Source: Gammaproteobacteria bacterium
GTDB taxonomy: Bacteria > Pseudomonadota > Gammaproteobacteria > Eutrophobiales > Eutrophobiaceae
Assembly (NCBI GenBank): GCA_028281365.1
Contig: JANQJZ010000056.1
Coordinates: forward strand, 1-61,226
DNA: 61,226 bases
Direction of reading: 5' to 3'
Position 1 is the stretch's first letter, and each line of letters starts with the position of its first letter. The translations under genes were made by a program, and so were the position numbers. Shown here piece after piece: positions 1 through 61,226 of this stretch. The notes below the pieces were generated by a model that was not told the DNA's origin, made no database searches, and was given only the letters and a program-made list of their open reading frames with translations.

Positions 1-378
1 GATTTCCGAGATTAACGAGGCATAATCAGCCACCCCTTTATCAACAAAAATGATCTCATTTCGCCCTGCCGGTGGTACAAGGTCTGCTAAGGCCTCTACA
101 ACTTTTTCGTTTTCTTCATTTTCCTGATTTGCCGCTTGTGCTTGTAGATTTTCAGGAGTGAGTGCTTGCTGAGCTTGCTGTTCCGCGACATTATCGACAG
201 CAACTTCTACTCCTGTCGCAACACCAGCTGCATCAAACATGATCCGGGGTTCGAGTGCCTGAACAGAGTCAGAAACACTCATTTTAGGCAGGACATAACC
301 TTCATGTGCTCCCTCATAATAGAGCTTTGGCCTTGTCTGTTTTAGGTGACGGATTTTTTTCTTTATAAAATTAAGCAT
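1..378 (-). CDS. LEPR-XLL / DUF4347 giant secreted protein, N-terminal part only
   Basis: The frame is open from an ATG at 378 through the left edge, so only the first 126 residues are visible. Residues about 40-50 read VQALEPRIMFDAAG, the LEPR-XLL signature found at the N terminus of very large repetitive secreted proteins of Gammaproteobacteria. A Gln/Glu/Ala-rich linker follows, then NEIIFVDKGVADY, which matches the start of a DUF4347 domain. Known family members are thousands of residues long with cadherin-like or RTX-like repeats and are exported; adhesin or biofilm roles are assumed rather than proven. The rest of the gene lies outside the window, so repeat type and secretion route cannot be judged. 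Confidence 0.85.
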   Translation of the reverse strand, partial: MLNFIKKKIRHLKQTRPKLYYEGAHEGYVLPKMSVSDSVQALEPRIMFDAAGVATGVEVAVDNVAEQQAQQALTPENLQAQAANQENEENEKVVEALADLVPPAGRNEIIFVDKGVADYASLISEI

Positions 379-845
379 CTAATACTATCTATTTGATATT
401 TCTTAATAATTTAAATACCAAACGTCCTCTCGTTAACGATACACTCTATAAAAGACGCAACTTTTATACCTAAGCTACTAAAACTATTGGGAATTAAGGC
501 ATTTCATCATTTATTGTGAATTCGGACACATTCTATTTTTTCGACCCACATAGAAATGTGATGTAAGTCACAAAACCCTTCGGTCCCATAAAATTATATT
601 GTTCTAAATCGATACATTTTTATAACAATTTAGAATAAATACGGCTTTTTTTAATATTATTTATATTTAAAAAGCATATCTAGTCGTAATTTAGAGACAA
701 GAATATATCACCAAAATTCCACTAAATATACATCGGCCTGTCTTCGACAATTACTAATATTATTGCCTATTTTTGAACGAAAAAATGTAGGCTAATACAT
801 ACTAGTAAAATCAAAAATAAACCGGCAGGTTAAATAGAATAATAT
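379..845. other. Intergenic region, divergent promoters expected
   Basis: 467 AT-rich bases lie between the giant-protein gene (minus) and the peroxiredoxin gene (plus). No open frame with a recognisable product was seen. The region should hold both divergent promoters. The only structure noted is the inverted repeat at 602-635. Confidence 0.6.
602..635. repeat. Inverted repeat, 8-bp arms
   Basis: TTCTAAAT (602-609) and its reverse complement ATTTAGAA (628-635) are separated by 18 bases. It could be a regulator site or a weak hairpin. In such AT-rich sequence chance is a real alternative. Confidence 0.3.
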
Positions 846-1385
846 ATGATTTATAAACGATTTCAGGTTCTTGTTTTTATGGGTTTTTTCTCTATTAGTG
901 TAGTTGCAGATATTGCAGTAAATGATAAAGCACCTGCTTTTGAATTGATTGATCAAAACAACGAATTACATAGACTTTCAGATTATTCCGGTAAGTGGTT
1001 AGTGCTTTATTTTTACCCAAAAGATGACACCCCGGGATGCACGAAAGAAGCGTGTTCCTTTCGAGATGACATTTATAAAATTCGCGAGCTTAAGGCTGAA
1101 GTTATTGGTGTAAGTACAGACGATGTAGAGAGTCATGCTGAGTTTGCCGAAAAATATAATCTTCCTTTTCCCCTACTGGCAGATACAGACGCTATTGTTG
1201 CCAAGTCATATGGGTCTGCATGGAAACTAGGTCCATATAGTCTTGCCAAAAGACATTCATTTATTATTAATCCCGAAGGCAAGATAGCAAAGATTTACAG
1301 AAAGGTTGACCCGGACAAACACAGCGCGGAAATCATCGCTGACTTAAAAACATTTCAAAAAAGTAATACGAATGGGATAAATTAA
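846..1385 (+). CDS. Exported Bcp/PrxQ-type peroxiredoxin
   Basis: The 179-residue protein begins with a short hydrophobic signal-like segment (about residues 6-20), then a thioredoxin-fold AhpC/TSA domain. DTPGCT carries the likely peroxidatic Cys65, and Cys70 five residues on fits the resolving Cys of atypical two-Cys Bcp/PrxQ enzymes. Family enzymes reduce hydrogen and organic peroxides using thioredoxin. Most Bcp proteins are cytosolic, so the leader suggests a periplasmic form. It converges with ccoH, ending 4 bases past that gene's stop. No good Shine-Dalgarno precedes the ATG, so the start is less certain than the identity. Confidence 0.87.
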   Translation: MIYKRFQVLVFMGFFSISVVADIAVNDKAPAFELIDQNNELHRLSDYSGKWLVLYFYPKDDTPGCTKEACSFRDDIYKIRELKAEVIGVSTDDVESHAEFAEKYNLPFPLLADTDAIVAKSYGSAWKLGPYSLAKRHSFIINPEGKIAKIYRKVDPDKHSAEIIADLKTFQKSNTNGIN

Positions 1386-1861
1386 TTTATCCTGATGGTC
1401 TTTATTATTCGCCAATTATCATACTGAATATGAACATACCATTTTCCTGGCGCTAAATTTGACAGATTTCCTTTATAGTTATTCTGATCTGTCAATAGAA
1501 CACGTATGTCTTTATCAAGACCGGCACGGGTAGCATGTAAAAAAGAGACTGACAGTTCAGCTGGATATGTGAAACTGTCATTTGCATTAATATTTATAAT
1601 GACCTCTTCCAGCTTATGATTTATTTTTATATTTGCAGATAATTGATAGCCAATAGCATTTTTATCTCGTTCCAGAACACGGTTTATCTCCAAACCTTTT
1701 TTGTAATAGTCATCTACAACCAAACCGTCATTTGATTTAACCGCAAGGATTATGGTTACAACACCCCCTATGACAGCTAAAAGTGGAAAAAAAATAATGA
1801 ACCAGACAAAATATTCTTTATGCCAAGGTCTTGCAGGTGTGGCTTCATTTACAGGTTTCAT
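1382..1861 (-). CDS. ccoH: FixH/CcoH, cbb3 oxidase assembly protein
   Basis: 159 residues with one N-terminal membrane segment (about residues 18-42), the motif DDYYKKGLEIN typical of FixH, and a periplasmic beta-rich domain. FixH/CcoH assists assembly of the cbb3 cytochrome c oxidase and works with the CcoI copper pump. The ATG overlaps the ccoG stop by 4 bases (ATGA), showing translational coupling. It is last in the ccoNOQPGH run, the usual order. Confidence 0.9.
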   Translation of the reverse strand: MKPVNEATPARPWHKEYFVWFIIFFPLLAVIGGVVTIILAVKSNDGLVVDDYYKKGLEINRVLERDKNAIGYQLSANIKINHKLEEVIININANDSFTYPAELSVSFLHATRAGLDKDIRVLLTDQNNYKGNLSNLAPGKWYVHIQYDNWRIIKTIRIN

Positions 1862-3252
1862 TGTATTGGCCCCAAAAATTTTCCTGTTTGTGTAATCGAT
1901 AAATCATTATTTTCAACCGCGGTCAATGTAAATTGAACCTCTGTACTTCTTCCCTTAAGGTCATCCTCACTTGCACGTAAACGAACTGGCAAGTCAGCAA
2001 CCGTACCCGCTTCGACAAATACGGTTTCTTTATCAATTAAAAGAATTAAATTATTTATTCCCCCCGCTTCAATTTTAAATTCGTGCCCTTCTTCATCCAT
2101 ATTAATTAATTTTAGCGTATATATATTTTCTATCAGTCCCTGGGTTTCCCGGTAAAGTTGATTTCGGTCACGAATAATATCCAGATTAATTGCCGTTCGT
2201 TGACTCAACGAATAAACAAACAATGATGAAAATAGGGCAAGTATGATCATGTAAATGATGATGCGCGGACGGAGTATTTTCGTAGGTTTCCCATCTATTG
2301 CGTTCTGTGTTGTATAACGAATTAATCCTTTTGGATAACTCATTTTTTCCATTACATCATCACATACATCTATACATGCTGAACAACCAATACATTCATA
2401 TTGCAAACCATTACGAATATCGATACCTGTAGGACAAACCTGCACACACAAGGTGCAGTTAATGCAATCTCCCAAACCTTCAGCCCGGTAATCGGTTCCT
2501 GGTCTTCTTGAACCTCTGGGTTCACCACGTTTCTCATCGTAAGAAATAATTAATGTGTCTTTATCAAACATGGCACTTTGAAAACGTGCATAGGGACACA
2601 TGTATTTACAAACCTGTTCACGCATCCAGCCTGCGTTGATATATGTTGCCATAGTAAAAAAGATAACCCAGATCAATTCCCAACTACCCATTTGCAGTGT
2701 AAATAACTGATTGGTTAATTCTTCCTGGGTAGTGAAATACGAAACAAAGGTTACAGCTGTTGCACCTGCAATAAGCAACCAAAATATATGTTTAATCAAT
2801 TTGAGAATTATTTTTTTAAAAGATACCTCAGCTTTATCCAATTTCATTTGCTGGGTTCTACTACCTTCAATTTTTCTTTCTATCCAAAGATAAACTTCTG
2901 TCCAGACTGTTTGTGGACAGGAATAACCACACCATAATCGCCCTGCTAATGCTGTAAAGAAAAATAAGCTAAAAGCCAATAGCATTAAGATAAAAGCAAG
3001 ATATAAAAAATCCTGTGGCCAGAACGTATAATTAAAAACATGGAACTTGCGTCCAGGCAAATCAAACCAAACTACGGGTATACCGTTTAACTCAATCCAT
3101 GGAAAGATAAAATACATACCAAGTAAAACGAATATTGTACTTACGCGCAGCACTGCAAATATTCCTTTTACCTGACGTGGGTAGATCTTTTGTCGCTGTT
3201 CGTAGAGGGATTGCTCTATTTCAGCAGCGGTTGCCTGAACTTGTGGATTCAC
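1858..3252 (-). CDS. ccoG: CcoG/FixG, membrane polyferredoxin for cbb3 oxidase assembly
   Basis: 464 residues. The N-terminal half has several membrane segments with the NapH/RdxA-type motif CGYSCPQTVW. Two 4Fe-4S clusters follow (CINCTLCVQVCP and CIGCSACIDVC), then another membrane segment and a C-terminal Ig-like periplasmic domain. CcoG is a cupric reductase supplying Cu(I) for the CuB site of cbb3 oxidase. It lies 20 bases downstream of ccoP and is coupled to ccoH. Length and motif order are normal for the family. Confidence 0.94.
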   Translation of the reverse strand: MNPQVQATAAEIEQSLYEQRQKIYPRQVKGIFAVLRVSTIFVLLGMYFIFPWIELNGIPVVWFDLPGRKFHVFNYTFWPQDFLYLAFILMLLAFSLFFFTALAGRLWCGYSCPQTVWTEVYLWIERKIEGSRTQQMKLDKAEVSFKKIILKLIKHIFWLLIAGATAVTFVSYFTTQEELTNQLFTLQMGSWELIWVIFFTMATYINAGWMREQVCKYMCPYARFQSAMFDKDTLIISYDEKRGEPRGSRRPGTDYRAEGLGDCINCTLCVQVCPTGIDIRNGLQYECIGCSACIDVCDDVMEKMSYPKGLIRYTTQNAIDGKPTKILRPRIIIYMIILALFSSLFVYSLSQRTAINLDIIRDRNQLYRETQGLIENIYTLKLINMDEEGHEFKIEAGGINNLILLIDKETVFVEAGTVADLPVRLRASEDDLKGRSTEVQFTLTAVENNDLSITQTGKFLGPIQ

Positions 3253-3272
3253 CTTACTGGGAGTTTAATACA

Positions 3273-4178
3273 TTATTCAGTTAAACTGTAAATGTATGCG
3301 GCAAGAATATGAATCTTGGCTTCACCTAAAAATTCCTTATGTGGGGGCATATTACCGTTACGGCCCTGTTTAATTGATTCCATTATTTTCTTTTGAGAGC
3401 CACCATATAACCAGATATCGTCAGTCAAGTCAGGTGCACCAAACATGTATTTACCTTTTCCATCTTCACCATGACATAAAGCGCAGTTAGTCTTATAGAT
3501 ATCGCCACCCAATGAGGCATGCATGGTGTCAACCTGCCGTCCTGACAATTGCTCGACATAACTGGTTACATTAAAGATATCTTCATGGCTCAAGATTCCT
3601 TCCCATGGAGGCATTGCGCCTTGTCTGCCCTGCATGATCGTTGTTTTGATTGCTTCCGGGTCACCACCATATAACCAGTCATCGTCTCTCAGGTTTGGAT
3701 AGCCTCTCGCACCACGGCCATCTGATCCATGACAAGTTGTACAATAACTCGCATAAAGTCTTTCTCCAATCTTCAAAGCGCCTTCGTCTTTTGCAAGAAC
3801 TGCCATATCGGTATTCAAATATTGTTCATATAACGGTCCGAAAGTCTCATTAGCTAACTGATTTTCTGCCTCAAGTTGTTTGACTTGCGTCCAACCTAAA
3901 ATACCCGCGTATGCACCTAAACCAGGATAAAAAATTAGATAACCAACTCCCCAAACCAGCGTAATGAAAAACATATACAACCACCATCGCGGTAAAGGTG
4001 TATTTAATTCTTCAAGGTCGCCATCCCAAATATGGCCCATTGTCTCTATCTCATCAGAACTGCCTTTGCTCTTTCTGGTAGAATATTTAATCAAGAAAAC
4101 AAATAAGCCAATAATGCTTAATGCCGTAGTGATACCGATAAACCATGACCAAAATCCACTCGTAAAATCAGCCATCAT
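3273..4178 (-). CDS. ccoP: CcoP, dihaem cytochrome c subunit of cbb3 oxidase
   Basis: 301 residues: an N-terminal membrane segment, the FixP N-domain motif ETMGHIWDGDLEELNTPLPRWW, here cited by its ends ETMGHIWDGD and PLPRWW, a second membrane segment, then two cytochrome c domains with haem motifs CTTCH and CALCH. CcoP feeds electrons to CcoO and CcoN. Two ATGs in a row begin the gene, inside the 3' end of ccoQ (ATGATGGCTGA), so translation is coupled. Length is usual for the family. Confidence 0.95.
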   Translation of the reverse strand: MMADFTSGFWSWFIGITTALSIIGLFVFLIKYSTRKSKGSSDEIETMGHIWDGDLEELNTPLPRWWLYMFFITLVWGVGYLIFYPGLGAYAGILGWTQVKQLEAENQLANETFGPLYEQYLNTDMAVLAKDEGALKIGERLYASYCTTCHGSDGRGARGYPNLRDDDWLYGGDPEAIKTTIMQGRQGAMPPWEGILSHEDIFNVTSYVEQLSGRQVDTMHASLGGDIYKTNCALCHGEDGKGKYMFGAPDLTDDIWLYGGSQKKIMESIKQGRNGNMPPHKEFLGEAKIHILAAYIYSLTE

Positions 4179-4338
4179 CTTCCTCCCCGGAGGCTTTCAT
4201 TTGTGGTTCATCACCTTCTTCAAATGGGATCTGTGCAGCCTTGTCAAACTCATCCTTGTTTTCTCTTAATACCCAAATAACGATACCGAAAAAGATAACC
4301 GCTACTAAAACAGTCCACAATGAAAATAATAAACTCAT
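4168..4338 (-). CDS. ccoQ: CcoQ/FixQ, small cbb3 oxidase subunit
   Basis: A 56-residue protein: one membrane helix (about residues 5-23), then an acidic cytosolic tail with RENKDEFDKAAQIPFEE, a pattern typical of CcoQ/FixQ. CcoQ stabilises CcoP within the oxidase. It sits between ccoO and ccoP, as in other cco operons, and its last codons overlap the two candidate ATGs of ccoP. Confidence 0.9.
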   Translation of the reverse strand: MSLLFSLWTVLVAVIFFGIVIWVLRENKDEFDKAAQIPFEEGDEPQMKASGEEDDG

Positions 4339-4348
4339 AAAATTTATC

Positions 4349-4963
4349 TCACCGTCTTGTTTTAACAGAAGTGCCTAACCTTTGAAGATAAGCAATCATT
4401 GCATCCATTTCTGTTTTACCTTCAATAGATGCAGGTGCATTTGCGATTTCTTCATCGGTGTACGGGGCTCCAAGGTTTCTTAGTACTTTCATTTTGTATT
4501 TGATATCACCTGTATCAAGTTCAGTCGTTTCTAACCAGGGGTAACCCGGCATAATTGATTCAGGAACGACATCGCGAGGATTAATCAAATGGACCCTGTG
4601 CCATTCATCGCTGTATCGGCCTCCTACACGATGCAGATCCGGCCCGGTACGTTTTGACCCCCATTGGAAAGGACGGTCATAAACATATTCACCTGCTAAT
4701 GAATAATGTCCATAACGTTCAACCTCCGCACGAAATGGTCTGATCATTTGTGAATGACAGGTATAACAGCCTTCCCTGACATAAATATCACGCCCTGATA
4801 ATTCCAGTGCAGAATAGGGCTTTAACCCTTCAACAGGCTCTGTGGTCGATTTCATAAAGAACAACGGTATGATTTGAACCAAACCACCAACACTGATCGT
4901 CAATACGATCAATAACATCATTAAGCCAATATTTTTTTCAATTGTTGAATGTTCAAAAGCCAT
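4349..4963 (-). CDS. ccoO: CcoO, monohaem cytochrome c subunit of cbb3 oxidase
   Basis: 204 residues with an N-terminal membrane anchor (about 10-35) and one haem c motif, GCYTCHSQ, at residues 65-72. [15 protein letters not shown] and a downstream GTKRTGPDL-like segment ([14 protein letters not shown]) are family hallmarks. CcoO passes electrons from CcoP to the CcoN haem. It follows ccoN by 11 bases. Confidence 0.95.
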
Positions 4964-4974
4964 CCCGAATCTCC

Positions 4975-6396
4975 CTAATGAGCACCAACAGGTTCTGGAA
5001 TGGATGCCGTGACAGGCTTACTACCGGCAACTGTTTTCCATAGATTATATGCCATGATCAGTGTTCCAAGCAGGAACAAGACGCCACCCAGAAAGCGCAT
5101 AACATAGAATGGGTGCATAGCCTCAACAGATTCGACAAAGCTATATGTCAATGTGCCATCATCATTTACTGCACGCCACATTAACCCTTGCATAATACCC
5201 GCTACCCACATTGCAACGATGTATATCACTATGCCGATAGTTGAAACCCAGAAGTGGACTTCGATCAGTTTTACACTATATATCTCTCGTCCATACAACC
5301 GTGGAATAAGGTAATACATGCATCCCAAACTGATGAATGCAACCCATCCCAATGCACCTGAATGAACATGCCCGATTGTCCAGTCCGTATAGTGAGAGAG
5401 AGCATTGACTGTCTTGATAGACATCATTGGACCTTCGAAAGTTGACATGCCATAAAACGATAAGGAAACAATTAACAAGCGTAATACCGGATCTGTTCTG
5501 AGTTTATGCCAGGCACCTGATAAGGTCATAATACCGTTTATCATCCCACCCCAGGATGGTGCCAATAATATGATTGACATCACCATACCTAAAGATTGTG
5601 CCCAATCGGGCAAAGCTGTGTAATGTAAATGGTGTGGCCCTGCCCATATGTAAGTAAATGTTAATGCCCAAAAGTGGACAATTGATAAACGATAGGAATA
5701 AACAGGACGACCCGCCTGTTTAGGAATGAAGTAGTACATCATCCCCAGAAAACCCGAAGTTAAAAAGAAACCAACTGCATTATGGCCATACCACCACTGC
5801 ACCATGGCATCCTGAACTCCTGCATATATGGAATATGACTTCAGGAATCCGACTGGTATAGCAAGACTATTAAAAATATGTAGTACAGCGATAGTGATGA
5901 TATATGCAGCAAAAAACCAATTTGCGACATAGATATGTTTTATTTTTCGTTTGACAATCGTTCCAAAAAACACATATGCATAAGCAACCCATACAATAGT
6001 GATTAATACATCAATCGGCCATTCCAGTTCTGCATATTCTTTTGAAGATGTAATGCCTAAAGGCAAGGTGATTGCTGCAGCAACGATGACAGCCTGCCAT
6101 CCCCAAAAGGTAAAAGCGGCAAGTTGATCACTACATAAACGAACATGACAGGTTCTTTGTACAATATAATACGATGTGGCAAATAAAGCACAGCCACCGA
6201 AAGCGAAGATAACTGCATTTGTGTGTAATGGTCGTAATCGACCGAAGCTTAACCAGGGAACATCAAAATTCAAAGCCGGCCATGCCAGTTGGGCAGCAAT
6301 GACAGCGCCTACCAACATACCGACAATTCCCCAAATAATTGTCATGATTGCAAACTGACGAACAACTTTATAGTTATACGTAGAACTCTCGGTCAT
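4975..6396 (-). CDS. ccoN: CcoN, catalytic subunit of cbb3 cytochrome c oxidase
   Basis: 473 residues, a full-length haem-copper oxidase subunit I of class C with about 12 membrane segments. Conserved His-rich stretches are visible: [10 protein letters not shown] (haem ligand region), [23 protein letters not shown] (CuB region) and [11 protein letters not shown] (haem ligands). It reduces oxygen to water at low oxygen tension and pumps protons. First gene of ccoNOQPGH; an SD (ATGAGGAG) lies upstream. A degenerate Fnr-like box at 6473-6486 may activate the operon. Confidence 0.96.
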
Positions 6397-6472
6397 ATAA
6401 ACGACTCCTCATTCGATTATATTTTCTACTGGTAATAAATTTTTAATATTAAAGATAATACCCATAACACAG

Positions 6473-6486
6473 CAGATCAACTTCAA
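6473..6486 (-). promoter_or_regulatory. Degenerate Fnr/Anr box upstream of ccoN
   Basis: On the minus strand the bases read TTGAAGTTGATCTG, matching 7 of 10 informative positions of TTGAT-N4-ATCAA. Its centre is about 29 bases upstream of a TTTAAT hexamer (6453-6448), which fits a -41.5 class II activation geometry. The match is imperfect and the assignment rests mainly on position. Confidence 0.35.
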
Positions 6487-6495
6487 ACAAACCAT

Positions 6496-6530
6496 GTCGC
6501 ATATTTCTACAGACTGTAGAAATATGCGAC
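6496..6530 (-). terminator. Perfect 16-bp hairpin after ompW
   Basis: GTCGCATATTTCTACA (6496-6511) is followed by a 3-base loop and its exact reverse complement (6515-6530). It starts 22 bases past the OmpW stop on the minus strand and precedes the ccoN promoter region. The T-run after the stem is weak (ATGGTTTGTTTG), so it may be a terminator, an RNA-stabilising hairpin or a dispersed repeat. Confidence 0.55.
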
Positions 6531-6552
6531 ACCTTGACAGGGACTTAAATAT

Positions 6553-7272
6553 TCAAAACTGGAAGCCAATACCAGCCCCTACAACCCATGGATCAACATC
6601 TAAATCAACATTAAACACTGCACCCGCATTTGGGCCTCCATTAACACCAATATTGGCTACGGTATCAATATCAATATATTTCACATCAGCATTAAAGAAC
6701 CAGTTATCACTTATATCGTAGTCGAATCCAGCCTGTACCGCCCAACCCCAACTATTGTCACTGGAAACTTTTACCGGACCGCCAACAGCTGCTTCAAGTT
6801 CATCACTGGCATTATCAGCCAATGTCGCAGTATAGTTTGCACCCACGCCAATATATGGGCGTAAATTATTGTTTGGCAAAAAATGATATTGCAAAGTTAT
6901 TGTTGGGGGCAATACCCAGGTATCAAATAATTTTAATCCATCTGCTCCACCCACTGCGGCCAGTGCACCTGTTGGTGTTCCGTCAACATTCACATCGTGA
7001 TTAGCAATACCCGCGATCGCTTCAATTCCTATATGCGGTGTGATCATATAAGTAATATCCAGTTCAGGGACAAAAGCTGAGTCAATTTCAACCCCGGCAG
7101 TCTGGGTTGTTGTATTACCCAATAAAATATTCGTACTACTATCATCAGGAATTATGCCGATGCCACGTAATCGGATTTTCCATTTATCTTCGGCAAAACA
7201 TTGACCAGAAAGAGCCAGCAAAGTAAAAAATAAAATAAAAGGTTTAATAATAAATACAATTTTATTAGCCAC
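6553..7272 (-). CDS. ompW: OmpW-family outer membrane beta-barrel
   Basis: 239 residues from a GTG start at 7272, chosen because GGGAGGA lies 6-7 bases upstream and the next residues form a signal peptide (VFIIKPFILFFTLLALSG, cleavage near CFA-ED). The mature part is an eight-strand barrel typical of OmpW: KIRLRGIGIIPDD at the start, PNNNLRPYIGVGANYT in the middle and WVVGAGIGFQF with terminal Phe. OmpW forms a narrow hydrophobic channel, and in E. coli it responds to oxygen through Fnr, which fits this neighbourhood. It follows the DUF6455 gene by 38 bases, perhaps as one transcript. Confidence 0.88.
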   Translation of the reverse strand: MANKIVFIIKPFILFFTLLALSGQCFAEDKWKIRLRGIGIIPDDSSTNILLGNTTTQTAGVEIDSAFVPELDITYMITPHIGIEAIAGIANHDVNVDGTPTGALAAVGGADGLKLFDTWVLPPTITLQYHFLPNNNLRPYIGVGANYTATLADNASDELEAAVGGPVKVSSDNSWGWAVQAGFDYDISDNWFFNADVKYIDIDTVANIGVNGGPNAGAVFNVDLDVDPWVVGAGIGFQF

Positions 7273-7310
7273 AGCTTCCTCCCGGATTGATAATCGAAAT
7301 ATATATAAAA

Positions 7311-7658
7311 TTAATTCTGATGAATCAGGCTTGCGTAATTTGGACAAAAGACCAGTTCTTTTTCTGTAACTTTTTGTTTATTTAAAACCCGGTCACATTC
7401 CTCTGTTTTTACACAGCCATGACAATTTCTTATTTGTGTTTCTACTTCTGTAATAGATTCGGTATGGAGTAATTCGTTGGCATTTATGCCGTGTTTTTCA
7501 AGCATTTTTCCAAATCGTAAACGATCAATTCGGTCTAAATACCTAAGACGGAATTTTTTTCCTGTTTGGAAGTTTTTCCTGATAGCGAAGATCAAAAATG
7601 TAGCAGTAGCCAATACAGAAATGGCCATGAAAAACATCAATATTGCACTGAAATTCAT
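7311..7658 (-). CDS. DUF6455-like small membrane protein with conserved cysteines
   Basis: 115 residues: one N-terminal membrane helix (about 5-27), a basic stretch, and a C-terminal domain with RNCHGCVKTEECD and FCPNYASL. The C-x2-C-x5-C plus FCPN pattern matches DUF6455; function unknown, with metal or cluster binding possible from the four Cys. The start codon is 72 bases from the centre of the Fnr box at 7724-7737, so it may be Fnr-controlled divergently from ccoI. Confidence 0.72.
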   Translation of the reverse strand: MNFSAILMFFMAISVLATATFLIFAIRKNFQTGKKFRLRYLDRIDRLRFGKMLEKHGINANELLHTESITEVETQIRNCHGCVKTEECDRVLNKQKVTEKELVFCPNYASLIHQN

Positions 7659-7723
7659 CTTAATTCTCTCTCAATAGTTATTATGTGTTGAGAGTCATTC
7701 TGCATATTCTAAAAGCGAAGAAA

Positions 7724-7737
7724 TTGATCTAGATCAA
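7724..7737. promoter_or_regulatory. Perfect Fnr/Anr binding site between DUF6455 gene and ccoI
   Basis: TTGATCTAGATCAA matches the TTGAT-N4-ATCAA consensus at all 10 positions and is fully palindromic. It lies about 70 bases from both flanking start codons (7658 minus, 7801 plus). With a -41.5 geometry the ccoI transcript would start near 7772, with a TTTAGT -10 hexamer around 7761. The regulator is probably the Fnr protein encoded at 11189-11956. Confidence 0.85.
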
Positions 7738-7800
7738 AAATTATTGCATTGCACAAAAAATTTAGTCTTTTCAAGACCTTTATTGGCTAAAATACCGCCC

Positions 7801-10224
7801 ATGTCAGAAAAATGCTTTCACTGTGACGAGCCTATTCCTGAGGAAATCACGCTATTTGTAGATATTCATAACGAACCACGGGCTATGTGTTGCTATGGTT
7901 GTCAGGCAGTTGCAGAACAAATAAAGGCTTTTGGTCTCGATGATTACTACCGCCATCGGACCAGTTTCCCGCACAGACCCGACTCGGTGGTACCGGATGA
8001 ACTGAAGCAATTAACTATTTTTAATAATCCCCAAGTTCAGTCCGAATTTACACACAAAAAAGATGAATATTCCAAAGAAGCCAAATTAATTATTGAGGGG
8101 ATTAACTGTCCAGCATGTGTATGGTTAATTGAGTCCCGGATTTCAAAACTTACAGGTGTAAAAGAAATCAGTATTAACTATTCCACACATCGTTGCAGAA
8201 TCATCTGGCAATCCGATGAGGTGAAATTAAGCGATATATTTTTAGCAATTATTCAGCTTGGTTACAAAGTTCATCCGTACAATTACAAAAAACAAGAACA
8301 ATTTTATGAAAATGAGCGAAAGGCTCAGTTGTTAAGAATTGCCATTGCAGGTTTATTCGGTATGCAGGTGATGATGATTGCTATTGCACTATATTTTGGC
8401 GATGCATCAAGCATAGAACAAAAATACAGGATTTTTTTTCAATGGATCAGTCTGTTACTTACCTTGCCTGTCTTGCTATTTTCCGGCAAACCACTTTTTA
8501 TCGGCGCGTTCAGAGATATAAAAAACAAGCGTCCAGGGATGGATGTTCCAATTACTCTGGGAATAAGTATTGCGTTTCTGAGCAGTCTATCATCAACAAT
8601 CTATCAACAGGGACATGTTTATTATGACTCTATTGTAATGTTTATATTTTTTATACTGAGTGGTCGATATTTTGAGTTCATGAGTCACAAAAAATCTATC
8701 GCTCACCTGGATCAAGTCTCATCATTACTGCCACTGTATGTGACCCGTCTGGGTGATAATAATAAAGAAATAGTTGAATTAAATGCGCTATCTATTGGTG
8801 ACAAGATATTAGTTAAACCCGGTGAAGTTATACCGATTGATGGTATCGTTAGTGAAGGTCAATCATCAGTTAATGAATCTATTATTACAGGAGAAAGCCT
8901 GCCCGTAACCAAAACTATTAACGCACAGGTTATCGGCGGCAGTACAAATATCGAATCACCTCTTACCATCGAAGTAATAAAGGTTGGTGAGCATACTGTT
9001 TTGTCCAACATTGCCAGAATAATTGATAAGGCCAGTAGTAACAAACCTGCTACTGTGTTACTGGCTAATCGTATCGTAACAATATTTATTAGCGTTTTAC
9101 TCGTGATAGCATTTCTGACTGCACTATATTGGTATCATACTGATCAAACCCAATGGGTTGCCATAACAATCGCCGTGCTTGTTGTCAGTTGTCCCTGTGC
9201 ATTATCTCTGGCGACACCCACTGCATTATCATCAGCGACAACGACACTTATTAAAAATGGCATTGCTCTCGTTAATAACGATGCTATAGAAAAATTAGCA
9301 AAGATAACTTATTTTGTATTTGACAAGACAGGAACGTTAACCAAAGGAGAACTTGAGTTAGAGAATATCAAAATCTTGAATAGCAACTATAATCATGAAG
9401 AAATTTTAAATATTTCATCTGCACTTGAATCAGCTTCAGAACATCCAATTGCAAAAGCCATTAATAAAGCAAATAAAAATTCCAACGAGACAGTAATAAA
9501 AAGCATAAAAAATTATCCCGGCCAGGGTATTAGTGGAGAATTTAACGGCAGTTGGTTTATTGGTACCGAACAATTTATAAATAAAAATTGTACCAATTCT
9601 CATTTAAATATAAACACTAATGAGAAAAAGTTAAGAAAGGTTACTCTTGCAAACTCTGAGAGTATTGTTGCCTGTTTATATTTTAAAGATGATTTAAGAG
9701 ACACCAGTAAATTACTTATCGATTATTTAAAAAATCTGGATAAAAATATTATCCTGATGAGCGGGGATCACGAATCAATTGTTAAGGAAATAGCCATAAA
9801 ACTTGATATTGATAACTATCTGGCCGAATTAAAGCCAGAAGATAAACTTGAAAAAATAGCTCAATTACAAAAGCAAGGTAAACAGGTTTGTATTATAGGT
9901 GATGGCATCAATGATGCCCCTGGTTTCGCCCAGGCTGATGTTGCAATTGCCATGACTGAAGCCAGTGATATTACAAAGTTAAATGCTGATATATTACTTT
10001 TGAACAACCAGCTCGATTCAGTAAAAACCATGCTTAAAATTGTACAAAAAACCAATCGAACAATTCGGGTTAATTTCACCTGGGCTGTCAGCTATAACCT
10101 TCTGGCATTACCTGTTGCGATTATGGGTTATATCGCTCCATGGATGGCAGCATTAGGCATGTCATTAAGCTCACTGGTAGTTGTAATTAATGCAACACGA
10201 ATTGGTGTAAAGAATTATAATTAG
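7801..10224 (+). CDS. ccoI: CcoI/FixI copper-transporting P1B-type ATPase
   Basis: 807 residues from the ATG at 7801; an in-frame TTG at 7744 is rejected because family members begin with the CFHC motif seen here (MSEKCFHCDEPIP). Order: N-terminal Cys domain with CCYGC, an HMA-type domain (GINCPACVW), membrane segments, TGES phosphatase motif, SCPCALSLATP ion site, DKTGTLT phosphorylation motif, HP motif (SEHPIA) and GDGINDAPG hinge. This pump loads copper for cbb3 oxidase assembly. It is preceded by a perfect Fnr box and followed after 7 bases by ccoS. Confidence 0.95.
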   Translation: MSEKCFHCDEPIPEEITLFVDIHNEPRAMCCYGCQAVAEQIKAFGLDDYYRHRTSFPHRPDSVVPDELKQLTIFNNPQVQSEFTHKKDEYSKEAKLIIEGINCPACVWLIESRISKLTGVKEISINYSTHRCRIIWQSDEVKLSDIFLAIIQLGYKVHPYNYKKQEQFYENERKAQLLRIAIAGLFGMQVMMIAIALYFGDASSIEQKYRIFFQWISLLLTLPVLLFSGKPLFIGAFRDIKNKRPGMDVPITLGISIAFLSSLSSTIYQQGHVYYDSIVMFIFFILSGRYFEFMSHKKSIAHLDQVSSLLPLYVTRLGDNNKEIVELNALSIGDKILVKPGEVIPIDGIVSEGQSSVNESIITGESLPVTKTINAQVIGGSTNIESPLTIEVIKVGEHTVLSNIARIIDKASSNKPATVLLANRIVTIFISVLLVIAFLTALYWYHTDQTQWVAITIAVLVVSCPCALSLATPTALSSATTTLIKNGIALVNNDAIEKLAKITYFVFDKTGTLTKGELELENIKILNSNYNHEEILNISSALESASEHPIAKAINKANKNSNETVIKSIKNYPGQGISGEFNGSWFIGTEQFINKNCTNSHLNINTNEKKLRKVTLANSESIVACLYFKDDLRDTSKLLIDYLKNLDKNIILMSGDHESIVKEIAIKLDIDNYLAELKPEDKLEKIAQLQKQGKQVCIIGDGINDAPGFAQADVAIAMTEASDITKLNADILLLNNQLDSVKTMLKIVQKTNRTIRVNFTWAVSYNLLALPVAIMGYIAPWMAALGMSLSSLVVVINATRIGVKNYN

Positions 10225-10231
10225 TCAGATT

Positions 10232-10408
10232 ATGGAAGTTATTTTTATATTGATAATTGTATCCTTGTTGTTTATTGCCTTGATTGCAGTGGCATTATAT
10301 TGGTCAATCCGTTCCGGACAGTTCGATGACCTAGAAGGTCATGGACATCAAATTTTAATGGACGACGATGCTATTGATAGTGATGGTAAAAAAGAATCTT
10401 CTCAATGA
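10232..10408 (+). CDS. ccoS: CcoS, small cbb3 oxidase maturation protein
   Basis: 58 residues: an N-terminal helix (MEVIFILIIVSLLFIALIAV) followed by ALYWSIRSGQFDDLEG, the family hallmark, and an acidic tail. CcoS is needed for insertion of redox cofactors into CcoN. It starts 7 bases after the ccoI stop. It converges with the TauE/SafE-like gene, overlapping it by 7 bases at the 3' ends. Confidence 0.92.
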   Translation: MEVIFILIIVSLLFIALIAVALYWSIRSGQFDDLEGHGHQILMDDDAIDSDGKKESSQ

Positions 10409-11136
10409 CTATGGTGTGAGTGTTTTATTCCAGTTTCCATTGAATGATCATGGTGTCCTGAAAAATAATAACTGGAAAATGGCAAGCTGACTGCAATAAA
10501 GATCATTAACACTGCAGTAATCGTTTTTATCGAATTAATTGATTTCATTCGATTTAAATAATCAGAAAAATACCCTATTGAACACATCGAAGGTAATGTT
10601 CCTAAACCGAAAAGTAACATTGTAAACATACCTTCTATTGCTGAACCAGAACTCAGGCTTAACAGTAATGCTGAATAGACCAGGCCACATGGCAACCATC
10701 CCCAAACCATTCCAAACAAAATTGCCTTGCTAAATGAATCGACAGGAAATAAAGACCTGCCTAAAGGTTCGATTTGTTTCCAAATCACAACACCAAAATG
10801 TTCGAGATAATTTTTAAAAGGTAATTTGCCTAATATATTAAGTGCCAGTCCTATCAATACTAATGCAGCGATACATTGTAAAACAATATGTCCATATGGG
10901 ATCTGAAATACACCTGTAAGTTGTGCACTAATCAGGCCTATCAATAAACCGGCAATCGTGTAACTGATAATACGTCCCAGATTGTAGCCAATATTTCGAC
11001 CAAGACCCTTTTTAAGATCATTTTCTCTATCATTTGTTGTCAACAGCATTGCAGAAAGAATACCACCACACATACCAATGCAATGAAGTGAGCTGAACAA
11101 ACCCAAATTAAACGCAATGATTAACTGGATTAGCAT
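10402..11136 (-). CDS. TauE/SafE-like (COG2836) membrane protein with His-rich tail
   Basis: 244 residues, about six membrane segments, with SLHCIGMCGGI near the N terminus, WGWLPCGLVYSAL in the middle and a His-rich C terminus (HHDHSMETGIKHSHHSH). This family is regularly linked to ccoGHIS loci in Gammaproteobacteria and is thought to take part in metal handling during cytochrome oxidase maturation. The HCxxMCGG and PCG motifs and the His tail would suit copper binding. The precise role is not established. Confidence 0.82.
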   Translation of the reverse strand: MLIQLIIAFNLGLFSSLHCIGMCGGILSAMLLTTNDRENDLKKGLGRNIGYNLGRIISYTIAGLLIGLISAQLTGVFQIPYGHIVLQCIAALVLIGLALNILGKLPFKNYLEHFGVVIWKQIEPLGRSLFPVDSFSKAILFGMVWGWLPCGLVYSALLLSLSSGSAIEGMFTMLLFGLGTLPSMCSIGYFSDYLNRMKSINSIKTITAVLMIFIAVSLPFSSYYFSGHHDHSMETGIKHSHHSH

Positions 11137-11188
11137 TGGAATAATTTATTAAGACGGGACCGGTTATGTATAAAATTTCAGCACCGTT

Positions 11189-11956
11189 TCAAGCAACAGA
11201 GTTTTTCCCTTCTGCCGAAGGACATCGTGCTCCTTCACACATAGAATGTAATTCCGATAAATTTGTCAGTTTAATTTCTTTCTTATCTATTTGAATAAGT
11301 TGTTCACGTTGAAATTTTGTTAATAACCGACTAACCGTTTCAATTGTTAATCCAAGATAATTAGCTATCTCCTGGCGCGACATCGGCAAATTAAACTCAA
11401 TTGCCGAATAACCTAATTTGTGCAATCGGGTCGATAAACTGATTAAAAATGTTGCAAGTTTTTCTTCTGCCGTACGATTATTTATTGTTAACAACATTTT
11501 ATTTTCGTTAGTCAATTCTCTACTTATCAGGCGAAACATTTGTTTTTGCAAGTCCGGGATCTGCATGCAGATATCATGAATCCTGTCATAAGGTATGGAA
11601 CAATATGTTGTTGTTTCCAATGCCATGGCAAAACAGGTATGTATATTTTGATCTATGGCATCAAACCCAAGAACCTCTCCGGGAAAATAAAAGCCAATAA
11701 TTTGTTCTTCTCCCAATTCATTGAGTATATAGGCCTTAACTGAACCTGAGCGAACTGCATAAAATGCATTAAATTTGTCGTTAAGACGAAACAGATAGTC
11801 ACCTTTCTGGATAGGTCGGGAACCTTTAACAACATGATCCAGTTTTTCCAGATCAATACTATTCAGGCCGCGTGGCAGACATAGTTCATGCAGGCTGCAC
11901 GTCGAACACGACGTTTTCAATTTTGAAATACTTATTACCTGATCCGATGTTGTCAT
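11189..11956 (-). CDS. fnr: Fnr/Anr, oxygen-sensing CRP-family regulator
   Basis: 255 residues. Four cysteines at 17, 20, 26 (CSTCSLHELC) and 119 (YCSIPYD) match the 4Fe-4S ligands of Fnr. A cNMP-type beta-roll follows, then an HTH with MSRQEIANYLGLTIETVSRLLTKF, whose E-SR recognition residues fit the TTGAT half-site. It activates micro-oxic and anaerobic genes when the cluster is intact. The perfect box at 7724 and the cco genes are likely targets. A weak Fnr-like sequence, TTGATTTTATTTAA at 11967-11980, just upstream could give autoregulation. Confidence 0.94.
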   Translation of the reverse strand: MTTSDQVISISKLKTSCSTCSLHELCLPRGLNSIDLEKLDHVVKGSRPIQKGDYLFRLNDKFNAFYAVRSGSVKAYILNELGEEQIIGFYFPGEVLGFDAIDQNIHTCFAMALETTTYCSIPYDRIHDICMQIPDLQKQMFRLISRELTNENKMLLTINNRTAEEKLATFLISLSTRLHKLGYSAIEFNLPMSRQEIANYLGLTIETVSRLLTKFQREQLIQIDKKEIKLTNLSELHSMCEGARCPSAEGKNSVA

Positions 11957-12134
11957 TGTTATATTATTGATTTTATTTAATTTTATTATTTCTAATTTAT
12001 TCTAAAGAAATATGTATAGAATTCATTAATAAATAATGCAATTCCAATCCACTAGCCTGGTAGCCTGTTCCGTCATATTTGTTACATAATTTTAACGCAT
12101 AATAAGGGATTATTTGTCCCCTAGGAGAACTAAT

Positions 12135-12650
12135 ATGGATAAAGACGAGCTTTATAGCGTCCTTTTTCTTTGTACGGGAAACTCGGCCCGCAGTATTATG
12201 GCAGAGGCCATACTGCAACATCATGGTTTCGGGAAATTCAATGCCTTTAGTGCAGGTAGTATGCCCAAAGGTAAGGTAAACCCGCTTGCTATAACGGTCT
12301 TATCAAAAATGAACCATGCTACGGATAAACTTCGTAGTAAAAGCTGGGACGAATTTTCATCAGAAAAAACCACTATAAACATGGATTTTGTATTTACCGT
12401 TTGTGACCGGGCAGCAAATGAAACATGCCCAATCTGGCCTGGCCAACCAATGACTGCACACTGGGGAATAGAAGATCCCGATCAACCTGACCTGTCTGAA
12501 GAACAGCAATTAAAGCTAATGGAAAAAGCCTATTGGGAACTTGATCACAGAATAAAGATATTTACTTCTCTACCTCTTGAGAAGCTGGATAAACTTGCCT
12601 TACAGGAACATCTCGATAACATCGGGAAAACAAATAAAGATTTGAACTAG
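12135..12650 (+). CDS. arsC: ArsC-type arsenate reductase, low-molecular-weight phosphatase family
   Basis: 171 residues from the ATG at 12135, preceded by AGGAGA. The P-loop VLFLCTGNSARS has the C-x5-R signature of Cys13 to Arg19, and a conserved VCDRAANETCP segment supplies further Cys residues as in thioredoxin-coupled arsenate reductases. Such enzymes reduce arsenate to arsenite. No arsR or arsB lies beside it. A protein-tyrosine phosphatase role cannot be excluded. Confidence 0.85.
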   Translation: MDKDELYSVLFLCTGNSARSIMAEAILQHHGFGKFNAFSAGSMPKGKVNPLAITVLSKMNHATDKLRSKSWDEFSSEKTTINMDFVFTVCDRAANETCPIWPGQPMTAHWGIEDPDQPDLSEEQQLKLMEKAYWELDHRIKIFTSLPLEKLDKLALQEHLDNIGKTNKDLN

Positions 12651-12785
12651 CCGGAAATTATCTGGGTAAAGGATATAAATAATAATTTAGGGAAAATTAG
12701 GATTTAAAATATCCTATTAAGACTTATAATTGTGGTTTGAATACTCAGAATAATCTTCAATAACCAATCTAAAGGAAAGATAGAG

Positions 12786-13283
12786 ATGAACGTATTAAAT
12801 AATAAATTATTCAATTCTTTACTGGCTTTACTTATCCTGTTTTCTACTCCAGTTACTCTGGTTAAAGCTGACGCAAAGGGAGAAGTAGGAATACTGACCT
12901 GTGATTACATCGAAGGATCAAAGGTAAATTTGTTAATCCACTCCAGCGCTTCATTTAATTGTGTATTTGAACATAGTGGAAAAAAAGAACCATACGATGG
13001 TGAGGCAGGTATCGGTCTCGGGCTGGATCTGCAATGGACTAATACGTCAAAAATTGCATACAGCGTTATTGCTTCTACAGGAGCGAGTGTTGATTGGTCC
13101 ACAGCTTTGAATGGGACTTATACTGGTGGTAAGGCTTCAGCTGCCCTGGGTGTTGGTGTTGGTGCAGCAGTATTAATTGGCGGTGATAATGACAATGTTG
13201 GCCTTGTACCACTGGCACTTGAAGGCTCTACTGGTATAGGTGCTTCAGCAGGTGTTGGCTACGTTTCTTTAAAGGCCAAATAA
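12786..13283 (+). CDS. DUF992-family exported protein
   Basis: 165 residues with a signal peptide (hydrophobic to about residue 28, ending VKADAKG). EVGILTCDYIEGS, a second Cys in FNCVFEHSG, and a Gly/Ala-rich end ASAALGVGVGAAVLIGG ... GIGASAGVGYV match the DUF992 family of small periplasmic or outer-membrane-associated proteins of unknown function. SD AAAGGAAAGATAG precedes the ATG. It is monocistronic and closed by the terminator at 13303-13338. Confidence 0.8.
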   Translation: MNVLNNKLFNSLLALLILFSTPVTLVKADAKGEVGILTCDYIEGSKVNLLIHSSASFNCVFEHSGKKEPYDGEAGIGLGLDLQWTNTSKIAYSVIASTGASVDWSTALNGTYTGGKASAALGVGVGAAVLIGGDNDNVGLVPLALEGSTGIGASAGVGYVSLKAK

Positions 13284-13302
13284 ATTATATCTATTCCTTT
13301 AA

Positions 13303-13338
13303 AAACTACCCATCAAAAGATGGGTAGTTTTTTTTATT
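13303..13338 (+). terminator. Bidirectional rho-independent terminator
   Basis: AAACTACCCATC (13303-13314), loop AAAA, then its exact reverse complement (13319-13330) and a run of T. On the minus strand the stem is followed by GTTTTTAAAG, so it can also end the pqi/RND operon whose last stop is at 13334. Confidence 0.92.
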
Positions 13339-16069
13339 TCTCTTTTTTACTACCGACCATTTCTGCCAATCTCTCTCCCAGAATATAGCTTATATTAAAA
13401 TTTAATTTGGCAACAATGTTTGGAAAAAATTTCAGATCTTGTTGCATGCGTTCATAATCAAACCGTAAGGCCGATACATTCTCTCTCGCTACAACATCAG
13501 CTGTTCTTTCCGTTTCACGTATATAACCTATTTCACCAAAGATATTACCCGGTTTAAGTACAGCTAATGAACGTGATTCATTACCATCTCTTCTGATTAC
13601 CTCGACTTCTCCCGATAATATCAGATACATGTCCCGACCGATTGTGTCCTGCTCTACGAGTAGTTCACCTTTTTTAAATTCATGAATTTCAGAAATTAGA
13701 ATGGCTTTACGACGTTGATAATCGCTCATATTTTGAAGTAATGGACTAGTATCAAGTACATGTCGGTCAATCGACATGGCAAGAATCTGGTAAAGTCCAA
13801 CAAGACGAATCCTTGCCATTATTATTGGTGTAATTAACAAATTAGCGAATATTGAAAACAACATTGTTGCTGCGGCCAATGCACCAAACTGGGCAACAAT
13901 AGTAAAATTTGAAAAAATTAAGATACCAAAACCAAATGCCAGGGCTATGCTCGATACAATCAAAGGTGTAGCTTCTTCATGTACTGCTGTATTTACAGCA
14001 CCCATATAATCAGATGTACGACGACATAATTCATTATATCTTGCCAGTAAATGTATGGTTCCATCGATAGCGATACCGATTGCAATTACAGCTACCATGG
14101 CAGTACCCGGATTTAATGGGATATCCAGAAACCCCATAATACCGAACATCAGTGCAATTGGAATTATGGCTGGAACCAGGGCAATAAAACCGCCTTTAAA
14201 TGAGGTAAACATGGCGGACATAATCAGAAATATCAAACTAAGTAACAGTACCAGTGCCTTCACCTGAGCAACCATTAAACTTTCTGCAGCGTTATTTACC
14301 ATTAAATTTTCACCAACGATAAAAAACTTCATGTCAGGCCCAATGATTTCTCCGATGACATCATTTAATTCTTCTATATATCTGTTTAAAGTGTGAGAAT
14401 CAGAAACATTATGGCGTACTACGATATTTGCACGGCTAAAGTCGTGGCTGATATAACTATCCAGATCGCTTCGATGTAGAAACATCAAATATTGAGCAAC
14501 TAACTGTTTCGTTTCTGGTAATGATTTTCCAACTATTCCTCCCTGAAATTCCTGATTCATAAACATTAAATGATCTGCAAGTGATATATTACGATCGTAA
14601 ATATTTTGAGCATCAAGAAAACGTTGAATCTCGACTAGTTTTTGCAAGTTTTTTGGTTCAAGAAAAGCTTTTCCCTGTTTGCTATGAACTGAAATAAAAA
14701 ATATTTTTACGCCCGATAAATCTTTATGTATTCGTTTTGTATCCTGAATCAATGGACGATCACTGGGAAAATAGGAAAGCGGATCATTTGTTACGTATAA
14801 TTTAGAGGCCTGATATATAAAGAAAGCACAGAGTAATATCGTTACAAGCAAGATAGACATTGGAAAATGAGATTGTGAATAACGGAAAATGCGCATTATT
14901 CGATCTGGAACACTATTTGTTTCAGTATCTTTAACCAGACTCGTATTTTGATCCGGGCCAAATAATGACAACATTAATGGCATAACAAGAATTGTTATAA
15001 ATCCATTTGCTACCATGGCAAAGGTAGCTGCAAATGAAAAATGCTGAATTAAACCAATGCTACTAAACATGTTACTGGCAAAACCCAGAGCAGTGGTCAG
15101 CACTGTTAAGATTAAGGGTAAACCAATGTGTTTTGCCATATACTTTACAGCTGCTTCCTTATTATCATCTCCTTTACCATGATCAAGGCCACGTAGAAAA
15201 GCAGCCATCATATGAGTGTCTTCAGTTGAACCAATGACAATGATTAATGACGGGATCATTGCGCTTAATATATTCAAAGGTATCCCTAACCAACCCATTA
15301 TGCCAAAGGTCCATATAATTGTGAGCACAGATGTTACCAGTGGTACCATTGCAGATAACCAACTGCGCATAAATAATAAAATTGATACAACAAGAATAAA
15401 TGCCGATAATGGAGCAAGCATTTTAAAATCGTCGTATAAACTTTGCTTTAATTCTGCATTAATACGTGGAGGACCAACCTGAACCATGCGTTCAAAAGAA
15501 CTACGATATTTTTCAATCTCCACTTCCAATGATTGATAAATTTGACGATTGAAATCATTTTTATCTTCACTGTCGACAACAGAAACAATCAGGGCTGTAA
15601 CTTCACCATCATCTGAGAAAAAATTTCCTAAATATAGCGGATTATCTAATGCACTTCTTTTTGCACTGAGTGCTTCCTGTTCTGTCTTTGGTGCCTCTCT
15701 AAGAATAGGCTTTGAATTTAATTTTCCATCAATTCCCTCTATTGTATGCAAGTTGTATAAACTATCGACACGGGTAACACTATTAATCCGTTCTATTGCA
15801 GATTGTAATTTTTCTATCTTGCCCAGCTTTTCAACGGTCCATAGATCCCTGTCTCTGATGTAAATAATAGTTTTATTATCTGTACCAAATTCACCAACAA
15901 CTTTTTGGTAAACAAGACGCGATGGATCATCAGAAGGAATGAGACTTTCAATGCCAGTATCGATCTTCAATTGTTTAAACCCCATAAGGGCATAAGCAGT
16001 AACAAAAGCAATAAACACTGTAGTTAACAGACGATGTTTGTAACCGATTAAATACATATTTATTATCAT
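13334..16069 (-). CDS. RND/MMPL transporter with C-terminal cyclic-nucleotide-binding domain
   Basis: 911 residues. Two RND halves, each with a periplasmic loop and about six membrane segments; the SSD-like repeats contain IPLNILSAMIPSLIIVIG and IPLNPGTAMVAVIAIGIAIDG. From about residue 775 to 905 a cNMP-binding domain of the CRP type follows: KGELLVEQDTIGRDMYLILSGEVEVI, cited by its ends KGELLVEQ and LILSGEVEVI, then GNIFGEIGYI and RTADVVA. The gene overlaps the LolA-like gene by 4 bases, at the end of the pqi operon. The likely role is lipid or hydrophobic-substrate transport across the periplasm gated by a small ligand. Ligand and direction are unknown. Confidence 0.85.
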   Translation of the reverse strand: MIINMYLIGYKHRLLTTVFIAFVTAYALMGFKQLKIDTGIESLIPSDDPSRLVYQKVVGEFGTDNKTIIYIRDRDLWTVEKLGKIEKLQSAIERINSVTRVDSLYNLHTIEGIDGKLNSKPILREAPKTEQEALSAKRSALDNPLYLGNFFSDDGEVTALIVSVVDSEDKNDFNRQIYQSLEVEIEKYRSSFERMVQVGPPRINAELKQSLYDDFKMLAPLSAFILVVSILLFMRSWLSAMVPLVTSVLTIIWTFGIMGWLGIPLNILSAMIPSLIIVIGSTEDTHMMAAFLRGLDHGKGDDNKEAAVKYMAKHIGLPLILTVLTTALGFASNMFSSIGLIQHFSFAATFAMVANGFITILVMPLMLSLFGPDQNTSLVKDTETNSVPDRIMRIFRYSQSHFPMSILLVTILLCAFFIYQASKLYVTNDPLSYFPSDRPLIQDTKRIHKDLSGVKIFFISVHSKQGKAFLEPKNLQKLVEIQRFLDAQNIYDRNISLADHLMFMNQEFQGGIVGKSLPETKQLVAQYLMFLHRSDLDSYISHDFSRANIVVRHNVSDSHTLNRYIEELNDVIGEIIGPDMKFFIVGENLMVNNAAESLMVAQVKALVLLLSLIFLIMSAMFTSFKGGFIALVPAIIPIALMFGIMGFLDIPLNPGTAMVAVIAIGIAIDGTIHLLARYNELCRRTSDYMGAVNTAVHEEATPLIVSSIALAFGFGILIFSNFTIVAQFGALAAATMLFSIFANLLITPIIMARIRLVGLYQILAMSIDRHVLDTSPLLQNMSDYQRRKAILISEIHEFKKGELLVEQDTIGRDMYLILSGEVEVIRRDGNESRSLAVLKPGNIFGEIGYIRETERTADVVARENVSALRFDYERMQQDLKFFPNIVAKLNFNISYILGERLAEMVGSKKEK

Positions 16070-16944
16070 TCTGTACTTTCCTCTAATACAATTTCATCGT
16101 CTTCTGAAGAATTTTCTATAGTTTCGATATAAGGATAATTTTCATATAACCAGTCAGCTGTAAATATTTCATCGGGGACATAATCGTGAGAAAAAACACG
16201 TCTGGATATTTTTATCAATGATTGATGATGTTCCTTTTTATCTTCCATCAGGATCATATTGGCTCGCCACATATTGGTATCTACCTCTTTAAGATCGTGA
16301 TGACTTTGTGTTTTAAAAAGTCGCCCATGTTTATCAAAATGCTGACTAAGTGAAATAAACAGATTGTCATGTCGTATAAAATGACGTCGTAATCTTTGAA
16401 CCATACCTTCATCACCAGATTTATAAACATCTAGTACAATATATTGAACACCCTCAATCTCTACATCCTTTTTTCGTTCATAACGATGTTCGGATAAAAT
16501 TTCGCCTGTCAGGTTTTCAATAGAAAAATCTGTACCTAAAAAATTTTCATCACTACCTTCACCACTACTTTCAAATAATTGCTCCCCAAACGCAGGTAAA
16601 TAAACATATTTTTTTGTTTTATTTTCCGGGTCACGTAAAGCAAGCAAAGCTACTCCTTTTACCTCTTCTGGAAATTCAAACAACAATAGAAACTTTACGG
16701 TTCCATCTTCTTCTACTCTTGAATACCTCCTTGCCAGTCGTGTATCACGATCACCATGTTTATCTTCCATAACCATAGATTGTTCCTCATATATATAAGG
16801 AAACTGTTGATGCCGCTTGTATACTTCATCCATAATTTCACGACCAGAAGCGTTTTCCAATACAAACCCACTAGCTTCCTGTACCTGGAAACTTAATACC
16901 GACAGAAAATAAATCAGTATTTTATTTTGATTGTTTACTAACAT
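16066..16944 (-). CDS. LolA-like outer membrane lipoprotein-sorting protein
   Basis: 292 residues with an N-terminal signal segment (ILIYFLSVLSFQVQEASG). The rest matches the LolA-like fold of PF17131-type proteins: REIMDEVYKRH at the start, KVYVYLPA-like KKYVYLPAFGEQLFE, FLGTDFSIENLTGE in the middle, and a C-terminal R-F-H-D-Y segment (RVFSHDYVPDEIFTADWLYEN in part). Such proteins are found beside RND permeases and are thought to carry lipids in the periplasm. It lies 14 bases after pqiC and overlaps the RND gene. Confidence 0.82.
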   Translation of the reverse strand: MLVNNQNKILIYFLSVLSFQVQEASGFVLENASGREIMDEVYKRHQQFPYIYEEQSMVMEDKHGDRDTRLARRYSRVEEDGTVKFLLLFEFPEEVKGVALLALRDPENKTKKYVYLPAFGEQLFESSGEGSDENFLGTDFSIENLTGEILSEHRYERKKDVEIEGVQYIVLDVYKSGDEGMVQRLRRHFIRHDNLFISLSQHFDKHGRLFKTQSHHDLKEVDTNMWRANMILMEDKKEHHQSLIKISRRVFSHDYVPDEIFTADWLYENYPYIETIENSSEDDEIVLEESTE

Positions 16945-16958
16945 TTAAAAATAACTAT

Positions 16959-17555
16959 TTAATTTTCCTGTTCAAGAATAGTTTCAGAAATTCTTAAACC
17001 TAATTTACCGAATAACTCTCTCATAACGATGACTATCTGGTCATAGTCTTTTTCTTCTATTACTTCCTGACTGATAAGATCGGCATTAAATACACCCAGC
17101 GAACCCGTTTGCAGATCTGATATTTGCCAACGGGCAATTAGCTTTATAGTGTTATCAACATCAAGTTCAAACTGGTCAATATGTATCTGTATCCGATAAT
17201 CAGGTTGTGAAGACGATCGATTTAATGGAGTGCCTATATCTACAGTCGATAACAATTTCGAAAGGTTTCTGGACATCGTACGAAGAAGATTTTTGCGTAA
17301 ATTTTCTCCCCACTGGTGACTCTCTGAAAAATCCAGTTGTGTTTCACTACTTCTGGTTGCGATATGAAAACGTTCAAGATACTGAGGGATTTGTAAATCT
17401 ATGATCTCTATCTTTAACGGTCTTACAGCTAATATATTCGAGCTCGAGTAATCGACCGGATCAATAAGATAATATCTCGTCGGTGCTACGCCTCCCCCGC
17501 CAAGACATCCAGTTAGAAAAATTAGTAATATAGTAATTAAACAATGTCGCCACAT
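16959..17555 (-). CDS. pqiC: PqiC-like lipoprotein of intermembrane lipid transport
   Basis: 198 residues from the ATG at 17555 (MWRHC), chosen because GGGGAG lies 7 bases upstream; a longer in-frame start would overlap pqiB. A lipobox LTGC gives a lipoprotein anchor. The rest (PTRYYLIDP near the N terminus, IQIHIDQFELD in the middle) matches the PqiC/DUF330 auxiliary family. In E. coli PqiC is an outer-membrane lipoprotein docking the PqiB needle. It starts 4 bases after the pqiB stop. Confidence 0.85.
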   Translation of the reverse strand: MWRHCLITILLIFLTGCLGGGGVAPTRYYLIDPVDYSSSNILAVRPLKIEIIDLQIPQYLERFHIATRSSETQLDFSESHQWGENLRKNLLRTMSRNLSKLLSTVDIGTPLNRSSSQPDYRIQIHIDQFELDVDNTIKLIARWQISDLQTGSLGVFNADLISQEVIEEKDYDQIVIVMRELFGKLGLRISETILEQEN

Positions 17556-17559
17556 ATCA

Positions 17560-19254
17560 TTACTCCCCTTCTTTTGGCTCATCTTTGCCAAAGATCAATG
17601 CCTGCGGATCACGCTCAAGTGTTTCTATTAGTGAACGGATTGATCGAGCGGTTTCTTCAAGTTCGCCGGTCAATTTAATCAGGTTATATTGAATCGGTGA
17701 ATTTGGTTCTAACATGTTATTCGTTTTATCCAACGTTTCAGTCAAGTTATCCAATGCTGTATGCCCGGCATTGATGGCCTCTTGAAGATTTGATTCATTC
17801 ACTTTATTCATAATGCTTCTAAAATTTTCCAGAGAAACACTTAAATTTTCAATTGCCACCGGAATACCTGGTATTGTTAACAGATCATTTGCATTACCAA
17901 TCGCCCTGTCAGCATTCTTAAGTGTTGTATTTGCATTTTCGATAGTCTCGATGAGTACTGATGAGAGTCTATTGATATCAATTGAATTTAACTTGGCCAG
18001 CAAATCTTCCGCAGATTGTGTTATAGCACCAAAATTAGCTGTTGCTAATGTTGGTAATTCCGGGAAAGGCATCTCTTCTCCACTGAAATTAACCGGTGAA
18101 CCAGGATGCATATCCAATTCAACATAAAGCTGACTGGTCAGCAGGCTGCCCGTCTGTAACCGGGCTCGTAAACCCTGTTCAACCAACATATTGAGTGTTG
18201 CATATGACGAACCGACTTCCCGGTTACCCCGGTCTATAATCCTTTGTGGCTCTATTTCTATCAGTACAGGGATCCGGAATGTCCCGTCATCACTATCAAA
18301 CTCCAACCTGACATCGAGTACCGATCCAACCTTTATACCCTTGAACTCAACAGGTGCGCCCAAGGTTAGACCTCGTACAGAACTATCAAAGAACAGTATA
18401 AATTTTATCTTTTTGGTATAGGCATGTTCTTCAATACTTTCATAATTATCATGCAGCGTAAAAACCAGATTATCGATATCTGTTGTTGCTTGCTCCAATG
18501 TATCAGGTGTTTCAAACGCTATCCCACCAAATAAAATTGATCGTATAGATTCGGTTTCAACTTTCACACCATCAGCACCAACAGATACATCGATGCCACT
18601 TACATTCCAAAATTTAGTATTACCACGTAGTAATTGATCAAAAGGATCTTTTATAAAAGTATGTACATAGATACTTTTACGATCATTTCCCAGTTCATGC
18701 CCTAGTACTTCTCCTGCTAACAAACCTTGATAATAAACTGGTGAGCCTGTATCGATTGAACCCAGATTCTGGGTAACTAAAATAATCTTTTTACCCAATT
18801 CTTCAGCTGTTACGACAGGTTGTTTTTCCAGGCCAATAAAATGGAATTGAGGCGCACCGGGACCAGGTTCTATTTCAATATAAGCACCCGAAATTAATGT
18901 ACTTAATCCAGTAGCGCCACGTAAACTTACCTGAGGCTTCACAACCCAAAAACGTGTATTTCGCTTTAAGAACTCTTCAGATCCTTTGCTGAATTCAACA
19001 GTAAGAATAACATTAGAAAAATCTTCGCTAAATTTGATATGTTCCACGACGCCGATATCTACATTCTTGTATTTAACCTTCGTTTTACCAGCTTCTATGC
19101 CTTCTGCTGTCTTGAAACTTATTGTTACTTGAGGACCCTGTTCTGAGAGTGTTTTAAAGATCAGCCATCCACCTACCAAAACAGTAATTAATGGTATTAA
19201 CCAGATGATTGAAGGTCCGGCTTTTTTGGTAACTTGAGGGCTTGATATTTCCAT
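17560..19254 (-). CDS. pqiB: PqiB, MCE-domain lipid-transport needle protein
   Basis: 564 residues: an N-terminal membrane anchor (IIWLIPLITVLVGGWLIF), three MlaD/MCE domains (ISFKTAEGIEAGKTKVKYK begins the first; IDTGSPVYYQGLLAGEV the second; GLTLGAPVEFKGIKVG the third), then a long helical C terminus. Such proteins form hexameric tubes bridging inner and outer membranes for lipid movement. It follows pqiA by 12 bases. Length and three-domain order are as in E. coli PqiB. Confidence 0.93.
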   Translation of the reverse strand: MEISSPQVTKKAGPSIIWLIPLITVLVGGWLIFKTLSEQGPQVTISFKTAEGIEAGKTKVKYKNVDIGVVEHIKFSEDFSNVILTVEFSKGSEEFLKRNTRFWVVKPQVSLRGATGLSTLISGAYIEIEPGPGAPQFHFIGLEKQPVVTAEELGKKIILVTQNLGSIDTGSPVYYQGLLAGEVLGHELGNDRKSIYVHTFIKDPFDQLLRGNTKFWNVSGIDVSVGADGVKVETESIRSILFGGIAFETPDTLEQATTDIDNLVFTLHDNYESIEEHAYTKKIKFILFFDSSVRGLTLGAPVEFKGIKVGSVLDVRLEFDSDDGTFRIPVLIEIEPQRIIDRGNREVGSSYATLNMLVEQGLRARLQTGSLLTSQLYVELDMHPGSPVNFSGEEMPFPELPTLATANFGAITQSAEDLLAKLNSIDINRLSSVLIETIENANTTLKNADRAIGNANDLLTIPGIPVAIENLSVSLENFRSIMNKVNESNLQEAINAGHTALDNLTETLDKTNNMLEPNSPIQYNLIKLTGELEETARSIRSLIETLERDPQALIFGKDEPKEGE

Positions 19255-19266
19255 ATTATTTTTTTG

Positions 19267-20505
19267 TTATTGTTTATCTCTAACATTATCCCAAATCAAT
19301 CTTGGATCAAAGCACTGAGCAGCAAACATCGTGATTACTACAACTCCTGCAAAAAAGATCGCCCCGATTCCAGGACGAATCGTTGACAACGCATCGAGGC
19401 TAACCAGTGCAGAAAGCAAACCGACCAGAAAAATATCGACCATAGACCAGGCCCCAACGACTTCGGTAACCCTATATAACGACGTTCGGTCTCTAGGCCG
19501 CCAGGTTGATCGATTATGAACCGTAATCAATAAAAAACTCAAAATGATAAGTTTTAACAGGGGGACCACTATGCTGGCTACGAATACAATCATAGCTAAG
19601 CCCCACATACCTGCTTCAATTAAATGAATAACGCCACTTAGAATCGTATTCGGTTCACCTTGACCGAATCGGATTACTGTCATGACCGGATATACATTTG
19701 CCGGAATTAGCAACACTGCTGCCGTAAGTAATAATGCCCAGGTAGTTTCAATACTATTATTTTTTCGGTGATGTAATGGAGTTGTGCATTGTGGGCAACG
19801 TTGATGTTCCTTTTTGTACAAACTTAAATATCCGCAGGCGTGGCAATTTAAAATCTTACTATCCTCAATATTCTCTTTGGGTAACCCAAGGTGATTTCTA
19901 TTAACTAAAGACCAAAAAGTATGAGGATCGAAATTAGCTCGTGCGGCTGTATATACAACTAATAAAAGAGCCAATGCAACCAGAGCCGGGCCGAAAATGA
20001 CATTAGCAAGATCCTGTAATTTTACTATGGCAATCAGTACACCTAACATAAATACGCCAACCAGGCTCCAGGGAAGAATTGCATTCACAACCCTATACAC
20101 AGGTCCTGCCATAGGCGCGACAAACCCAAATCGAACCGGAATTAATAAATACAACATCCCCAAAATAACGATGAGTGGAAACAAGATACTGGTAAGAAAA
20201 ATAAGAACACCAAGTTCTCCCATACCCATTTGATACATGGCCCAGCCACCCGATAGCAAAACATTTTCTACAACCCGACCACTTAGCTCTAAAGACAAAA
20301 ATGGAAATACATTAGCGATGATAAAGAGAAAAAAAGCTGTGCAATAAAGGGCAAGACTACGATTAATTGAATCCGGAATATTTCGATAGAGTAAATTGCC
20401 ACAATATTGGCAATTTGCCTTGGCCCCTTCGGGAATTAATTCATAATGATGAAGATTATCACACTCATGACAAGCGATAACCCTCCCAGACAAGCTATCT
20501 GACAT
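19267..20505 (-). CDS. pqiA: PqiA, inner-membrane partner of PqiB
   Basis: 412 residues with two PqiA domains in tandem. Each starts with a zinc-ribbon-like Cys motif (CHECDNLHHYELIPEGAKANCQYC, seen as CHEC...CQYC at the N terminus; CHACGYLSLYKKEHQRCPQC, seen as CHAC...CPQC at about 219) followed by four membrane segments. In E. coli PqiA sits in the inner membrane and feeds PqiB. First gene of pqiABC-LolA-like-RND. Confidence 0.92.
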   Translation of the reverse strand: MSDSLSGRVIACHECDNLHHYELIPEGAKANCQYCGNLLYRNIPDSINRSLALYCTAFFLFIIANVFPFLSLELSGRVVENVLLSGGWAMYQMGMGELGVLIFLTSILFPLIVILGMLYLLIPVRFGFVAPMAGPVYRVVNAILPWSLVGVFMLGVLIAIVKLQDLANVIFGPALVALALLLVVYTAARANFDPHTFWSLVNRNHLGLPKENIEDSKILNCHACGYLSLYKKEHQRCPQCTTPLHHRKNNSIETTWALLLTAAVLLIPANVYPVMTVIRFGQGEPNTILSGVIHLIEAGMWGLAMIVFVASIVVPLLKLIILSFLLITVHNRSTWRPRDRTSLYRVTEVVGAWSMVDIFLVGLLSALVSLDALSTIRPGIGAIFFAGVVVITMFAAQCFDPRLIWDNVRDKQ

Positions 20506-20874
20506 GCTTCCATCCCCGGTATTCTTATAATTATTGCTCGTATTAGTATTCTAGATTGATCAAGCAGATTTTTCGAATCAAACATTTAATTTTCTTACAA
20601 AAATAGGGTGGAAACTCCAAAGATATTAGCGTTGCCGAATAAGGTCTTTATGTCTATAGGCAGACCAAAATGCGTTATTCCTGAAACAACCCATGAACTT
20701 ACCGCAAATAATATTAGTACAAGTGATGGTCGTCATAGCGTAACACACCTATTAGCCATAACGGTTATTACAATTGTATAAAATATAAAGTGAAACGTGT
20801 TAACCGTATGCATTAAAAATAAATCGTATTTATTGCAAAAAAAACAACTTAGAACACGTAATTTTAACTAAGAT
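20506..20874. other. Intergenic region between folD and pqiA
   Basis: 369 AT-rich bases between two minus-strand genes. It should hold the pqi operon promoter and the folD 3' end. The only open frame worth noting is the 43-codon one at 20650-20781. Confidence 0.55.
20650..20781 (+). CDS. Unrecognised 43-residue open frame
   Basis: ATG at 20650 with AAGG five bases upstream, ending with a hydrophobic C terminus (HLLAITVITIV). It is on the plus strand between two minus-strand genes and resembles no family I know. It could be a gene remnant or chance. Confidence 0.2.
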   Translation: MSIGRPKCVIPETTHELTANNISTSDGRHSVTHLLAITVITIV

Positions 20875-21723
20875 TTATAGTGTTCTCTCTGCAGCAATGA
20901 CAGTATTGGCCACTAGCATGGTAATAGTCATCGGACCCACACCACCGGGAACCGGTGTAATATGTCCTGCTACTTTGCTAACACTTTCATAATCAACATC
21001 GCCCACCAACCGTCCGTCATCCATACGATTTATACCTACATCAATAACAGCGGCTCCGGACTTGACCATATCACCCGTAATCATTTTTGGCTTGCCTGTA
21101 GCAACAATCAGAATATCAGCCATGGAAGTATACTGGGCAAGATCACGGGTTTTAGAATTACAGATACTGACAGTTGCATTTTTTTGTAACAACATAAGCG
21201 CCATTGGTTTACCAACAATATTACTTCTACCAACGATAACAGCATTTTGCCCTTCAATCGGAATATTCATCTGTTCCAGTAAACACTGAACTCCAAAAGG
21301 CGTGCATGGTGGAAAAACGGTATTACCTACGACCAAAGCACCCACATTATAGAGATGAAAACCATCCACATCTTTATCAACTGAAATGGTTTCCAGTACC
21401 TTGTCTTTGTCAATATGATCAGGCAACGGTAATTGCACCAAGATGCCGTGAATATCCTCTCTCTCATTCAAGGCTTGAATTTTCTGAAGTAACGTGCTTT
21501 CCGGCGTATCAGCCGGCATCTCATGAATTTCTGAATGTAAGCCGACTTCCTGACACGCCTTTGCCTTATTACGCACATAAACCTTTGATGCGGGGTTATC
21601 ACCAACAATTATTACCGCCAAACCTGGTAATACACCTTGTTGCTTCAACGAGGTTGCACGTTGCTTCCATTCTTTACGTACCCGCTCAGAAATATTTTTT
21701 CCCTCGATTATTTTAGCTGTCAT
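20875..21723 (-). CDS. folD: FolD, methylene-THF dehydrogenase / methenyl-THF cyclohydrolase
   Basis: 282 residues, full length. [13 protein letters not shown] carries the catalytic Lys, [11 protein letters not shown] the conserved substrate loop, KDVDGFH and PCTPFGV the folate site, [14 protein letters not shown] the dinucleotide fold, and [14 protein letters not shown] the C-terminal signature. FolD interconverts 5,10-methylene- and 10-formyl-THF. Placement beside formate dehydrogenase, and near gcv and ftcD genes, suits a C1 oxidation route. The gene is monocistronic as far as can be seen. Confidence 0.96.
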
Positions 21724-22176
21724 AGTTCTGCCTAACCGTTTAAGAATAAATTAAGCCCATACATTATTTATTTAGTCTTATACACAAAAATTATTCATGA
21801 TTAACTTCTATTAATTTCAGCAATTAGGTTGTGCGCTAATGTTTAATGTCGACGTAGTACTTAGGATACCCAATAAACATCAAGGTCTGGACTCATACGA
21901 ATTACGTTTTTGATCTTAAGTATGTTCAGACGGTGGGAATAAGAACAAATCCCACAACAAATATAATTTTTCCACTCTTTATTGAAAGTTTCTTTATTTA
22001 AAGTAAAATTACTTGAATATGTGCTATTATAGTTGGTTTTAGAGAATAAGAGCAACTGCTCATGGGTATATTGAAGCACCTCGACAGTGAACCTGAAAAT
22101 CCAGTTTTACTGCTGATTATTTACCTAATGCCACAAATAAAATCTCAGTTTTCGTAAATTTAACAAAGAAAAATTG
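21724..22176. other. Divergent intergenic region folD / formate dehydrogenase
   Basis: 453 bases separate the folD start (minus) from the formate dehydrogenase start (plus). It must hold both promoters. No convincing gene or RNA was found; a weak GTG-started minus-strand frame at 21861-22079 was considered and rejected. Confidence 0.55.
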
Positions 22177-23841
22177 ATGCAACGTATTCGCAGTAAAAAA
22201 GGCCGTATTCAGGGGCGAACCACTCCCCATAAAGCACTGGCAGAAGTCCGTGATCTCCTGGGAGATGCCCCCAGAACAACTGATATGTTGATCGAACACC
22301 TGCATAAGATACAGGATCATTACCACCATATTTCTAATCAACACATTCTGGCTCTGTCGATTGAAATGGAATTACCCATGGCAGAAGTGTATGAGACGGC
22401 GACCTTCTATCATCATTTTGATGTAACCAAAGCAGACATGCTCCCACCTCCTCCTCTTACTATTCGTGTCTGCGATTCATTGACCTGTGAGATGTTTGGT
22501 GCCAGGAAACTGATAAACGAGTTACAGCAATCGACAGATAGCCAGACCCTTAGAGTCCAACCGGTACCTTGCGTAGGGCGTTGTGCAGGTGCTCCTGTTT
22601 CCGTAGTCGGGACCCATCCCATCGAAAATGCTAATCTCGATAAAATTAATTCCGCTATTAAAGACAAAAAAACGAAAGCAAAGATACCTGCATATATTGA
22701 TTATCAGAAATATAAAAACACTGGTGGTTATAAGACGTTACTGGACTGCGTAACCGGTAAATTTCAAAGAGAAGATATTATCAAAATAATGGAAGACTCC
22801 AATCTGCGTGGCCTGGGTGGTGCCGGATTTCCTGCCGGTCGTAAATGGCGCATCTTAAGTGAACAACCCAAACCCAGGATGATTGCCATCAATATTGATG
22901 AAGGAGAACCTGGGACATTTAAAGACCGTTATTACCTCGAGCGTGATCCACATCGTTTCATCGAAGGCACCTTAATCGCGCACTGGGCGATTGAAGCAGA
23001 TGCCGTTTATATTTACTTACGTGATGAATATGCAGGTTGTCGCACGATGTTGGAACGCGAACTGGAATCGCTAAAACAGGACCCACCTTGCGAACTACCT
23101 GAGATCCATTTACGACGCGGTGCCGGTGCTTATATCTGCGGTGAAGAATCCGCCATGATTGAATCCATTGAAGGCAAAAAAGGTATACCACGTCTGCGCC
23201 CACCTTATGTCGCTCAAGTCGGATTATTTGGTCGTCCTACTCTCGAGCAAAACATGGAAACCATGCACTGGGTCAGGGACATCATTGAAAAAGGTGCTAA
23301 CTGGTTCGCCTCGCATGGTCGCCACAAGCGTAAGGGCTTACGCTCATTTTCAGTTAGTGGACGAGTTAAGAAACCCGGTGTCCATCTGGCCCCGGCCGGA
23401 ATAACTATCCGGGAGTTGATAGATGAATATTGTGACGGAATGCTTGATGGACACGAATTTTATGGTTACTTCCCTGGCGGTGCATCAGGTGGCATCTTGC
23501 CCGCCTCAATGGATTCTATCCCGCTCGATTTCGATACCTTGCAACCTTATGGTTGTTTTATTGGTTCTGCGGCCATAGTCATACTCTCGAATAAAGACAG
23601 TGCTAAGACCATGGCCTTGAACGCCATGCGCTTTTTTGAAGATGAATCCTGCGGTCAATGTACGCCGTGTCGGGTAGGCGCTTCTAAAGCAGTCAAACTA
23701 ATGGAGAAGGAAGAATGGGACCAGCCATTGTTAGAAGAACTTGCGAAAACAATGGAAGATGCCTCCATTTGCGGCTTGGGCCAGGCCGCGCCTAACCCAT
23801 TACGTTGTGCAATTAAATACTTCCCAGAGGAATTTAAATAA
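22177..23841 (+). CDS. NAD-linked formate dehydrogenase, fused NuoE-NuoF-type subunit
   Basis: 554 residues from the ATG at 22177. The N-terminal ~150 residues are a NuoE/FdsG-type 2Fe-2S domain (CDSLTCEMFGA and VPCVGRCAGAP give the four Cys). The rest is NuoF/FdsB-like: GLGGAGFPAGRKW and GEPGTFKDR for FMN/NADH, RRGAGAYICGEESAM, and a 4Fe-4S motif SCGQCTPCR. It passes electrons from the formate site to NAD+. In Rhodobacter and Cupriavidus FdsG and FdsB are separate, so this is a fused form. The stop overlaps the next ATG (TAATG), indicating coupling. Confidence 0.9.
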   Translation: MQRIRSKKGRIQGRTTPHKALAEVRDLLGDAPRTTDMLIEHLHKIQDHYHHISNQHILALSIEMELPMAEVYETATFYHHFDVTKADMLPPPPLTIRVCDSLTCEMFGARKLINELQQSTDSQTLRVQPVPCVGRCAGAPVSVVGTHPIENANLDKINSAIKDKKTKAKIPAYIDYQKYKNTGGYKTLLDCVTGKFQREDIIKIMEDSNLRGLGGAGFPAGRKWRILSEQPKPRMIAINIDEGEPGTFKDRYYLERDPHRFIEGTLIAHWAIEADAVYIYLRDEYAGCRTMLERELESLKQDPPCELPEIHLRRGAGAYICGEESAMIESIEGKKGIPRLRPPYVAQVGLFGRPTLEQNMETMHWVRDIIEKGANWFASHGRHKRKGLRSFSVSGRVKKPGVHLAPAGITIRELIDEYCDGMLDGHEFYGYFPGGASGGILPASMDSIPLDFDTLQPYGCFIGSAAIVILSNKDSAKTMALNAMRFFEDESCGQCTPCRVGASKAVKLMEKEEWDQPLLEELAKTMEDASICGLGQAAPNPLRCAIKYFPEEFK

Positions 23842-26648
23842 TGGCAGCGAATACAGAATATCTAAACGAGAAAACTATCCAGTTTTCGTTAAATGGACAT
23901 ATCATTATTTCTGACGGCGATGAGACCATACTCCAGGCCGCCAAACGCTATGGTATTGAGATACCACATCTGTGTTACAAAGAAGGTTACCGGCCAGATG
24001 GCAACTGTCGTGTGTGCGTGGTCGAGATTGAAGGTGAACGCGTCCTAGCGGCGTCATGCTGTCGCAAACCAACAGATGGAATGAATATTCACAGTAATAA
24101 TGAACGTGCTACACATTCGCAAAAAATGGTTGCTGAATTATTGCTATCTGATATGCCACAACAGGGAAAATCGCCCTATCGCCTGAATTCCGAATTGGAT
24201 CATTGGGCCGAAAAATTGAAAGTATGTCATCCCCGATTTGAATCACGCGAACAACCTGTATCTGATCTTTCACATCCCGCTATTGCAGTCAACCTAGACG
24301 CCTGCATTCAATGTACGCGTTGTGTACGTGCCTGTCGTGAAGAGCAGGTTAATGATGTTATTGGTTATGCCTTTCGCGGCAAACATGCAGAAATCGTTTT
24401 TGACATGGGTGAACCGATGGGTGAGAGCACCTGCGTGGCGTGTGGCGAGTGTGTACAAGCCTGCCCAACCGGGGCCTTAATGCCGGCAAAAAATGTTGGC
24501 TTGGTTGAACCGGAGAGAAAAGTCGATTCGGTTTGTCCTTATTGTGGCGTGGGCTGCTTGTTAACCTTTAATGTTAAAGATAATTATATTCAACATATTG
24601 ATGGTCGGGATGGCCCTTCGAATCACTCACGTTTATGTGTTAAGGGACGCTATGGGTTTGATTATGTACATCACCCGGATCGCTTAACAAAACCACTGGT
24701 TCGTAAAAAAGGTGCTGCTAAAACAACTCAACTAACCAGCCCTAGTGAGTTACATAAATATTTCAGAGAAGCTAGTTGGGATGAGGCTCTGGAAACAGCT
24801 GCATCAGGATTTCGTAACATCAGGGATGATGAAGGCCCACAAGCATTGGCTGGCTTTGGCTCAGCCAAAGGCAGTAACGAAGAAGCTTACTTGTTTCAAA
24901 AACTGGTACGCACCGGATTCGGAACAAATAATGTTGATCATTGCACTCGGCTTTGCCATGCATCTTCTGTTGCTGCATTACTTGAGACAATCGGATCAGG
25001 TGCTGTTTCTAACCAGGTTGCAGATGGTACCCAGGCTAAAGTAATTTTAGTTATCGGTGCAAGGCCTAACGATAACCACCCCGTTGCTGCAACATTCATG
25101 AAGAATGCAGCCAAACGAGGCAGTAAATTGATTTTGATCGAACCCTACAGTTCTGAAATGTACCTACACGCACACAAATTTCTACAATTACGTCCCGGAA
25201 CCGATGTGATGTTATTAAATGGCATGATGCACACCATTATTTCCGAGAACCTGCACGATCCAAAATTTATCGACGAACATACCATCGGATTTGAAGAGCT
25301 AAGGGAAACCGTACTCAGATATTCACCTGAATCAGTCGCACCGGTTTGCGGCATACCTTCGGAAACAATTAAGGAAGTTGCCCGTTTATATGCTACAGCT
25401 GAATCTGCCATCATCTTTTGGGGCATGGGTATTTCCCAGCACGTACATGGAACTGACAATGCCCGTTGTTTGATTTCACTGGCATTGATGACGGGTCAAA
25501 TTGGCCGACCTAACACGGGCCTACATCCTTTACGTGGTCAAAATAATGTCCAAGGTGCTTCCGACGTTGGATTAATACCTATGGTCTACCCGGATTATCA
25601 AAGTGTTGCTGATACTGAAGTCAAAACAAAGTTCGAAGAGCTATGGGCCACAGAACTGGATCCGAATCCAGGTAAAACTGTTGTCGAGATCATACATGCT
25701 GCACATAACGGTGACATTAACGGTATGTATATCATGGGTGAAAATCCGGCCATGTCCGATCCGAACTTGAACCATGCCAGAGAGGCGCTATCGATGTTGG
25801 ATCATCTCGTAATACAGGATATCTTTTTTACTGAAACCTGCAGTTATGCGGATGTTATCTTACCTGCTTCTGCCTTTCCGGAAAAAACAGGTACTTTTAC
25901 CAATACTGATCGACGCGTCCAATTAGGACGGCAGGCAATTAATCCGCCAGGAAATGCTTGCCAAGATTTATGGATAATTCAGGAAATCGCAAAACGCTTG
26001 GGGCTTGACTGGCATTATACCGGCCCTGCAGACGTCTTTGCAGAGATACGTAAGGCAACGCCAAGCATGGCCGGCATAACCTGGGAACGTTTGGAAAGCG
26101 AAGACTCTCTTACTTACCCATTAGAGAATGAAGGCGACCCGGGTGAACCGGTCATATTTAAAGACGGCATATTCCCGATTGAGGGTGGCAAAGGTCGATT
26201 CGTCTCTGCTGATTATATTAAGGCTGCAGAATTACCTGATGATGATTTTTCTTTTATCTTCCTGACGGGGCGGCAACTTGAACACTGGCATACCGGTACT
26301 ATGACGCGCCGCGCAAGAGTACTTGATGCCATTGAACCCTCGCCATACATCTTGATTAACCCGGCTGATTTAAAGGAATTTAATCTAATAGCTGGAGATT
26401 TAATTTCTGTTGAGTCCCGGCGAGGAAAGATAACTGTAGCAACACGTAGCGATGAAGGCATGCAAAAAGGTGTTGTCATGATGCCGTTTACCTATCATGA
26501 AGCAGCTGCCAACCTGATTACCAATGAAGCTTTGGATCCGTTTGGCAAGATTCCTGAGTTCAAGTTTTGTGCTGTACGTCTTGTCCCACTTAATGCAAAC
26601 CAGGAGTTTGATAGAACTCTGGCTCCAATGATGGAGAAACATATATGA
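23841..26648 (+). CDS. NAD-linked formate dehydrogenase, molybdopterin catalytic subunit
   Basis: 935 residues. N terminus is NuoG-like: a 2Fe-2S domain (CRVCVVEIEG, ASCCRKP), a 4Fe-4S ferredoxin part (CIQCTRCVRACREEQ, CVACGECVQACPTGAL), then the 4Fe-4S of the Mo domain (CPYCGVGCLL). The catalytic residue is Cys372 in VDHCTRLCHASS, not selenocysteine. GQIGRPNTGLHPLRGQNNVQG and the C-terminal TGRQLEHWHTGTMTRR region bind the Mo/W cofactor. It oxidises formate to CO2. No fdsD or fdhD follows; the next sequence is a dead lpd. Confidence 0.93.
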   Translation: MAANTEYLNEKTIQFSLNGHIIISDGDETILQAAKRYGIEIPHLCYKEGYRPDGNCRVCVVEIEGERVLAASCCRKPTDGMNIHSNNERATHSQKMVAELLLSDMPQQGKSPYRLNSELDHWAEKLKVCHPRFESREQPVSDLSHPAIAVNLDACIQCTRCVRACREEQVNDVIGYAFRGKHAEIVFDMGEPMGESTCVACGECVQACPTGALMPAKNVGLVEPERKVDSVCPYCGVGCLLTFNVKDNYIQHIDGRDGPSNHSRLCVKGRYGFDYVHHPDRLTKPLVRKKGAAKTTQLTSPSELHKYFREASWDEALETAASGFRNIRDDEGPQALAGFGSAKGSNEEAYLFQKLVRTGFGTNNVDHCTRLCHASSVAALLETIGSGAVSNQVADGTQAKVILVIGARPNDNHPVAATFMKNAAKRGSKLILIEPYSSEMYLHAHKFLQLRPGTDVMLLNGMMHTIISENLHDPKFIDEHTIGFEELRETVLRYSPESVAPVCGIPSETIKEVARLYATAESAIIFWGMGISQHVHGTDNARCLISLALMTGQIGRPNTGLHPLRGQNNVQGASDVGLIPMVYPDYQSVADTEVKTKFEELWATELDPNPGKTVVEIIHAAHNGDINGMYIMGENPAMSDPNLNHAREALSMLDHLVIQDIFFTETCSYADVILPASAFPEKTGTFTNTDRRVQLGRQAINPPGNACQDLWIIQEIAKRLGLDWHYTGPADVFAEIRKATPSMAGITWERLESEDSLTYPLENEGDPGEPVIFKDGIFPIEGGKGRFVSADYIKAAELPDDDFSFIFLTGRQLEHWHTGTMTRRARVLDAIEPSPYILINPADLKEFNLIAGDLISVESRRGKITVATRSDEGMQKGVVMMPFTYHEAAANLITNEALDPFGKIPEFKFCAVRLVPLNANQEFDRTLAPMMEKHI

Positions 26649-26822
26649 CATCTGTTGAAAACATAGAAACTGAAGTAAGTTGTACTGGGTTCAGATTCTA
26701 GTGGCTATACTGCGGCGTTTCGTGCGAAAGATTTTGACAACAAAACTACTCTAATTGAAAAACATTTGTCATTAGGTAGTGTATGTTTTAATGTTGACTG
26801 TAGCACAACAAAAATCCTCTAA
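26645..26822 (+). pseudogene. Remnant of dihydrolipoamide dehydrogenase (lpd) 5' end
   Basis: An ATG overlaps the formate dehydrogenase stop and opens MTSVENIETEVS, a normal Lpd N terminus. After a frameshift near 26680 the other frame reads VLGSDSSGYTAAFRAKDF, then LIEKHLSLGSVCFNVDCSTTK and a stop at 26820-26822. This aligns with the FAD-binding start and the redox-active C-x4-C of Lpd (usual form GGVCLNVGC). It has a frameshift, altered glycines and an early stop, and nothing follows. Lpd is the L-protein of glycine cleavage, whose other genes lie 3 kb away. Confidence 0.85.
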
Positions 26823-26883
26823 TTAGTGAAACACTGAGTTCCATCATTTTCCAAACTAGAACGCATTATAGTCGTAATGCATG

Positions 26884-27522
26884 TCAATCATTAATATCCT
26901 TTACTGGCTTAATCGTTTGAATCTTATACGTAGACTTCTTATTTTGAACTTTCATGTCTCCAGTCCATCGTCTGGTTGTTTTTATCACCACATTAAGTTG
27001 ATCTAATATTCTCGTTACAATATGGTTAATCATATCATCAAGATTTTTAGGATGATTATAAAATGCTGGTATTGGCGGTATTATTGTTACACCCATCTTC
27101 GATAGTCTGATCATATTTTGTAAATGTATTTGATTTAACGGACTTTCTCTTGGAACGATTACTAATGGTAGACTTTCTTTAAGGATCACATCAGCTGCAC
27201 GATGTATCAGGTTATCACCTAGTCCATTGGCAACCGCCGCCAAAGTTCTCATAGAGCATGGCACAATAATCATTCCATCAACACGGAATGAACCAGATGA
27301 AATTGCAGCTCCTAAATTGTTCGAGTCATAATATATATCTGCTAAACTTTTGACATCTTTTATGGACAGCCCAGTTTCGTGTTGAATAGTCTGCAATCCC
27401 CATTTACTCACAACAAGATGTGTTTCTATTCCTGCGCCAGACAATGCCTCCATAGTTCTAATTCCAAAAATAGAACCACTAGCTCCTGTTATGGCCACTA
27501 CAATGCGTCGCAGATTATCCAA
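26884..27522 (-). CDS. ubiX: UbiX/Pad1-type flavin prenyltransferase
   Basis: 212 residues from a TTG start at 27522, supported by GGAGG 9 bases upstream. VAITGASGSIFGIR is the FMN-binding N terminus, FRVDGMIIVPCSMRTLAAVANG the central motif with the conserved PCSM, and PLVIVPRESPLN the prenyl-phosphate site. UbiX joins dimethylallyl phosphate to FMN to make prenyl-FMN for UbiD. A UbiD-family enzyme is encoded at 39986-41683. The C terminus beyond about residue 187 is longer than in many UbiX proteins and Lys-rich. Confidence 0.9.
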   Translation of the reverse strand: MDNLRRIVVAITGASGSIFGIRTMEALSGAGIETHLVVSKWGLQTIQHETGLSIKDVKSLADIYYDSNNLGAAISSGSFRVDGMIIVPCSMRTLAAVANGLGDNLIHRAADVILKESLPLVIVPRESPLNQIHLQNMIRLSKMGVTIIPPIPAFYNHPKNLDDMINHIVTRILDQLNVVIKTTRRWTGDMKVQNKKSTYKIQTIKPVKDIND

Positions 27523-27600
27523 TTTATTCTACCTCCAGAGCAACAATATAAAATATCTGTATAAACCATAATGACTCTTTTAGTTTTCAACTTCCAAGCT

Positions 27601-28008
27601 TCAACTATGAGCATAATAGGTTTTTGCAATAATAACCCAACAATCATCTATTTCCATAAGCGATAAACAATCCGTATACCATTCACCAAGATGTAAATCT
27701 ACAACTCTAACAGTTGCCAAAGGGCCATCTATATCTAAAGTATGGATAGACATATCATAAACTTCATTGATATCTGCAGGTACTGGTAGCGCAGCCAGCT
27801 TTGAAATAAATTCGTCAAGCGTTGCTGATTCCAACTCACCATTCCTCATACCCCACATCACTACATCTGGATGAAACACTTCTCTTAGGAGAGATTCATC
27901 ACTATAGTAAAGAGCTTGTAAATAATTATTCACAACATCAATTACTTTATATTCAGTCGATTTAGAATCATCATTCAATTCTTGACCTAATCGTGACTTG
28001 TTGTTCAT
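27601..28008 (-). CDS. NTF2-like (lumazine-binding-type) small protein
   Basis: 135 residues. VIDVVNNYLQALYYSDESLLREVFHPDVVMWG is the typical helix-strand opening of SnoaL/NTF2-like proteins (cited here by NYLQALYYSD and EVFHPDVVMW), and WYTDCLSLMEIDDCWVI the closing strands. It resembles the Lumazine_bd_2 group. These cone-shaped folds bind small molecules or act as isomerases or dehydratases; the substrate is not predictable. GGAGAATATTTT precedes the ATG. It lies between ubiX and the M20 hydrolase. Confidence 0.7.
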   Translation of the reverse strand: MNNKSRLGQELNDDSKSTEYKVIDVVNNYLQALYYSDESLLREVFHPDVVMWGMRNGELESATLDEFISKLAALPVPADINEVYDMSIHTLDIDGPLATVRVVDLHLGEWYTDCLSLMEIDDCWVIIAKTYYAHS

Positions 28009-28063
28009 AAAATATTCTCCATTATTTACTATTTAAAATGTCTATAATCTGTTCTACATAAAA

Positions 28064-28156
28064 TTAATAGAAAGCGTTACAAGTTTGGACTGCACCATAA
28101 CCAATACCGGTTATATGGGCCATATTTTCCATAAATTGAAGATGAATATCTGACAT
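28064..28156 (-). CDS. Possible 30-residue peptide
   Basis: ATG at 28156 with AAGGA about 9 bases upstream, on the same strand as its neighbours, filling the gap between the M20 gene and the NTF2-like gene. It begins MSDIHLQFMENMAHITG. No family recognised; may be a remnant or chance. Confidence 0.25.
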   Translation of the reverse strand: MSDIHLQFMENMAHITGIGYGAVQTCNAFY

Positions 28157-28169
28157 ATATAAGAATCCT

Positions 28170-29306
28170 TTAAGAAGTATTGCACCAAGATTTCATTATA
28201 TCCTTGTAAATACCGACAGCTTGTTCTATGCGAGATATATAACAATATTCATCAGATTGATGAGCAAGCTCAGGCTCGCCTGGCCCCAAAATTAGAACTG
28301 GAATATTACTATTACTAGCTGATTTAAACGCACATGCATCAGTAAAGTAATTTGCTCCGCGCGGTAAGATTTCCTGACCGACATGATGCTTACAAATATC
28401 AAAAACTTTTTGTACCCAATAATGATCTTCTTTCGTCCAGACTGCATCAAGATCGATAATCGTTGACATATTTTCTATTTCAGGCTTTAGATAATGAGTA
28501 ATTTCGTCTTTGATTTTGTTATGGTTAATGTTAGGCGTGGTTCTAATATCAACTCCTATATGAACAATATCCGGAATTGAGTTAATATTCATACCACCAT
28601 TTATAGTGCCAACATTTATTGTCGGGCCACCCAATATTTCATGTGGCGTCTCATCGAAAATGAATGTTTCCAGTTTGTTAACAATCTTTGCACCACGATA
28701 TATTGCATTAACACCTATTTCTGGCATCGAGCCATGTGCTGTCTTGCCATCAGCAAATATATCAAGCCAAAGTGCACCTTTGTGTCCAAGCAGTGGATAA
28801 TTAGCCGTAGGTTCACCAACTATAATTGCATCCACTTTGCGAAATATTTCGTTAACTTCGCAGAGGTGAAAGGCACCCTGACACCCTGTTTCTTCACTTG
28901 CAGTTATGGCTAAAATTATTCCAGGCGTTTCATCATCATTTAAATCATCGGCCAGATCCAACGCAGCACAAACGATAGCCGCAACACCTGATTTCATATC
29001 GCTCGTACCCCGACCAAAAAGTTTATCCCCAGAAATCTCGCCTGAAAAAGGATCAACAGACCACGCGGCATCGCCAAGTGGCACAGTATCAAGATGACCT
29101 GTAAAACAGATTATTTTCTCCTCGTTACCTCTGACTGTACTAGCCACAAGGCTGGTCCGTGTATCCGCAAATTCGAAATAATCTACTGAGAAACCTGCGT
29201 TTTCAAGCAAGCTTCCTATTATTCTAGTCGCCTCACATTCATTGCCTGGTGGATTTATTGTGTTTAACTGAACAAGTTTTTGGGTCAGGTCAATTACACG
29301 AATCAT
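28170..29306 (-). CDS. M20-family amidohydrolase (ArgE/DapE type)
   Basis: 378 residues. CFTGHLDTVPLGD gives the first metal His and its partner Asp; GRGTSDMKSGVAA the bridging Asp; ASEETGCQGA the catalytic Glu pair; VGEPTANYPLLGHKGALW the dimerisation domain start; and LILGPGEPELAHQSDEYC the last His ligand. Family members hydrolyse N-acyl amino acids such as acetylornithine or succinyl-diaminopimelate. Context (gcv, ubiX, deacetylase, RidA-like) suggests a catabolic amidase rather than arginine or lysine synthesis. Substrate not predictable. Confidence 0.85.
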   Translation of the reverse strand: MIRVIDLTQKLVQLNTINPPGNECEATRIIGSLLENAGFSVDYFEFADTRTSLVASTVRGNEEKIICFTGHLDTVPLGDAAWSVDPFSGEISGDKLFGRGTSDMKSGVAAIVCAALDLADDLNDDETPGIILAITASEETGCQGAFHLCEVNEIFRKVDAIIVGEPTANYPLLGHKGALWLDIFADGKTAHGSMPEIGVNAIYRGAKIVNKLETFIFDETPHEILGGPTINVGTINGGMNINSIPDIVHIGVDIRTTPNINHNKIKDEITHYLKPEIENMSTIIDLDAVWTKEDHYWVQKVFDICKHHVGQEILPRGANYFTDACAFKSASNSNIPVLILGPGEPELAHQSDEYCYISRIEQAVGIYKDIMKSWCNTS

Positions 29307-29448
29307 AATTGTATATTTTTAAAATATTGATTTAGTTATAATTATTTAAAGATCTGTAAGACATTTTCTTACCCCCCATTTCTAGATTCGGCAGGGCACT
29401 AACACTGGGCAAGGCCTTAAACTGTTCGTATCTGACTTTAATTTAGAG

Positions 29449-29477
29449 TTGCATGATAGTCAAGAATCTTTAAAATA
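29449..29477 (+). promoter_or_regulatory. Shared promoter element A (upstream of gcvHP)
   Basis: TTGCAT (29449-29454), then CAAG-AAT-CTTT starting at 29461, then an A/T-rich -10-like AAAATA (29472-29477; TAAAAT with 16-base spacing). It is the weakest -10 of the plus-strand set but aligns with element B over more than 40 bases, including a downstream TTATTTAA. Confidence 0.55.
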
Positions 29478-29558
29478 ATTAAATACTTATTTAATATAAT
29501 AATGATAATTGATACTAAATCCATGACTTGAACTAATTATTAAAGACTAAAATCAAGC

Positions 29559-29587
29559 TTGCATACTAATCAAGATTCTTTCATAAT
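29559..29587 (+). promoter_or_regulatory. Shared promoter element B (upstream of gcvHP)
   Basis: TTGCAT, 17-base spacer, CATAAT: correct sigma-70 geometry. CAAG-ATT-CTTT begins at 29571. The sequence TTCTTTCATAATATGAATCAT is shared with element C; its core TTCATAATATGAA is a palindrome around the central A. Confidence 0.7.
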
Positions 29588-29772
29588 ATGAATCATTATT
29601 TAAGTTGTTGGGAGCGCAAGTCATTGGGCTCAGGATCGCAGACACCGGAGTATACAATCATCCAGTTCGATCCAGGGTGATTCGTACAACAGACTTAGAA
29701 TTTGTCAAATAATCAACTTGGCAAAAGCAAACAAGATAATGCTCCAAATTCTAATACGAGGAAAGAGAACAT

Positions 29773-29910
29773 ATGACGGGGCCAACTATTAATATTGGAG
29801 CGTTAAATTATTATCTAATAGTAAAAGACCAAAAGACTGATTTTTTTCTTGCCAATAAGCTTTTGGCGTTTCTTGCTTGTATCTCCTCGGCAGATAGTAT
29901 CTTGACATGA
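29773..29910 (+). CDS. Unrecognised 45-residue open frame ahead of gcvH
   Basis: ATG at 29773 preceded by GAGGAAAGAGAAC, a good ribosome site. The peptide begins MTGPTINIGALNYYLIV and ends CISSADSILT. It ends 38 bases before gcvH, downstream of elements A and B, so it would be the first frame of the gcvHP transcript. It could be a leader peptide, a small protein or a remnant. No family recognised. Confidence 0.4.
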   Translation: MTGPTINIGALNYYLIVKDQKTDFFLANKLLAFLACISSADSILT

Positions 29911-29948
29911 ACCAATTGCCTTTGAATTAGCTAGAAAGGATACGATAA

Positions 29949-30323
29949 ATGAACACTGATAAGTTTACCGAAGAGCATGAGTGGGTACGGCTAGAAGATA
30001 ACGATATTGTCATAGTTGGTATCACTGATTATGCTCAGGATCAACTGGGTGATATCGTCTATGTTGACTTGCCTGAGCTTAATATAGTAATTAGTCAGAA
30101 TGCAGAGATATCCACTATTGATTCAACGAAGTCTGCTAGCGAAATAAAATCTCCTGTATCGGGTAAGGTAATAGAAATTAACGAGCAGTTGCTCGAAGAT
30201 CCTTCTCTTATCAATAAAGACCCTGCTGGCGCGGGCTGGTTCTTTAAAGTACAGCTATCCAATCCTGATGAGCTCGACCAACTTATGGATGAAGAAGCTT
30301 ATCAAGCCTTTGTATCGAATTAA
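29949..30323 (+). CDS. gcvH: GcvH, lipoyl carrier of the glycine cleavage system
   Basis: 124 residues, normal length. [11 protein letters not shown] is the family start, [19 protein letters not shown] the central fold, and Lys61 in [12 protein letters not shown] is the lipoylation site (the more usual form is ESVKAASD). GAGWFFKVQ closes the domain. It shuttles the aminomethyl group between GcvP, GcvT and Lpd. SD AGAAAGGATACGATAA precedes the ATG. It is followed after 46 bases by gcvP. Confidence 0.96.
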
Positions 30324-30369
30324 AAATCAATATGACTATGCCAAGAGTTATTATAAAAGGAAAAACACT

Positions 30370-33306
30370 ATGACTCACGCCAGCGCGTCTTTGAGTATCC
30401 TTGAACAACACGATGATTTCATCCGCAGGCACGTCGGTCCTGGCAAAGAAGAACAAAGTGAAATGCTTTCTGTATTAGAATGTTCAACATTGGATGAACT
30501 GATCCAACGTGTAGTTCCTTCAGATATACGTTCTGACAAGCTCTTGGATCTGGATGAAGCCCGGACAGAAACCGAGATTATTACTGAACTCAAATCAATA
30601 GCAGCAAAAAATCAGATATTTAAATCTTATATCGGTATGGGTTATTATGGTACATATACACCAGCCGTTATCCAACGAAACTTGCTAGAGAACCCGGCCT
30701 GGTACACATCCTATACACCTTACCAAGCTGAAATCTCGCAGGGAAGATTGGAGGCATTGCTCAATTTTCAGACAATGATCACAAGTATGACTGGCCTACA
30801 ATTGGCTAATGCTTCGTTGCTTGACGAAGCAACTGCAGCTGCAGAAGCAATGACTCTTTGCAAGAGTCAAAATAAACATAACAAAAGCAATATCTTCTTT
30901 ATGGCGAAAGATTGTCACCCACAAACTATCGACGTTGTTAAAGGACGGGCTAAACCATTAGACATAAAGATTGTTATAGGCGATCCACTGTGCGACCCAG
31001 TAATACATGACTGTTTTGGGATGCTGTTACAGTATCCAGGTACATACGGAGATATAAACGATTACCGTGAATTGATCGATGCCGCTCGAAAAAACCATAC
31101 AATGACGGTGATGGCAGCTGACCTGCTTGCACTTACCCTGCTTACACCCCCCGGGGAGTTGGGAGCGGATGTAGCTATTGGCAGTACTCAGCGATTCGGT
31201 GTACCACTGTTTTTTGGGGGCCCTCATGCTGCCTACATAGCTACCCATGAATCCCACAAACGTGCTTTGCCAGGCCGTCTGGTAGGTGTATCTGTTGACT
31301 CCCATGGTGAACCAGCGTATCGGCTCGCATTACAAAGCAGAGAGCAACATATTCGCCGTGAAGGGGCGACTAGTAATATATGCACTGCCCAGGCACTGCT
31401 TGCTATTATAGCCTCCATGTATGCGATTTATCACGGACGTGAAGGTCTGCAGACTATTGCGAAACGAATTAATCGGCTAACCTCTATTCTAGCTACTGGT
31501 TTAGATAAACTAGGCTGGCAAGTACTTACAGATGTTTATTTCGATACTATTACTGTAGATACTGGGACCAGTACATCGTCAATTCATTCAATTGCTCGTG
31601 AACATCAAATCAATTTACGTTATGTAAATTCAAATGTCATCGGCATATCTCTGGATGAAACTACTAGCCGTGAAGACGTAGAGAAATTACTTTCAGTATT
31701 TTCCTCTGGTCTCGACATTCCGAAAATCGAACAACTTGATAACGAATGTAACAATGCTATCCCTGACTCATTGCAAAGGAGCTGTGATTACCTTACCCAT
31801 CCAGTTTTTAACAACCATTGTTCAGAAACCAAGATACTGCGTTATATGAGGCAATTGGCTGACCGGGACATAGCTTTGGACAGATCGATGATTCCTCTTG
31901 GTTCCTGCACGATGAAACTTAATGCTACTACAGAAATGTTGCCGGTATCTTGGGAAGCGTTTAATAATATCCATCCATTTGCACCGGCAGATCAAACTGA
32001 AGGTTATCAACATCTGATTGCCGATCTGGAACGTATGCTTTGTACTATCACCGGATATGATGCTGTGTCCTTGCAACCGAATTCAGGTGCACAAGGCGAG
32101 TACGCTGGTTTGCTAGCTATTTGTAACTACCACAAGAGTCGCGGCGAAGGTCATCGTAATATCTGCCTCATCCCCAGCTCCGCCCATGGTACTAACCCGG
32201 CATCAGCACATATGGCCGGTTTGAATGTGGTGGTTGTTTCCTGTGATGATCAGGATGGAACCGTGGATGTGAATGACCTCCGTATCAAAGCAGAAAAGTA
32301 TTCAGAAAATCTAGCGGCATTAATGATTACCTATCCTTCTACCGCCGGTGTATACGGAACAGCAATTCGCGAGATATGCGACATTATCCACGAACATGGT
32401 GGACAAGTTTACATTGATGGTGCGAATCTCAATGCCATGATAGGACTGTGTAAGCCTGGAGAGTTTGGAGGTGACGTTTCGCATCTAAACCTACACAAAA
32501 CATTCTGTATACCTCATGGTGGCGGTGGTCCTGGTGTTGGTCCGATCACAGTTGCTAAACATTTAGCACCATTCCTGCCAAGCCATCGTATTTTAGATGA
32601 AAAGCAAATAACAAATGGTGTTATGCCAGTCGCTGCGGCGCCTTGGGGCAGTGCAGGCATACTACCGATCACATGGACATACATCCGTTTGATGGGACGC
32701 AAAGGACTTAACTATGCTTCATGCATTGCCATATTAAATGCCAACTATGTGTTGAAGCGTCTCGAACCGCATTACCCAATACTTTACACTGGTGCCGAAG
32801 GTCTTGTTGCACATGAGGGTATCATTGACCTTCGCCCTATAAAGAAAGCCTCTGGCATTACTGCTGAAGATATAGCTAAACGACTCATCGATTATGGTTT
32901 CCATGCACCGACCATGTCTTTTCCAGTCCCAGGAACGTTTATGATCGAGCCAACTGAAAGCGAATCGAAGCTTGAGCTTGACCGATTCTGTGATGCCATG
33001 ATCACTATACGTGATGAAATCCGTGCAGTGGAAAATAATAAAATCGATCCCGTGGATAACCCGCTTCAAAATGCGCCTCATACCATCACCGATCTTACAC
33101 GCAAATGGCAACATCCATATACCCGCGAACAAGCTGTCTTTCCAATGGCCTCGTTGCGTAAGAATAAATATTGGTCTCCTGTTGGACGTATTGATAACGC
33201 CCAAGGTGACCGCCAATTATTCTGTACTTGCCCACCCATAAGTAGTTATGAAGCGGATAAGGACTCAATAAAAACTGTACCAAAATATACTGTAGTAAAT
33301 GCATAA
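30370..33306 (+). CDS. gcvP: GcvP, glycine decarboxylase (P-protein)
   Basis: 978 residues from the ATG at 30370, chosen for the AAAGGA upstream and because family members begin near [10 protein letters not shown]. It is a single-chain P-protein holding both halves that some organisms encode separately. [37 protein letters not shown], and the PLP lysine motif [18 protein letters not shown] are visible. It decarboxylates glycine and loads the aminomethyl group on GcvH. A gap of 374 bases separates it from gcvT. Confidence 0.96.
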
Positions 33307-33680
33307 CAAAAGAAATCCCTTGTCTTAATTAAGCCAAGAGTTGTAATTAGCATTTATCTTTTTTCTAAAACTAATTCTGGAGTGATACATTAAAAATAAC
33401 TTTCAGGAAAACTCAATAAAGATGTCTGTCCTATTCCAATTAATCAGTACTAGTTTACATTGCTGTAAAGACACGTGAACCAGCATTTTTAGACTAAAAA
33501 AATTCTTACACTTTAAAGGTTAGAACTCATAACAATTTATTTTGGATATTGAATGTATTAAAAACGTGTGTGAGTCTGATAACAATATAAATTACAAGGC
33601 ATATTCCAAAAACTTAAGCCATCAGCGTTATTGAAGACTGACTTAGTTAAAATTCTATAAAGCTAAATAAGAGATCATAT
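33307..33680. other. Intergenic region gcvP / gcvT
   Basis: 374 AT-rich bases between two plus-strand genes. I see no gene, no clear terminator and no copy of the shared promoter element. gcvT may have its own promoter here. Confidence 0.5.
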
Positions 33681-34814
33681 ATGAACGACGATAAAAAAGA
33701 ATTAAACCTTGCCCAAACACCACTGAATAATTTGCATAAAGAGCTGGGAGCAACGATGGTGGAATTTGCAGGTTATGAAATGCCAATGTCTTATCCTACA
33801 GGTGTTCTCCACGAACATCAGCATACGCGTGACCAAGCAAGCTTATTTGATGTTTCTCACATGGGTCAAGTTAAACTTACAGGCAAAAATGCAGCGGTTG
33901 CACTAGAGACTCTATTGCCTGGTAACATTGTTGGTTTAAAGCCATTTCACCAGAGATATTCAGTCTTCACAAACGACCTAGGTGGAATATTGGATGATCT
34001 TATAGTTACTAATATAGATGATCATCTTTTATTGGTCTTTAATGCTGCATGTAAAAAACAAATTATCAATCATTTAAGAAAACAACTATCTGGAAGTAAA
34101 TGTTCTATTGAAGTACTTGAAGATCATGCATTACTAGCCCTGCAAGGTCCTGCTGCTCATTTGGTACTTTCCCGCTTTATCCCAGATGTAACAACATTAA
34201 AATTCATGCGTGCTGCCTGGATGAATATCGATGATACCCGTTGTCTTATAACTAGATGCGGTTATACCGGTGAAGATGGTTTCGAGATATTGGTACCAGC
34301 TGATCGTGCTTTGAAAATTACACTTCTCTTGCTAGACCAAACTGAAGTTGCGCCGGCAGGGTTGGGGGCTAGAGATACTTTACGTTTGGAAGCGGGATTT
34401 TGTTTATATGGACAGGACATTGACACAACCACCACTCCAATAGAAGCGAGTCTAGAATGGACCGTATCAAAGGTTCGCCGGCTTGGAGGTGATCGTCCTG
34501 GCGGCTATCCGGGCGCGAAAATCATTAATAAGCAACTCACTGAGGGTATTACGCGCAAACTAGTAGGTTTTAGTCCTCAAAGTAAATCACCAGTACGAAA
34601 GGGGACGAAAATCCTTGATTCAAATAAGCAAGTGGTTGGTCACGTGACAAGTGGTGGTTTCGGACCTACTCTCGGTCTACCACTAGCTATGGGGTATGTG
34701 GATTCAACATCTGCATATGAGTCCAACGAACTTACTGCAACCTTGCGAGGGAAACCAATATCAATGATAGTAACATTCCCACCTTTTGTACCCCATAGGT
34801 ATTACTACGGTTAA
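33681..34814 (+). CDS. gcvT: GcvT, aminomethyltransferase (T-protein)
   Basis: 377 residues. LHKELGATMVEFAGYEMPMSYP is the usual N terminus (seen as FAGYEMPMSYP), SLFDVSHMGQVKLTG follows, TRCGYTGEDGFEI gives the folate-binding region, and GLGARDTLRLEAGFCLYG the conserved Asp/Arg motif. SDGG-type C terminus appears as TSGGFGPTLGLPLAMGYV. It moves the aminomethyl carbon to THF, giving methylene-THF and ammonia. Encoded after gcvHP in the same direction. Confidence 0.95.
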   Translation: MNDDKKELNLAQTPLNNLHKELGATMVEFAGYEMPMSYPTGVLHEHQHTRDQASLFDVSHMGQVKLTGKNAAVALETLLPGNIVGLKPFHQRYSVFTNDLGGILDDLIVTNIDDHLLLVFNAACKKQIINHLRKQLSGSKCSIEVLEDHALLALQGPAAHLVLSRFIPDVTTLKFMRAAWMNIDDTRCLITRCGYTGEDGFEILVPADRALKITLLLLDQTEVAPAGLGARDTLRLEAGFCLYGQDIDTTTTPIEASLEWTVSKVRRLGGDRPGGYPGAKIINKQLTEGITRKLVGFSPQSKSPVRKGTKILDSNKQVVGHVTSGGFGPTLGLPLAMGYVDSTSAYESNELTATLRGKPISMIVTFPPFVPHRYYYG

Positions 34815-34975
34815 TCTTCACAGTATTGGAGGCAATAACGTATAACTATTGTGTCAATCGTGGCAAAACCATGATTATAGATGAAAAGATTACAGTCCAT
34901 TTATAAGCTCTGCGACATGTTGACCGTCGGTCTGTATCTACAATCAGGCAAGTATTCCCTATTGTTGAATGTGTA

Positions 34976-35644
34976 TCAGAATGTAGGTGGAGTATTGATC
35001 CAAATTATACGCGTCTCTGTTTTACCTGGATTACGATAACCATGTAATAAATCCGATGGGAAAAAGAAACTATCTCCAGAATTTAAATGATAAGTTTTAT
35101 CTTCAACGATAAGCTCCAATTCACCTTCAAGGATATAACCGACCTCTTCACCCGTATGTGTAATACACCCTTCGCTGCCCCCACCGGGAGTGACAATATG
35201 AATTGCACCTGATAAAAGTTGACTCTCTGGATATGGTACGAGCCATTCCAGTTTAACACCTACATTCTTACGCAGATTGTTTGTACCCGTCGGGATAAGG
35301 TGGCGCTCTCCTTCACGCATGACAATCCGATCATTATTGTCCGGCAATGAAAACAAAGATCCTATTGAAGTATCCAGATGGGCTAAGATTCTATGTAACA
35401 TACGCAAAGAGGGTTGCACTTTATTATTTTCGATCTTGGATAAAAGACTTTCGGAACAATTTACCATTTCAGCAAGTTCCCGTAATCTTAATCCACGAAC
35501 AAGACGTGCATGTCGTAGGTGTAAACCTATATTGAGATATTTTTGATCCTCATCCGTAACATGAGTAGAATTATCGTTCGTATTCTTCCTCATGCTTTTT
35601 TTCGCCGCTTTTTTACTGGGTTTTTTCTTGCTCACACTTTTCAT
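34976..35644 (-). CDS. XRE-family regulator with C-terminal cupin domain
   Basis: 222 residues. A Lys-rich N terminus (KKKPSKKAAKKSMRK) precedes an HTH_3 domain at about 38-92 (LRHARLVRGLRLRELAEMV, SESLLSKIENNKVQPSL). A cupin_2 domain at about 145-220 has GSEGCITHTGEEVGYILEGELEL and GDSFFFPSDLLHGYRNPG, so the metal-ligand histidines are partly kept. Such regulators sense small molecules, often amines or amino acids, and control nearby catabolic genes. It is the best local candidate regulator for the gcv/catabolic region and the shared promoter elements, an inference only. Confidence 0.88.
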   Translation of the reverse strand: MKSVSKKKPSKKAAKKSMRKNTNDNSTHVTDEDQKYLNIGLHLRHARLVRGLRLRELAEMVNCSESLLSKIENNKVQPSLRMLHRILAHLDTSIGSLFSLPDNNDRIVMREGERHLIPTGTNNLRKNVGVKLEWLVPYPESQLLSGAIHIVTPGGGSEGCITHTGEEVGYILEGELELIVEDKTYHLNSGDSFFFPSDLLHGYRNPGKTETRIIWINTPPTF

Positions 35645-35994
35645 GTTTATATCTTTTAACCTTAATCTATGCCTGAATATCTCTCATGTAATTATCGTGC
35701 ATGTATAAATATTAAAATAAAAATATCTAAACTTAATAAAAACCTCAAGATAATGTTATATCGATCTAACATTATTATCTAACTATTTTGACGAATTATA
35801 GTGTTTATAACCAAGTAATACGCCACAAATAAGACGCGATAATATAGATTACAAGCTATATAGTTTCTTAATATCTTCTATGTATATATAAGGATAAAGC
35901 GATCAACTTTATAGATAATTTAAATGTTGAGTAGACTTTTTACTCATTAAAAATTGTCCTCCCCCATGCCCTAAAATGCATCTTCTAAACACTA
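35645..35994. other. Intergenic region cobW-like gene / XRE gene
   Basis: 350 very AT-rich bases between the end of the CobW-like gene and the XRE gene start, both minus strand. It should hold the XRE promoter. I see no gene and no copy of the shared element. Confidence 0.5.
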
Positions 35995-37137
35995 TTAACC
36001 CTTGATCCATGCAGGCGCACTTGGTCGTCGTATAGGCCGCCCACCTATTGAGCGTCCTGCACCGATGGGAATTTCCAATGAAGCTTTCCACTCCGAAGTT
36101 TGCTTACCCAACTTATTAAAGTTATCAAAAGAACTGCACACTAGCTCTGACGACAAGCCCTGCACGATAAAAACTAATCGTGAACGTCGTTTTTGTTCAG
36201 GCCATTTTTTCATGTGTACTGGGGGATGCACCACATGCTGAACACCATGTATGGCTATTGGTGCATCAGTCCCGGCAACATTTAATATGCCCTTCACCCG
36301 CAGTATGCGATCGCCATGTGCGTGTAGCAACATCGTCAACCAGATACCAAATACAGTCCAATCTAATTCATGCTCAAATTCCCAAGAGAAAGAACGAAAT
36401 TTTTCGATATGCGAATCATGGACAGAATTTATTTTTGCACCATCGAATGGTTGTTTGACACCTTCAGTCATATCAAGCCAGTCATTAATGGAGTCCGGAT
36501 CAGGTGATGGATCATAATGAATATCTCTCAGTAACTCGTTCGGTGCTATTCCCCCAATGTCTGAGCGTATAATAGTGACCGACTGGTTTATCCGACGAAT
36601 CGTTGTCTCTACTGCTTCAATCTGTTCGATACCAGCAAGATCACATTTTGTAACCACTGCCTTGTTTGCATAGATGATCTGCCGGACAGACTCACTATAG
36701 CGATCCAATGTTTGTAAACCTGCAATAGCATCGACAGTAGCGATGACTCCACAGAATTCAAACATCTGGGTAATACGTGGATCAGATCTAAGGGTACTCA
36801 ACACGGGAACAGGATCGGCCAGACCACTGGTCTCTATAACCAGACGCGAAAATGGCTTAATACGCCCTTCGCGGCGCAAGTCAACTAAACGACGGATAGA
36901 ACTGGCTAGATCTTCACGGATTGTGCAGCAAATACAACCACCTTCCAACACAACAGTTTCTTCTTCACTTGTCTCCACCAGTTCATGATCCAAACCAACC
37001 TCACCAAACTCATTAACCAATACGACCGTATTGGCAAATTCATGATGGCGCAGAAAATGGTGCAGCAGTGAAGTCTTGCCGCTACCGAGAAACCCGGTGA
37101 ACACATATAAAGGTAACAAACTTTCAGACATTGGCAT
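35995..37137 (-). CDS. CobW/COG0523-family GTPase
   Basis: 380 residues from the ATG at 37137, supported by GGCGGA 9 bases upstream; an earlier in-frame start would overlap the preceding gene. Walker A is GFLGSGKTSLL, the metal motif is GGCICCTIR (C-x-C-C), and guanine specificity is seen in VVTKCDLAG. A CobW C-terminal domain follows. COG0523 proteins are metal chaperones or insertases for zinc or other metalloenzymes. The next genes upstream encode a Cys-containing small protein and a metal-dependent deacetylase, likely clients or partners. Confidence 0.9.
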   Translation of the reverse strand: MPMSESLLPLYVFTGFLGSGKTSLLHHFLRHHEFANTVVLVNEFGEVGLDHELVETSEEETVVLEGGCICCTIREDLASSIRRLVDLRREGRIKPFSRLVIETSGLADPVPVLSTLRSDPRITQMFEFCGVIATVDAIAGLQTLDRYSESVRQIIYANKAVVTKCDLAGIEQIEAVETTIRRINQSVTIIRSDIGGIAPNELLRDIHYDPSPDPDSINDWLDMTEGVKQPFDGAKINSVHDSHIEKFRSFSWEFEHELDWTVFGIWLTMLLHAHGDRILRVKGILNVAGTDAPIAIHGVQHVVHPPVHMKKWPEQKRRSRLVFIVQGLSSELVCSSFDNFNKLGKQTSEWKASLEIPIGAGRSIGGRPIRRPSAPAWIKG

Positions 37138-37138
37138 G

Positions 37139-37462
37139 CTAATTTCCGCCAGAAAGATGTTCAATTAATTGCGAGTCGAGAGGATCACACGGGCTGCCTA
37201 ATAGTTCTTCGGCAACGGCCCAGATACTACTCAATTGATAGACTTCTTTAGATTGTCCTGCTTCGTTAACCAACAAATAAGACGAGCCACCCCAGTCCTT
37301 AAGTTCCAGGCCATAATGATCAAACAAGGGTTTGAGTAATGTTACCCGACGATTGCGTTCCAAACGACGGGTAACTTTATTCCCCTTCCAGCTAAACTCG
37401 GAACGCCCTGTCATATCTGTCCAATGGTTACTACTTCCCAGCACAGAGCAAAGCGCACACAT
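37139..37462 (-). CDS. Conserved small Cys-containing protein paired with CobW
   Basis: 107 residues starting MCALCSVLGSSNHWTD, with a C-x2-C at residues 2-5, then a basic central helix (RRLERNRRVTLLKPLF), the segment YGLELKDWGGSSYLLVN and a C-terminal CDPLDSQLIEHL. I recall similar small proteins beside CobW genes in alphaproteobacterial catabolic loci, but no function is known to me. It ends 1 base before the cobW ATG, so the two are probably coupled. The Cys pair suggests metal binding. Confidence 0.6.
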   Translation of the reverse strand: MCALCSVLGSSNHWTDMTGRSEFSWKGNKVTRRLERNRRVTLLKPLFDHYGLELKDWGGSSYLLVNEAGQSKEVYQLSSIWAVAEELLGSPCDPLDSQLIEHLSGGN

Positions 37463-37509
37463 GAGACTTATAAACCCCTATTCATATAGTATATTCTCAA
37501 AATAATACT

Positions 37510-38412
37510 TTATGGCCCTTCAGACCACTCATTTAATTTACCATCGTAAAAGGGTAATTCATCAACATAGGGTTTATGGCTGCCATCACCGATCACTTTA
37601 CGCAAATGTGCAGCAACCTCTTCACCAGTGGCAATCCAAACATCACCTTTGGCTTGCATTTGCTTAATCATTTCCTTGACCATCATAGCACGGGCAACCT
37701 GACCGCTACAAAAAGGGTGAAAGCAATTCAACCAGAAACCATTGTGTTCCCACATAGCTTCAAACTCTGACATATAAACTGCCATCGCGTCTTGTGGAGA
37801 TTTTATTGGCATCATGTAATCCAGATCATGGTTATGCACAAAATGCGGCCAATCATCTAACTGCCAACTTCCTGGTAATTCAACCAAATCACCTTTGGAA
37901 CACTTTAACAAATGCGGAACATCTTCACCCATGAGTGAACAATCGTAAGTGAACCCAAGATCTATTAATATTTCCAGGGAATGCTTGGAGAACTTATACC
38001 AGGGGGCACGATAACCGCGCGGTGCCTGGCCGGCTACTTCAGCGATAGCTTCAAAGCCCCTTTTGGTCCAGTATGCCTCTTGGTCCTTGGTTATTTCATG
38101 TGGGCCTTCATGCAGATAACCGTGATGGGCAACTTCATGGCCCGCTTCTACCATCATCCGGATCGCTTCAGGAAATCTTTCGGCACACCAGCCCGGCACA
38201 CAGAAAGTATGTTTCACTCCCAGCTCTTCACAGAAATTGATGATTCGTTCAACGGCGATCATCGGTCCATAACGTAACATAGAGTTGGTACTAATTCGGG
38301 TATCTGCATCATTAGGATGCGCCAGATGTAGGATACTATCTGAATCCATATCCCAGGTGAATGTAACAGCGCATCGGGCACCGTTTGGCCAAGGTACAGG
38401 GTTCTTAATCAT
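37510..38412 (-). CDS. NodB-type polysaccharide deacetylase (PgdA/PuuE-like)
   Basis: 300 residues. TFTWDMDSDS carries the metal Asp, GHEVAHHGYLHEGP the two metal His, PRGYRAPWYKFS the third motif, and LNCFHPFCSGQ the C-terminal His. The shape fits the HpPgdA / allantoinase PuuE subgroup rather than chitin deacetylases. Family members hydrolyse amide bonds in peptidoglycan, allantoin or cyclic imides. GGAGG precedes the ATG. Operon with CobW, RidA-like and UbiD genes points to a cyclic amide or N-acyl substrate. Confidence 0.85.
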   Translation of the reverse strand: MIKNPVPWPNGARCAVTFTWDMDSDSILHLAHPNDADTRISTNSMLRYGPMIAVERIINFCEELGVKHTFCVPGWCAERFPEAIRMMVEAGHEVAHHGYLHEGPHEITKDQEAYWTKRGFEAIAEVAGQAPRGYRAPWYKFSKHSLEILIDLGFTYDCSLMGEDVPHLLKCSKGDLVELPGSWQLDDWPHFVHNHDLDYMMPIKSPQDAMAVYMSEFEAMWEHNGFWLNCFHPFCSGQVARAMMVKEMIKQMQAKGDVWIATGEEVAAHLRKVIGDGSHKPYVDELPFYDGKLNEWSEGP

Positions 38413-38451
38413 TGTAAACCTCCTCTCACTAATAAACTCAGTTCGTTTTCT

Positions 38452-39750
38452 TTAATTTTTAACATCAGTTGTGGCAACACCATCAACTTGGACTAATGCA
38501 CCATCCAATGGCAATCCATCTACCCGAACTACTGTAAACGCGGGTGTTACCGTTCCCAATATTCGAGTCAATGCTTTATTCATATCTTTATATGTATGTT
38601 GCAGATTTTTGTGTTCACTATCTGCGACATAAAACAGATTTAATTTTTTGAGATCAACTAGACTTGCATTAGCCTGCCTGAGTATTCTTTCCATGGCACT
38701 CATCGCACTTTCAAGTTGACGGACATGATCACCAACAAACTCTATGCGTCCATCATCATCGAGGGCTAACAACCCAGCAATATATATTTTGTTATCTGCT
38801 TTGATGGCTGGGGCGGCTGATGAAGGGAACCCCGCATTGGGTAGTACAGCTAAGTCGTGGATGGGAATATTGTTCCCACCTAGCGCTGCCAAAGCTTCGA
38901 TTTCCAGCATCAAACCATCGTAAAGAAGATTTACACCAATAGCAGAAATTGCCAGGCCGGGGCTATCATTTTTCTTACCAACTTCATTCAGAATTAATGC
39001 AAGTAATTTTCTGGATGCCGCATCATCTCCGTCATCTTTATAATATATTTTGAGCTGAACAATATTGTCAAAATCACCACCCGCGTCTTTCAATACGTTT
39101 TCGATATAGCGTAAAACATTACGGGTTTGTGCCTTAACATCACCTGCATCAACAGCTCTGCCTTTTTTATCAGCAGAGATTTGACCACCGACAATAACTT
39201 TATTGCCAGTACGCCAACCTTGCGAAAGAGGGACAGCAATACTCCAATCCCAACTATCGGTTGGCATAATACGCTGGCGCTGTTGTAGCTTTTCATGAGC
39301 AAGTGCAACCCCTTCGATTTGAATCATACATCCCTTATAAGGCATGCCTCTTACTCGAACAGCCGTCGCGGCAGGTCCGGGATCCGGCAGATATTCAAGC
39401 CGGACTTTTGTCATCGTCTCCCAATACGTTGTTGCTTCTTCCTCTGGTCCGTTATAAACGTAGTAAGTATTCAACTTAACAAGATTGGAGAGATCCAGTC
39501 CTGCGGTTGCAAGACATTTATTCATATTTTCAAAAACCACACGTGTCTGCTGCTCTATATCACCCGCGTGGATCACCTCACCTGTATTATCTAACGGCAA
39601 CTGCCCACCTACGTAATACAAATTACCAACTTGTAAAATAATTGGAAAATCCTTACTAAATTCCATCATCTTAATACATCTAAATGAACTAATTTTATGG
39701 TGATTATGTAATACCGAAATATGTCTTTCACTGTAGTTATTAATTATCAT
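38452..39750 (-). CDS. Three fused RidA/YjgF-like domains
   Basis: 432 residues comprising three successive Rid domains at about 30-150, 165-290 and 300-428. Each has the Rid strand-helix pattern: YYVGGQLPLD, KVIVGGQISAD and KIYIAGLLALD open them; MIQIEGVALA, MLEIEALAAL and LVQVDGVATT close them. RidA normally is a homotrimer of ~130-residue chains, so this chain could fold as a covalent trimer. The catalytic Arg (Arg105 of E. coli RidA, in PARS) is replaced: PAAT, PGLA and PAFT. An internal ATG at 39669 is an alternative start; AGGGTAAG precedes 39750. Confidence 0.88.
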   Translation of the reverse strand: MIINNYSERHISVLHNHHKISSFRCIKMMEFSKDFPIILQVGNLYYVGGQLPLDNTGEVIHAGDIEQQTRVVFENMNKCLATAGLDLSNLVKLNTYYVYNGPEEEATTYWETMTKVRLEYLPDPGPAATAVRVRGMPYKGCMIQIEGVALAHEKLQQRQRIMPTDSWDWSIAVPLSQGWRTGNKVIVGGQISADKKGRAVDAGDVKAQTRNVLRYIENVLKDAGGDFDNIVQLKIYYKDDGDDAASRKLLALILNEVGKKNDSPGLAISAIGVNLLYDGLMLEIEALAALGGNNIPIHDLAVLPNAGFPSSAAPAIKADNKIYIAGLLALDDDGRIEFVGDHVRQLESAMSAMERILRQANASLVDLKKLNLFYVADSEHKNLQHTYKDMNKALTRILGTVTPAFTVVRVDGLPLDGALVQVDGVATTDVKN

Positions 39751-39985
39751 AAAAAAACTTACCCTATAATAATACCGAAGGAGTTTAATTACTCACACCG
39801 AAATAATTACCTAAAGTGCGCTTTTAGCTATATTTACTACATACTAAAATGCTAAACATAATCACGAAACAGTCGATAAGCCATATCCATATGTCAACAA
39901 ATGTATCGATACTTAAAGCATACTTATTACAACAGTAAATCCAGATAGAGCTCATTAAGCTGAACCCGGGCATAACAATAATGAT

Positions 39986-41683
39986 TTATTTGTCCAGATA
40001 TCTGGTCTTATATTCGTGGTCCTTTATGTATTGATCTATGTCAATGTCACTGAAATCAAGCTCGGATTTAACCTTTTCATAAACAGCTTTTAACTTTGCT
40101 GCCGTAGGTTCAGCCTTCCTCGGCCGTGGATCGGCATCTTTCGGAAAATATTCCGGCACCTTTACTGTCGCATCAATGCCTATTGCCGAACCCTTGGTTT
40201 GTGGCAAACTTGGTTCAGGCGGCATACCGGCAAGTGATGCATCTCTGAAATGCACATTACTATCTCCCTCTATATATACATCCCTTCCAGGTTGCACATT
40301 GGCAGAAAGTGCCATCGTAATCTCACCCCAGTTACGAACATCAATATCATCATCAACAACAATGATCCATTTCACTCGTTGATTTAACGCCCAGATGGCA
40401 TGCATTATCTGCCGACCAAAATGCTTGATAGGCTTGAAGTCGATTGATACAACAACAATGCCGTTATGCTCTCCGAAAGGCCAAGGCAACGAAGCGACAT
40501 CATGTACTCCTGTGGGTAATATTTGTTTGATTTCGCGCATTTTGATGTCGGAATTGAATGCGGCCAACGGCAAGTGGTCCCATACTGGCGGCGACCATAG
40601 CTCTACACTTGTTGGCCATATTGGTTTATTCCGATGTGTTACACACGTCACTACAGTCTTCATGACATGTTCAGGTGCACGTGGTACAAACCCATGGAAT
40701 GAAGATGGTGGTCCATCATTACGATAATTTTCTGCTGGATAGCCGGGTTGCACCAATCCTTCGACAACAAATTCTGCACTAGCCGGTACTTCCAGATCCA
40801 CTGTCTCGCACTTTACCAGTTCAACAGGTTTGCCACGTAAGCCGCCTGCTACTTTATACTCATCGACACCATACTTGACGACATACCCAGCAACATATTC
40901 AAGCACCGGATCAACCCCGGCGGCAATGGCTATTTCCATCGGCTGACCCGGGTCTCTTTGCATCCACTTCACATAATGTATACCAGCATGATTAATACCT
41001 GGGACAAGGTATGAATTAATGACCGTACGCAGTTCCTCTTCGGGATAGGGTTCATTCGTTAATGGATCATAATCTCCCATTCCATGCCAGTAGACACCCA
41101 CATTTCGTATACCCGTTTCTGGATCTTTAGTGACACTATTATCCAAAGTAAAATAAGCAGAGCGCTCAAGTTCCTGCATCTTAAACCTTGGGACCTGTTT
41201 TCTGAGATCGACGTCCTTACCCTTGAATATGTTCTCCTTACAGGGGCCAGTCTCAACTATCACTGGATCAATCCATGTCGTCGGATCATTTAATACACGT
41301 TCAACTTTTTCTACTGCTTCAAAATAATCTAAACAACCAAAAGCCAGTGCACAACGAGCATATGAACCCCATTCAGCGCCAAGCACACGGGCATCACAAT
41401 TTAAATTATCCATCTTGTTCATCAGAACAGCCGGACCTTTAATGGCACCTATCCATCTTGTTAGTGCGGCATATTCGCCATCAATACCGATAGGCGCATT
41501 AATTTCCTGTAACTGGCCTGCCTTTTTCAACTGTTCAATAAAATCACGCAGACTGTCATAGGGATAGTTGATTTCACAATCAATCGGAATTCGGGTTGGG
41601 GAACCAATAATATCGCCAGGCCTAATTTGCATGGCTGCTGCTTTTTGTGCTTCTATATTTAACTTATTCTGCTGTTTAGTCAC
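39986..41683 (-). CDS. UbiD-family prenyl-FMN-dependent decarboxylase
   Basis: 565 residues from a GTG at 41683, chosen because AAGGAGG lies 8 bases upstream; an in-frame ATG at 41725 would give 579. LRDFIEQLKKAGQLQEINAPI is the family N terminus, and the segment EVPASAEFVVEGLVQPG holds the conserved Glu-rich active-site motif of UbiD proteins. VVDDDIDVRNWGEI and a Lys-rich C-terminal tail complete it. UbiD enzymes reversibly decarboxylate aromatic or unsaturated acids. The partner UbiX is at 26884-27522. Substrate cannot be deduced. The next gene on this strand is the triple RidA-like protein. Confidence 0.92.
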   Translation of the reverse strand: MTKQQNKLNIEAQKAAAMQIRPGDIIGSPTRIPIDCEINYPYDSLRDFIEQLKKAGQLQEINAPIGIDGEYAALTRWIGAIKGPAVLMNKMDNLNCDARVLGAEWGSYARCALAFGCLDYFEAVEKVERVLNDPTTWIDPVIVETGPCKENIFKGKDVDLRKQVPRFKMQELERSAYFTLDNSVTKDPETGIRNVGVYWHGMGDYDPLTNEPYPEEELRTVINSYLVPGINHAGIHYVKWMQRDPGQPMEIAIAAGVDPVLEYVAGYVVKYGVDEYKVAGGLRGKPVELVKCETVDLEVPASAEFVVEGLVQPGYPAENYRNDGPPSSFHGFVPRAPEHVMKTVVTCVTHRNKPIWPTSVELWSPPVWDHLPLAAFNSDIKMREIKQILPTGVHDVASLPWPFGEHNGIVVVSIDFKPIKHFGRQIMHAIWALNQRVKWIIVVDDDIDVRNWGEITMALSANVQPGRDVYIEGDSNVHFRDASLAGMPPEPSLPQTKGSAIGIDATVKVPEYFPKDADPRPRKAEPTAAKLKAVYEKVKSELDFSDIDIDQYIKDHEYKTRYLDK

Positions 41684-42557
41684 CTTCACATCCTCCTTAA
41701 GAAGTACAGTTGCATGTGTCTTCACCTACTCTTAATCATATTAATATGTTCTATCTAGTCTATCTTCTGAAAAAATTGTTTGTGCAACGTCAAAGATGCA
41801 GATTTGAATTTTTCTAGTCTCTATTAGTCATAGCTAAACTTTCCATTTAACTCTTAACAGTCATACCCTTTAAAAATTTGCATCACACGATTTAAGGACA
41901 ACTTAAATTCTTTATCACGCATTAATCTTTTTCAATTATCAAATTACTTCAAAAATTTTTACATTATTTAATAATTGATATGATCTTCGCTAACTCAAAA
42001 TATATAATTTTTTTATTCATCCGCTTTATTATGTAAACAGATATTTTTTTCTTAATCTTCACAATAACTCTGATTGCAAAAATTGAGGGTTTATCATTTA
42101 TACCGAAGAGAGCTTGTTTTTTAGATAAAAAATGATATACCTGAATATGTGAACTTATTTACATCTCAAATTTGATTCAGTACACCATGTCGAAAATTAA
42201 CAAACTTATAATGTTTAAATAAAAGCGCACCTTCGATTCACACCCAAAAGAGCATCACCGATTTGTATTATATATCAAATAACTTGATTAAGTATCATAT
42301 ATTTGACGTTAATGGTCTCATATTTATTAACTATAATATTCTATTGTGCTTAAATGCTTATATACAATAGATAGACATTTACCATTATTTTTTATTCTTA
42401 ATTGCTAACTGCAAAATTATAAAACTAACGTAAATTATTAATATTATTAATAATAATTTTGCCTACTAAATAAAAATCATATGATTACCTACTACTTATC
42501 TGCACTAATTCTATACATGGACAAGCTAAAATAATCATTTATAAATACTATTTAAAT

Positions 42558-42586
42558 TTGCATATTTTTCAAGTTTCTTTCATAAT
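42558..42586 (+). promoter_or_regulatory. Shared promoter element C
   Basis: TTGCAT, 17-base spacer, CATAAT. CAAG-TTT-CTTT begins at 42570. It shares TTCTTTCATAATATGAATCAT with element B, and TTTTAAGT downstream. No recognisable gene follows on this strand before the terminator at 42946. Confidence 0.7.
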
Positions 42587-42593
42587 ATGAATC

Positions 42594-42994
42594 ATCTGTT
42601 TTAAGTGCCAGGGCATAATTTTACGGATCTATAGATCCTTGAATGATTGTCGCTAATGGGTATGAAGTAGATTTATGTTCTGGTCGACAAAACAAAGAGA
42701 AAGGATTCTAAAGTAACATAATGGAACTTAATTAGTCTGTATCAGCTAAATTTTAACTATATACATTACAAATAGACATATATTCCTGACATATTGTTTA
42801 TAGCTGTATATCAAGCTTATGAGATCTATATGCGTTCAATCATCATTTTTTCATCAGTCTTATTTTCCTCCTCAGGTGAAGCTACGGAAAAACAGATCAT
42901 TATGATGTTTCTCCCACATCTTAACTCTGCCGTACGCCATTTTCCCCGGCCGAATCCGGTGAGCCACCGGTTTTGGCCGGTTTCTTTTTAATTT
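42594..42994 (+). ncRNA. Candidate non-coding transcript between element C and a terminator
   Basis: If element C is a promoter, transcription starts near 42594 and ends at the terminator at 42946-42994, giving about 400 nt. Frames inside are short; the longest runs from an ATG at 42830 into the terminator itself and has no SD. It is therefore more likely an RNA, or the remains of a lost gene, than a protein gene. Inferred from flanking signals only. Confidence 0.35.
42946..42994 (+). terminator. Strong rho-independent terminator
   Basis: CCGGCC (42946-42951) pairs with GGCCGG (42975-42980), with inner CCGGT/ACCGG pairing around GAGCC, followed by TTTCTTTTTAATTT. It stands out as a GC-rich island in AT-rich DNA. 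Confidence 0.85.
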
Positions 42995-43247
42995 ATAAAT
43001 AGCAAATTAATGTATCTTACCTTGCAATTAGATTAAACAATGACAATATATGATGCCCCTTATCTCTAAAACTAAATATCAGAATTCTTTAAATATCTGC
43101 CAAAAATAATATTTTGCTAAATGTCAGCAAGTAACGAAACTTAAGCATAAATTACCACTGTCTTCACGGGGGTTTCCATTTTTTCAATTAAAACTTATGC
43201 TGGTTTTAAATGATAAATATGCAAATTTGTATATTATTTTGAATTAA

Positions 43248-43293
43248 TAAAAGCTCGACGAGGAGGCACCTAGGCACTATGCCAAGGAACCTC
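43248..43293 (-). terminator. Terminator of the DUF1302 operon
   Basis: On the minus strand GAGG, CCT and GGCA pair in turn with TGCC, AGG and CCTC around a TAG loop (43293-43263), then GAGCTTTTATT. It lies just past the DUF1302 stop. Confidence 0.65.
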
Positions 43294-43318
43294 GCCGCCT
43301 AAACTATGCGTGACTGGT

Positions 43319-44881
43319 TTAAAATTGGTAAGTAAGAGACAAGTTAAGTCCGGAATTATGTCTCAATGAACCAAAATTTCCTGGCCGTTCGTCATCACCA
43401 CCAAACTCGGTGTACCAAAGACCCCAGCGCCAGTGGCTGCCTGGTTCCCAGCGTATTGCAGGTTGTATGAAATAACTGCTTCCACCAGCCTTAAACCCAG
43501 TTGGATTGATAAAACTTTTATCGCCAAAGTTATAGAAAAACGTTAGATCCGTAAAAATCTCGTCGTACCGACCACCAGGCCCTGCCCAGGCCTGACCCAG
43601 AAGTAGTCTAAAGATAGTCTCAGTCTCGTCGATTTTAGTGAGGCGCAGTCCGTACGCTTCTCCGGCTAACAAATCATCGTCACTAACACCACGAAAACGC
43701 TGTTCGATCGAGGCCGATATTGTCATAGCCCTACTCTTACGAAACACGATCGTGGGTCGGTCAATAGCTATTGCATAACCGATCTCATCTGTCTCAACGT
43801 GGGTATTGCCAGCACGAAGACGTAAGAACTGAGTTGTATCAATGCGGTCAAACGGCCGATCGAAATTGTACATAAACTCTGTACGAATAACGGCCTTCGC
43901 AGCGGGGATATACGAGTTGGTCGAGAAACCCAGGGTGTGGTAACTCGGATATTCGCGTTTAACCAAGGCAGATGGCGCACCTGCTGCACCGACTACAGGA
44001 CCAGTACCACTCCGTAATGTATTGATACCCGTATCGGATTCTGGTCGAACCATCCACACCAACGAGTAACCTGTACCCTTGTAATTGCCCACTAGTCGAA
44101 CACCCGCACTTACACCATTCTCGCCATCTTCAGTAAGATCGTCAATGGTAACAAAAGCCGGGGCACCAACCACATCTAACGGCGAATTACCATCCGGCAG
44201 ATGTGTGGGGATAAAGCTAAGCGCGTTGGGACTTATGAATGCCTCAAGCTGGTAATCGGGATTTTGCGGGAAGGTATAAGAACCTCGTAGCGCCCACTTG
44301 GGGATACGGATGTTATCAAACGCTTCACGCCCACCAAGTTCATTAAATACGTGAAAGCTTAAATCAAGTGGATTAAAGCTATCAAGCAAACGCGTCGGAG
44401 CCAGATCACCCCAGACTATGTTTTGACGACCAAGGCGAAACCACCAGGGTCCGGATTCATAGTCAGCTCGAACTTCCCAAAGTTCTGCAATCGCATCACG
44501 TCCACCTGAACGAAGCGTATCAACATTTTTTCCGACACCTGGAAATACGTCCCAGTCTGTAATGCCAACAACCTCAGTGGTTAGATCCCACTGATAGCGG
44601 CTTCGTGCGAAAAACTTAAGGCCCTTTGCTTTTGGTTTCCAATTGAGATCGAGAACGCCCCATTGTTTCACCTGCTGCACATGACTATTGAAAGTCGTGC
44701 TGGGATTATTATTCACCGGGCCAGTACGATAATCCGCCTGGGCACGTAAAAAACCAACCCCAGTCAAATCACCCCAAGTATCTGAACGATAATTGAATAA
44801 ATCTGCATTAGCGGTTCCAGCCCAGGTCAAAATACTCAGTGTAAGAAGTACAGGAACACTCTTGGTTAATTTAATCAACAT
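43319..44881 (-). CDS. DUF1302-family outer membrane beta-barrel
   Basis: 520 residues: a signal peptide (VPVLLTLSILTWAGTANA) then DLFNYRSDTWGDLTG and a long run of amphipathic strands ending in LNLSLTYQF with a terminal Phe, as in outer-membrane barrels. WWFRLGRQNIVWGDLAPTRLLDSFNPLDL is a hallmark of DUF1302 (cited by GRQNIVWGD and DSFNPLDL). The family accompanies DUF1329 and RND genes in loci for hydrophobic compounds. It is 45 bases downstream of the DUF1329 gene. Probably a channel or lipid conduit. Confidence 0.9.
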   Translation of the reverse strand: MLIKLTKSVPVLLTLSILTWAGTANADLFNYRSDTWGDLTGVGFLRAQADYRTGPVNNNPSTTFNSHVQQVKQWGVLDLNWKPKAKGLKFFARSRYQWDLTTEVVGITDWDVFPGVGKNVDTLRSGGRDAIAELWEVRADYESGPWWFRLGRQNIVWGDLAPTRLLDSFNPLDLSFHVFNELGGREAFDNIRIPKWALRGSYTFPQNPDYQLEAFISPNALSFIPTHLPDGNSPLDVVGAPAFVTIDDLTEDGENGVSAGVRLVGNYKGTGYSLVWMVRPESDTGINTLRSGTGPVVGAAGAPSALVKREYPSYHTLGFSTNSYIPAAKAVIRTEFMYNFDRPFDRIDTTQFLRLRAGNTHVETDEIGYAIAIDRPTIVFRKSRAMTISASIEQRFRGVSDDDLLAGEAYGLRLTKIDETETIFRLLLGQAWAGPGGRYDEIFTDLTFFYNFGDKSFINPTGFKAGGSSYFIQPAIRWEPGSHWRWGLWYTEFGGDDERPGNFGSLRHNSGLNLSLTYQF

Positions 44882-44926
44882 TTTATTCTACCCCCCCTTA
44901 GTGATAGAAAATTGCTATTGCTTTTT

Positions 44927-46222
44927 CTAGCGACCTTGCTTTTGCAAAAACTGTGTATTTAACATTTCAGCATTCAATTCATCCTCAGGTAAGTTCTTGG
45001 TTGCGTAAGTCATATCCAAGTTGAATGAATTACCGGATTGGTGGTTGAAATATTCCACCGCCGTTAGTTCTACGTAATTACCGCATTCACCCTCGGTTCG
45101 CTTGCGCGGATGGACTCCTGACACCCACAACTTGCCCTGTGAGTCATCATAATCACCCCACCAAGTGGTATAGGTTGCGGCATCAATATACAGTGTCATT
45201 TTGGAATAAATGCGATCCACTGTTCCTTCTTTGGGTGTAGCTTCAATTACAAATGTATCCCGCAACTCAACCTTTGCTCCCTCGCGATATTTACCTTTGA
45301 TGCGTGGGACATACTTCTCATCTCCAGAATTTTCCGGATTATCTCGCGATATAACACTCAGCATTGGTTTTTGCGCCACCAGTTTGAAATCCCATAAACT
45401 AAGCGGATCATTGAACAAGTTCAGATTGACGTTGCGCAGATCAGAGCCATCTAGAGAATCGTCACGTTGCGCTGTCGATAAGCGCTGTACACGACGCAAC
45501 ACCGGAACATAGGCATACGCATCTGGCAGTCTTGACTGATCCTGGTAGAAAATATTCAGGACGGAGACCCCCTTAAGGTCATAAGGCGCTTCGAAGACGA
45601 GGACTTCGCGACGTAGTTCGCCTAGGAATGCAGGATCTTCTCTTACCGGGTTAATACAAACGCGTGAGGCCGTGAACACAAAACGCAGATGGGGAATAAT
45701 CTCCTTATAGGGTCTACCCTCACCATCTATCCATTGTGTATTTCCCCATTCATCCAGATTGTCGTGATCGCGGTAGAGCCAATTTGACATCACTTCCAGT
45801 CCATTCTTTGGATGCATAATTGGAAAACCGCCATACCAGGCACCGCCGTCTTTCGCGTAGACACTGCCATCGGGTTTTATATCGGCCTGACCTGCGTATT
45901 TATGGGTATATTCTACCAAGGCCGGGATAATCAGCTCTTCTGAAGGAGTATGGGGATTTACAATCCATTCTGCCCCATCGACAGTGAGGTTATACATTCC
46001 CGCAGGCATCAGGTCCTTAACTGACTCCACATTACCTGGAGTGACTTTTGACCCAGTTGCAATCTTACCATTGGTGAGTTCCTCAATCGTAGGAACCGGG
46101 TTTACCCACGGAAATTTTTCTTTATCTGTCTGTTTCTGCGATTCCGCAAATACTGTCTGGCAAACCAAAATTACGAGCATTGAAATTGCCAAACTAATCC
46201 ACTTATATGGTGCGACAAGCAT
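44927..46222 (-). CDS. DUF1329-family periplasmic LolA/B-like protein
   Basis: 431 residues from the ATG at 46222, chosen for GAGGAGGGAG just upstream. A signal peptide (ISLAISMLVILVCQTVFA) is followed by the DUF1329 pattern: GGAWYGGFPIMHPKNGLEVMSNW (as GGFPIMHP), RRVQRLSTAQRDDSLDGSD and YIDAATYTTWWGDYD near the C terminus. DUF1329 is a large LolB-like fold thought to carry hydrophobic ligands. The shared promoter element E lies about 300 bases upstream on the same strand. Confidence 0.9.
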   Translation of the reverse strand: MLVAPYKWISLAISMLVILVCQTVFAESQKQTDKEKFPWVNPVPTIEELTNGKIATGSKVTPGNVESVKDLMPAGMYNLTVDGAEWIVNPHTPSEELIIPALVEYTHKYAGQADIKPDGSVYAKDGGAWYGGFPIMHPKNGLEVMSNWLYRDHDNLDEWGNTQWIDGEGRPYKEIIPHLRFVFTASRVCINPVREDPAFLGELRREVLVFEAPYDLKGVSVLNIFYQDQSRLPDAYAYVPVLRRVQRLSTAQRDDSLDGSDLRNVNLNLFNDPLSLWDFKLVAQKPMLSVISRDNPENSGDEKYVPRIKGKYREGAKVELRDTFVIEATPKEGTVDRIYSKMTLYIDAATYTTWWGDYDDSQGKLWVSGVHPRKRTEGECGNYVELTAVEYFNHQSGNSFNLDMTYATKNLPEDELNAEMLNTQFLQKQGR

Positions 46223-46243
46223 AACTCCCTCCTCTAGTTTCAA

Positions 46244-46785
46244 ACATGGGGCTCAGTTATATATGTAAAATGTATAACAACTTCAGTTATTAAACTTTTA
46301 GTAAACATCTTTTAGTAAACATACTTTACTATTATTACATTTATTTTACAATCTTATATGCCTCGAATTTGATATTTAGAGCCGATTAAAAATAAGAGTT
46401 TTAAAATATTTAGTACAAAAACCGCTCCAGCTAAGATTTGGAAGGACATATACTTGATATATTATCGTTTTATCAGGAATATACGAACAAAAGCCGCAGA
46501 ATTTGGGGACGGATGAATTAAGAAAGCTACTTGAATTTTAATAAACATATTGATATTTATGAAAGTATTAATTAACATAACGTACCGTATCAGGAATAGT
46601 TTTTTGGCTATTTTGAATATTTTTATATAAGCCAAAAGCATAAATAGAAAACGGATTTCATCATTAAATTTGGTCTGCTAGCGTAATTACAGATAGTAAA
46701 GTACTGTTAGGTAGAAATGTAATTAGAATTTCCTAACCTTCGATATGTAGGCTTAACAACATCAGGTACCCGTATTCATAACAAT
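46244..46785. other. Divergent intergenic region DUF1329 / AhpD selenoprotein
   Basis: 542 AT-rich bases between divergent genes. Element E (minus) lies in the middle. No additional gene seen. The promoter of the plus-strand gene was not identified. Confidence 0.5.
46517..46545 (-). promoter_or_regulatory. Shared promoter element E (upstream of DUF1329-DUF1302)
   Basis: On the minus strand: TTTATT (46545-46540), 17-base spacer, CTTAAT (46522-46517), with CAAG-TAG-CTTT beginning at 46533, exactly 7 bases past the -35 hexamer as in elements A-D. TTCAAG and CTTTC match element C. The -35 is the weakest of the set. Confidence 0.55.
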
Positions 46786-47892
46786 ATGACTGTGTATAGC
46801 GACAGCCACTATAGCGTCAGAGATAAGATTGATCAGACGCACAAAAAAGAATTGAGTTTGCTTTCTGGACCAGGGACATGGTGGACAGGCGCTCAACGTG
46901 CCGCAATGGTAGCAGAAGCGCGTAAGGCGCGATGTGAAGCAGGATTACAGGAATCGATTGCAGAGGATGAGGTATTGATCGATGCAAATTTACCGGACGC
47001 TGCACGTACTTTAGCGCGTAAGGTGGCCTTGATGGAAGGCGTTGATCGTGCTTTTTTCGATAGTATGGCACCTTCTGAACTAAGCGAAGAAGAATATGTC
47101 GAGGCGGTAGGTGTAGTATCACGTAGTACAAACCTCGATATATTCGCCAAGGCAATCGGTGTGCCTTCAAGGAAACTTAATCGAATTAGCGATGGAGAAC
47201 CTACACGTAAACGGCCCGTGTCGCTTGCAAACGATGGTTTTTTTGTGCCAACAATCCCGACAACCAAGGCCGGTGGTGGTGAAGATAGTAAAAAGCTTTA
47301 TGGTGGTGCATCTGTCTATAATATTTTACGCGGGCTAAGCCTGGTACCATCTGAGGCGAGTCCGGTAATGGGACTGGTCATGTCACAGTACGTTATTCCA
47401 CCGCAATTTTATAATTACGATTTTACCTTTGACCCATCAATAACCCGTGCACAGGTGGAGTTGGTTGCTTCTAGGGTATCGGCCCTTAACGATTGCTTTT
47501 ACTGAACTGCGTGGCATGCAATGCTGCTCCGTGAGAGCGGCGAGACAAAAAAGGTCGATTACAATTTAAAAGCTATAGTCGATCTGGAACTGGATAGTGG
47601 CGTAGAAAACGGTGATGCACTACTCGCATTTGTAGATGCAATTAATGGGACTGACCAAAATGAACTTGAGCGCGCACGTGCGGTAGTCGAAGAACGCATG
47701 GGTGGCAACGCAGTGGTTGAGGCAGCCGTCGTTACTGCCAACTTCAGTATGCTTGACCGTGTCGCTAACGCCGTCGGTATTCCACTTGAAGATTTTGTTG
47801 TTAACAAAACTCAGGATTTCTGGGAAGAATTAGGTCTGGATAATTATCCATCGGCAAGTTACACGCCCGAAGGCGGTTTTAAGTACATGTAG
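46786..47892 (+). CDS. AhpD/carboxymuconolactone decarboxylase-like selenoprotein with in-frame TGA (Sec240)
   Basis: The frame runs 46786-47892 with a single internal TGA at 47503-47505, giving 368 residues if it is read as selenocysteine. The N-terminal part resembles one CMD-type domain (TLARKVALMEGVDRAFF, EYVEAVGVVSRSTNLDIFAKA). The C-terminal part is an AhpD-like domain whose redox motif is C237-F-Y-U240 followed by TAWHAM, where relatives have C-x-x-C-x3-H. Downstream, GCTGCTC (47523-47529), loop CGTGA and GAGCGGC (47535-47541) form a 7-bp stem with GU in the loop, 17 bases after the TGA, as in bacterial SECIS elements. The part after TGA has no own SD. A nonsense mutation is the alternative. 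Confidence 0.8.
47503..47541 (+). promoter_or_regulatory. SECIS-like element with its UGA codon
   Basis: UGA at 47503-47505, 17 bases, then a hairpin of seven pairs (one U-G) closed by the loop CGUGA. Spacing between UGA and loop (about 24 bases) and the GU in the apical loop agree with bacterial SECIS rules. Confidence 0.7.
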
Positions 47893-47932
47893 TTTTTGTG
47901 AGGGGTACCGAAATAGCAGGTATTCCTATCTC

Positions 47933-48559
47933 TTATCCCAGAAGCTGCACGATCTCTTTTCTAATCTGTCCGTTCAATTTGTTTGACTGAGCAAGGATTT
48001 CATCGATCTGATTTTTTTTCTCTTTCACCCAGGGAAGGTCCTTGATCGAGGGCAGGTTAATTCTGACATTCATCACAGCACCTTCTACACCGGCATAAGC
48101 AGCCTGGGCAGCTACACCAAGATCACTCACTGTATTGCTGTTAGCCTTGCCGGTAATCGACTTGATCCTTTCCAATACGCTAAAGCAATTCTGTGCCACC
48201 GTATAGGGAATCTCCGATGCCTTTTTAAAACCGACCTGTATAGCCTCTTGTCGTTTTAGCTTTTCCTTCTCAGTATCTTTAGGCATCCGAAATGCTGCCA
48301 TAACCTGATTAAACGCCTCGGTATCTTCATCTACCAGAGAAGTAAGAGATCTCCTGACAAGCTCAGATTCTTCAAGAGTTTCAGCCATTAGAGACTCAAC
48401 CTCCTCGTAGCCTTTTTTTCCGATAGTCAATCTGCAAACCATCGATACGAGTCCTGCGCCCATTGAACCAGAAACGGCCGCGACACTACCACCGCCCGGA
48501 GCCGGAGAATCCGCAGCCAATTCTTCCAAAAAATCTTTCATCTCAAGCTTTATCAGCAT
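47933..48559 (-). CDS. fchA: Cyclodeaminase/cyclohydrolase-family (FchA/FtcD-C type) protein
   Basis: 208 residues from the ATG at 48559, with AGGGGAG upstream. FLEELAADSPAPGGGSVAAVSGSMGAGLV is the family signature (seen here as SPAPGGGSVAA), and VDEDTEAFNQVMAAFRMP follows. Such proteins are formimino-THF cyclodeaminases or methenyl-THF cyclohydrolases. It begins 10 bases after the ftcD stop. With FtcD it would turn formimino groups into methenyl-THF plus ammonia. Which of the two activities applies is not decided by sequence reading. Confidence 0.88.
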   Translation of the reverse strand: MLIKLEMKDFLEELAADSPAPGGGSVAAVSGSMGAGLVSMVCRLTIGKKGYEEVESLMAETLEESELVRRSLTSLVDEDTEAFNQVMAAFRMPKDTEKEKLKRQEAIQVGFKKASEIPYTVAQNCFSVLERIKSITGKANSNTVSDLGVAAQAAYAGVEGAVMNVRINLPSIKDLPWVKEKKNQIDEILAQSNKLNGQIRKEIVQLLG

Positions 48560-48569
48560 CTCGCTCCCC

Positions 48570-49472
48570 TTAAATTCCCACGAGATGATTTTCGACAATC
48601 TGATCTCTATCGAAATCTTCCAATTTCAAAAAATGCTCAGCACAGCTGATTAAAGCCTCTTGCGGAAGCATACCGACGATCTGTGTGCCAACTACAGGGA
48701 CTCCCCAGCGCTTTGCTTCGCTTTCAACCACCTGATAGACCCGATAGATTGGGGTATTTACAGTATCAAACATATTCATGGAAACAGCGACCTGATTTCT
48801 ATCAGACAGAGGAAAACCGACGGCCCTAATTGTTGAGAAGCCGCCACTGGGTCCTCTAACATTTTTGGCGATGGCCTTGGCTATTTTCACATCCGTGGTA
48901 TCGAGAACCACATTAACTGCTACAAGCCCGGTTGTTGCTGCACTGACTATAGTTGCACCTGCGGAAGGGTGAAGTGCTGCTGGGCCTATATCCGGCGCCC
49001 GTTCTGGAAGATGCGCCACTTCCTTCAAACCTTCATATTGTCCTTTCCTTATATAGTCGAGAGTCTTCCTCTCTTCTGCTCGGGCATTATCGCCACTAAA
49101 ATACACGGGGACTTCAAACCTTTTATAAATCTCTGCACCGATCTCCTCAGCTAAAGCGACACATTCTTCCAAAGTAATGTTAGCCAGTGGAAAAATAGGG
49201 ATCGTATCCTGCGCACCTATTCGCGGATGGGCACCACTCTGTTTTTCCATATCGATCAATTCATAGGATTTACTCGCCATATTAAGTAATGCTTCTTTTA
49301 GGTTAGCCGGTTTACCAATCGCCTCGATGACCGTCCTATTGAAATCAGCATCTGGATAAAAACCGATCAATTTTACACCTTCGGCATCACGAATTTCGGC
49401 CACAATTGCCTCAATGACGTCCGCTCTTGTACCATCACTGAAGTTTGGTACTGCATGTATATATTGTGACAT
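48570..49472 (-). CDS. ftcD: Glutamate (or glycine) formimidoyltransferase
   Basis: 300 residues. VPNFSDGTRADVIEAI is the family start, SGAHPRIGAQDTIPIFPL the active-site stretch with its conserved His, and GPSGGFSTIRAVGF the C-terminal subdomain. It transfers a formimino group from formiminoglutamate, or formiminoglycine in purine fermenters, to THF. The transferase and cyclodeaminase are separate genes here, as in anaerobic bacteria, not fused as in mammals. No hut genes are in view, so a histidine role is not supported locally. Confidence 0.92.
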   Translation of the reverse strand: MSQYIHAVPNFSDGTRADVIEAIVAEIRDAEGVKLIGFYPDADFNRTVIEAIGKPANLKEALLNMASKSYELIDMEKQSGAHPRIGAQDTIPIFPLANITLEECVALAEEIGAEIYKRFEVPVYFSGDNARAEERKTLDYIRKGQYEGLKEVAHLPERAPDIGPAALHPSAGATIVSAATTGLVAVNVVLDTTDVKIAKAIAKNVRGPSGGFSTIRAVGFPLSDRNQVAVSMNMFDTVNTPIYRVYQVVESEAKRWGVPVVGTQIVGMLPQEALISCAEHFLKLEDFDRDQIVENHLVGI

Positions 49473-49701
49473 TGGAGTTTCCTCTTCATCCTTCCTAATT
49501 AAAACTTGTACCCTTTCCTAAACCAGATACCATAAATCAAAGTGCTATCCGTAAATGTTAAGTATTCCTGTTTTTAATTATTCTCGACATGTTTACGATT
49601 AACGTACTAAAGCACTCGATAATAATTCAGGCAGGGGAAACGATATGAATACTCATTAATAGCGTTGCCCTCTCCAGTTTATTTCGATACTTATATCTCA
49701 A

Positions 49702-50292
49702 TTACTCTTCTGCTCCACGTAACAACGGTGACCCACCATGCGCCTCTCCCTCGGTAGTTATTCCTAGGCCGATAGTCATGCGGTTGGCAAAAGCGTAATA
49801 ACATGCCACCTGGTTGATCTCCAAAATTTCACCATCGTCCCAACCAGCATCACGTAATTTATTAATGTCGGCTTCGGTAACACTAATCGGTTTAACTGTT
49901 AATGCTTTGCAATACTCCATCGCTGCGATTTGTTTGGCATCATACATTTCCGGCAAGTTTCCAGCTTCCAATGCAGCTCGAAGTTTTGCAGAACGTGTAT
50001 CATCATTCACCAGTCGTACCATCTCCTGATTATGATGAGAAATACAATATTCGCATTCATTGATCAGGCTGACATACAAACCCATCGCTTCGAGAAACCA
50101 AACATCAATATTATTGCCTGAATGATGCATTATATTTTTGAAAACACTAATATGGCCTTCAGCAGTGTGCGGCCTCAAACTATGCGCTACTATAATGTTA
50201 TCAATGATGTCACCCGGGCTCTTAACTTGCTCATAGATTTTTTTCAAGCGCCCTTCTGCTTCTTTGTAAGATATTGTCTTTATCCAAGTCAT
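49702..50292 (-). CDS. AhpD/CMD-family peroxidase-like protein
   Basis: 196 residues. INECEYCISHHNQEM holds the C-x2-C-x3-H redox motif of AhpD-like and peroxidase-related proteins, and EAAGLY-like segment LEAMGLYVSL precedes it. GRLKKIYEQV and a C-terminal RMTIGLGITTEGE complete the fold. AhpD-type proteins reduce peroxides or lipoyl disulfides. AGGAGAG precedes the ATG. It is the Cys counterpart of the nearby Sec-containing relative at 46786. It starts 67 bases past the RND stop. Confidence 0.85.
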   Translation of the reverse strand: MTWIKTISYKEAEGRLKKIYEQVKSPGDIIDNIIVAHSLRPHTAEGHISVFKNIMHHSGNNIDVWFLEAMGLYVSLINECEYCISHHNQEMVRLVNDDTRSAKLRAALEAGNLPEMYDAKQIAAMEYCKALTVKPISVTEADINKLRDAGWDDGEILEINQVACYYAFANRMTIGLGITTEGEAHGGSPLLRGAEE

Positions 50293-50358
50293 AGTTACTC
50301 TCCTATTATATTAATCGGCCGGAAATCTGTGCTTTATGTTGCAAAACATTTCTCATTA

Positions 50359-52701
50359 TTACCTCCACGCTACAACGCGCGCCTCTTTACGGAATTTTGG
50401 TTTGAAATAAATCATTGCCGAGGGGATCACCAGTAATGCACCAAGCAAATTAAATCCTACAACCAATGAGAGCAGCAGCCCCATCTCCGCCAAAAAGCGA
50501 AAAGAGGATAAGAAGTACCATAGTCCTGAACCGATGATCATAACGCCCGCTGTAAATAAAATAGCACGCCCTGTAGATCGCAGCGCCGTCGCCACAGCTG
50601 TTTCATAACTTCCGCTTGCTTTCTGCTCTTGCAGAATGCGCGTCAATAGATAGATACCATAATCAATGCCCATACCCATACCGATCGAGATGACGGGCAG
50701 TGTGTTGACATCAATCCCAATCCCCATAAAGACCATCACGCTAAAAACAACAAAATTAGTTGTAAAGAGTGGTGCAATTAAGACACCTGCTGCAAACCAG
50801 GACCTGAACGCCCACAAACACAACAGGAAGATCGTGATAGTGACTATTGTTAATATGAGTGGATACTTAATGGAGACTTCTTCATTAATGGCCGCGATCA
50901 CTCCCCCAAGGCCGGAGGCAAGACGAAATCTAGGATAGTCTTCACCATCCAGGTTGTTCACTGCTATGTAGTCACGAATACGGGTAACTACAGTTTCCAA
51001 CGTTTCGCCGCGTCGGTCGGTAAGTATCAACGTAATCGCAGCAGTATGGTAATCATCGCTCACGAAACGGGAAAAGTCACCAGGATCACTGCCACGTAGC
51101 AGGAGGGCTGCAAACTGAGACGTATCTCGGAGTTCGTCTGGTAATCTCTGCCACTTCACGTAATTGCCACTGAGCCGTCTCTGTACAACAGGAAGGAAAT
51201 CAGCAAAGGCCCTACTCCCCTTAACCTCCGGGATGGATTCCATGTGCCGTTGAAAATCACGCATTTTGGCAAGAACAACAGGATCACGAAGACCAGGTTC
51301 CGGTTTTTCAGTTTCAACGATAACTTGTAGCTCATTCGTCCCGATAAAGGACGAATTGATCTGGCTCACTGCCACGTTGTACTCAGAATCAGGCCACAAG
51401 ACAGGGGTGCCTGGATTAATGTCACCTACGCGGATTTGAGTAGAAATACTGATAGTGGTCACAACGATGGCAAGAAAAGCTATAAGTATATGGCCAGCGT
51501 GTTTAGGAATAAAACGACCACCGAGCCAGTCAAGAAATACCGTGATTTTACTTTTCTCAAGACGAAGTTTGACCTGCTTACCCCCACCACCACCGAAAAT
51601 ACCAACTGTTACTGCAATTAGAATGGTCACGGTCAAAAGGTTGCTCATTGACCAGAAGCTACCAAAACCCGCCAACTGGTTCAGCAAGGTAACTGATGAA
51701 AGAGCAATTATTGAAATACCCAATGCATCGGTTACGATACCCAATGTCCCCGGTATAAAAAGTTTACGAATTAAAACCTTACCTTTTTCCTGCGACGTTA
51801 AATCTTGATCCTGCAGTTCAACCATGCCCTCCATGTTCTGCACACTATGGCTAAGGCTACGTGACATAAGCAACACAGGGATGATCAGGATCAATGGATT
51901 CAGGTTCCAGTCGAAAGCAGAGGCAAAACCGATACCCCAGAGTGCCGCCATGATTGTTCCCATGAGAGGCAGGAAAGTGAGTGACAAATTTCGCATGTGC
52001 AGGTAAAGCAGAATAAACATCAGCGTTACGGTTGCAACTATGATAGTCAATATCTCCGCCATAAAGTTATCGACCCAACCCATCAACATCGGTTGTCCAG
52101 CTAAAAAGATTTCGTAATTGTCGTCACTGTATTGTGCCTGGAGCTCACGCAGCTGATCGAAAACCTCGTCTTGATTAAACAGCTTTTCGATAAAGTTGGC
52201 ACTAAGTAAGGTCGATTTACCATCAAGCGAAACCAGAGAGCCTATAACACCAGCATCACTGGCATTGCGTCGAAAAACGCGAAGCTCATCCTCAGTGGTC
52301 GGTATATCTTTGGGCATCAGCGTATTAACCCTGACGTAGCTACCGCTGGTATCAAGGACCTTAATCTTACGAGATGCGATGGATATGACCTGATCGTGGT
52401 TAACACCAGGCAATGTATGAAGGGCCTTGGTCAATTCTCTTACTTTCTGCAAGGTTTCATGGTTATAAATATCTCCCTCACCGCGGAGCCGCAACATCAT
52501 GAAGATTGTAAGGGGACTACCGTACTGTTCTGAGTACTGCTTGTTTACCTGAATAATGGGGTGATCTACAGGGTGAAGATCGTTGAAATCAGCATCAAAC
52601 TTTATTCCAGTTGCTGACCAGGCAAACACTCCAGTTATCGCGAACAGGGTCACGAGGATGAATTTGCGATAATTAATGATGATATTGGCTATGCGCTCCA
52701 T
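50359..52701 (-). CDS. MMPL/RND-family transporter
   Basis: 780 residues with about 12 membrane segments and two periplasmic loops. The start (IIINYRKFILVTLFAITGVFA) is a membrane segment, FDADFNDLHPVDHPI is the usual RND loop entry, and GIGIDVNTLPVISIGMGMGIDYGIYLLTR is the SSD-like motif in the second half (as SIGMGMGIDYG). Related RND proteins move hydrophobic molecules with DUF1329/DUF1302 partners. It begins 6 bases after the YCF48 gene. Substrate and direction unknown. Confidence 0.9.
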   Translation of the reverse strand: MERIANIIINYRKFILVTLFAITGVFAWSATGIKFDADFNDLHPVDHPIIQVNKQYSEQYGSPLTIFMMLRLRGEGDIYNHETLQKVRELTKALHTLPGVNHDQVISIASRKIKVLDTSGSYVRVNTLMPKDIPTTEDELRVFRRNASDAGVIGSLVSLDGKSTLLSANFIEKLFNQDEVFDQLRELQAQYSDDNYEIFLAGQPMLMGWVDNFMAEILTIIVATVTLMFILLYLHMRNLSLTFLPLMGTIMAALWGIGFASAFDWNLNPLILIIPVLLMSRSLSHSVQNMEGMVELQDQDLTSQEKGKVLIRKLFIPGTLGIVTDALGISIIALSSVTLLNQLAGFGSFWSMSNLLTVTILIAVTVGIFGGGGGKQVKLRLEKSKITVFLDWLGGRFIPKHAGHILIAFLAIVVTTISISTQIRVGDINPGTPVLWPDSEYNVAVSQINSSFIGTNELQVIVETEKPEPGLRDPVVLAKMRDFQRHMESIPEVKGSRAFADFLPVVQRRLSGNYVKWQRLPDELRDTSQFAALLLRGSDPGDFSRFVSDDYHTAAITLILTDRRGETLETVVTRIRDYIAVNNLDGEDYPRFRLASGLGGVIAAINEEVSIKYPLILTIVTITIFLLCLWAFRSWFAAGVLIAPLFTTNFVVFSVMVFMGIGIDVNTLPVISIGMGMGIDYGIYLLTRILQEQKASGSYETAVATALRSTGRAILFTAGVMIIGSGLWYFLSSFRFLAEMGLLLSLVVGFNLLGALLVIPSAMIYFKPKFRKEARVVAWR

Positions 52702-52707
52702 GGCCGG

Positions 52708-53904
52708 CTATCTCCCGACATTATTTGTTAATTGTGAAGGTAAGGAAAAGTCACGAAAGCTCTGCTTTCCTAAAGCCAGGAAGTGCCCTTGACCCAGGTG
52801 TTGCATATCTACGATCCAGCTATCCCCAAGCGGTACCACGTCTTTCCAACCTGCCGCCGCCACAACATTGTATTCATCAGGATTAGCAGACGTGGGCAAA
52901 TGAAGTACAGTACCGAGGTCACCTGAGACCACAGAACCACCCTCATATAACAAAATGTCGTACAGATCCGTCTCCCAGTTAGAGGATTCTCTCCAGGTCA
53001 AACCATTATCAGACGTAGCAATGATTAATCCCGCCTGACCAACTGCAAAAGCGTGACTGGGATCAGCAGGATCCGCTACCACCGCGAATAAATGGTTGTC
53101 GGTGAATTGTCCACCGCGGCGTTTTTCGAAGGTCCTCCCTCCATCCGTAGATAACAGTACCAATCCATACTCGCCCACTACCCAAACATTGGAATTTATT
53201 ACTACGGCATCATAAAGGTGAGCTTCCACTGAACCATAGCTTTTCCACACATCAGCTAATATCTCCTCCCAGGGGATATTAATTGGTTCCCAATTATTAC
53301 CGCCCGAGTCAGTTCGCCAAAGTAGACCGAATGAGCCTGTAATTATGCCCTTGCCGTCAGGTTCAAGCACAATGGACATAAGGTCCTGGTCTTGTGAGCT
53401 GTCATCGTAAATCTGCTCTGTAATGGGAGAATCAATTTCTACCCAAGCCTGATCTTTTTTCCCAGACTCCTGATCTTCGCTTACAGAATCGCTTTCGGTC
53501 TCGGTGCGATTGTTCCAGGTATGGCCTCCATCCACTGTTTCCAGATAAGTACCACTGGCCCCAACCGCAACTCCGTTGTGATCATCAACAAAAGCAACAC
53601 TATAAAGGTCCTCGTTCGTGGGAGAAGTAATTTCCTTCCAGGCAATATGGTCACCTGGTGAGCGAAAGATCCTGCCAAACCTACCTACAGCAATTAAGCT
53701 ACCATCACTCAAGGCGGTTATAGAGTAAGTTGAGTCGTGTCGCGTTAAGATTATTTCGGAAGCATTGCTCTCATCGACCGCTGCCACCTCCATGTTCGCC
53801 ACAAATATTATCCAACCCGAGACGGCAAATGCCATTAGCAATACCAATCCCATAATAAAATTGATCCTGCGATGATTCTGTGTTGTCTGCACTTCGTTAC
53901 CCAT
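52708..53904 (-). CDS. YCF48-like beta-propeller protein of the RND module
   Basis: 398 residues from the ATG at 53904, supported by GAGGG six bases upstream; a GTG at 53916 is the longer option. A single N-terminal membrane anchor (INFIMGLVLLMAFAVSGWIIFVA) is followed by BNR/YCF48 repeats such as DGSLIAVGRFGRIFRS, HNGVAVGASGTYLETVDGGHTW and DNGLTWRESSNWETDLYDILL. YCF48 is best known in photosystem II assembly, but similar propellers accompany MMPL transporters and DUF1302/DUF1329 proteins in Gammaproteobacteria. Likely a periplasmic scaffold for the RND permease that follows. Confidence 0.87.
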   Translation of the reverse strand: MGNEVQTTQNHRRINFIMGLVLLMAFAVSGWIIFVANMEVAAVDESNASEIILTRHDSTYSITALSDGSLIAVGRFGRIFRSPGDHIAWKEITSPTNEDLYSVAFVDDHNGVAVGASGTYLETVDGGHTWNNRTETESDSVSEDQESGKKDQAWVEIDSPITEQIYDDSSQDQDLMSIVLEPDGKGIITGSFGLLWRTDSGGNNWEPINIPWEEILADVWKSYGSVEAHLYDAVVINSNVWVVGEYGLVLLSTDGGRTFEKRRGGQFTDNHLFAVVADPADPSHAFAVGQAGLIIATSDNGLTWRESSNWETDLYDILLYEGGSVVSGDLGTVLHLPTSANPDEYNVVAAAGWKDVVPLGDSWIVDMQHLGQGHFLALGKQSFRDFSLPSQLTNNVGR

Positions 53905-54548
53905 TGTGTCCCTCACTGTAAATATGATTTTTTTTATTTAATTAACTAATTAGGCACAACCAAATTACCTAACTAATAACCTTTTACTAACTCAACAATA
54001 ACGCGTTTAGTGAGCGACAACTTCTTATTTTCCTGGATCTATGTGTATGCAGGCAATGTTATATGCTAAAAGTTCGAGCTGTTAAAGAAAATTGCCCGGA
54101 TGCTAAACACACACCGGCATTTTCAATTCACAACCAGCTTTTCTAACCAGACATTAAACTTACCAGCGAAATAGTAGGGAATTTCAACGCTAAGACGTAA
54201 CTAAATGAACAAATACCCTTAGCTTTAAAATCTACCACTATTGTTAAATTATTTTTATCGAGTATCTGGCACTCTGCCTGTCCCTAAACTTCATCTGGAT
54301 TTTAACCTTTGATGCATATTTGTCAAGTTACTTGCATATCATTCACAACTTAATCAGACGCTAAAATTACTTGCATTGCACTATAGCTGCTATATTAGAT
54401 TTTATCGGGCAAATTAGTACTATTAATTCAGGTGAACGCATACTCTAATTTTAGGACCATACGAAAAGTCAATTACACCTATAAGCGTGCATTCCAGAGT
54501 GCCAATGTTACGCTACAAAGTTTAATTACAGTTTTAAAAACTATTTAA
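53905..54548. other. Divergent intergenic region YCF48 / HAD-RibK
   Basis: 644 bases between divergent transcription units. Element D lies at 54312-54340. A further sigma-70-like pair (TTGCAT at about 54374 then ATTAGA) lies nearer the HAD gene. No gene seen. Confidence 0.5.
54312..54340 (+). promoter_or_regulatory. Shared promoter element D (upstream of HAD-RibK)
   Basis: ATGCAT, 17-base spacer, CATATC, with CAAG-TTA-CTTG at 54324-54334, the only copy where the dyad is a perfect palindrome. It matches element C from GCATATTT through CAAGTT. Because the dyad is symmetric it may also serve the divergent YCF48-RND operon. Confidence 0.6.
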
Positions 54549-55616
54549 ATGGATAACCTGGAAAGCTTTGCAGTCATATTCGATGTCGATGGAACACTGC
54601 TTGACTCTATGCCAACCTATTTAGAGATCATGAACAGAGTTTGTCACGAACTTGACTGGCCTATCCCCAAGGCAGGTTTTATGCGAGAGGTCATTACTTA
54701 TGGTCATAACCCAGTGGAAGTATTGTTTGGGTCTATCGACGATATAGATACATACACTCAGCTACTGAATGATAAAGCTTCCGAACTATGGCACAAAATA
54801 TCCAATGATATGACTAAACCCTTTCCTGATGCTTTGTCGGCACTTTCGACTTTACAACAAGCTGGTTTACATTTGGCTATCGTTACTGACTCAAGTGAGA
54901 TGACTGTAAATCAGATCACCGAGCTACCGGATTGCCCAAATTTTGATGTGGTCATTACTAACGAACATGTTGATACAAGAAAACCATCACCTGCTGGAAT
55001 AGAATTAGCGCTAAATGAAATTGGCATCACACCTGATGCAGCAATTTATATAGGTGACAGTCCCGCTGATATTGAAGCTGCTCATGCTGCGGGTGTTCGA
55101 GTTATTGGCATTACGACAGGACCGTCCCAACGAGAAGACTTGGAGCTCAATAAGCCTGACTATATTATTGACACACTTTCTGAGTTAACTAACTTAATGC
55201 AATTTGGAGCGCCAAAAGTATATGGTTCTCTTACCCGTGGTAAAGGGGAAGCAGCTAACTTTCTGGCTGTTCCATGGGTAAAGGCTAAACTGGAACCACT
55301 CTTAGATAGTCACTATTATCCTGGTACAGCAAATCTAAAACTTAGTCCGGGTGCTGCAAAGATGCTTACTAATTATCGCAAACACCCAAAACTTGTCTGG
55401 AACGAAATTGAGCCGGAAGAAGGGTTTTGTCGAGCTATATGTCATCATGTAGAAATAGAATGTAATGGTCATGGCCCTATACCTGCTCTTACCTTGGTAC
55501 CTGAGGTTTCCAATTATCCAGACAGTAAGCTTGAACTCATTTGCAAAATACCTTTACGTTCATACTATTCACTCGAAGATGGCGACGTGCTGACTGTACA
55601 TTATCGCCACCATTAA
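54549..55616 (+). CDS. HAD phosphatase fused to CTP-dependent riboflavin-kinase-like domain
   Basis: 355 residues. The first ~215 are a HAD-superfamily phosphatase: FDVDGTLLDS (Asp12, Asp14), IVTDSS, KPSPAGIELAL and YIGDSPADIEAA. From about 222 to the end is a domain like the archaeal CTP-dependent riboflavin kinase (PF01982): VYGSLTRGKGEAANFL, then YYPGTANLKLSPGAAKM, where archaeal enzymes have YPGTLNIKL, and SYYSLEDGDVLTVHYR at the end. The fusion could make FMN, or release a phosphate from a flavin or prenyl precursor. It is co-directional with an unrecognised gene 10 bases on. The kinase assignment rests on motifs, not on alignment. Confidence 0.78.
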   Translation: MDNLESFAVIFDVDGTLLDSMPTYLEIMNRVCHELDWPIPKAGFMREVITYGHNPVEVLFGSIDDIDTYTQLLNDKASELWHKISNDMTKPFPDALSALSTLQQAGLHLAIVTDSSEMTVNQITELPDCPNFDVVITNEHVDTRKPSPAGIELALNEIGITPDAAIYIGDSPADIEAAHAAGVRVIGITTGPSQREDLELNKPDYIIDTLSELTNLMQFGAPKVYGSLTRGKGEAANFLAVPWVKAKLEPLLDSHYYPGTANLKLSPGAAKMLTNYRKHPKLVWNEIEPEEGFCRAICHHVEIECNGHGPIPALTLVPEVSNYPDSKLELICKIPLRSYYSLEDGDVLTVHYRHH

Positions 55617-55626
55617 CGGAGGGTCT

Positions 55627-56073
55627 ATGAAATTACCTGAATTTAGCATTGAAGACCTTGCACAATTACGAATGACAGAGTGCCAAGGCACACTGATAGG
55701 GGGAATGGTTGTAGCATACAGTCTTGGATTAAGTCCGGAAGAATATGGTTACCGTATGATGACTTCCCAGCAGATACACTGGAACTCTTTTGCAGGTAAC
55801 TTAAATAAAATTGCCCATATTTTTGCCAAACATTATCAAACTACATACGATTTCGGTTCAGAACTAATAGTTACAATTAAAGATGATACCTTGCAATTCA
55901 AAATGCCCTCAATCACTAAAACGGCAGCTAAACAATTAGAACACTGGAACGCGGAGCCAGAAGCACTTGAAGCGGTACAACGTGGATTCTGGCGTGCACT
56001 TGAAACACATACAAATATGTCTGTATCTCTGGATTTTGCTTCCGATCAAGACACAGTAACTATTAATAACTGA
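55627..56073 (+). CDS. Unrecognised 148-residue protein in operon with HAD-RibK
   Basis: I do not recognise the family. It starts MKLPEFSIEDLAQLRM, has no signal peptide or membrane helix, contains a central stretch GGMVVAYSLGLSPEEYGYRMM and a C-terminal HWNAEPEALEAVQRGFW. One Cys only. A strong SD (GGAGG) sits 7 bases before the ATG, and the gene is 10 bases behind the HAD-RibK gene, so the two are probably co-transcribed and functionally linked. Codon use looks like that of its neighbour. Confidence 0.65.
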   Translation: MKLPEFSIEDLAQLRMTECQGTLIGGMVVAYSLGLSPEEYGYRMMTSQQIHWNSFAGNLNKIAHIFAKHYQTTYDFGSELIVTIKDDTLQFKMPSITKTAAKQLEHWNAEPEALEAVQRGFWRALETHTNMSVSLDFASDQDTVTINN

Positions 56074-56413
56074 TCAAGAAACTCTGTAAAGCTACAACAA
56101 AGATATTATTTTTATTTCTCAGGGAGAATTATGACGATTCACTTTCTTTAGGAAACCCCATTATTATCCGTTGCCAAATTTTAACAACATAAATAAAGCT
56201 CTACTAAAATATTTTGCACAGTCCAGACTACGACAAGGAAAGGAATTTGGCGGTCAGATTTTAATGGCGTCGGTTTCGCATTATGCATGTTTGACACCGG
56301 ATTATCTAAGTCAATATGCCAATAGACTAACATACTTAAAGATCGGGTAACGGTACATTAATACGACAAAAAAACAGTAAGTGATTTTTAGCATGTTTGA
56401 AAGCATTGATATT
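56074..56413. other. Intergenic region before tRNA-Arg
   Basis: 340 bases with short frames only; nothing recognisable. The short frame starting near 56264 (MASVSHYACLTPDY) has no SD and is not supported. Confidence 0.5.
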
Positions 56414-56490
56414 TGGCGCGCCCGGCAGGACTCGAACCTGCAACCCTCGGGTTCGAAGCCCGATACTCTATCCAGTTGAGCTACAGGCGC
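56414..56490 (-). tRNA. tRNA-Arg(TCG)
   Basis: 77 bases including an encoded CCA (56416-56414). Acceptor GCGCCTG pairs with CGGGCGC (one G-T), anticodon stem TCGGG/CCCGA with loop CTTCGAA (anticodon TCG, reading CGA), T arm GCAGG-TTCGAGT-CCTGC. Confidence 0.97.
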
Positions 56491-56769
56491 GTAATGGATT
56501 TCGAGAGATAATTTATGATTCTATATCTTTTAAAAATACTTCGCACTGAGAATTCAGCCCAATGAAATTAACTCTTTTTTAAAATTTCTTTAATTATAAA
56601 AGGTGAAAGTTATCCTGTTGTGTCAAATGATACATCTAAAAGTCATCAGGAAAACCGGCGTGTTGTAAGTAGCTGATAACGCTAGAACTAGAAGTTTGTT
56701 ATGGGACAGTCCGGAACGTCAGTAATCGGCCATAAGTGGACAAAACATTTAAATATTATTAGTAAAATA

Positions 56770-57525
56770 TCAACCCATATACTCTGAAACCAAAACAAGA
56801 TCTTTAATCACAGATTGATACTCAACATACGTCTCGTGCTCTGTTGTTCGCCAATGAATACCCTCATTCTCTTTCATATAGGCATGATATTCAGGTGCGC
56901 CAGGGAACTTGATGTTATCCGCAACCACTAACGCGCCAGAACGCAACCATTGTTGCTGCAATATTAATTGTAAATCTGATAAATAAACCTCTTTGGCATG
57001 ATCTATAAAAGCGAGGTCAACTTTACTGGCAGCAAAATTATATTCATTGTTCAGAGACGTTATCGTCTTACCACCGTCACCAAGTGTACCAACAACTATT
57101 TTTATACGCTCGCCAATACCAGCATGCTCAAGGATTCGTCGTGCGATTTCTGCATTAGTCGCGTTGAATTCGATTGAAACAATTTCTGCCGACGGTGCCG
57201 CAATGGCCATACGCAATGCGCTATATCCACAATAAGTACCTAATTCAAGTATACATTGAGGATTAATGCGCGCGATGGCTGAATCAAGGATGACACCTTT
57301 CTCATCACCCACATTAATCAAAAAACTTTCGTTATAAGCATATTCATCAATTTTTTTGATAACGTCGACGGGGTTTCCAGACTCTGCATGCGCAATCACA
57401 TAATCAGCCAAACGTGCTTCTCGACCATCTCCAACTTGCCATTCTTTATTCAGATTTTTTATGCCAAACATCAGTCGCAAAAATGACCAACGTATAAAAG
57501 GAATTCTTCGCCATTTTGAAATCAT
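56770..57525 (-). CDS. Catechol-O-methyltransferase-like SAM methyltransferase
   Basis: 251 residues. ILELGTYCGYSALRMA is the SAM-binding motif I, VSIEFNATNAEIARRILEHAG the post-I strand and helix, VDLAFIDHAKEVYLSDL the metal/catalytic Asp region and LVVADNIKFPGAPEYHAYM the post-motif, with the NxxxPGA pattern typical of COMT. Family enzymes methylate catechol or other vicinal hydroxyls using Mg2+. The first ~25 residues are basic-hydrophobic (WRRIPFIRWSFLRLM), possibly a membrane tether. No obvious operon partner. Confidence 0.88.
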   Translation of the reverse strand: MISKWRRIPFIRWSFLRLMFGIKNLNKEWQVGDGREARLADYVIAHAESGNPVDVIKKIDEYAYNESFLINVGDEKGVILDSAIARINPQCILELGTYCGYSALRMAIAAPSAEIVSIEFNATNAEIARRILEHAGIGERIKIVVGTLGDGGKTITSLNNEYNFAASKVDLAFIDHAKEVYLSDLQLILQQQWLRSGALVVADNIKFPGAPEYHAYMKENEGIHWRTTEHETYVEYQSVIKDLVLVSEYMG

Positions 57526-57651
57526 AGTTAACTCTCATCGTGATTAAGAATCTACACAGATATGTTTTATATTAAAGTAATAATATAGCCTTTTGAGTAG
57601 AATAAATGGAAACTTGAAAATGCTTTAATTAAAAAGGTTAACCTAAAGTTA

Positions 57652-58752
57652 TTATTGTTTCATAGTATTTCCAACTAGAGAATCTTCCATTACAGATTTA
57701 AATTCTTGACTGAATTCTGTTTGAATATTCAACCCATTCCGTTCCAAAGTTAAATCTGATGAGTTATTAGATACTGAGCATGCAGGATACTTAACAGCCC
57801 CATCATGCATAATTATACAAGATACAAGAAGATTGTAATCCAGGGATGGCTGAGAGAAAAGCGAATTGTAATCTTCAGGTATTTTGTTAATAGGATATAC
57901 AGGGCAATTATAGTCATCAATAACTCTATATTCTTTAAATTCTTGTATTGTTTCAAGGGTGAGTCTTCTAAATATCAATAAGTCACTAAAATACTCCTGC
58001 TTAATTAATATTGGATACCAAGCGAGTGAATATTTTTCTTTATCGTAATTAAACAACCATATCAAATACATAATATTATTTAATTTAATAAATTTATTGT
58101 TCCTAAGTACTGACATTTCATAGCCACCGCCAAACAAATTGTTCAAATTGTGTAAAGATATAAACTCAATCCCTAACAAGTTTGCACTCATAGCTAGCAA
58201 ATGCATCGTATTGTCTAAATAACTGTTATCAAAATTCTTTTGTATTACAACACCTTTAAAATGATTTAAATAATTTTTGTATGTACTGCCAGTGCCTGAG
58301 ATTAGAAAATTATCACAGCCATCAACATCAATATTGTTTGCGTTATAACTACAAAAATTTATCTCGTTGTTATCTAAATTAATTTGTTTATTAATAATTG
58401 ATAAATCATTTCTATATTCAGGAGGAATATTTTTAATAGTTTCATCATTACAATCTATTATCGAATTTGTTTTACTTAATAAATTTTCAAATTTATTAAT
58501 ATAGTTAATCGCCTGGTCTTCTCGGCCAGCCCACTGAAGTGAAATAGTTGATGTAGGGAAATACGTCTTTTGCCTAAGATATGCAACAAAGTTATTAGAA
58601 CTTTCTGTACGGTATTGATTTATATTCCTTCTGCTTGGTAAATCTGTTTCGAAATTAATACCTAACTTGGAGAGATCTCTTTCGCCAGTCATCAGGACAT
58701 CGGAAAAACCAAATAGAATATTGTCTCTACAAAAAGATGCAATTAATGTCAT
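57652..58752 (-). CDS. AT-rich orphan protein of unknown function
   Basis: 366 residues, unrecognised. The start MTLIASFCRDNILFGFSDVLMTG resembles openings of Ntn-hydrolase-like proteins where Thr2 could be a nucleophile, but the rest gives no support. Asn/Ile-rich, with no signal peptide. Its codon use is much more AT-biased than its neighbours, which with its place between a tRNA and a broken tRNA suggests acquisition. Only a weak ribosome site is visible. Confidence 0.55.
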   Translation of the reverse strand: MTLIASFCRDNILFGFSDVLMTGERDLSKLGINFETDLPSRRNINQYRTESSNNFVAYLRQKTYFPTSTISLQWAGREDQAINYINKFENLLSKTNSIIDCNDETIKNIPPEYRNDLSIINKQINLDNNEINFCSYNANNIDVDGCDNFLISGTGSTYKNYLNHFKGVVIQKNFDNSYLDNTMHLLAMSANLLGIEFISLHNLNNLFGGGYEMSVLRNNKFIKLNNIMYLIWLFNYDKEKYSLAWYPILIKQEYFSDLLIFRRLTLETIQEFKEYRVIDDYNCPVYPINKIPEDYNSLFSQPSLDYNLLVSCIIMHDGAVKYPACSVSNNSSDLTLERNGLNIQTEFSQEFKSVMEDSLVGNTMKQ

Positions 58753-58809
58753 TTAGATACTAAATCTATGGGACAAGAAAATATTTAGCAAGTCTGAAAA
58801 CAAGAAAGA

Positions 58810-58926
58810 TGGCGCGCCCGGAAGGACTACTCCGCACATCCATGCGCTCTGCCCTATGGGCCAGCCTTCGGCTGTTCAAATTTGCTCCCGGCAAATTTGT
58901 CGAACCTCCGACCCCCTAGTTCGTAG
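58810..58926 (-). pseudogene. tRNA-Arg(ACG) remnant split by a hairpin-rich insertion
   Basis: Reading the minus strand, an anticodon loop CTACGAA (ACG), variable and T-arm sequence GGGGGTCGGAGG-TTCGA are present, then 73 foreign bases, then T-CCTTC, acceptor CGGGCGC and CCA. The 5' acceptor, the D arm and the 5' side of the anticodon stem are missing or unpaired. The 3' end matches tRNA-Arg(TCG) at 56414 in the acceptor. It cannot give a normal tRNA. Confidence 0.75.
58827..58899. repeat. 73-base array of four hairpins in the tRNA T loop
   Basis: Four consecutive inverted repeats: 58834-58847 (GCACAT/ATGCGC, one mismatch), 58851-58861 (GCCC-TAT-GGGC), 58862-58874 (CAGCC-TTC-GGCTG) and 58877-58899 (CAAATTTG-N7-CAAATTTG). 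GC-rich relative to the surroundings. It looks like a small mobile or palindromic repeat; no transposase is present nearby. Confidence 0.65.
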
Positions 58927-59180
58927 ATAGCTAGTCATTTTTATAAATACTCAACTATTACAATTTGTTAAAAACTTTTAATGTCCTATAAAAACTTACC
59001 GATAAGCGTTTTAAGTAACTGATTTTGCGGAAACAAGGTTAGTGCTATGGGACATATTTATTGTTCTGAAACAGAAATTGACCTATCTATAAATACTCTG
59101 CTCTTACCCACTAACCCCCTCATTTTATTATAAATTCATCTAATAATTTACATATTTATCATTTTTTGTAAACTTAATAG

Positions 59181-59208
59181 TTGACATTTATTATATATAT
59201 TGTATTAT
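59181..59208 (+). promoter_or_regulatory. Sigma-70-type promoter of the Fe-ADH gene
   Basis: TTGACA (59181-59186), 16-base spacer, TATTAT (59203-59208), about 68 bases before the ATG. The alternating A/T spacer (TTATATATAT) could include the operator of the TetR-family protein encoded next. Confidence 0.65.
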
Positions 59209-59275
59209 TTGTGACTATTCATATTACATATTTTAATTTTTTGTTAACTTTTGATTTACATTTAGGAGCAATTAA

Positions 59276-60484
59276 ATGCTAAGTACTCCAATTAGATATG
59301 CGCTTCGGGCACTTTCAACGTTTTACCCGCTGCAAAAACCTCTGGTTTTTTCTGGATCAGGGGCAACGCTTAAACTATCTGATTTGCTGCTCGCTGCTGG
59401 TCAAAAAAAACCGCTGCTTGTTACAGATAGTTTCCTTTTAGAAAATAATAAACTAGATCCCTTACTTGAACATTTAAATGCTCACGATTGCGAAGTGACA
59501 ATCTTTGACGGATCTATTCCCAATCCAACATTTACCGAAGTAGAAACCGGTCTTAAGCTGAGTATCGATAATAATTGCGATAGTGTTGTTGCCATAGGCG
59601 GTGGTTCAGTTATTGATGTTGCAAAGGTCATTGCTGCAGCTAGTACAAATAATGTCACTCTAAATAAACTGGCCGGCATACTTAAGGTTAAACAAACACC
59701 ATTACCCTTCTATGTCGTTCCAACCACATCAGGAACTGGTTCAGAGGTGACTAATGCAGCTGTTATTTCTGATACAAAGACTCATAAGAAACAGTTTTTT
59801 GTTGATCCTAAATATGTACCGATTGCAGCAGCTCTTGATCCGGAGTTATTAAAATCTTTACCGGCACATATGACTGCCGCGGTTGGTATGGATGCTCTCA
59901 CCCATGCGATTGAAGCCTATACATCTCGGAATAATTTTGCTGATACTGATCGTGATGCAGCGATGGCGATCAAATTACTCTTTGATTACTTACCGGTTGC
60001 CTATGCTGAAGGTGAAAACTTAAAGGCGCGTGAAATGGTAGCACAAGCTTCCTTTTTGGCAGGTTATGCCTTCTCTAAATCAAGTTTGGGCTATGTCCAT
60101 GCAATCTCACACCAGGTGAGTGCACATTATAATACGCCACACGGATTGACTAATGCCATCATACTGCCAAGGGTATTACGTTTTAATAAAAAAGTCTGTG
60201 CAGAGCATTTTGCCAAACTGGAAGTAATGCTGGGCGGTGACTCATCAGCAGATACAAATACACTTGCCGAACAATTCACGGTACGTGTTGATCAATTAGC
60301 AGAACAGACCGGTATCCCTGCCAACCTACCAGAACTGAAAGAAGAAGACTTTCGCAACATCGCTAAAGATGCACTCGCCGAGGCATGGCGTTCATACGCG
60401 GTACCAAAGGTTATGCGACGCAAGGATGTTGAAATGATTTTACATTCAATTTCTGTAGGTGATAGGAACGTATCATTCGCTTAA
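59276..60484 (+). CDS. Iron-containing alcohol dehydrogenase
   Basis: 402 residues. VVAIGGGSVIDVAK is the NAD(P) motif, TTSGTGSEVTNAAVI the next, and MDALTHAIEAYTS, then HGLTNAIILPRVLRF supply the His ligands of the metal (Fe or Zn). Family III alcohol dehydrogenases oxidise short to long alcohols or reduce aldehydes. AGGAGC precedes the ATG. It is followed by a TetR regulator and an aldehyde dehydrogenase, so it probably acts as the first step of an alcohol-to-acid pathway. Confidence 0.93.
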   Translation: MLSTPIRYALRALSTFYPLQKPLVFSGSGATLKLSDLLLAAGQKKPLLVTDSFLLENNKLDPLLEHLNAHDCEVTIFDGSIPNPTFTEVETGLKLSIDNNCDSVVAIGGGSVIDVAKVIAAASTNNVTLNKLAGILKVKQTPLPFYVVPTTSGTGSEVTNAAVISDTKTHKKQFFVDPKYVPIAAALDPELLKSLPAHMTAAVGMDALTHAIEAYTSRNNFADTDRDAAMAIKLLFDYLPVAYAEGENLKAREMVAQASFLAGYAFSKSSLGYVHAISHQVSAHYNTPHGLTNAIILPRVLRFNKKVCAEHFAKLEVMLGGDSSADTNTLAEQFTVRVDQLAEQTGIPANLPELKEEDFRNIAKDALAEAWRSYAVPKVMRRKDVEMILHSISVGDRNVSFA

Positions 60485-60498
60485 AGCGGGAGAAAAAA

Positions 60499-61056
60499 AT
60501 GTTAGATACAGTAAAAAACGAAAATGAAAAAGCCAAAGATATTCTTGCAACATTTGCTCAATATGGATTTAAAAAAACATCTATGAAAGACATCGCGCGT
60601 GCAATGGGTGTTTCAAGACAATCGATATATAAAAAATTTGGTTCCAAGGAAAAATGTTATGAATGGAGTATTCATACTTATCTATCCGGTATGTATTCAA
60701 AAATTTTTACTGATTTAAACAATGATGATATTCCACCATTAAAAACTCTTATTAACGTTTTCGATACTTTCATCGGCCAAGCAATAGACATCGTTAACAA
60801 TTCACATGGGACAGAAGTTTTTAATGATGCGTTGAAAGCTACACATGCTTCTCAAGAAGACTGGCCATTACGATATAGAACCAGACTGGCTGAATTTCTC
60901 GAACGTCACAATTACGCATCAAGCGATAAAGCACTGGGAATGGCCTTCGCACTTATATCAGCAGGTAAAGGCCTGCTTCTCGAAGAAACATCCAGAAGCC
61001 AATTCCTTGAAGACATGACATTGATTATCGAAAGCATAGTTGTACAAGATAATTAA
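60499..61056 (+). CDS. TetR-family regulator
   Basis: 185 residues. An N-terminal HTH at about residues 12-58: ILATFAQYGFKKTSMKDIARAMGVSRQSIYKKFGSKEKCYEW (core seen as DIARAMGVSRQSIYKKFGSK). The ligand domain has no features I can assign. GGGAG precedes the ATG and the gene begins 14 bases after the Fe-ADH stop, so it is probably in one operon with it and self-regulated. The inducer may be an alcohol or aldehyde substrate of the flanking enzymes. Confidence 0.92.
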   Translation: MLDTVKNENEKAKDILATFAQYGFKKTSMKDIARAMGVSRQSIYKKFGSKEKCYEWSIHTYLSGMYSKIFTDLNNDDIPPLKTLINVFDTFIGQAIDIVNNSHGTEVFNDALKATHASQEDWPLRYRTRLAEFLERHNYASSDKALGMAFALISAGKGLLLEETSRSQFLEDMTLIIESIVVQDN

Positions 61057-61098
61057 AAGATTACTTAATTTTAAACAAACCTATTTAGGAGAATAACC

Positions 61099-61226
61099 AT
61101 GACCAATGTAGTAAATGCTTCATTTGAAAGCCCCCCGTCTCAGTCACAACTCAAGAATGATTTTGAGACGATGAAAACTGCTTATAACAGTGTTCCATAC
61201 CCAAACTATAAAGATCGAAAAGAGAA
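61099..61226 (+). CDS. Aldehyde dehydrogenase, N-terminal part only
   Basis: 128 bases at the window edge, open after ATG 61099 with AGGAG upstream. The visible residues (LKNDFETMKTAYNSVPYPNYKDRKE in part: NDFETMKTAYNS and PYPNYKDRK) match the N terminus of aldehyde dehydrogenases of the coniferyl-aldehyde type, which begin with a helix and PYPS-x-x-R. No catalytic residue is in view. Placement after Fe-ADH and TetR supports the call. Confidence 0.7.
   Translation, partial: MTNVVNASFESPPSQSQLKNDFETMKTAYNSVPYPNYKDRKE

Follow-up and report, generated by a model that had tools for sequence, protein, structure and literature searches.

An in-frame TGA very probably encodes selenocysteine in a bacterial protein with the predicted build of a fused AhpD dimer

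The stretch of DNA analyzed here (the window; 61,226 nucleotides, contig JANQJZ010000056.1 of the gammaproteobacterial assembly GCA_028281365.1) encodes what is very probably a selenoprotein of two fused AhpD-like domains, with the redox pair in the C-terminal one (Table 1). As a sequence-only reading had claimed, the open frames 46786-47505 and 47521-47892 share one phase, with nothing but a TGA at codon 240 between them, and translation gives the motif C-F-Y-U-T-A-W-H for residues 237-244. We consider it almost certain, from comparison of homologous sequences, that this codon is read as selenocysteine (Sec); an annotation taking it as a stop would truncate the protein inside its active site. 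Gene integrity, family, Sec machinery, RNA-level constraint and domain duplication were all computed here, and the points newly added for this family are the RNA-level evidence, the lack of Cys copies across a wide sampling, the Sestrin-like fused dimer and a split into two clades.

Table 1. Features of the selenoprotein gene, in window coordinates
Feature	Position	Strand	Basis
Complete CDS, 368 codons + stop TAG	46786..47892	+	Translation; NF041238 match; homologous starts align at M1
TGA codon, almost certainly read as Sec240	47503..47505	+	Same codon TGA in 99/99 homologous loci fetched
Cys237, first residue of C-x-x-U pair	47494..47496	+	Invariant in 60-row alignment A2
His244 of C-x-Y-U-x3-H, presumed proton relay	47515..47517	+	Invariant in A2; role by analogy with AhpD/Sestrin (PMC4674687)
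bSECIS hairpin, 7-bp stem + 5-nt loop CGUGA	47523..47541	+	Fold; covariation; codon-level constraint
N-terminal AhpD-like domain, residues 1-148	46786..47229	+	hhalign, column view, structure; CxxC of sister clade absent
C-terminal AhpD/CMD domain, residues 149-345, predicted Sec active site	47230..47820	+	PF02627; 6k40 Z 13.3 over 149-343

The gene joins an already catalogued selenoprotein family. The read-through protein matches NCBIfam NF041238 (AhpD_rel_CFYUT) with 324.4 bits against a cut-off of 175, over model positions 1-356 of 357. The model is also matched by 60/60 members of alignment A2, in which Y239 and T241 are invariant along with C237 and H244. NF041238 is the selenoprotein family that was called "hypothetical protein 1" on its prediction from the Sargasso Sea in 2005 (PMC1088965; PMC13188914, Table 1). 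Hence, the proposal of an AhpD/CMD-like selenoprotein in the sequence-only reading is supported and also refined, in that the protein belongs to a described family, is not new in kind and has two fused domains. The cut-offs of the AhpD model TIGR00777 (17.4 versus 191.95 bits) and the peroxid_rel model TIGR01926 (36.4 versus 81.8 bits) were not reached.

With regard to mechanism, we propose that the bSECIS hairpin closely following the UGA brings in SelB with its bound Sec-tRNA(Sec), such that Sec would be inserted at position 240. The C-terminal domain would hold the Cys237/Sec240 redox pair, Tyr239 and His244 in an AhpD-type helix-turn-helix, and the N-terminal domain, having no redox pair of its own, is probably a structural or regulatory partner. 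By analogy with AhpD and Sestrin2 (PMC4674687), either Sec240 or Cys237 might attack the substrate, with Tyr239 and His244 relaying protons. The C-x-x-U pair could thereby reduce a hydrophobic organic substrate, e.g., an alkyl or lipid hydroperoxide, through a selenenylsulfide (Cys-Sec bridge) intermediate that would then be reduced by the cellular thiol system. We infer the substrate, reductant and physiological role from such parallels, and on balance lean toward a hydroperoxide reductase. Another reductive role for the Sec protein, such as reductive dehalogenation or some other attack on aromatics, is conceivable but rather unlikely. By fold, one of the nearest single-domain structures is the CMD debrominase Bmp8 (6ohi, Z 12.6, or 13.2 with the sister clade), but AhpD peroxidases reach equal or higher scores (6k40, Z 13.3). 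Genes for a UbiD-type decarboxylase, DUF1302/DUF1329 proteins and MMPL proteins lie nearby, and genes of acyl-CoA metabolism turn up repeatedly around some homologues, but the neighborhoods are not conserved, making context weak evidence. Across the homologues, clustering of gene neighbors gave no constant partner, and none that names a substrate is conserved, the top neighbor family occurring in at most 9 of about 80 homologous loci.

In the window, the gene is solitary on its strand and is flanked by DUF1329/DUF1302 genes on one side and formiminotransferase-cyclodeaminase genes on the other. No clear Shine-Dalgarno sequence was seen before the ATG at 46786; the upstream stretch 46244-46785 is very AT-rich (28% GC), and promoter-like matches near the gene do not clearly outnumber those in shuffles (6 versus 4.4). 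Horizontal transfer was considered on the basis of composition (47.2% GC in the gene versus 40% in the window) and rejected for want of evidence, as the immediate neighbors are alike at 45-47%. On the opposite strand, the DUF1302, DUF1329, MMPL transporter and YCF48-like genes at 43319-46243 and 50359-53916 appear to be one set, which is split by the formiminotransferase-cyclodeaminase genes (47933-49472), a Cys-type CMD gene and the selenoprotein gene, as if interrupted by an insert. The Cys-type gene, with the motif C-E-Y-C, does exist where the sequence-only reading had placed a Cys paralogue-like gene (49702-50292, minus strand), but it encodes a distant single-domain peroxidase-related protein and no Cys orthologue; it matches TIGR01926 with 81.5 bits, just below the cut-off of 81.8, and, weakly, a YciW-related (seleno)protein model. 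Farther along (54549-55616, plus strand), a HAD hydrolase is fused to the CTP-dependent riboflavin kinase domain PF01982, which is mainly archaeal.

The homologues examined at the TGA amount to 99 loci, 19 from the window's own order (window included) and 80 from named GTDB genomes of Pseudomonadota, Myxococcota and one Acidobacteriota. In alignment at position 240, a check proposed with the sequence-only reading, all 99 have TGA (Sec) at the same codon and none has Cys or any other residue. It is very improbable that the two frames are separate proteins, or that regulated termination yields a 239-aa form beside the full-length product. The second frame has a possible start of its own, the ATG at 47521, and some termination is usual at Sec UGA codons. 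However, the split falls inside the AhpD helix-turn-helix motif, and the family is full-length in all relatives; moreover, Pfam CMD (PF02627) is detected on residues 208-255 (31.5 bits; cut-off 23) only with the pieces joined, the first piece alone reaching 14 bits and the downstream frame alone having no significant Pfam match.

There is next to no likelihood that the gene is a pseudogene or a product of sequencing error, that is, a gene for a CxxC enzyme whose second Cys codon has turned into a nonsense codon: although a single TGA lies between the frames and Cys-to-TGA takes one base, the region downstream of the TGA is conserved as well as that upstream (identities to homologues of 42/42% and 47/49% on its two sides), the genome has Sec machinery and the same TGA recurs in all these loci, its presence in independent genomes of several phyla excluding the read error that the sequence-only reading had kept in view. 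A genome-wide change of TGA to a sense codon (e.g., for Trp) would likewise place a TGA within a conserved gene but is just as remote, since TGA is the ordinary stop of 10 other long frames in the window, indicating that the code is not generally changed in this genome, and since related AhpD enzymes have Cys, not Trp, at this residue of C-x-x-[C/U].

Across 34 whole genomes with the family, every full-length copy likewise has the TGA, with up to six hits per genome; the stop-free hits are fragments or remote single-domain relatives, and tRNA-Sec scores above the cut-off in 32 of the 34 genomes. Apparent double-TGA copies in these genomes were considered as double-Sec proteins and rejected, the extra TGAs being ordinary stops or lying upstream. 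A genome scan with a single sequence found no copies, but the alignment-based scan did find homologues; sampling by class and phylum added no copy beyond the window's own genome, suggesting that the NF041238-type family is rare, with a patchy distribution. Abundant Cys homologues are said to exist for nearly all selenoproteins (PMC13188914). The present family appears to be Sec-only within the sampled copies; because for "hypothetical protein 1" the 2005 paper (PMC1088965) did list Cys homologues, we make this claim for our sample and not for all databases. The lack of a Cys version among the sampled copies is unusual for selenoproteins and suggests that the reaction needs selenium.

The machinery for Sec insertion, for which selA, selB, selC and selD had been named as the genes to look for, is present in the same genome (2.2 Mb in 76 contigs, 100% complete, 0.46% contaminated). 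The selA gene (C45:11224-12588) scores 605 bits. The selD domain (295 bits) lies inside a 756-aa fusion, behind a pyridine nucleotide-disulfide oxidoreductase domain (L132:3238-5508); this Ndh-SelD fusion is a known arrangement (PMC2398784). The selB gene is in two pieces, the end of contig C45 (19976 bp) carrying model positions 1-217 (198 bits for this N-terminal part) and the start of contig C5 carrying 220-578; the two probably represent one gene cut by an assembly gap. Directly after selB comes tRNA-Sec (C5:1279-1367), with 74.7 bits against a gathering threshold of 47. A second AhpD-type selenoprotein gene of this genome (L132:8771-9568, contig C45) ends shortly upstream of selB. Its 265-aa product has the motif A-C-E-Y-U-I-D-A-H and two CMD stretches, and its TGA is followed by the hairpin CUGCC-GGUC-GGCAG; the best NCBIfam match is TIGR01926, at 78.5 bits just below the cut-off of 81.8, and there is a weak, sub-threshold Pfam sestrin match (22.6 versus 29.4).

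Folding recovered the 7-bp hairpin with a GU-containing loop that had been noticed after the TGA, with 17 bases intervening. Its parts are GCTGCTC (47523-47529), the loop CGTGA (47530-47534) and GAGCGGC (47535-47541); the seven pairs include one G-U and become eight if one more outer pair is counted. The bSECIS model has a loop of 3-9 nt with G in the first two positions, a stem of 4-16 bp and a distance of 16-37 nt between UGA and loop (PMC13188914); here the loop has G at position 2 followed by U, on a stem of 7 bp, 24 nt from the UGA. Judged by its stability, the hairpin is unremarkable (z -0.77), 82 of the 2344 TGA trinucleotides in the window (3.5%) are followed by a bSECIS-like hairpin of the same length by chance, and an Rfam search of the hairpin gave no match at the gathering threshold, only a tRNA. 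It is its conservation in homologues, and not its stability, that rules out chance.

There is no indel between the TGA and the hairpin end in any homologue, so that the columns are directly comparable; the comparison comprised 87 distinct hairpin sequences, some records being present in both homologue collections. The codon for Leu248 is CTC in 95/97, with an entropy of 0.14 bits versus 1.7-2.4 at other conserved Leu columns, and the homologues use only CGT or CGG for Arg249. Although residue 250 may be A, E, V, L, M or G, the third base of its codon is G in 86/87. Stem pairing explains these codon choices and protein constraint cannot, pointing to constraint at the RNA level. Pairing in the 7-bp stem holds for 89.9% of cells versus 83.9% in shuffles, slid versions pairing in 30-51% only; its covariation is above that of all shuffles (0/500 reach the observed value), and four stem pairs show compensatory changes on both sides. 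By our reading, some Alphaproteobacteria can form the stem if one U is bulged out.

AlphaFold models of the window protein (pLDDT 85.7, pTM 0.89) and of a sister-clade member (pLDDT 93.9, pTM 0.93) are all-helical with two AhpD-like halves, and the protein as modeled is a tandem AhpD dimer fused in one chain. With hhalign, the N-half and C-half of the sister clade align at E 9.6e-5 (probability 58%), with the N-terminal CxxC on CFYU, and the N-halves of the two clades align at E 1.4e-56. The helix boundaries of the sister model agree, a helix at 32-45 preceding C48 and one at 225-238 preceding C241. Over the full length, human Sestrin2 is the best structural match, at Z 17.8 and 3.1 A over 245 residues (model 1-333), with Z 16.3 in the case of the sister-clade model, and single-domain AhpD proteins come next at about Z 13. 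By sequence, there was no match to Pfam sestrin (PF04636), CMD PF02627 alone being reported at E up to 1, and a profile search of solved structures retrieved no sestrin chain.

The two clades are a full-support split in a 75-row tree, 52 rows having the N-terminal motif C-x-x-C-x2-R-K-x-A-L-S-P and 23 lacking it, with a single change of motif label. The window protein is in the motif-less clade, where its nearest relative is a gammaproteobacterial copy with 47% identity. On this unrooted tree, loss of the motif seems more plausible than gain. As the absent motif sits where AhpD has its redox pair, the window's clade probably has one active site per fused dimer. One tentative possibility is that NF041238 consists of Sec-only, Sestrin-built fused dimers in a two-site (CxxC + CxxU) and a one-site clade, the silent half of the latter perhaps sensing or binding partners; this would be a bacterial parallel of the redox/signalling split of Sestrin, with the halves swapped.

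Several parallels are offered by known systems. NF041238 shares the full-length match at nearly twice the cut-off, the CFYUT motif and the downstream bSECIS, whereas the N-terminal CxxC-RK-ALSP motif of its larger clade is lacking in that of the window protein. The AhpD-like proteins of TIGR01926 (2prr, 6k40, 2oyo) share the fold of the C-terminal domain and the C-x-Y-C-x3-H site, but they are single domains that form a dimer and, in the solved ones, use Cys, whereas the window protein is predicted to be fused and to use Sec. Fused AhpD dimers of bacteria include YciW and a Rokubacteria CMD protein (PMC11429811); YciW and NF053654 (GroundWater_YciW), whose name implies selenoprotein members, are likewise fused double AhpD proteins, but their sequence families are distinct from that of the window protein, on which NF053654 had no hit with E of 1 or lower. 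Our literature search found no paper joining the NF041238 selenoproteins with a fused-dimer, Sestrin-like build. Sestrin2 (PF04636; 5t0n, 5dj4) likewise has two fused AhpD-like domains, colinear over residues 1-333, and its C125/Y127/H132 have the C-x-Y-x4-H spacing of the window protein (PMC4674687). However, the C-terminal domain of Sestrin has lost the helix-turn-helix and has an acidic DDYDY hinge (PMC11429811), whereas the window protein keeps the helix-turn-helix with CFYU, has no DDYDY in its translation and probably carries Sec. With 9% identity and no sequence-level link, the window protein is Sestrin-like in build and not a sestrin. Both have one active and one inactive half, the active one being N-terminal in Sestrin2 (PMC4674687) and, by our prediction, C-terminal in the window protein, whose fused-dimer build offers a bacterial comparison for the origin of the catalytic and non-catalytic AhpD halves of Sestrin.
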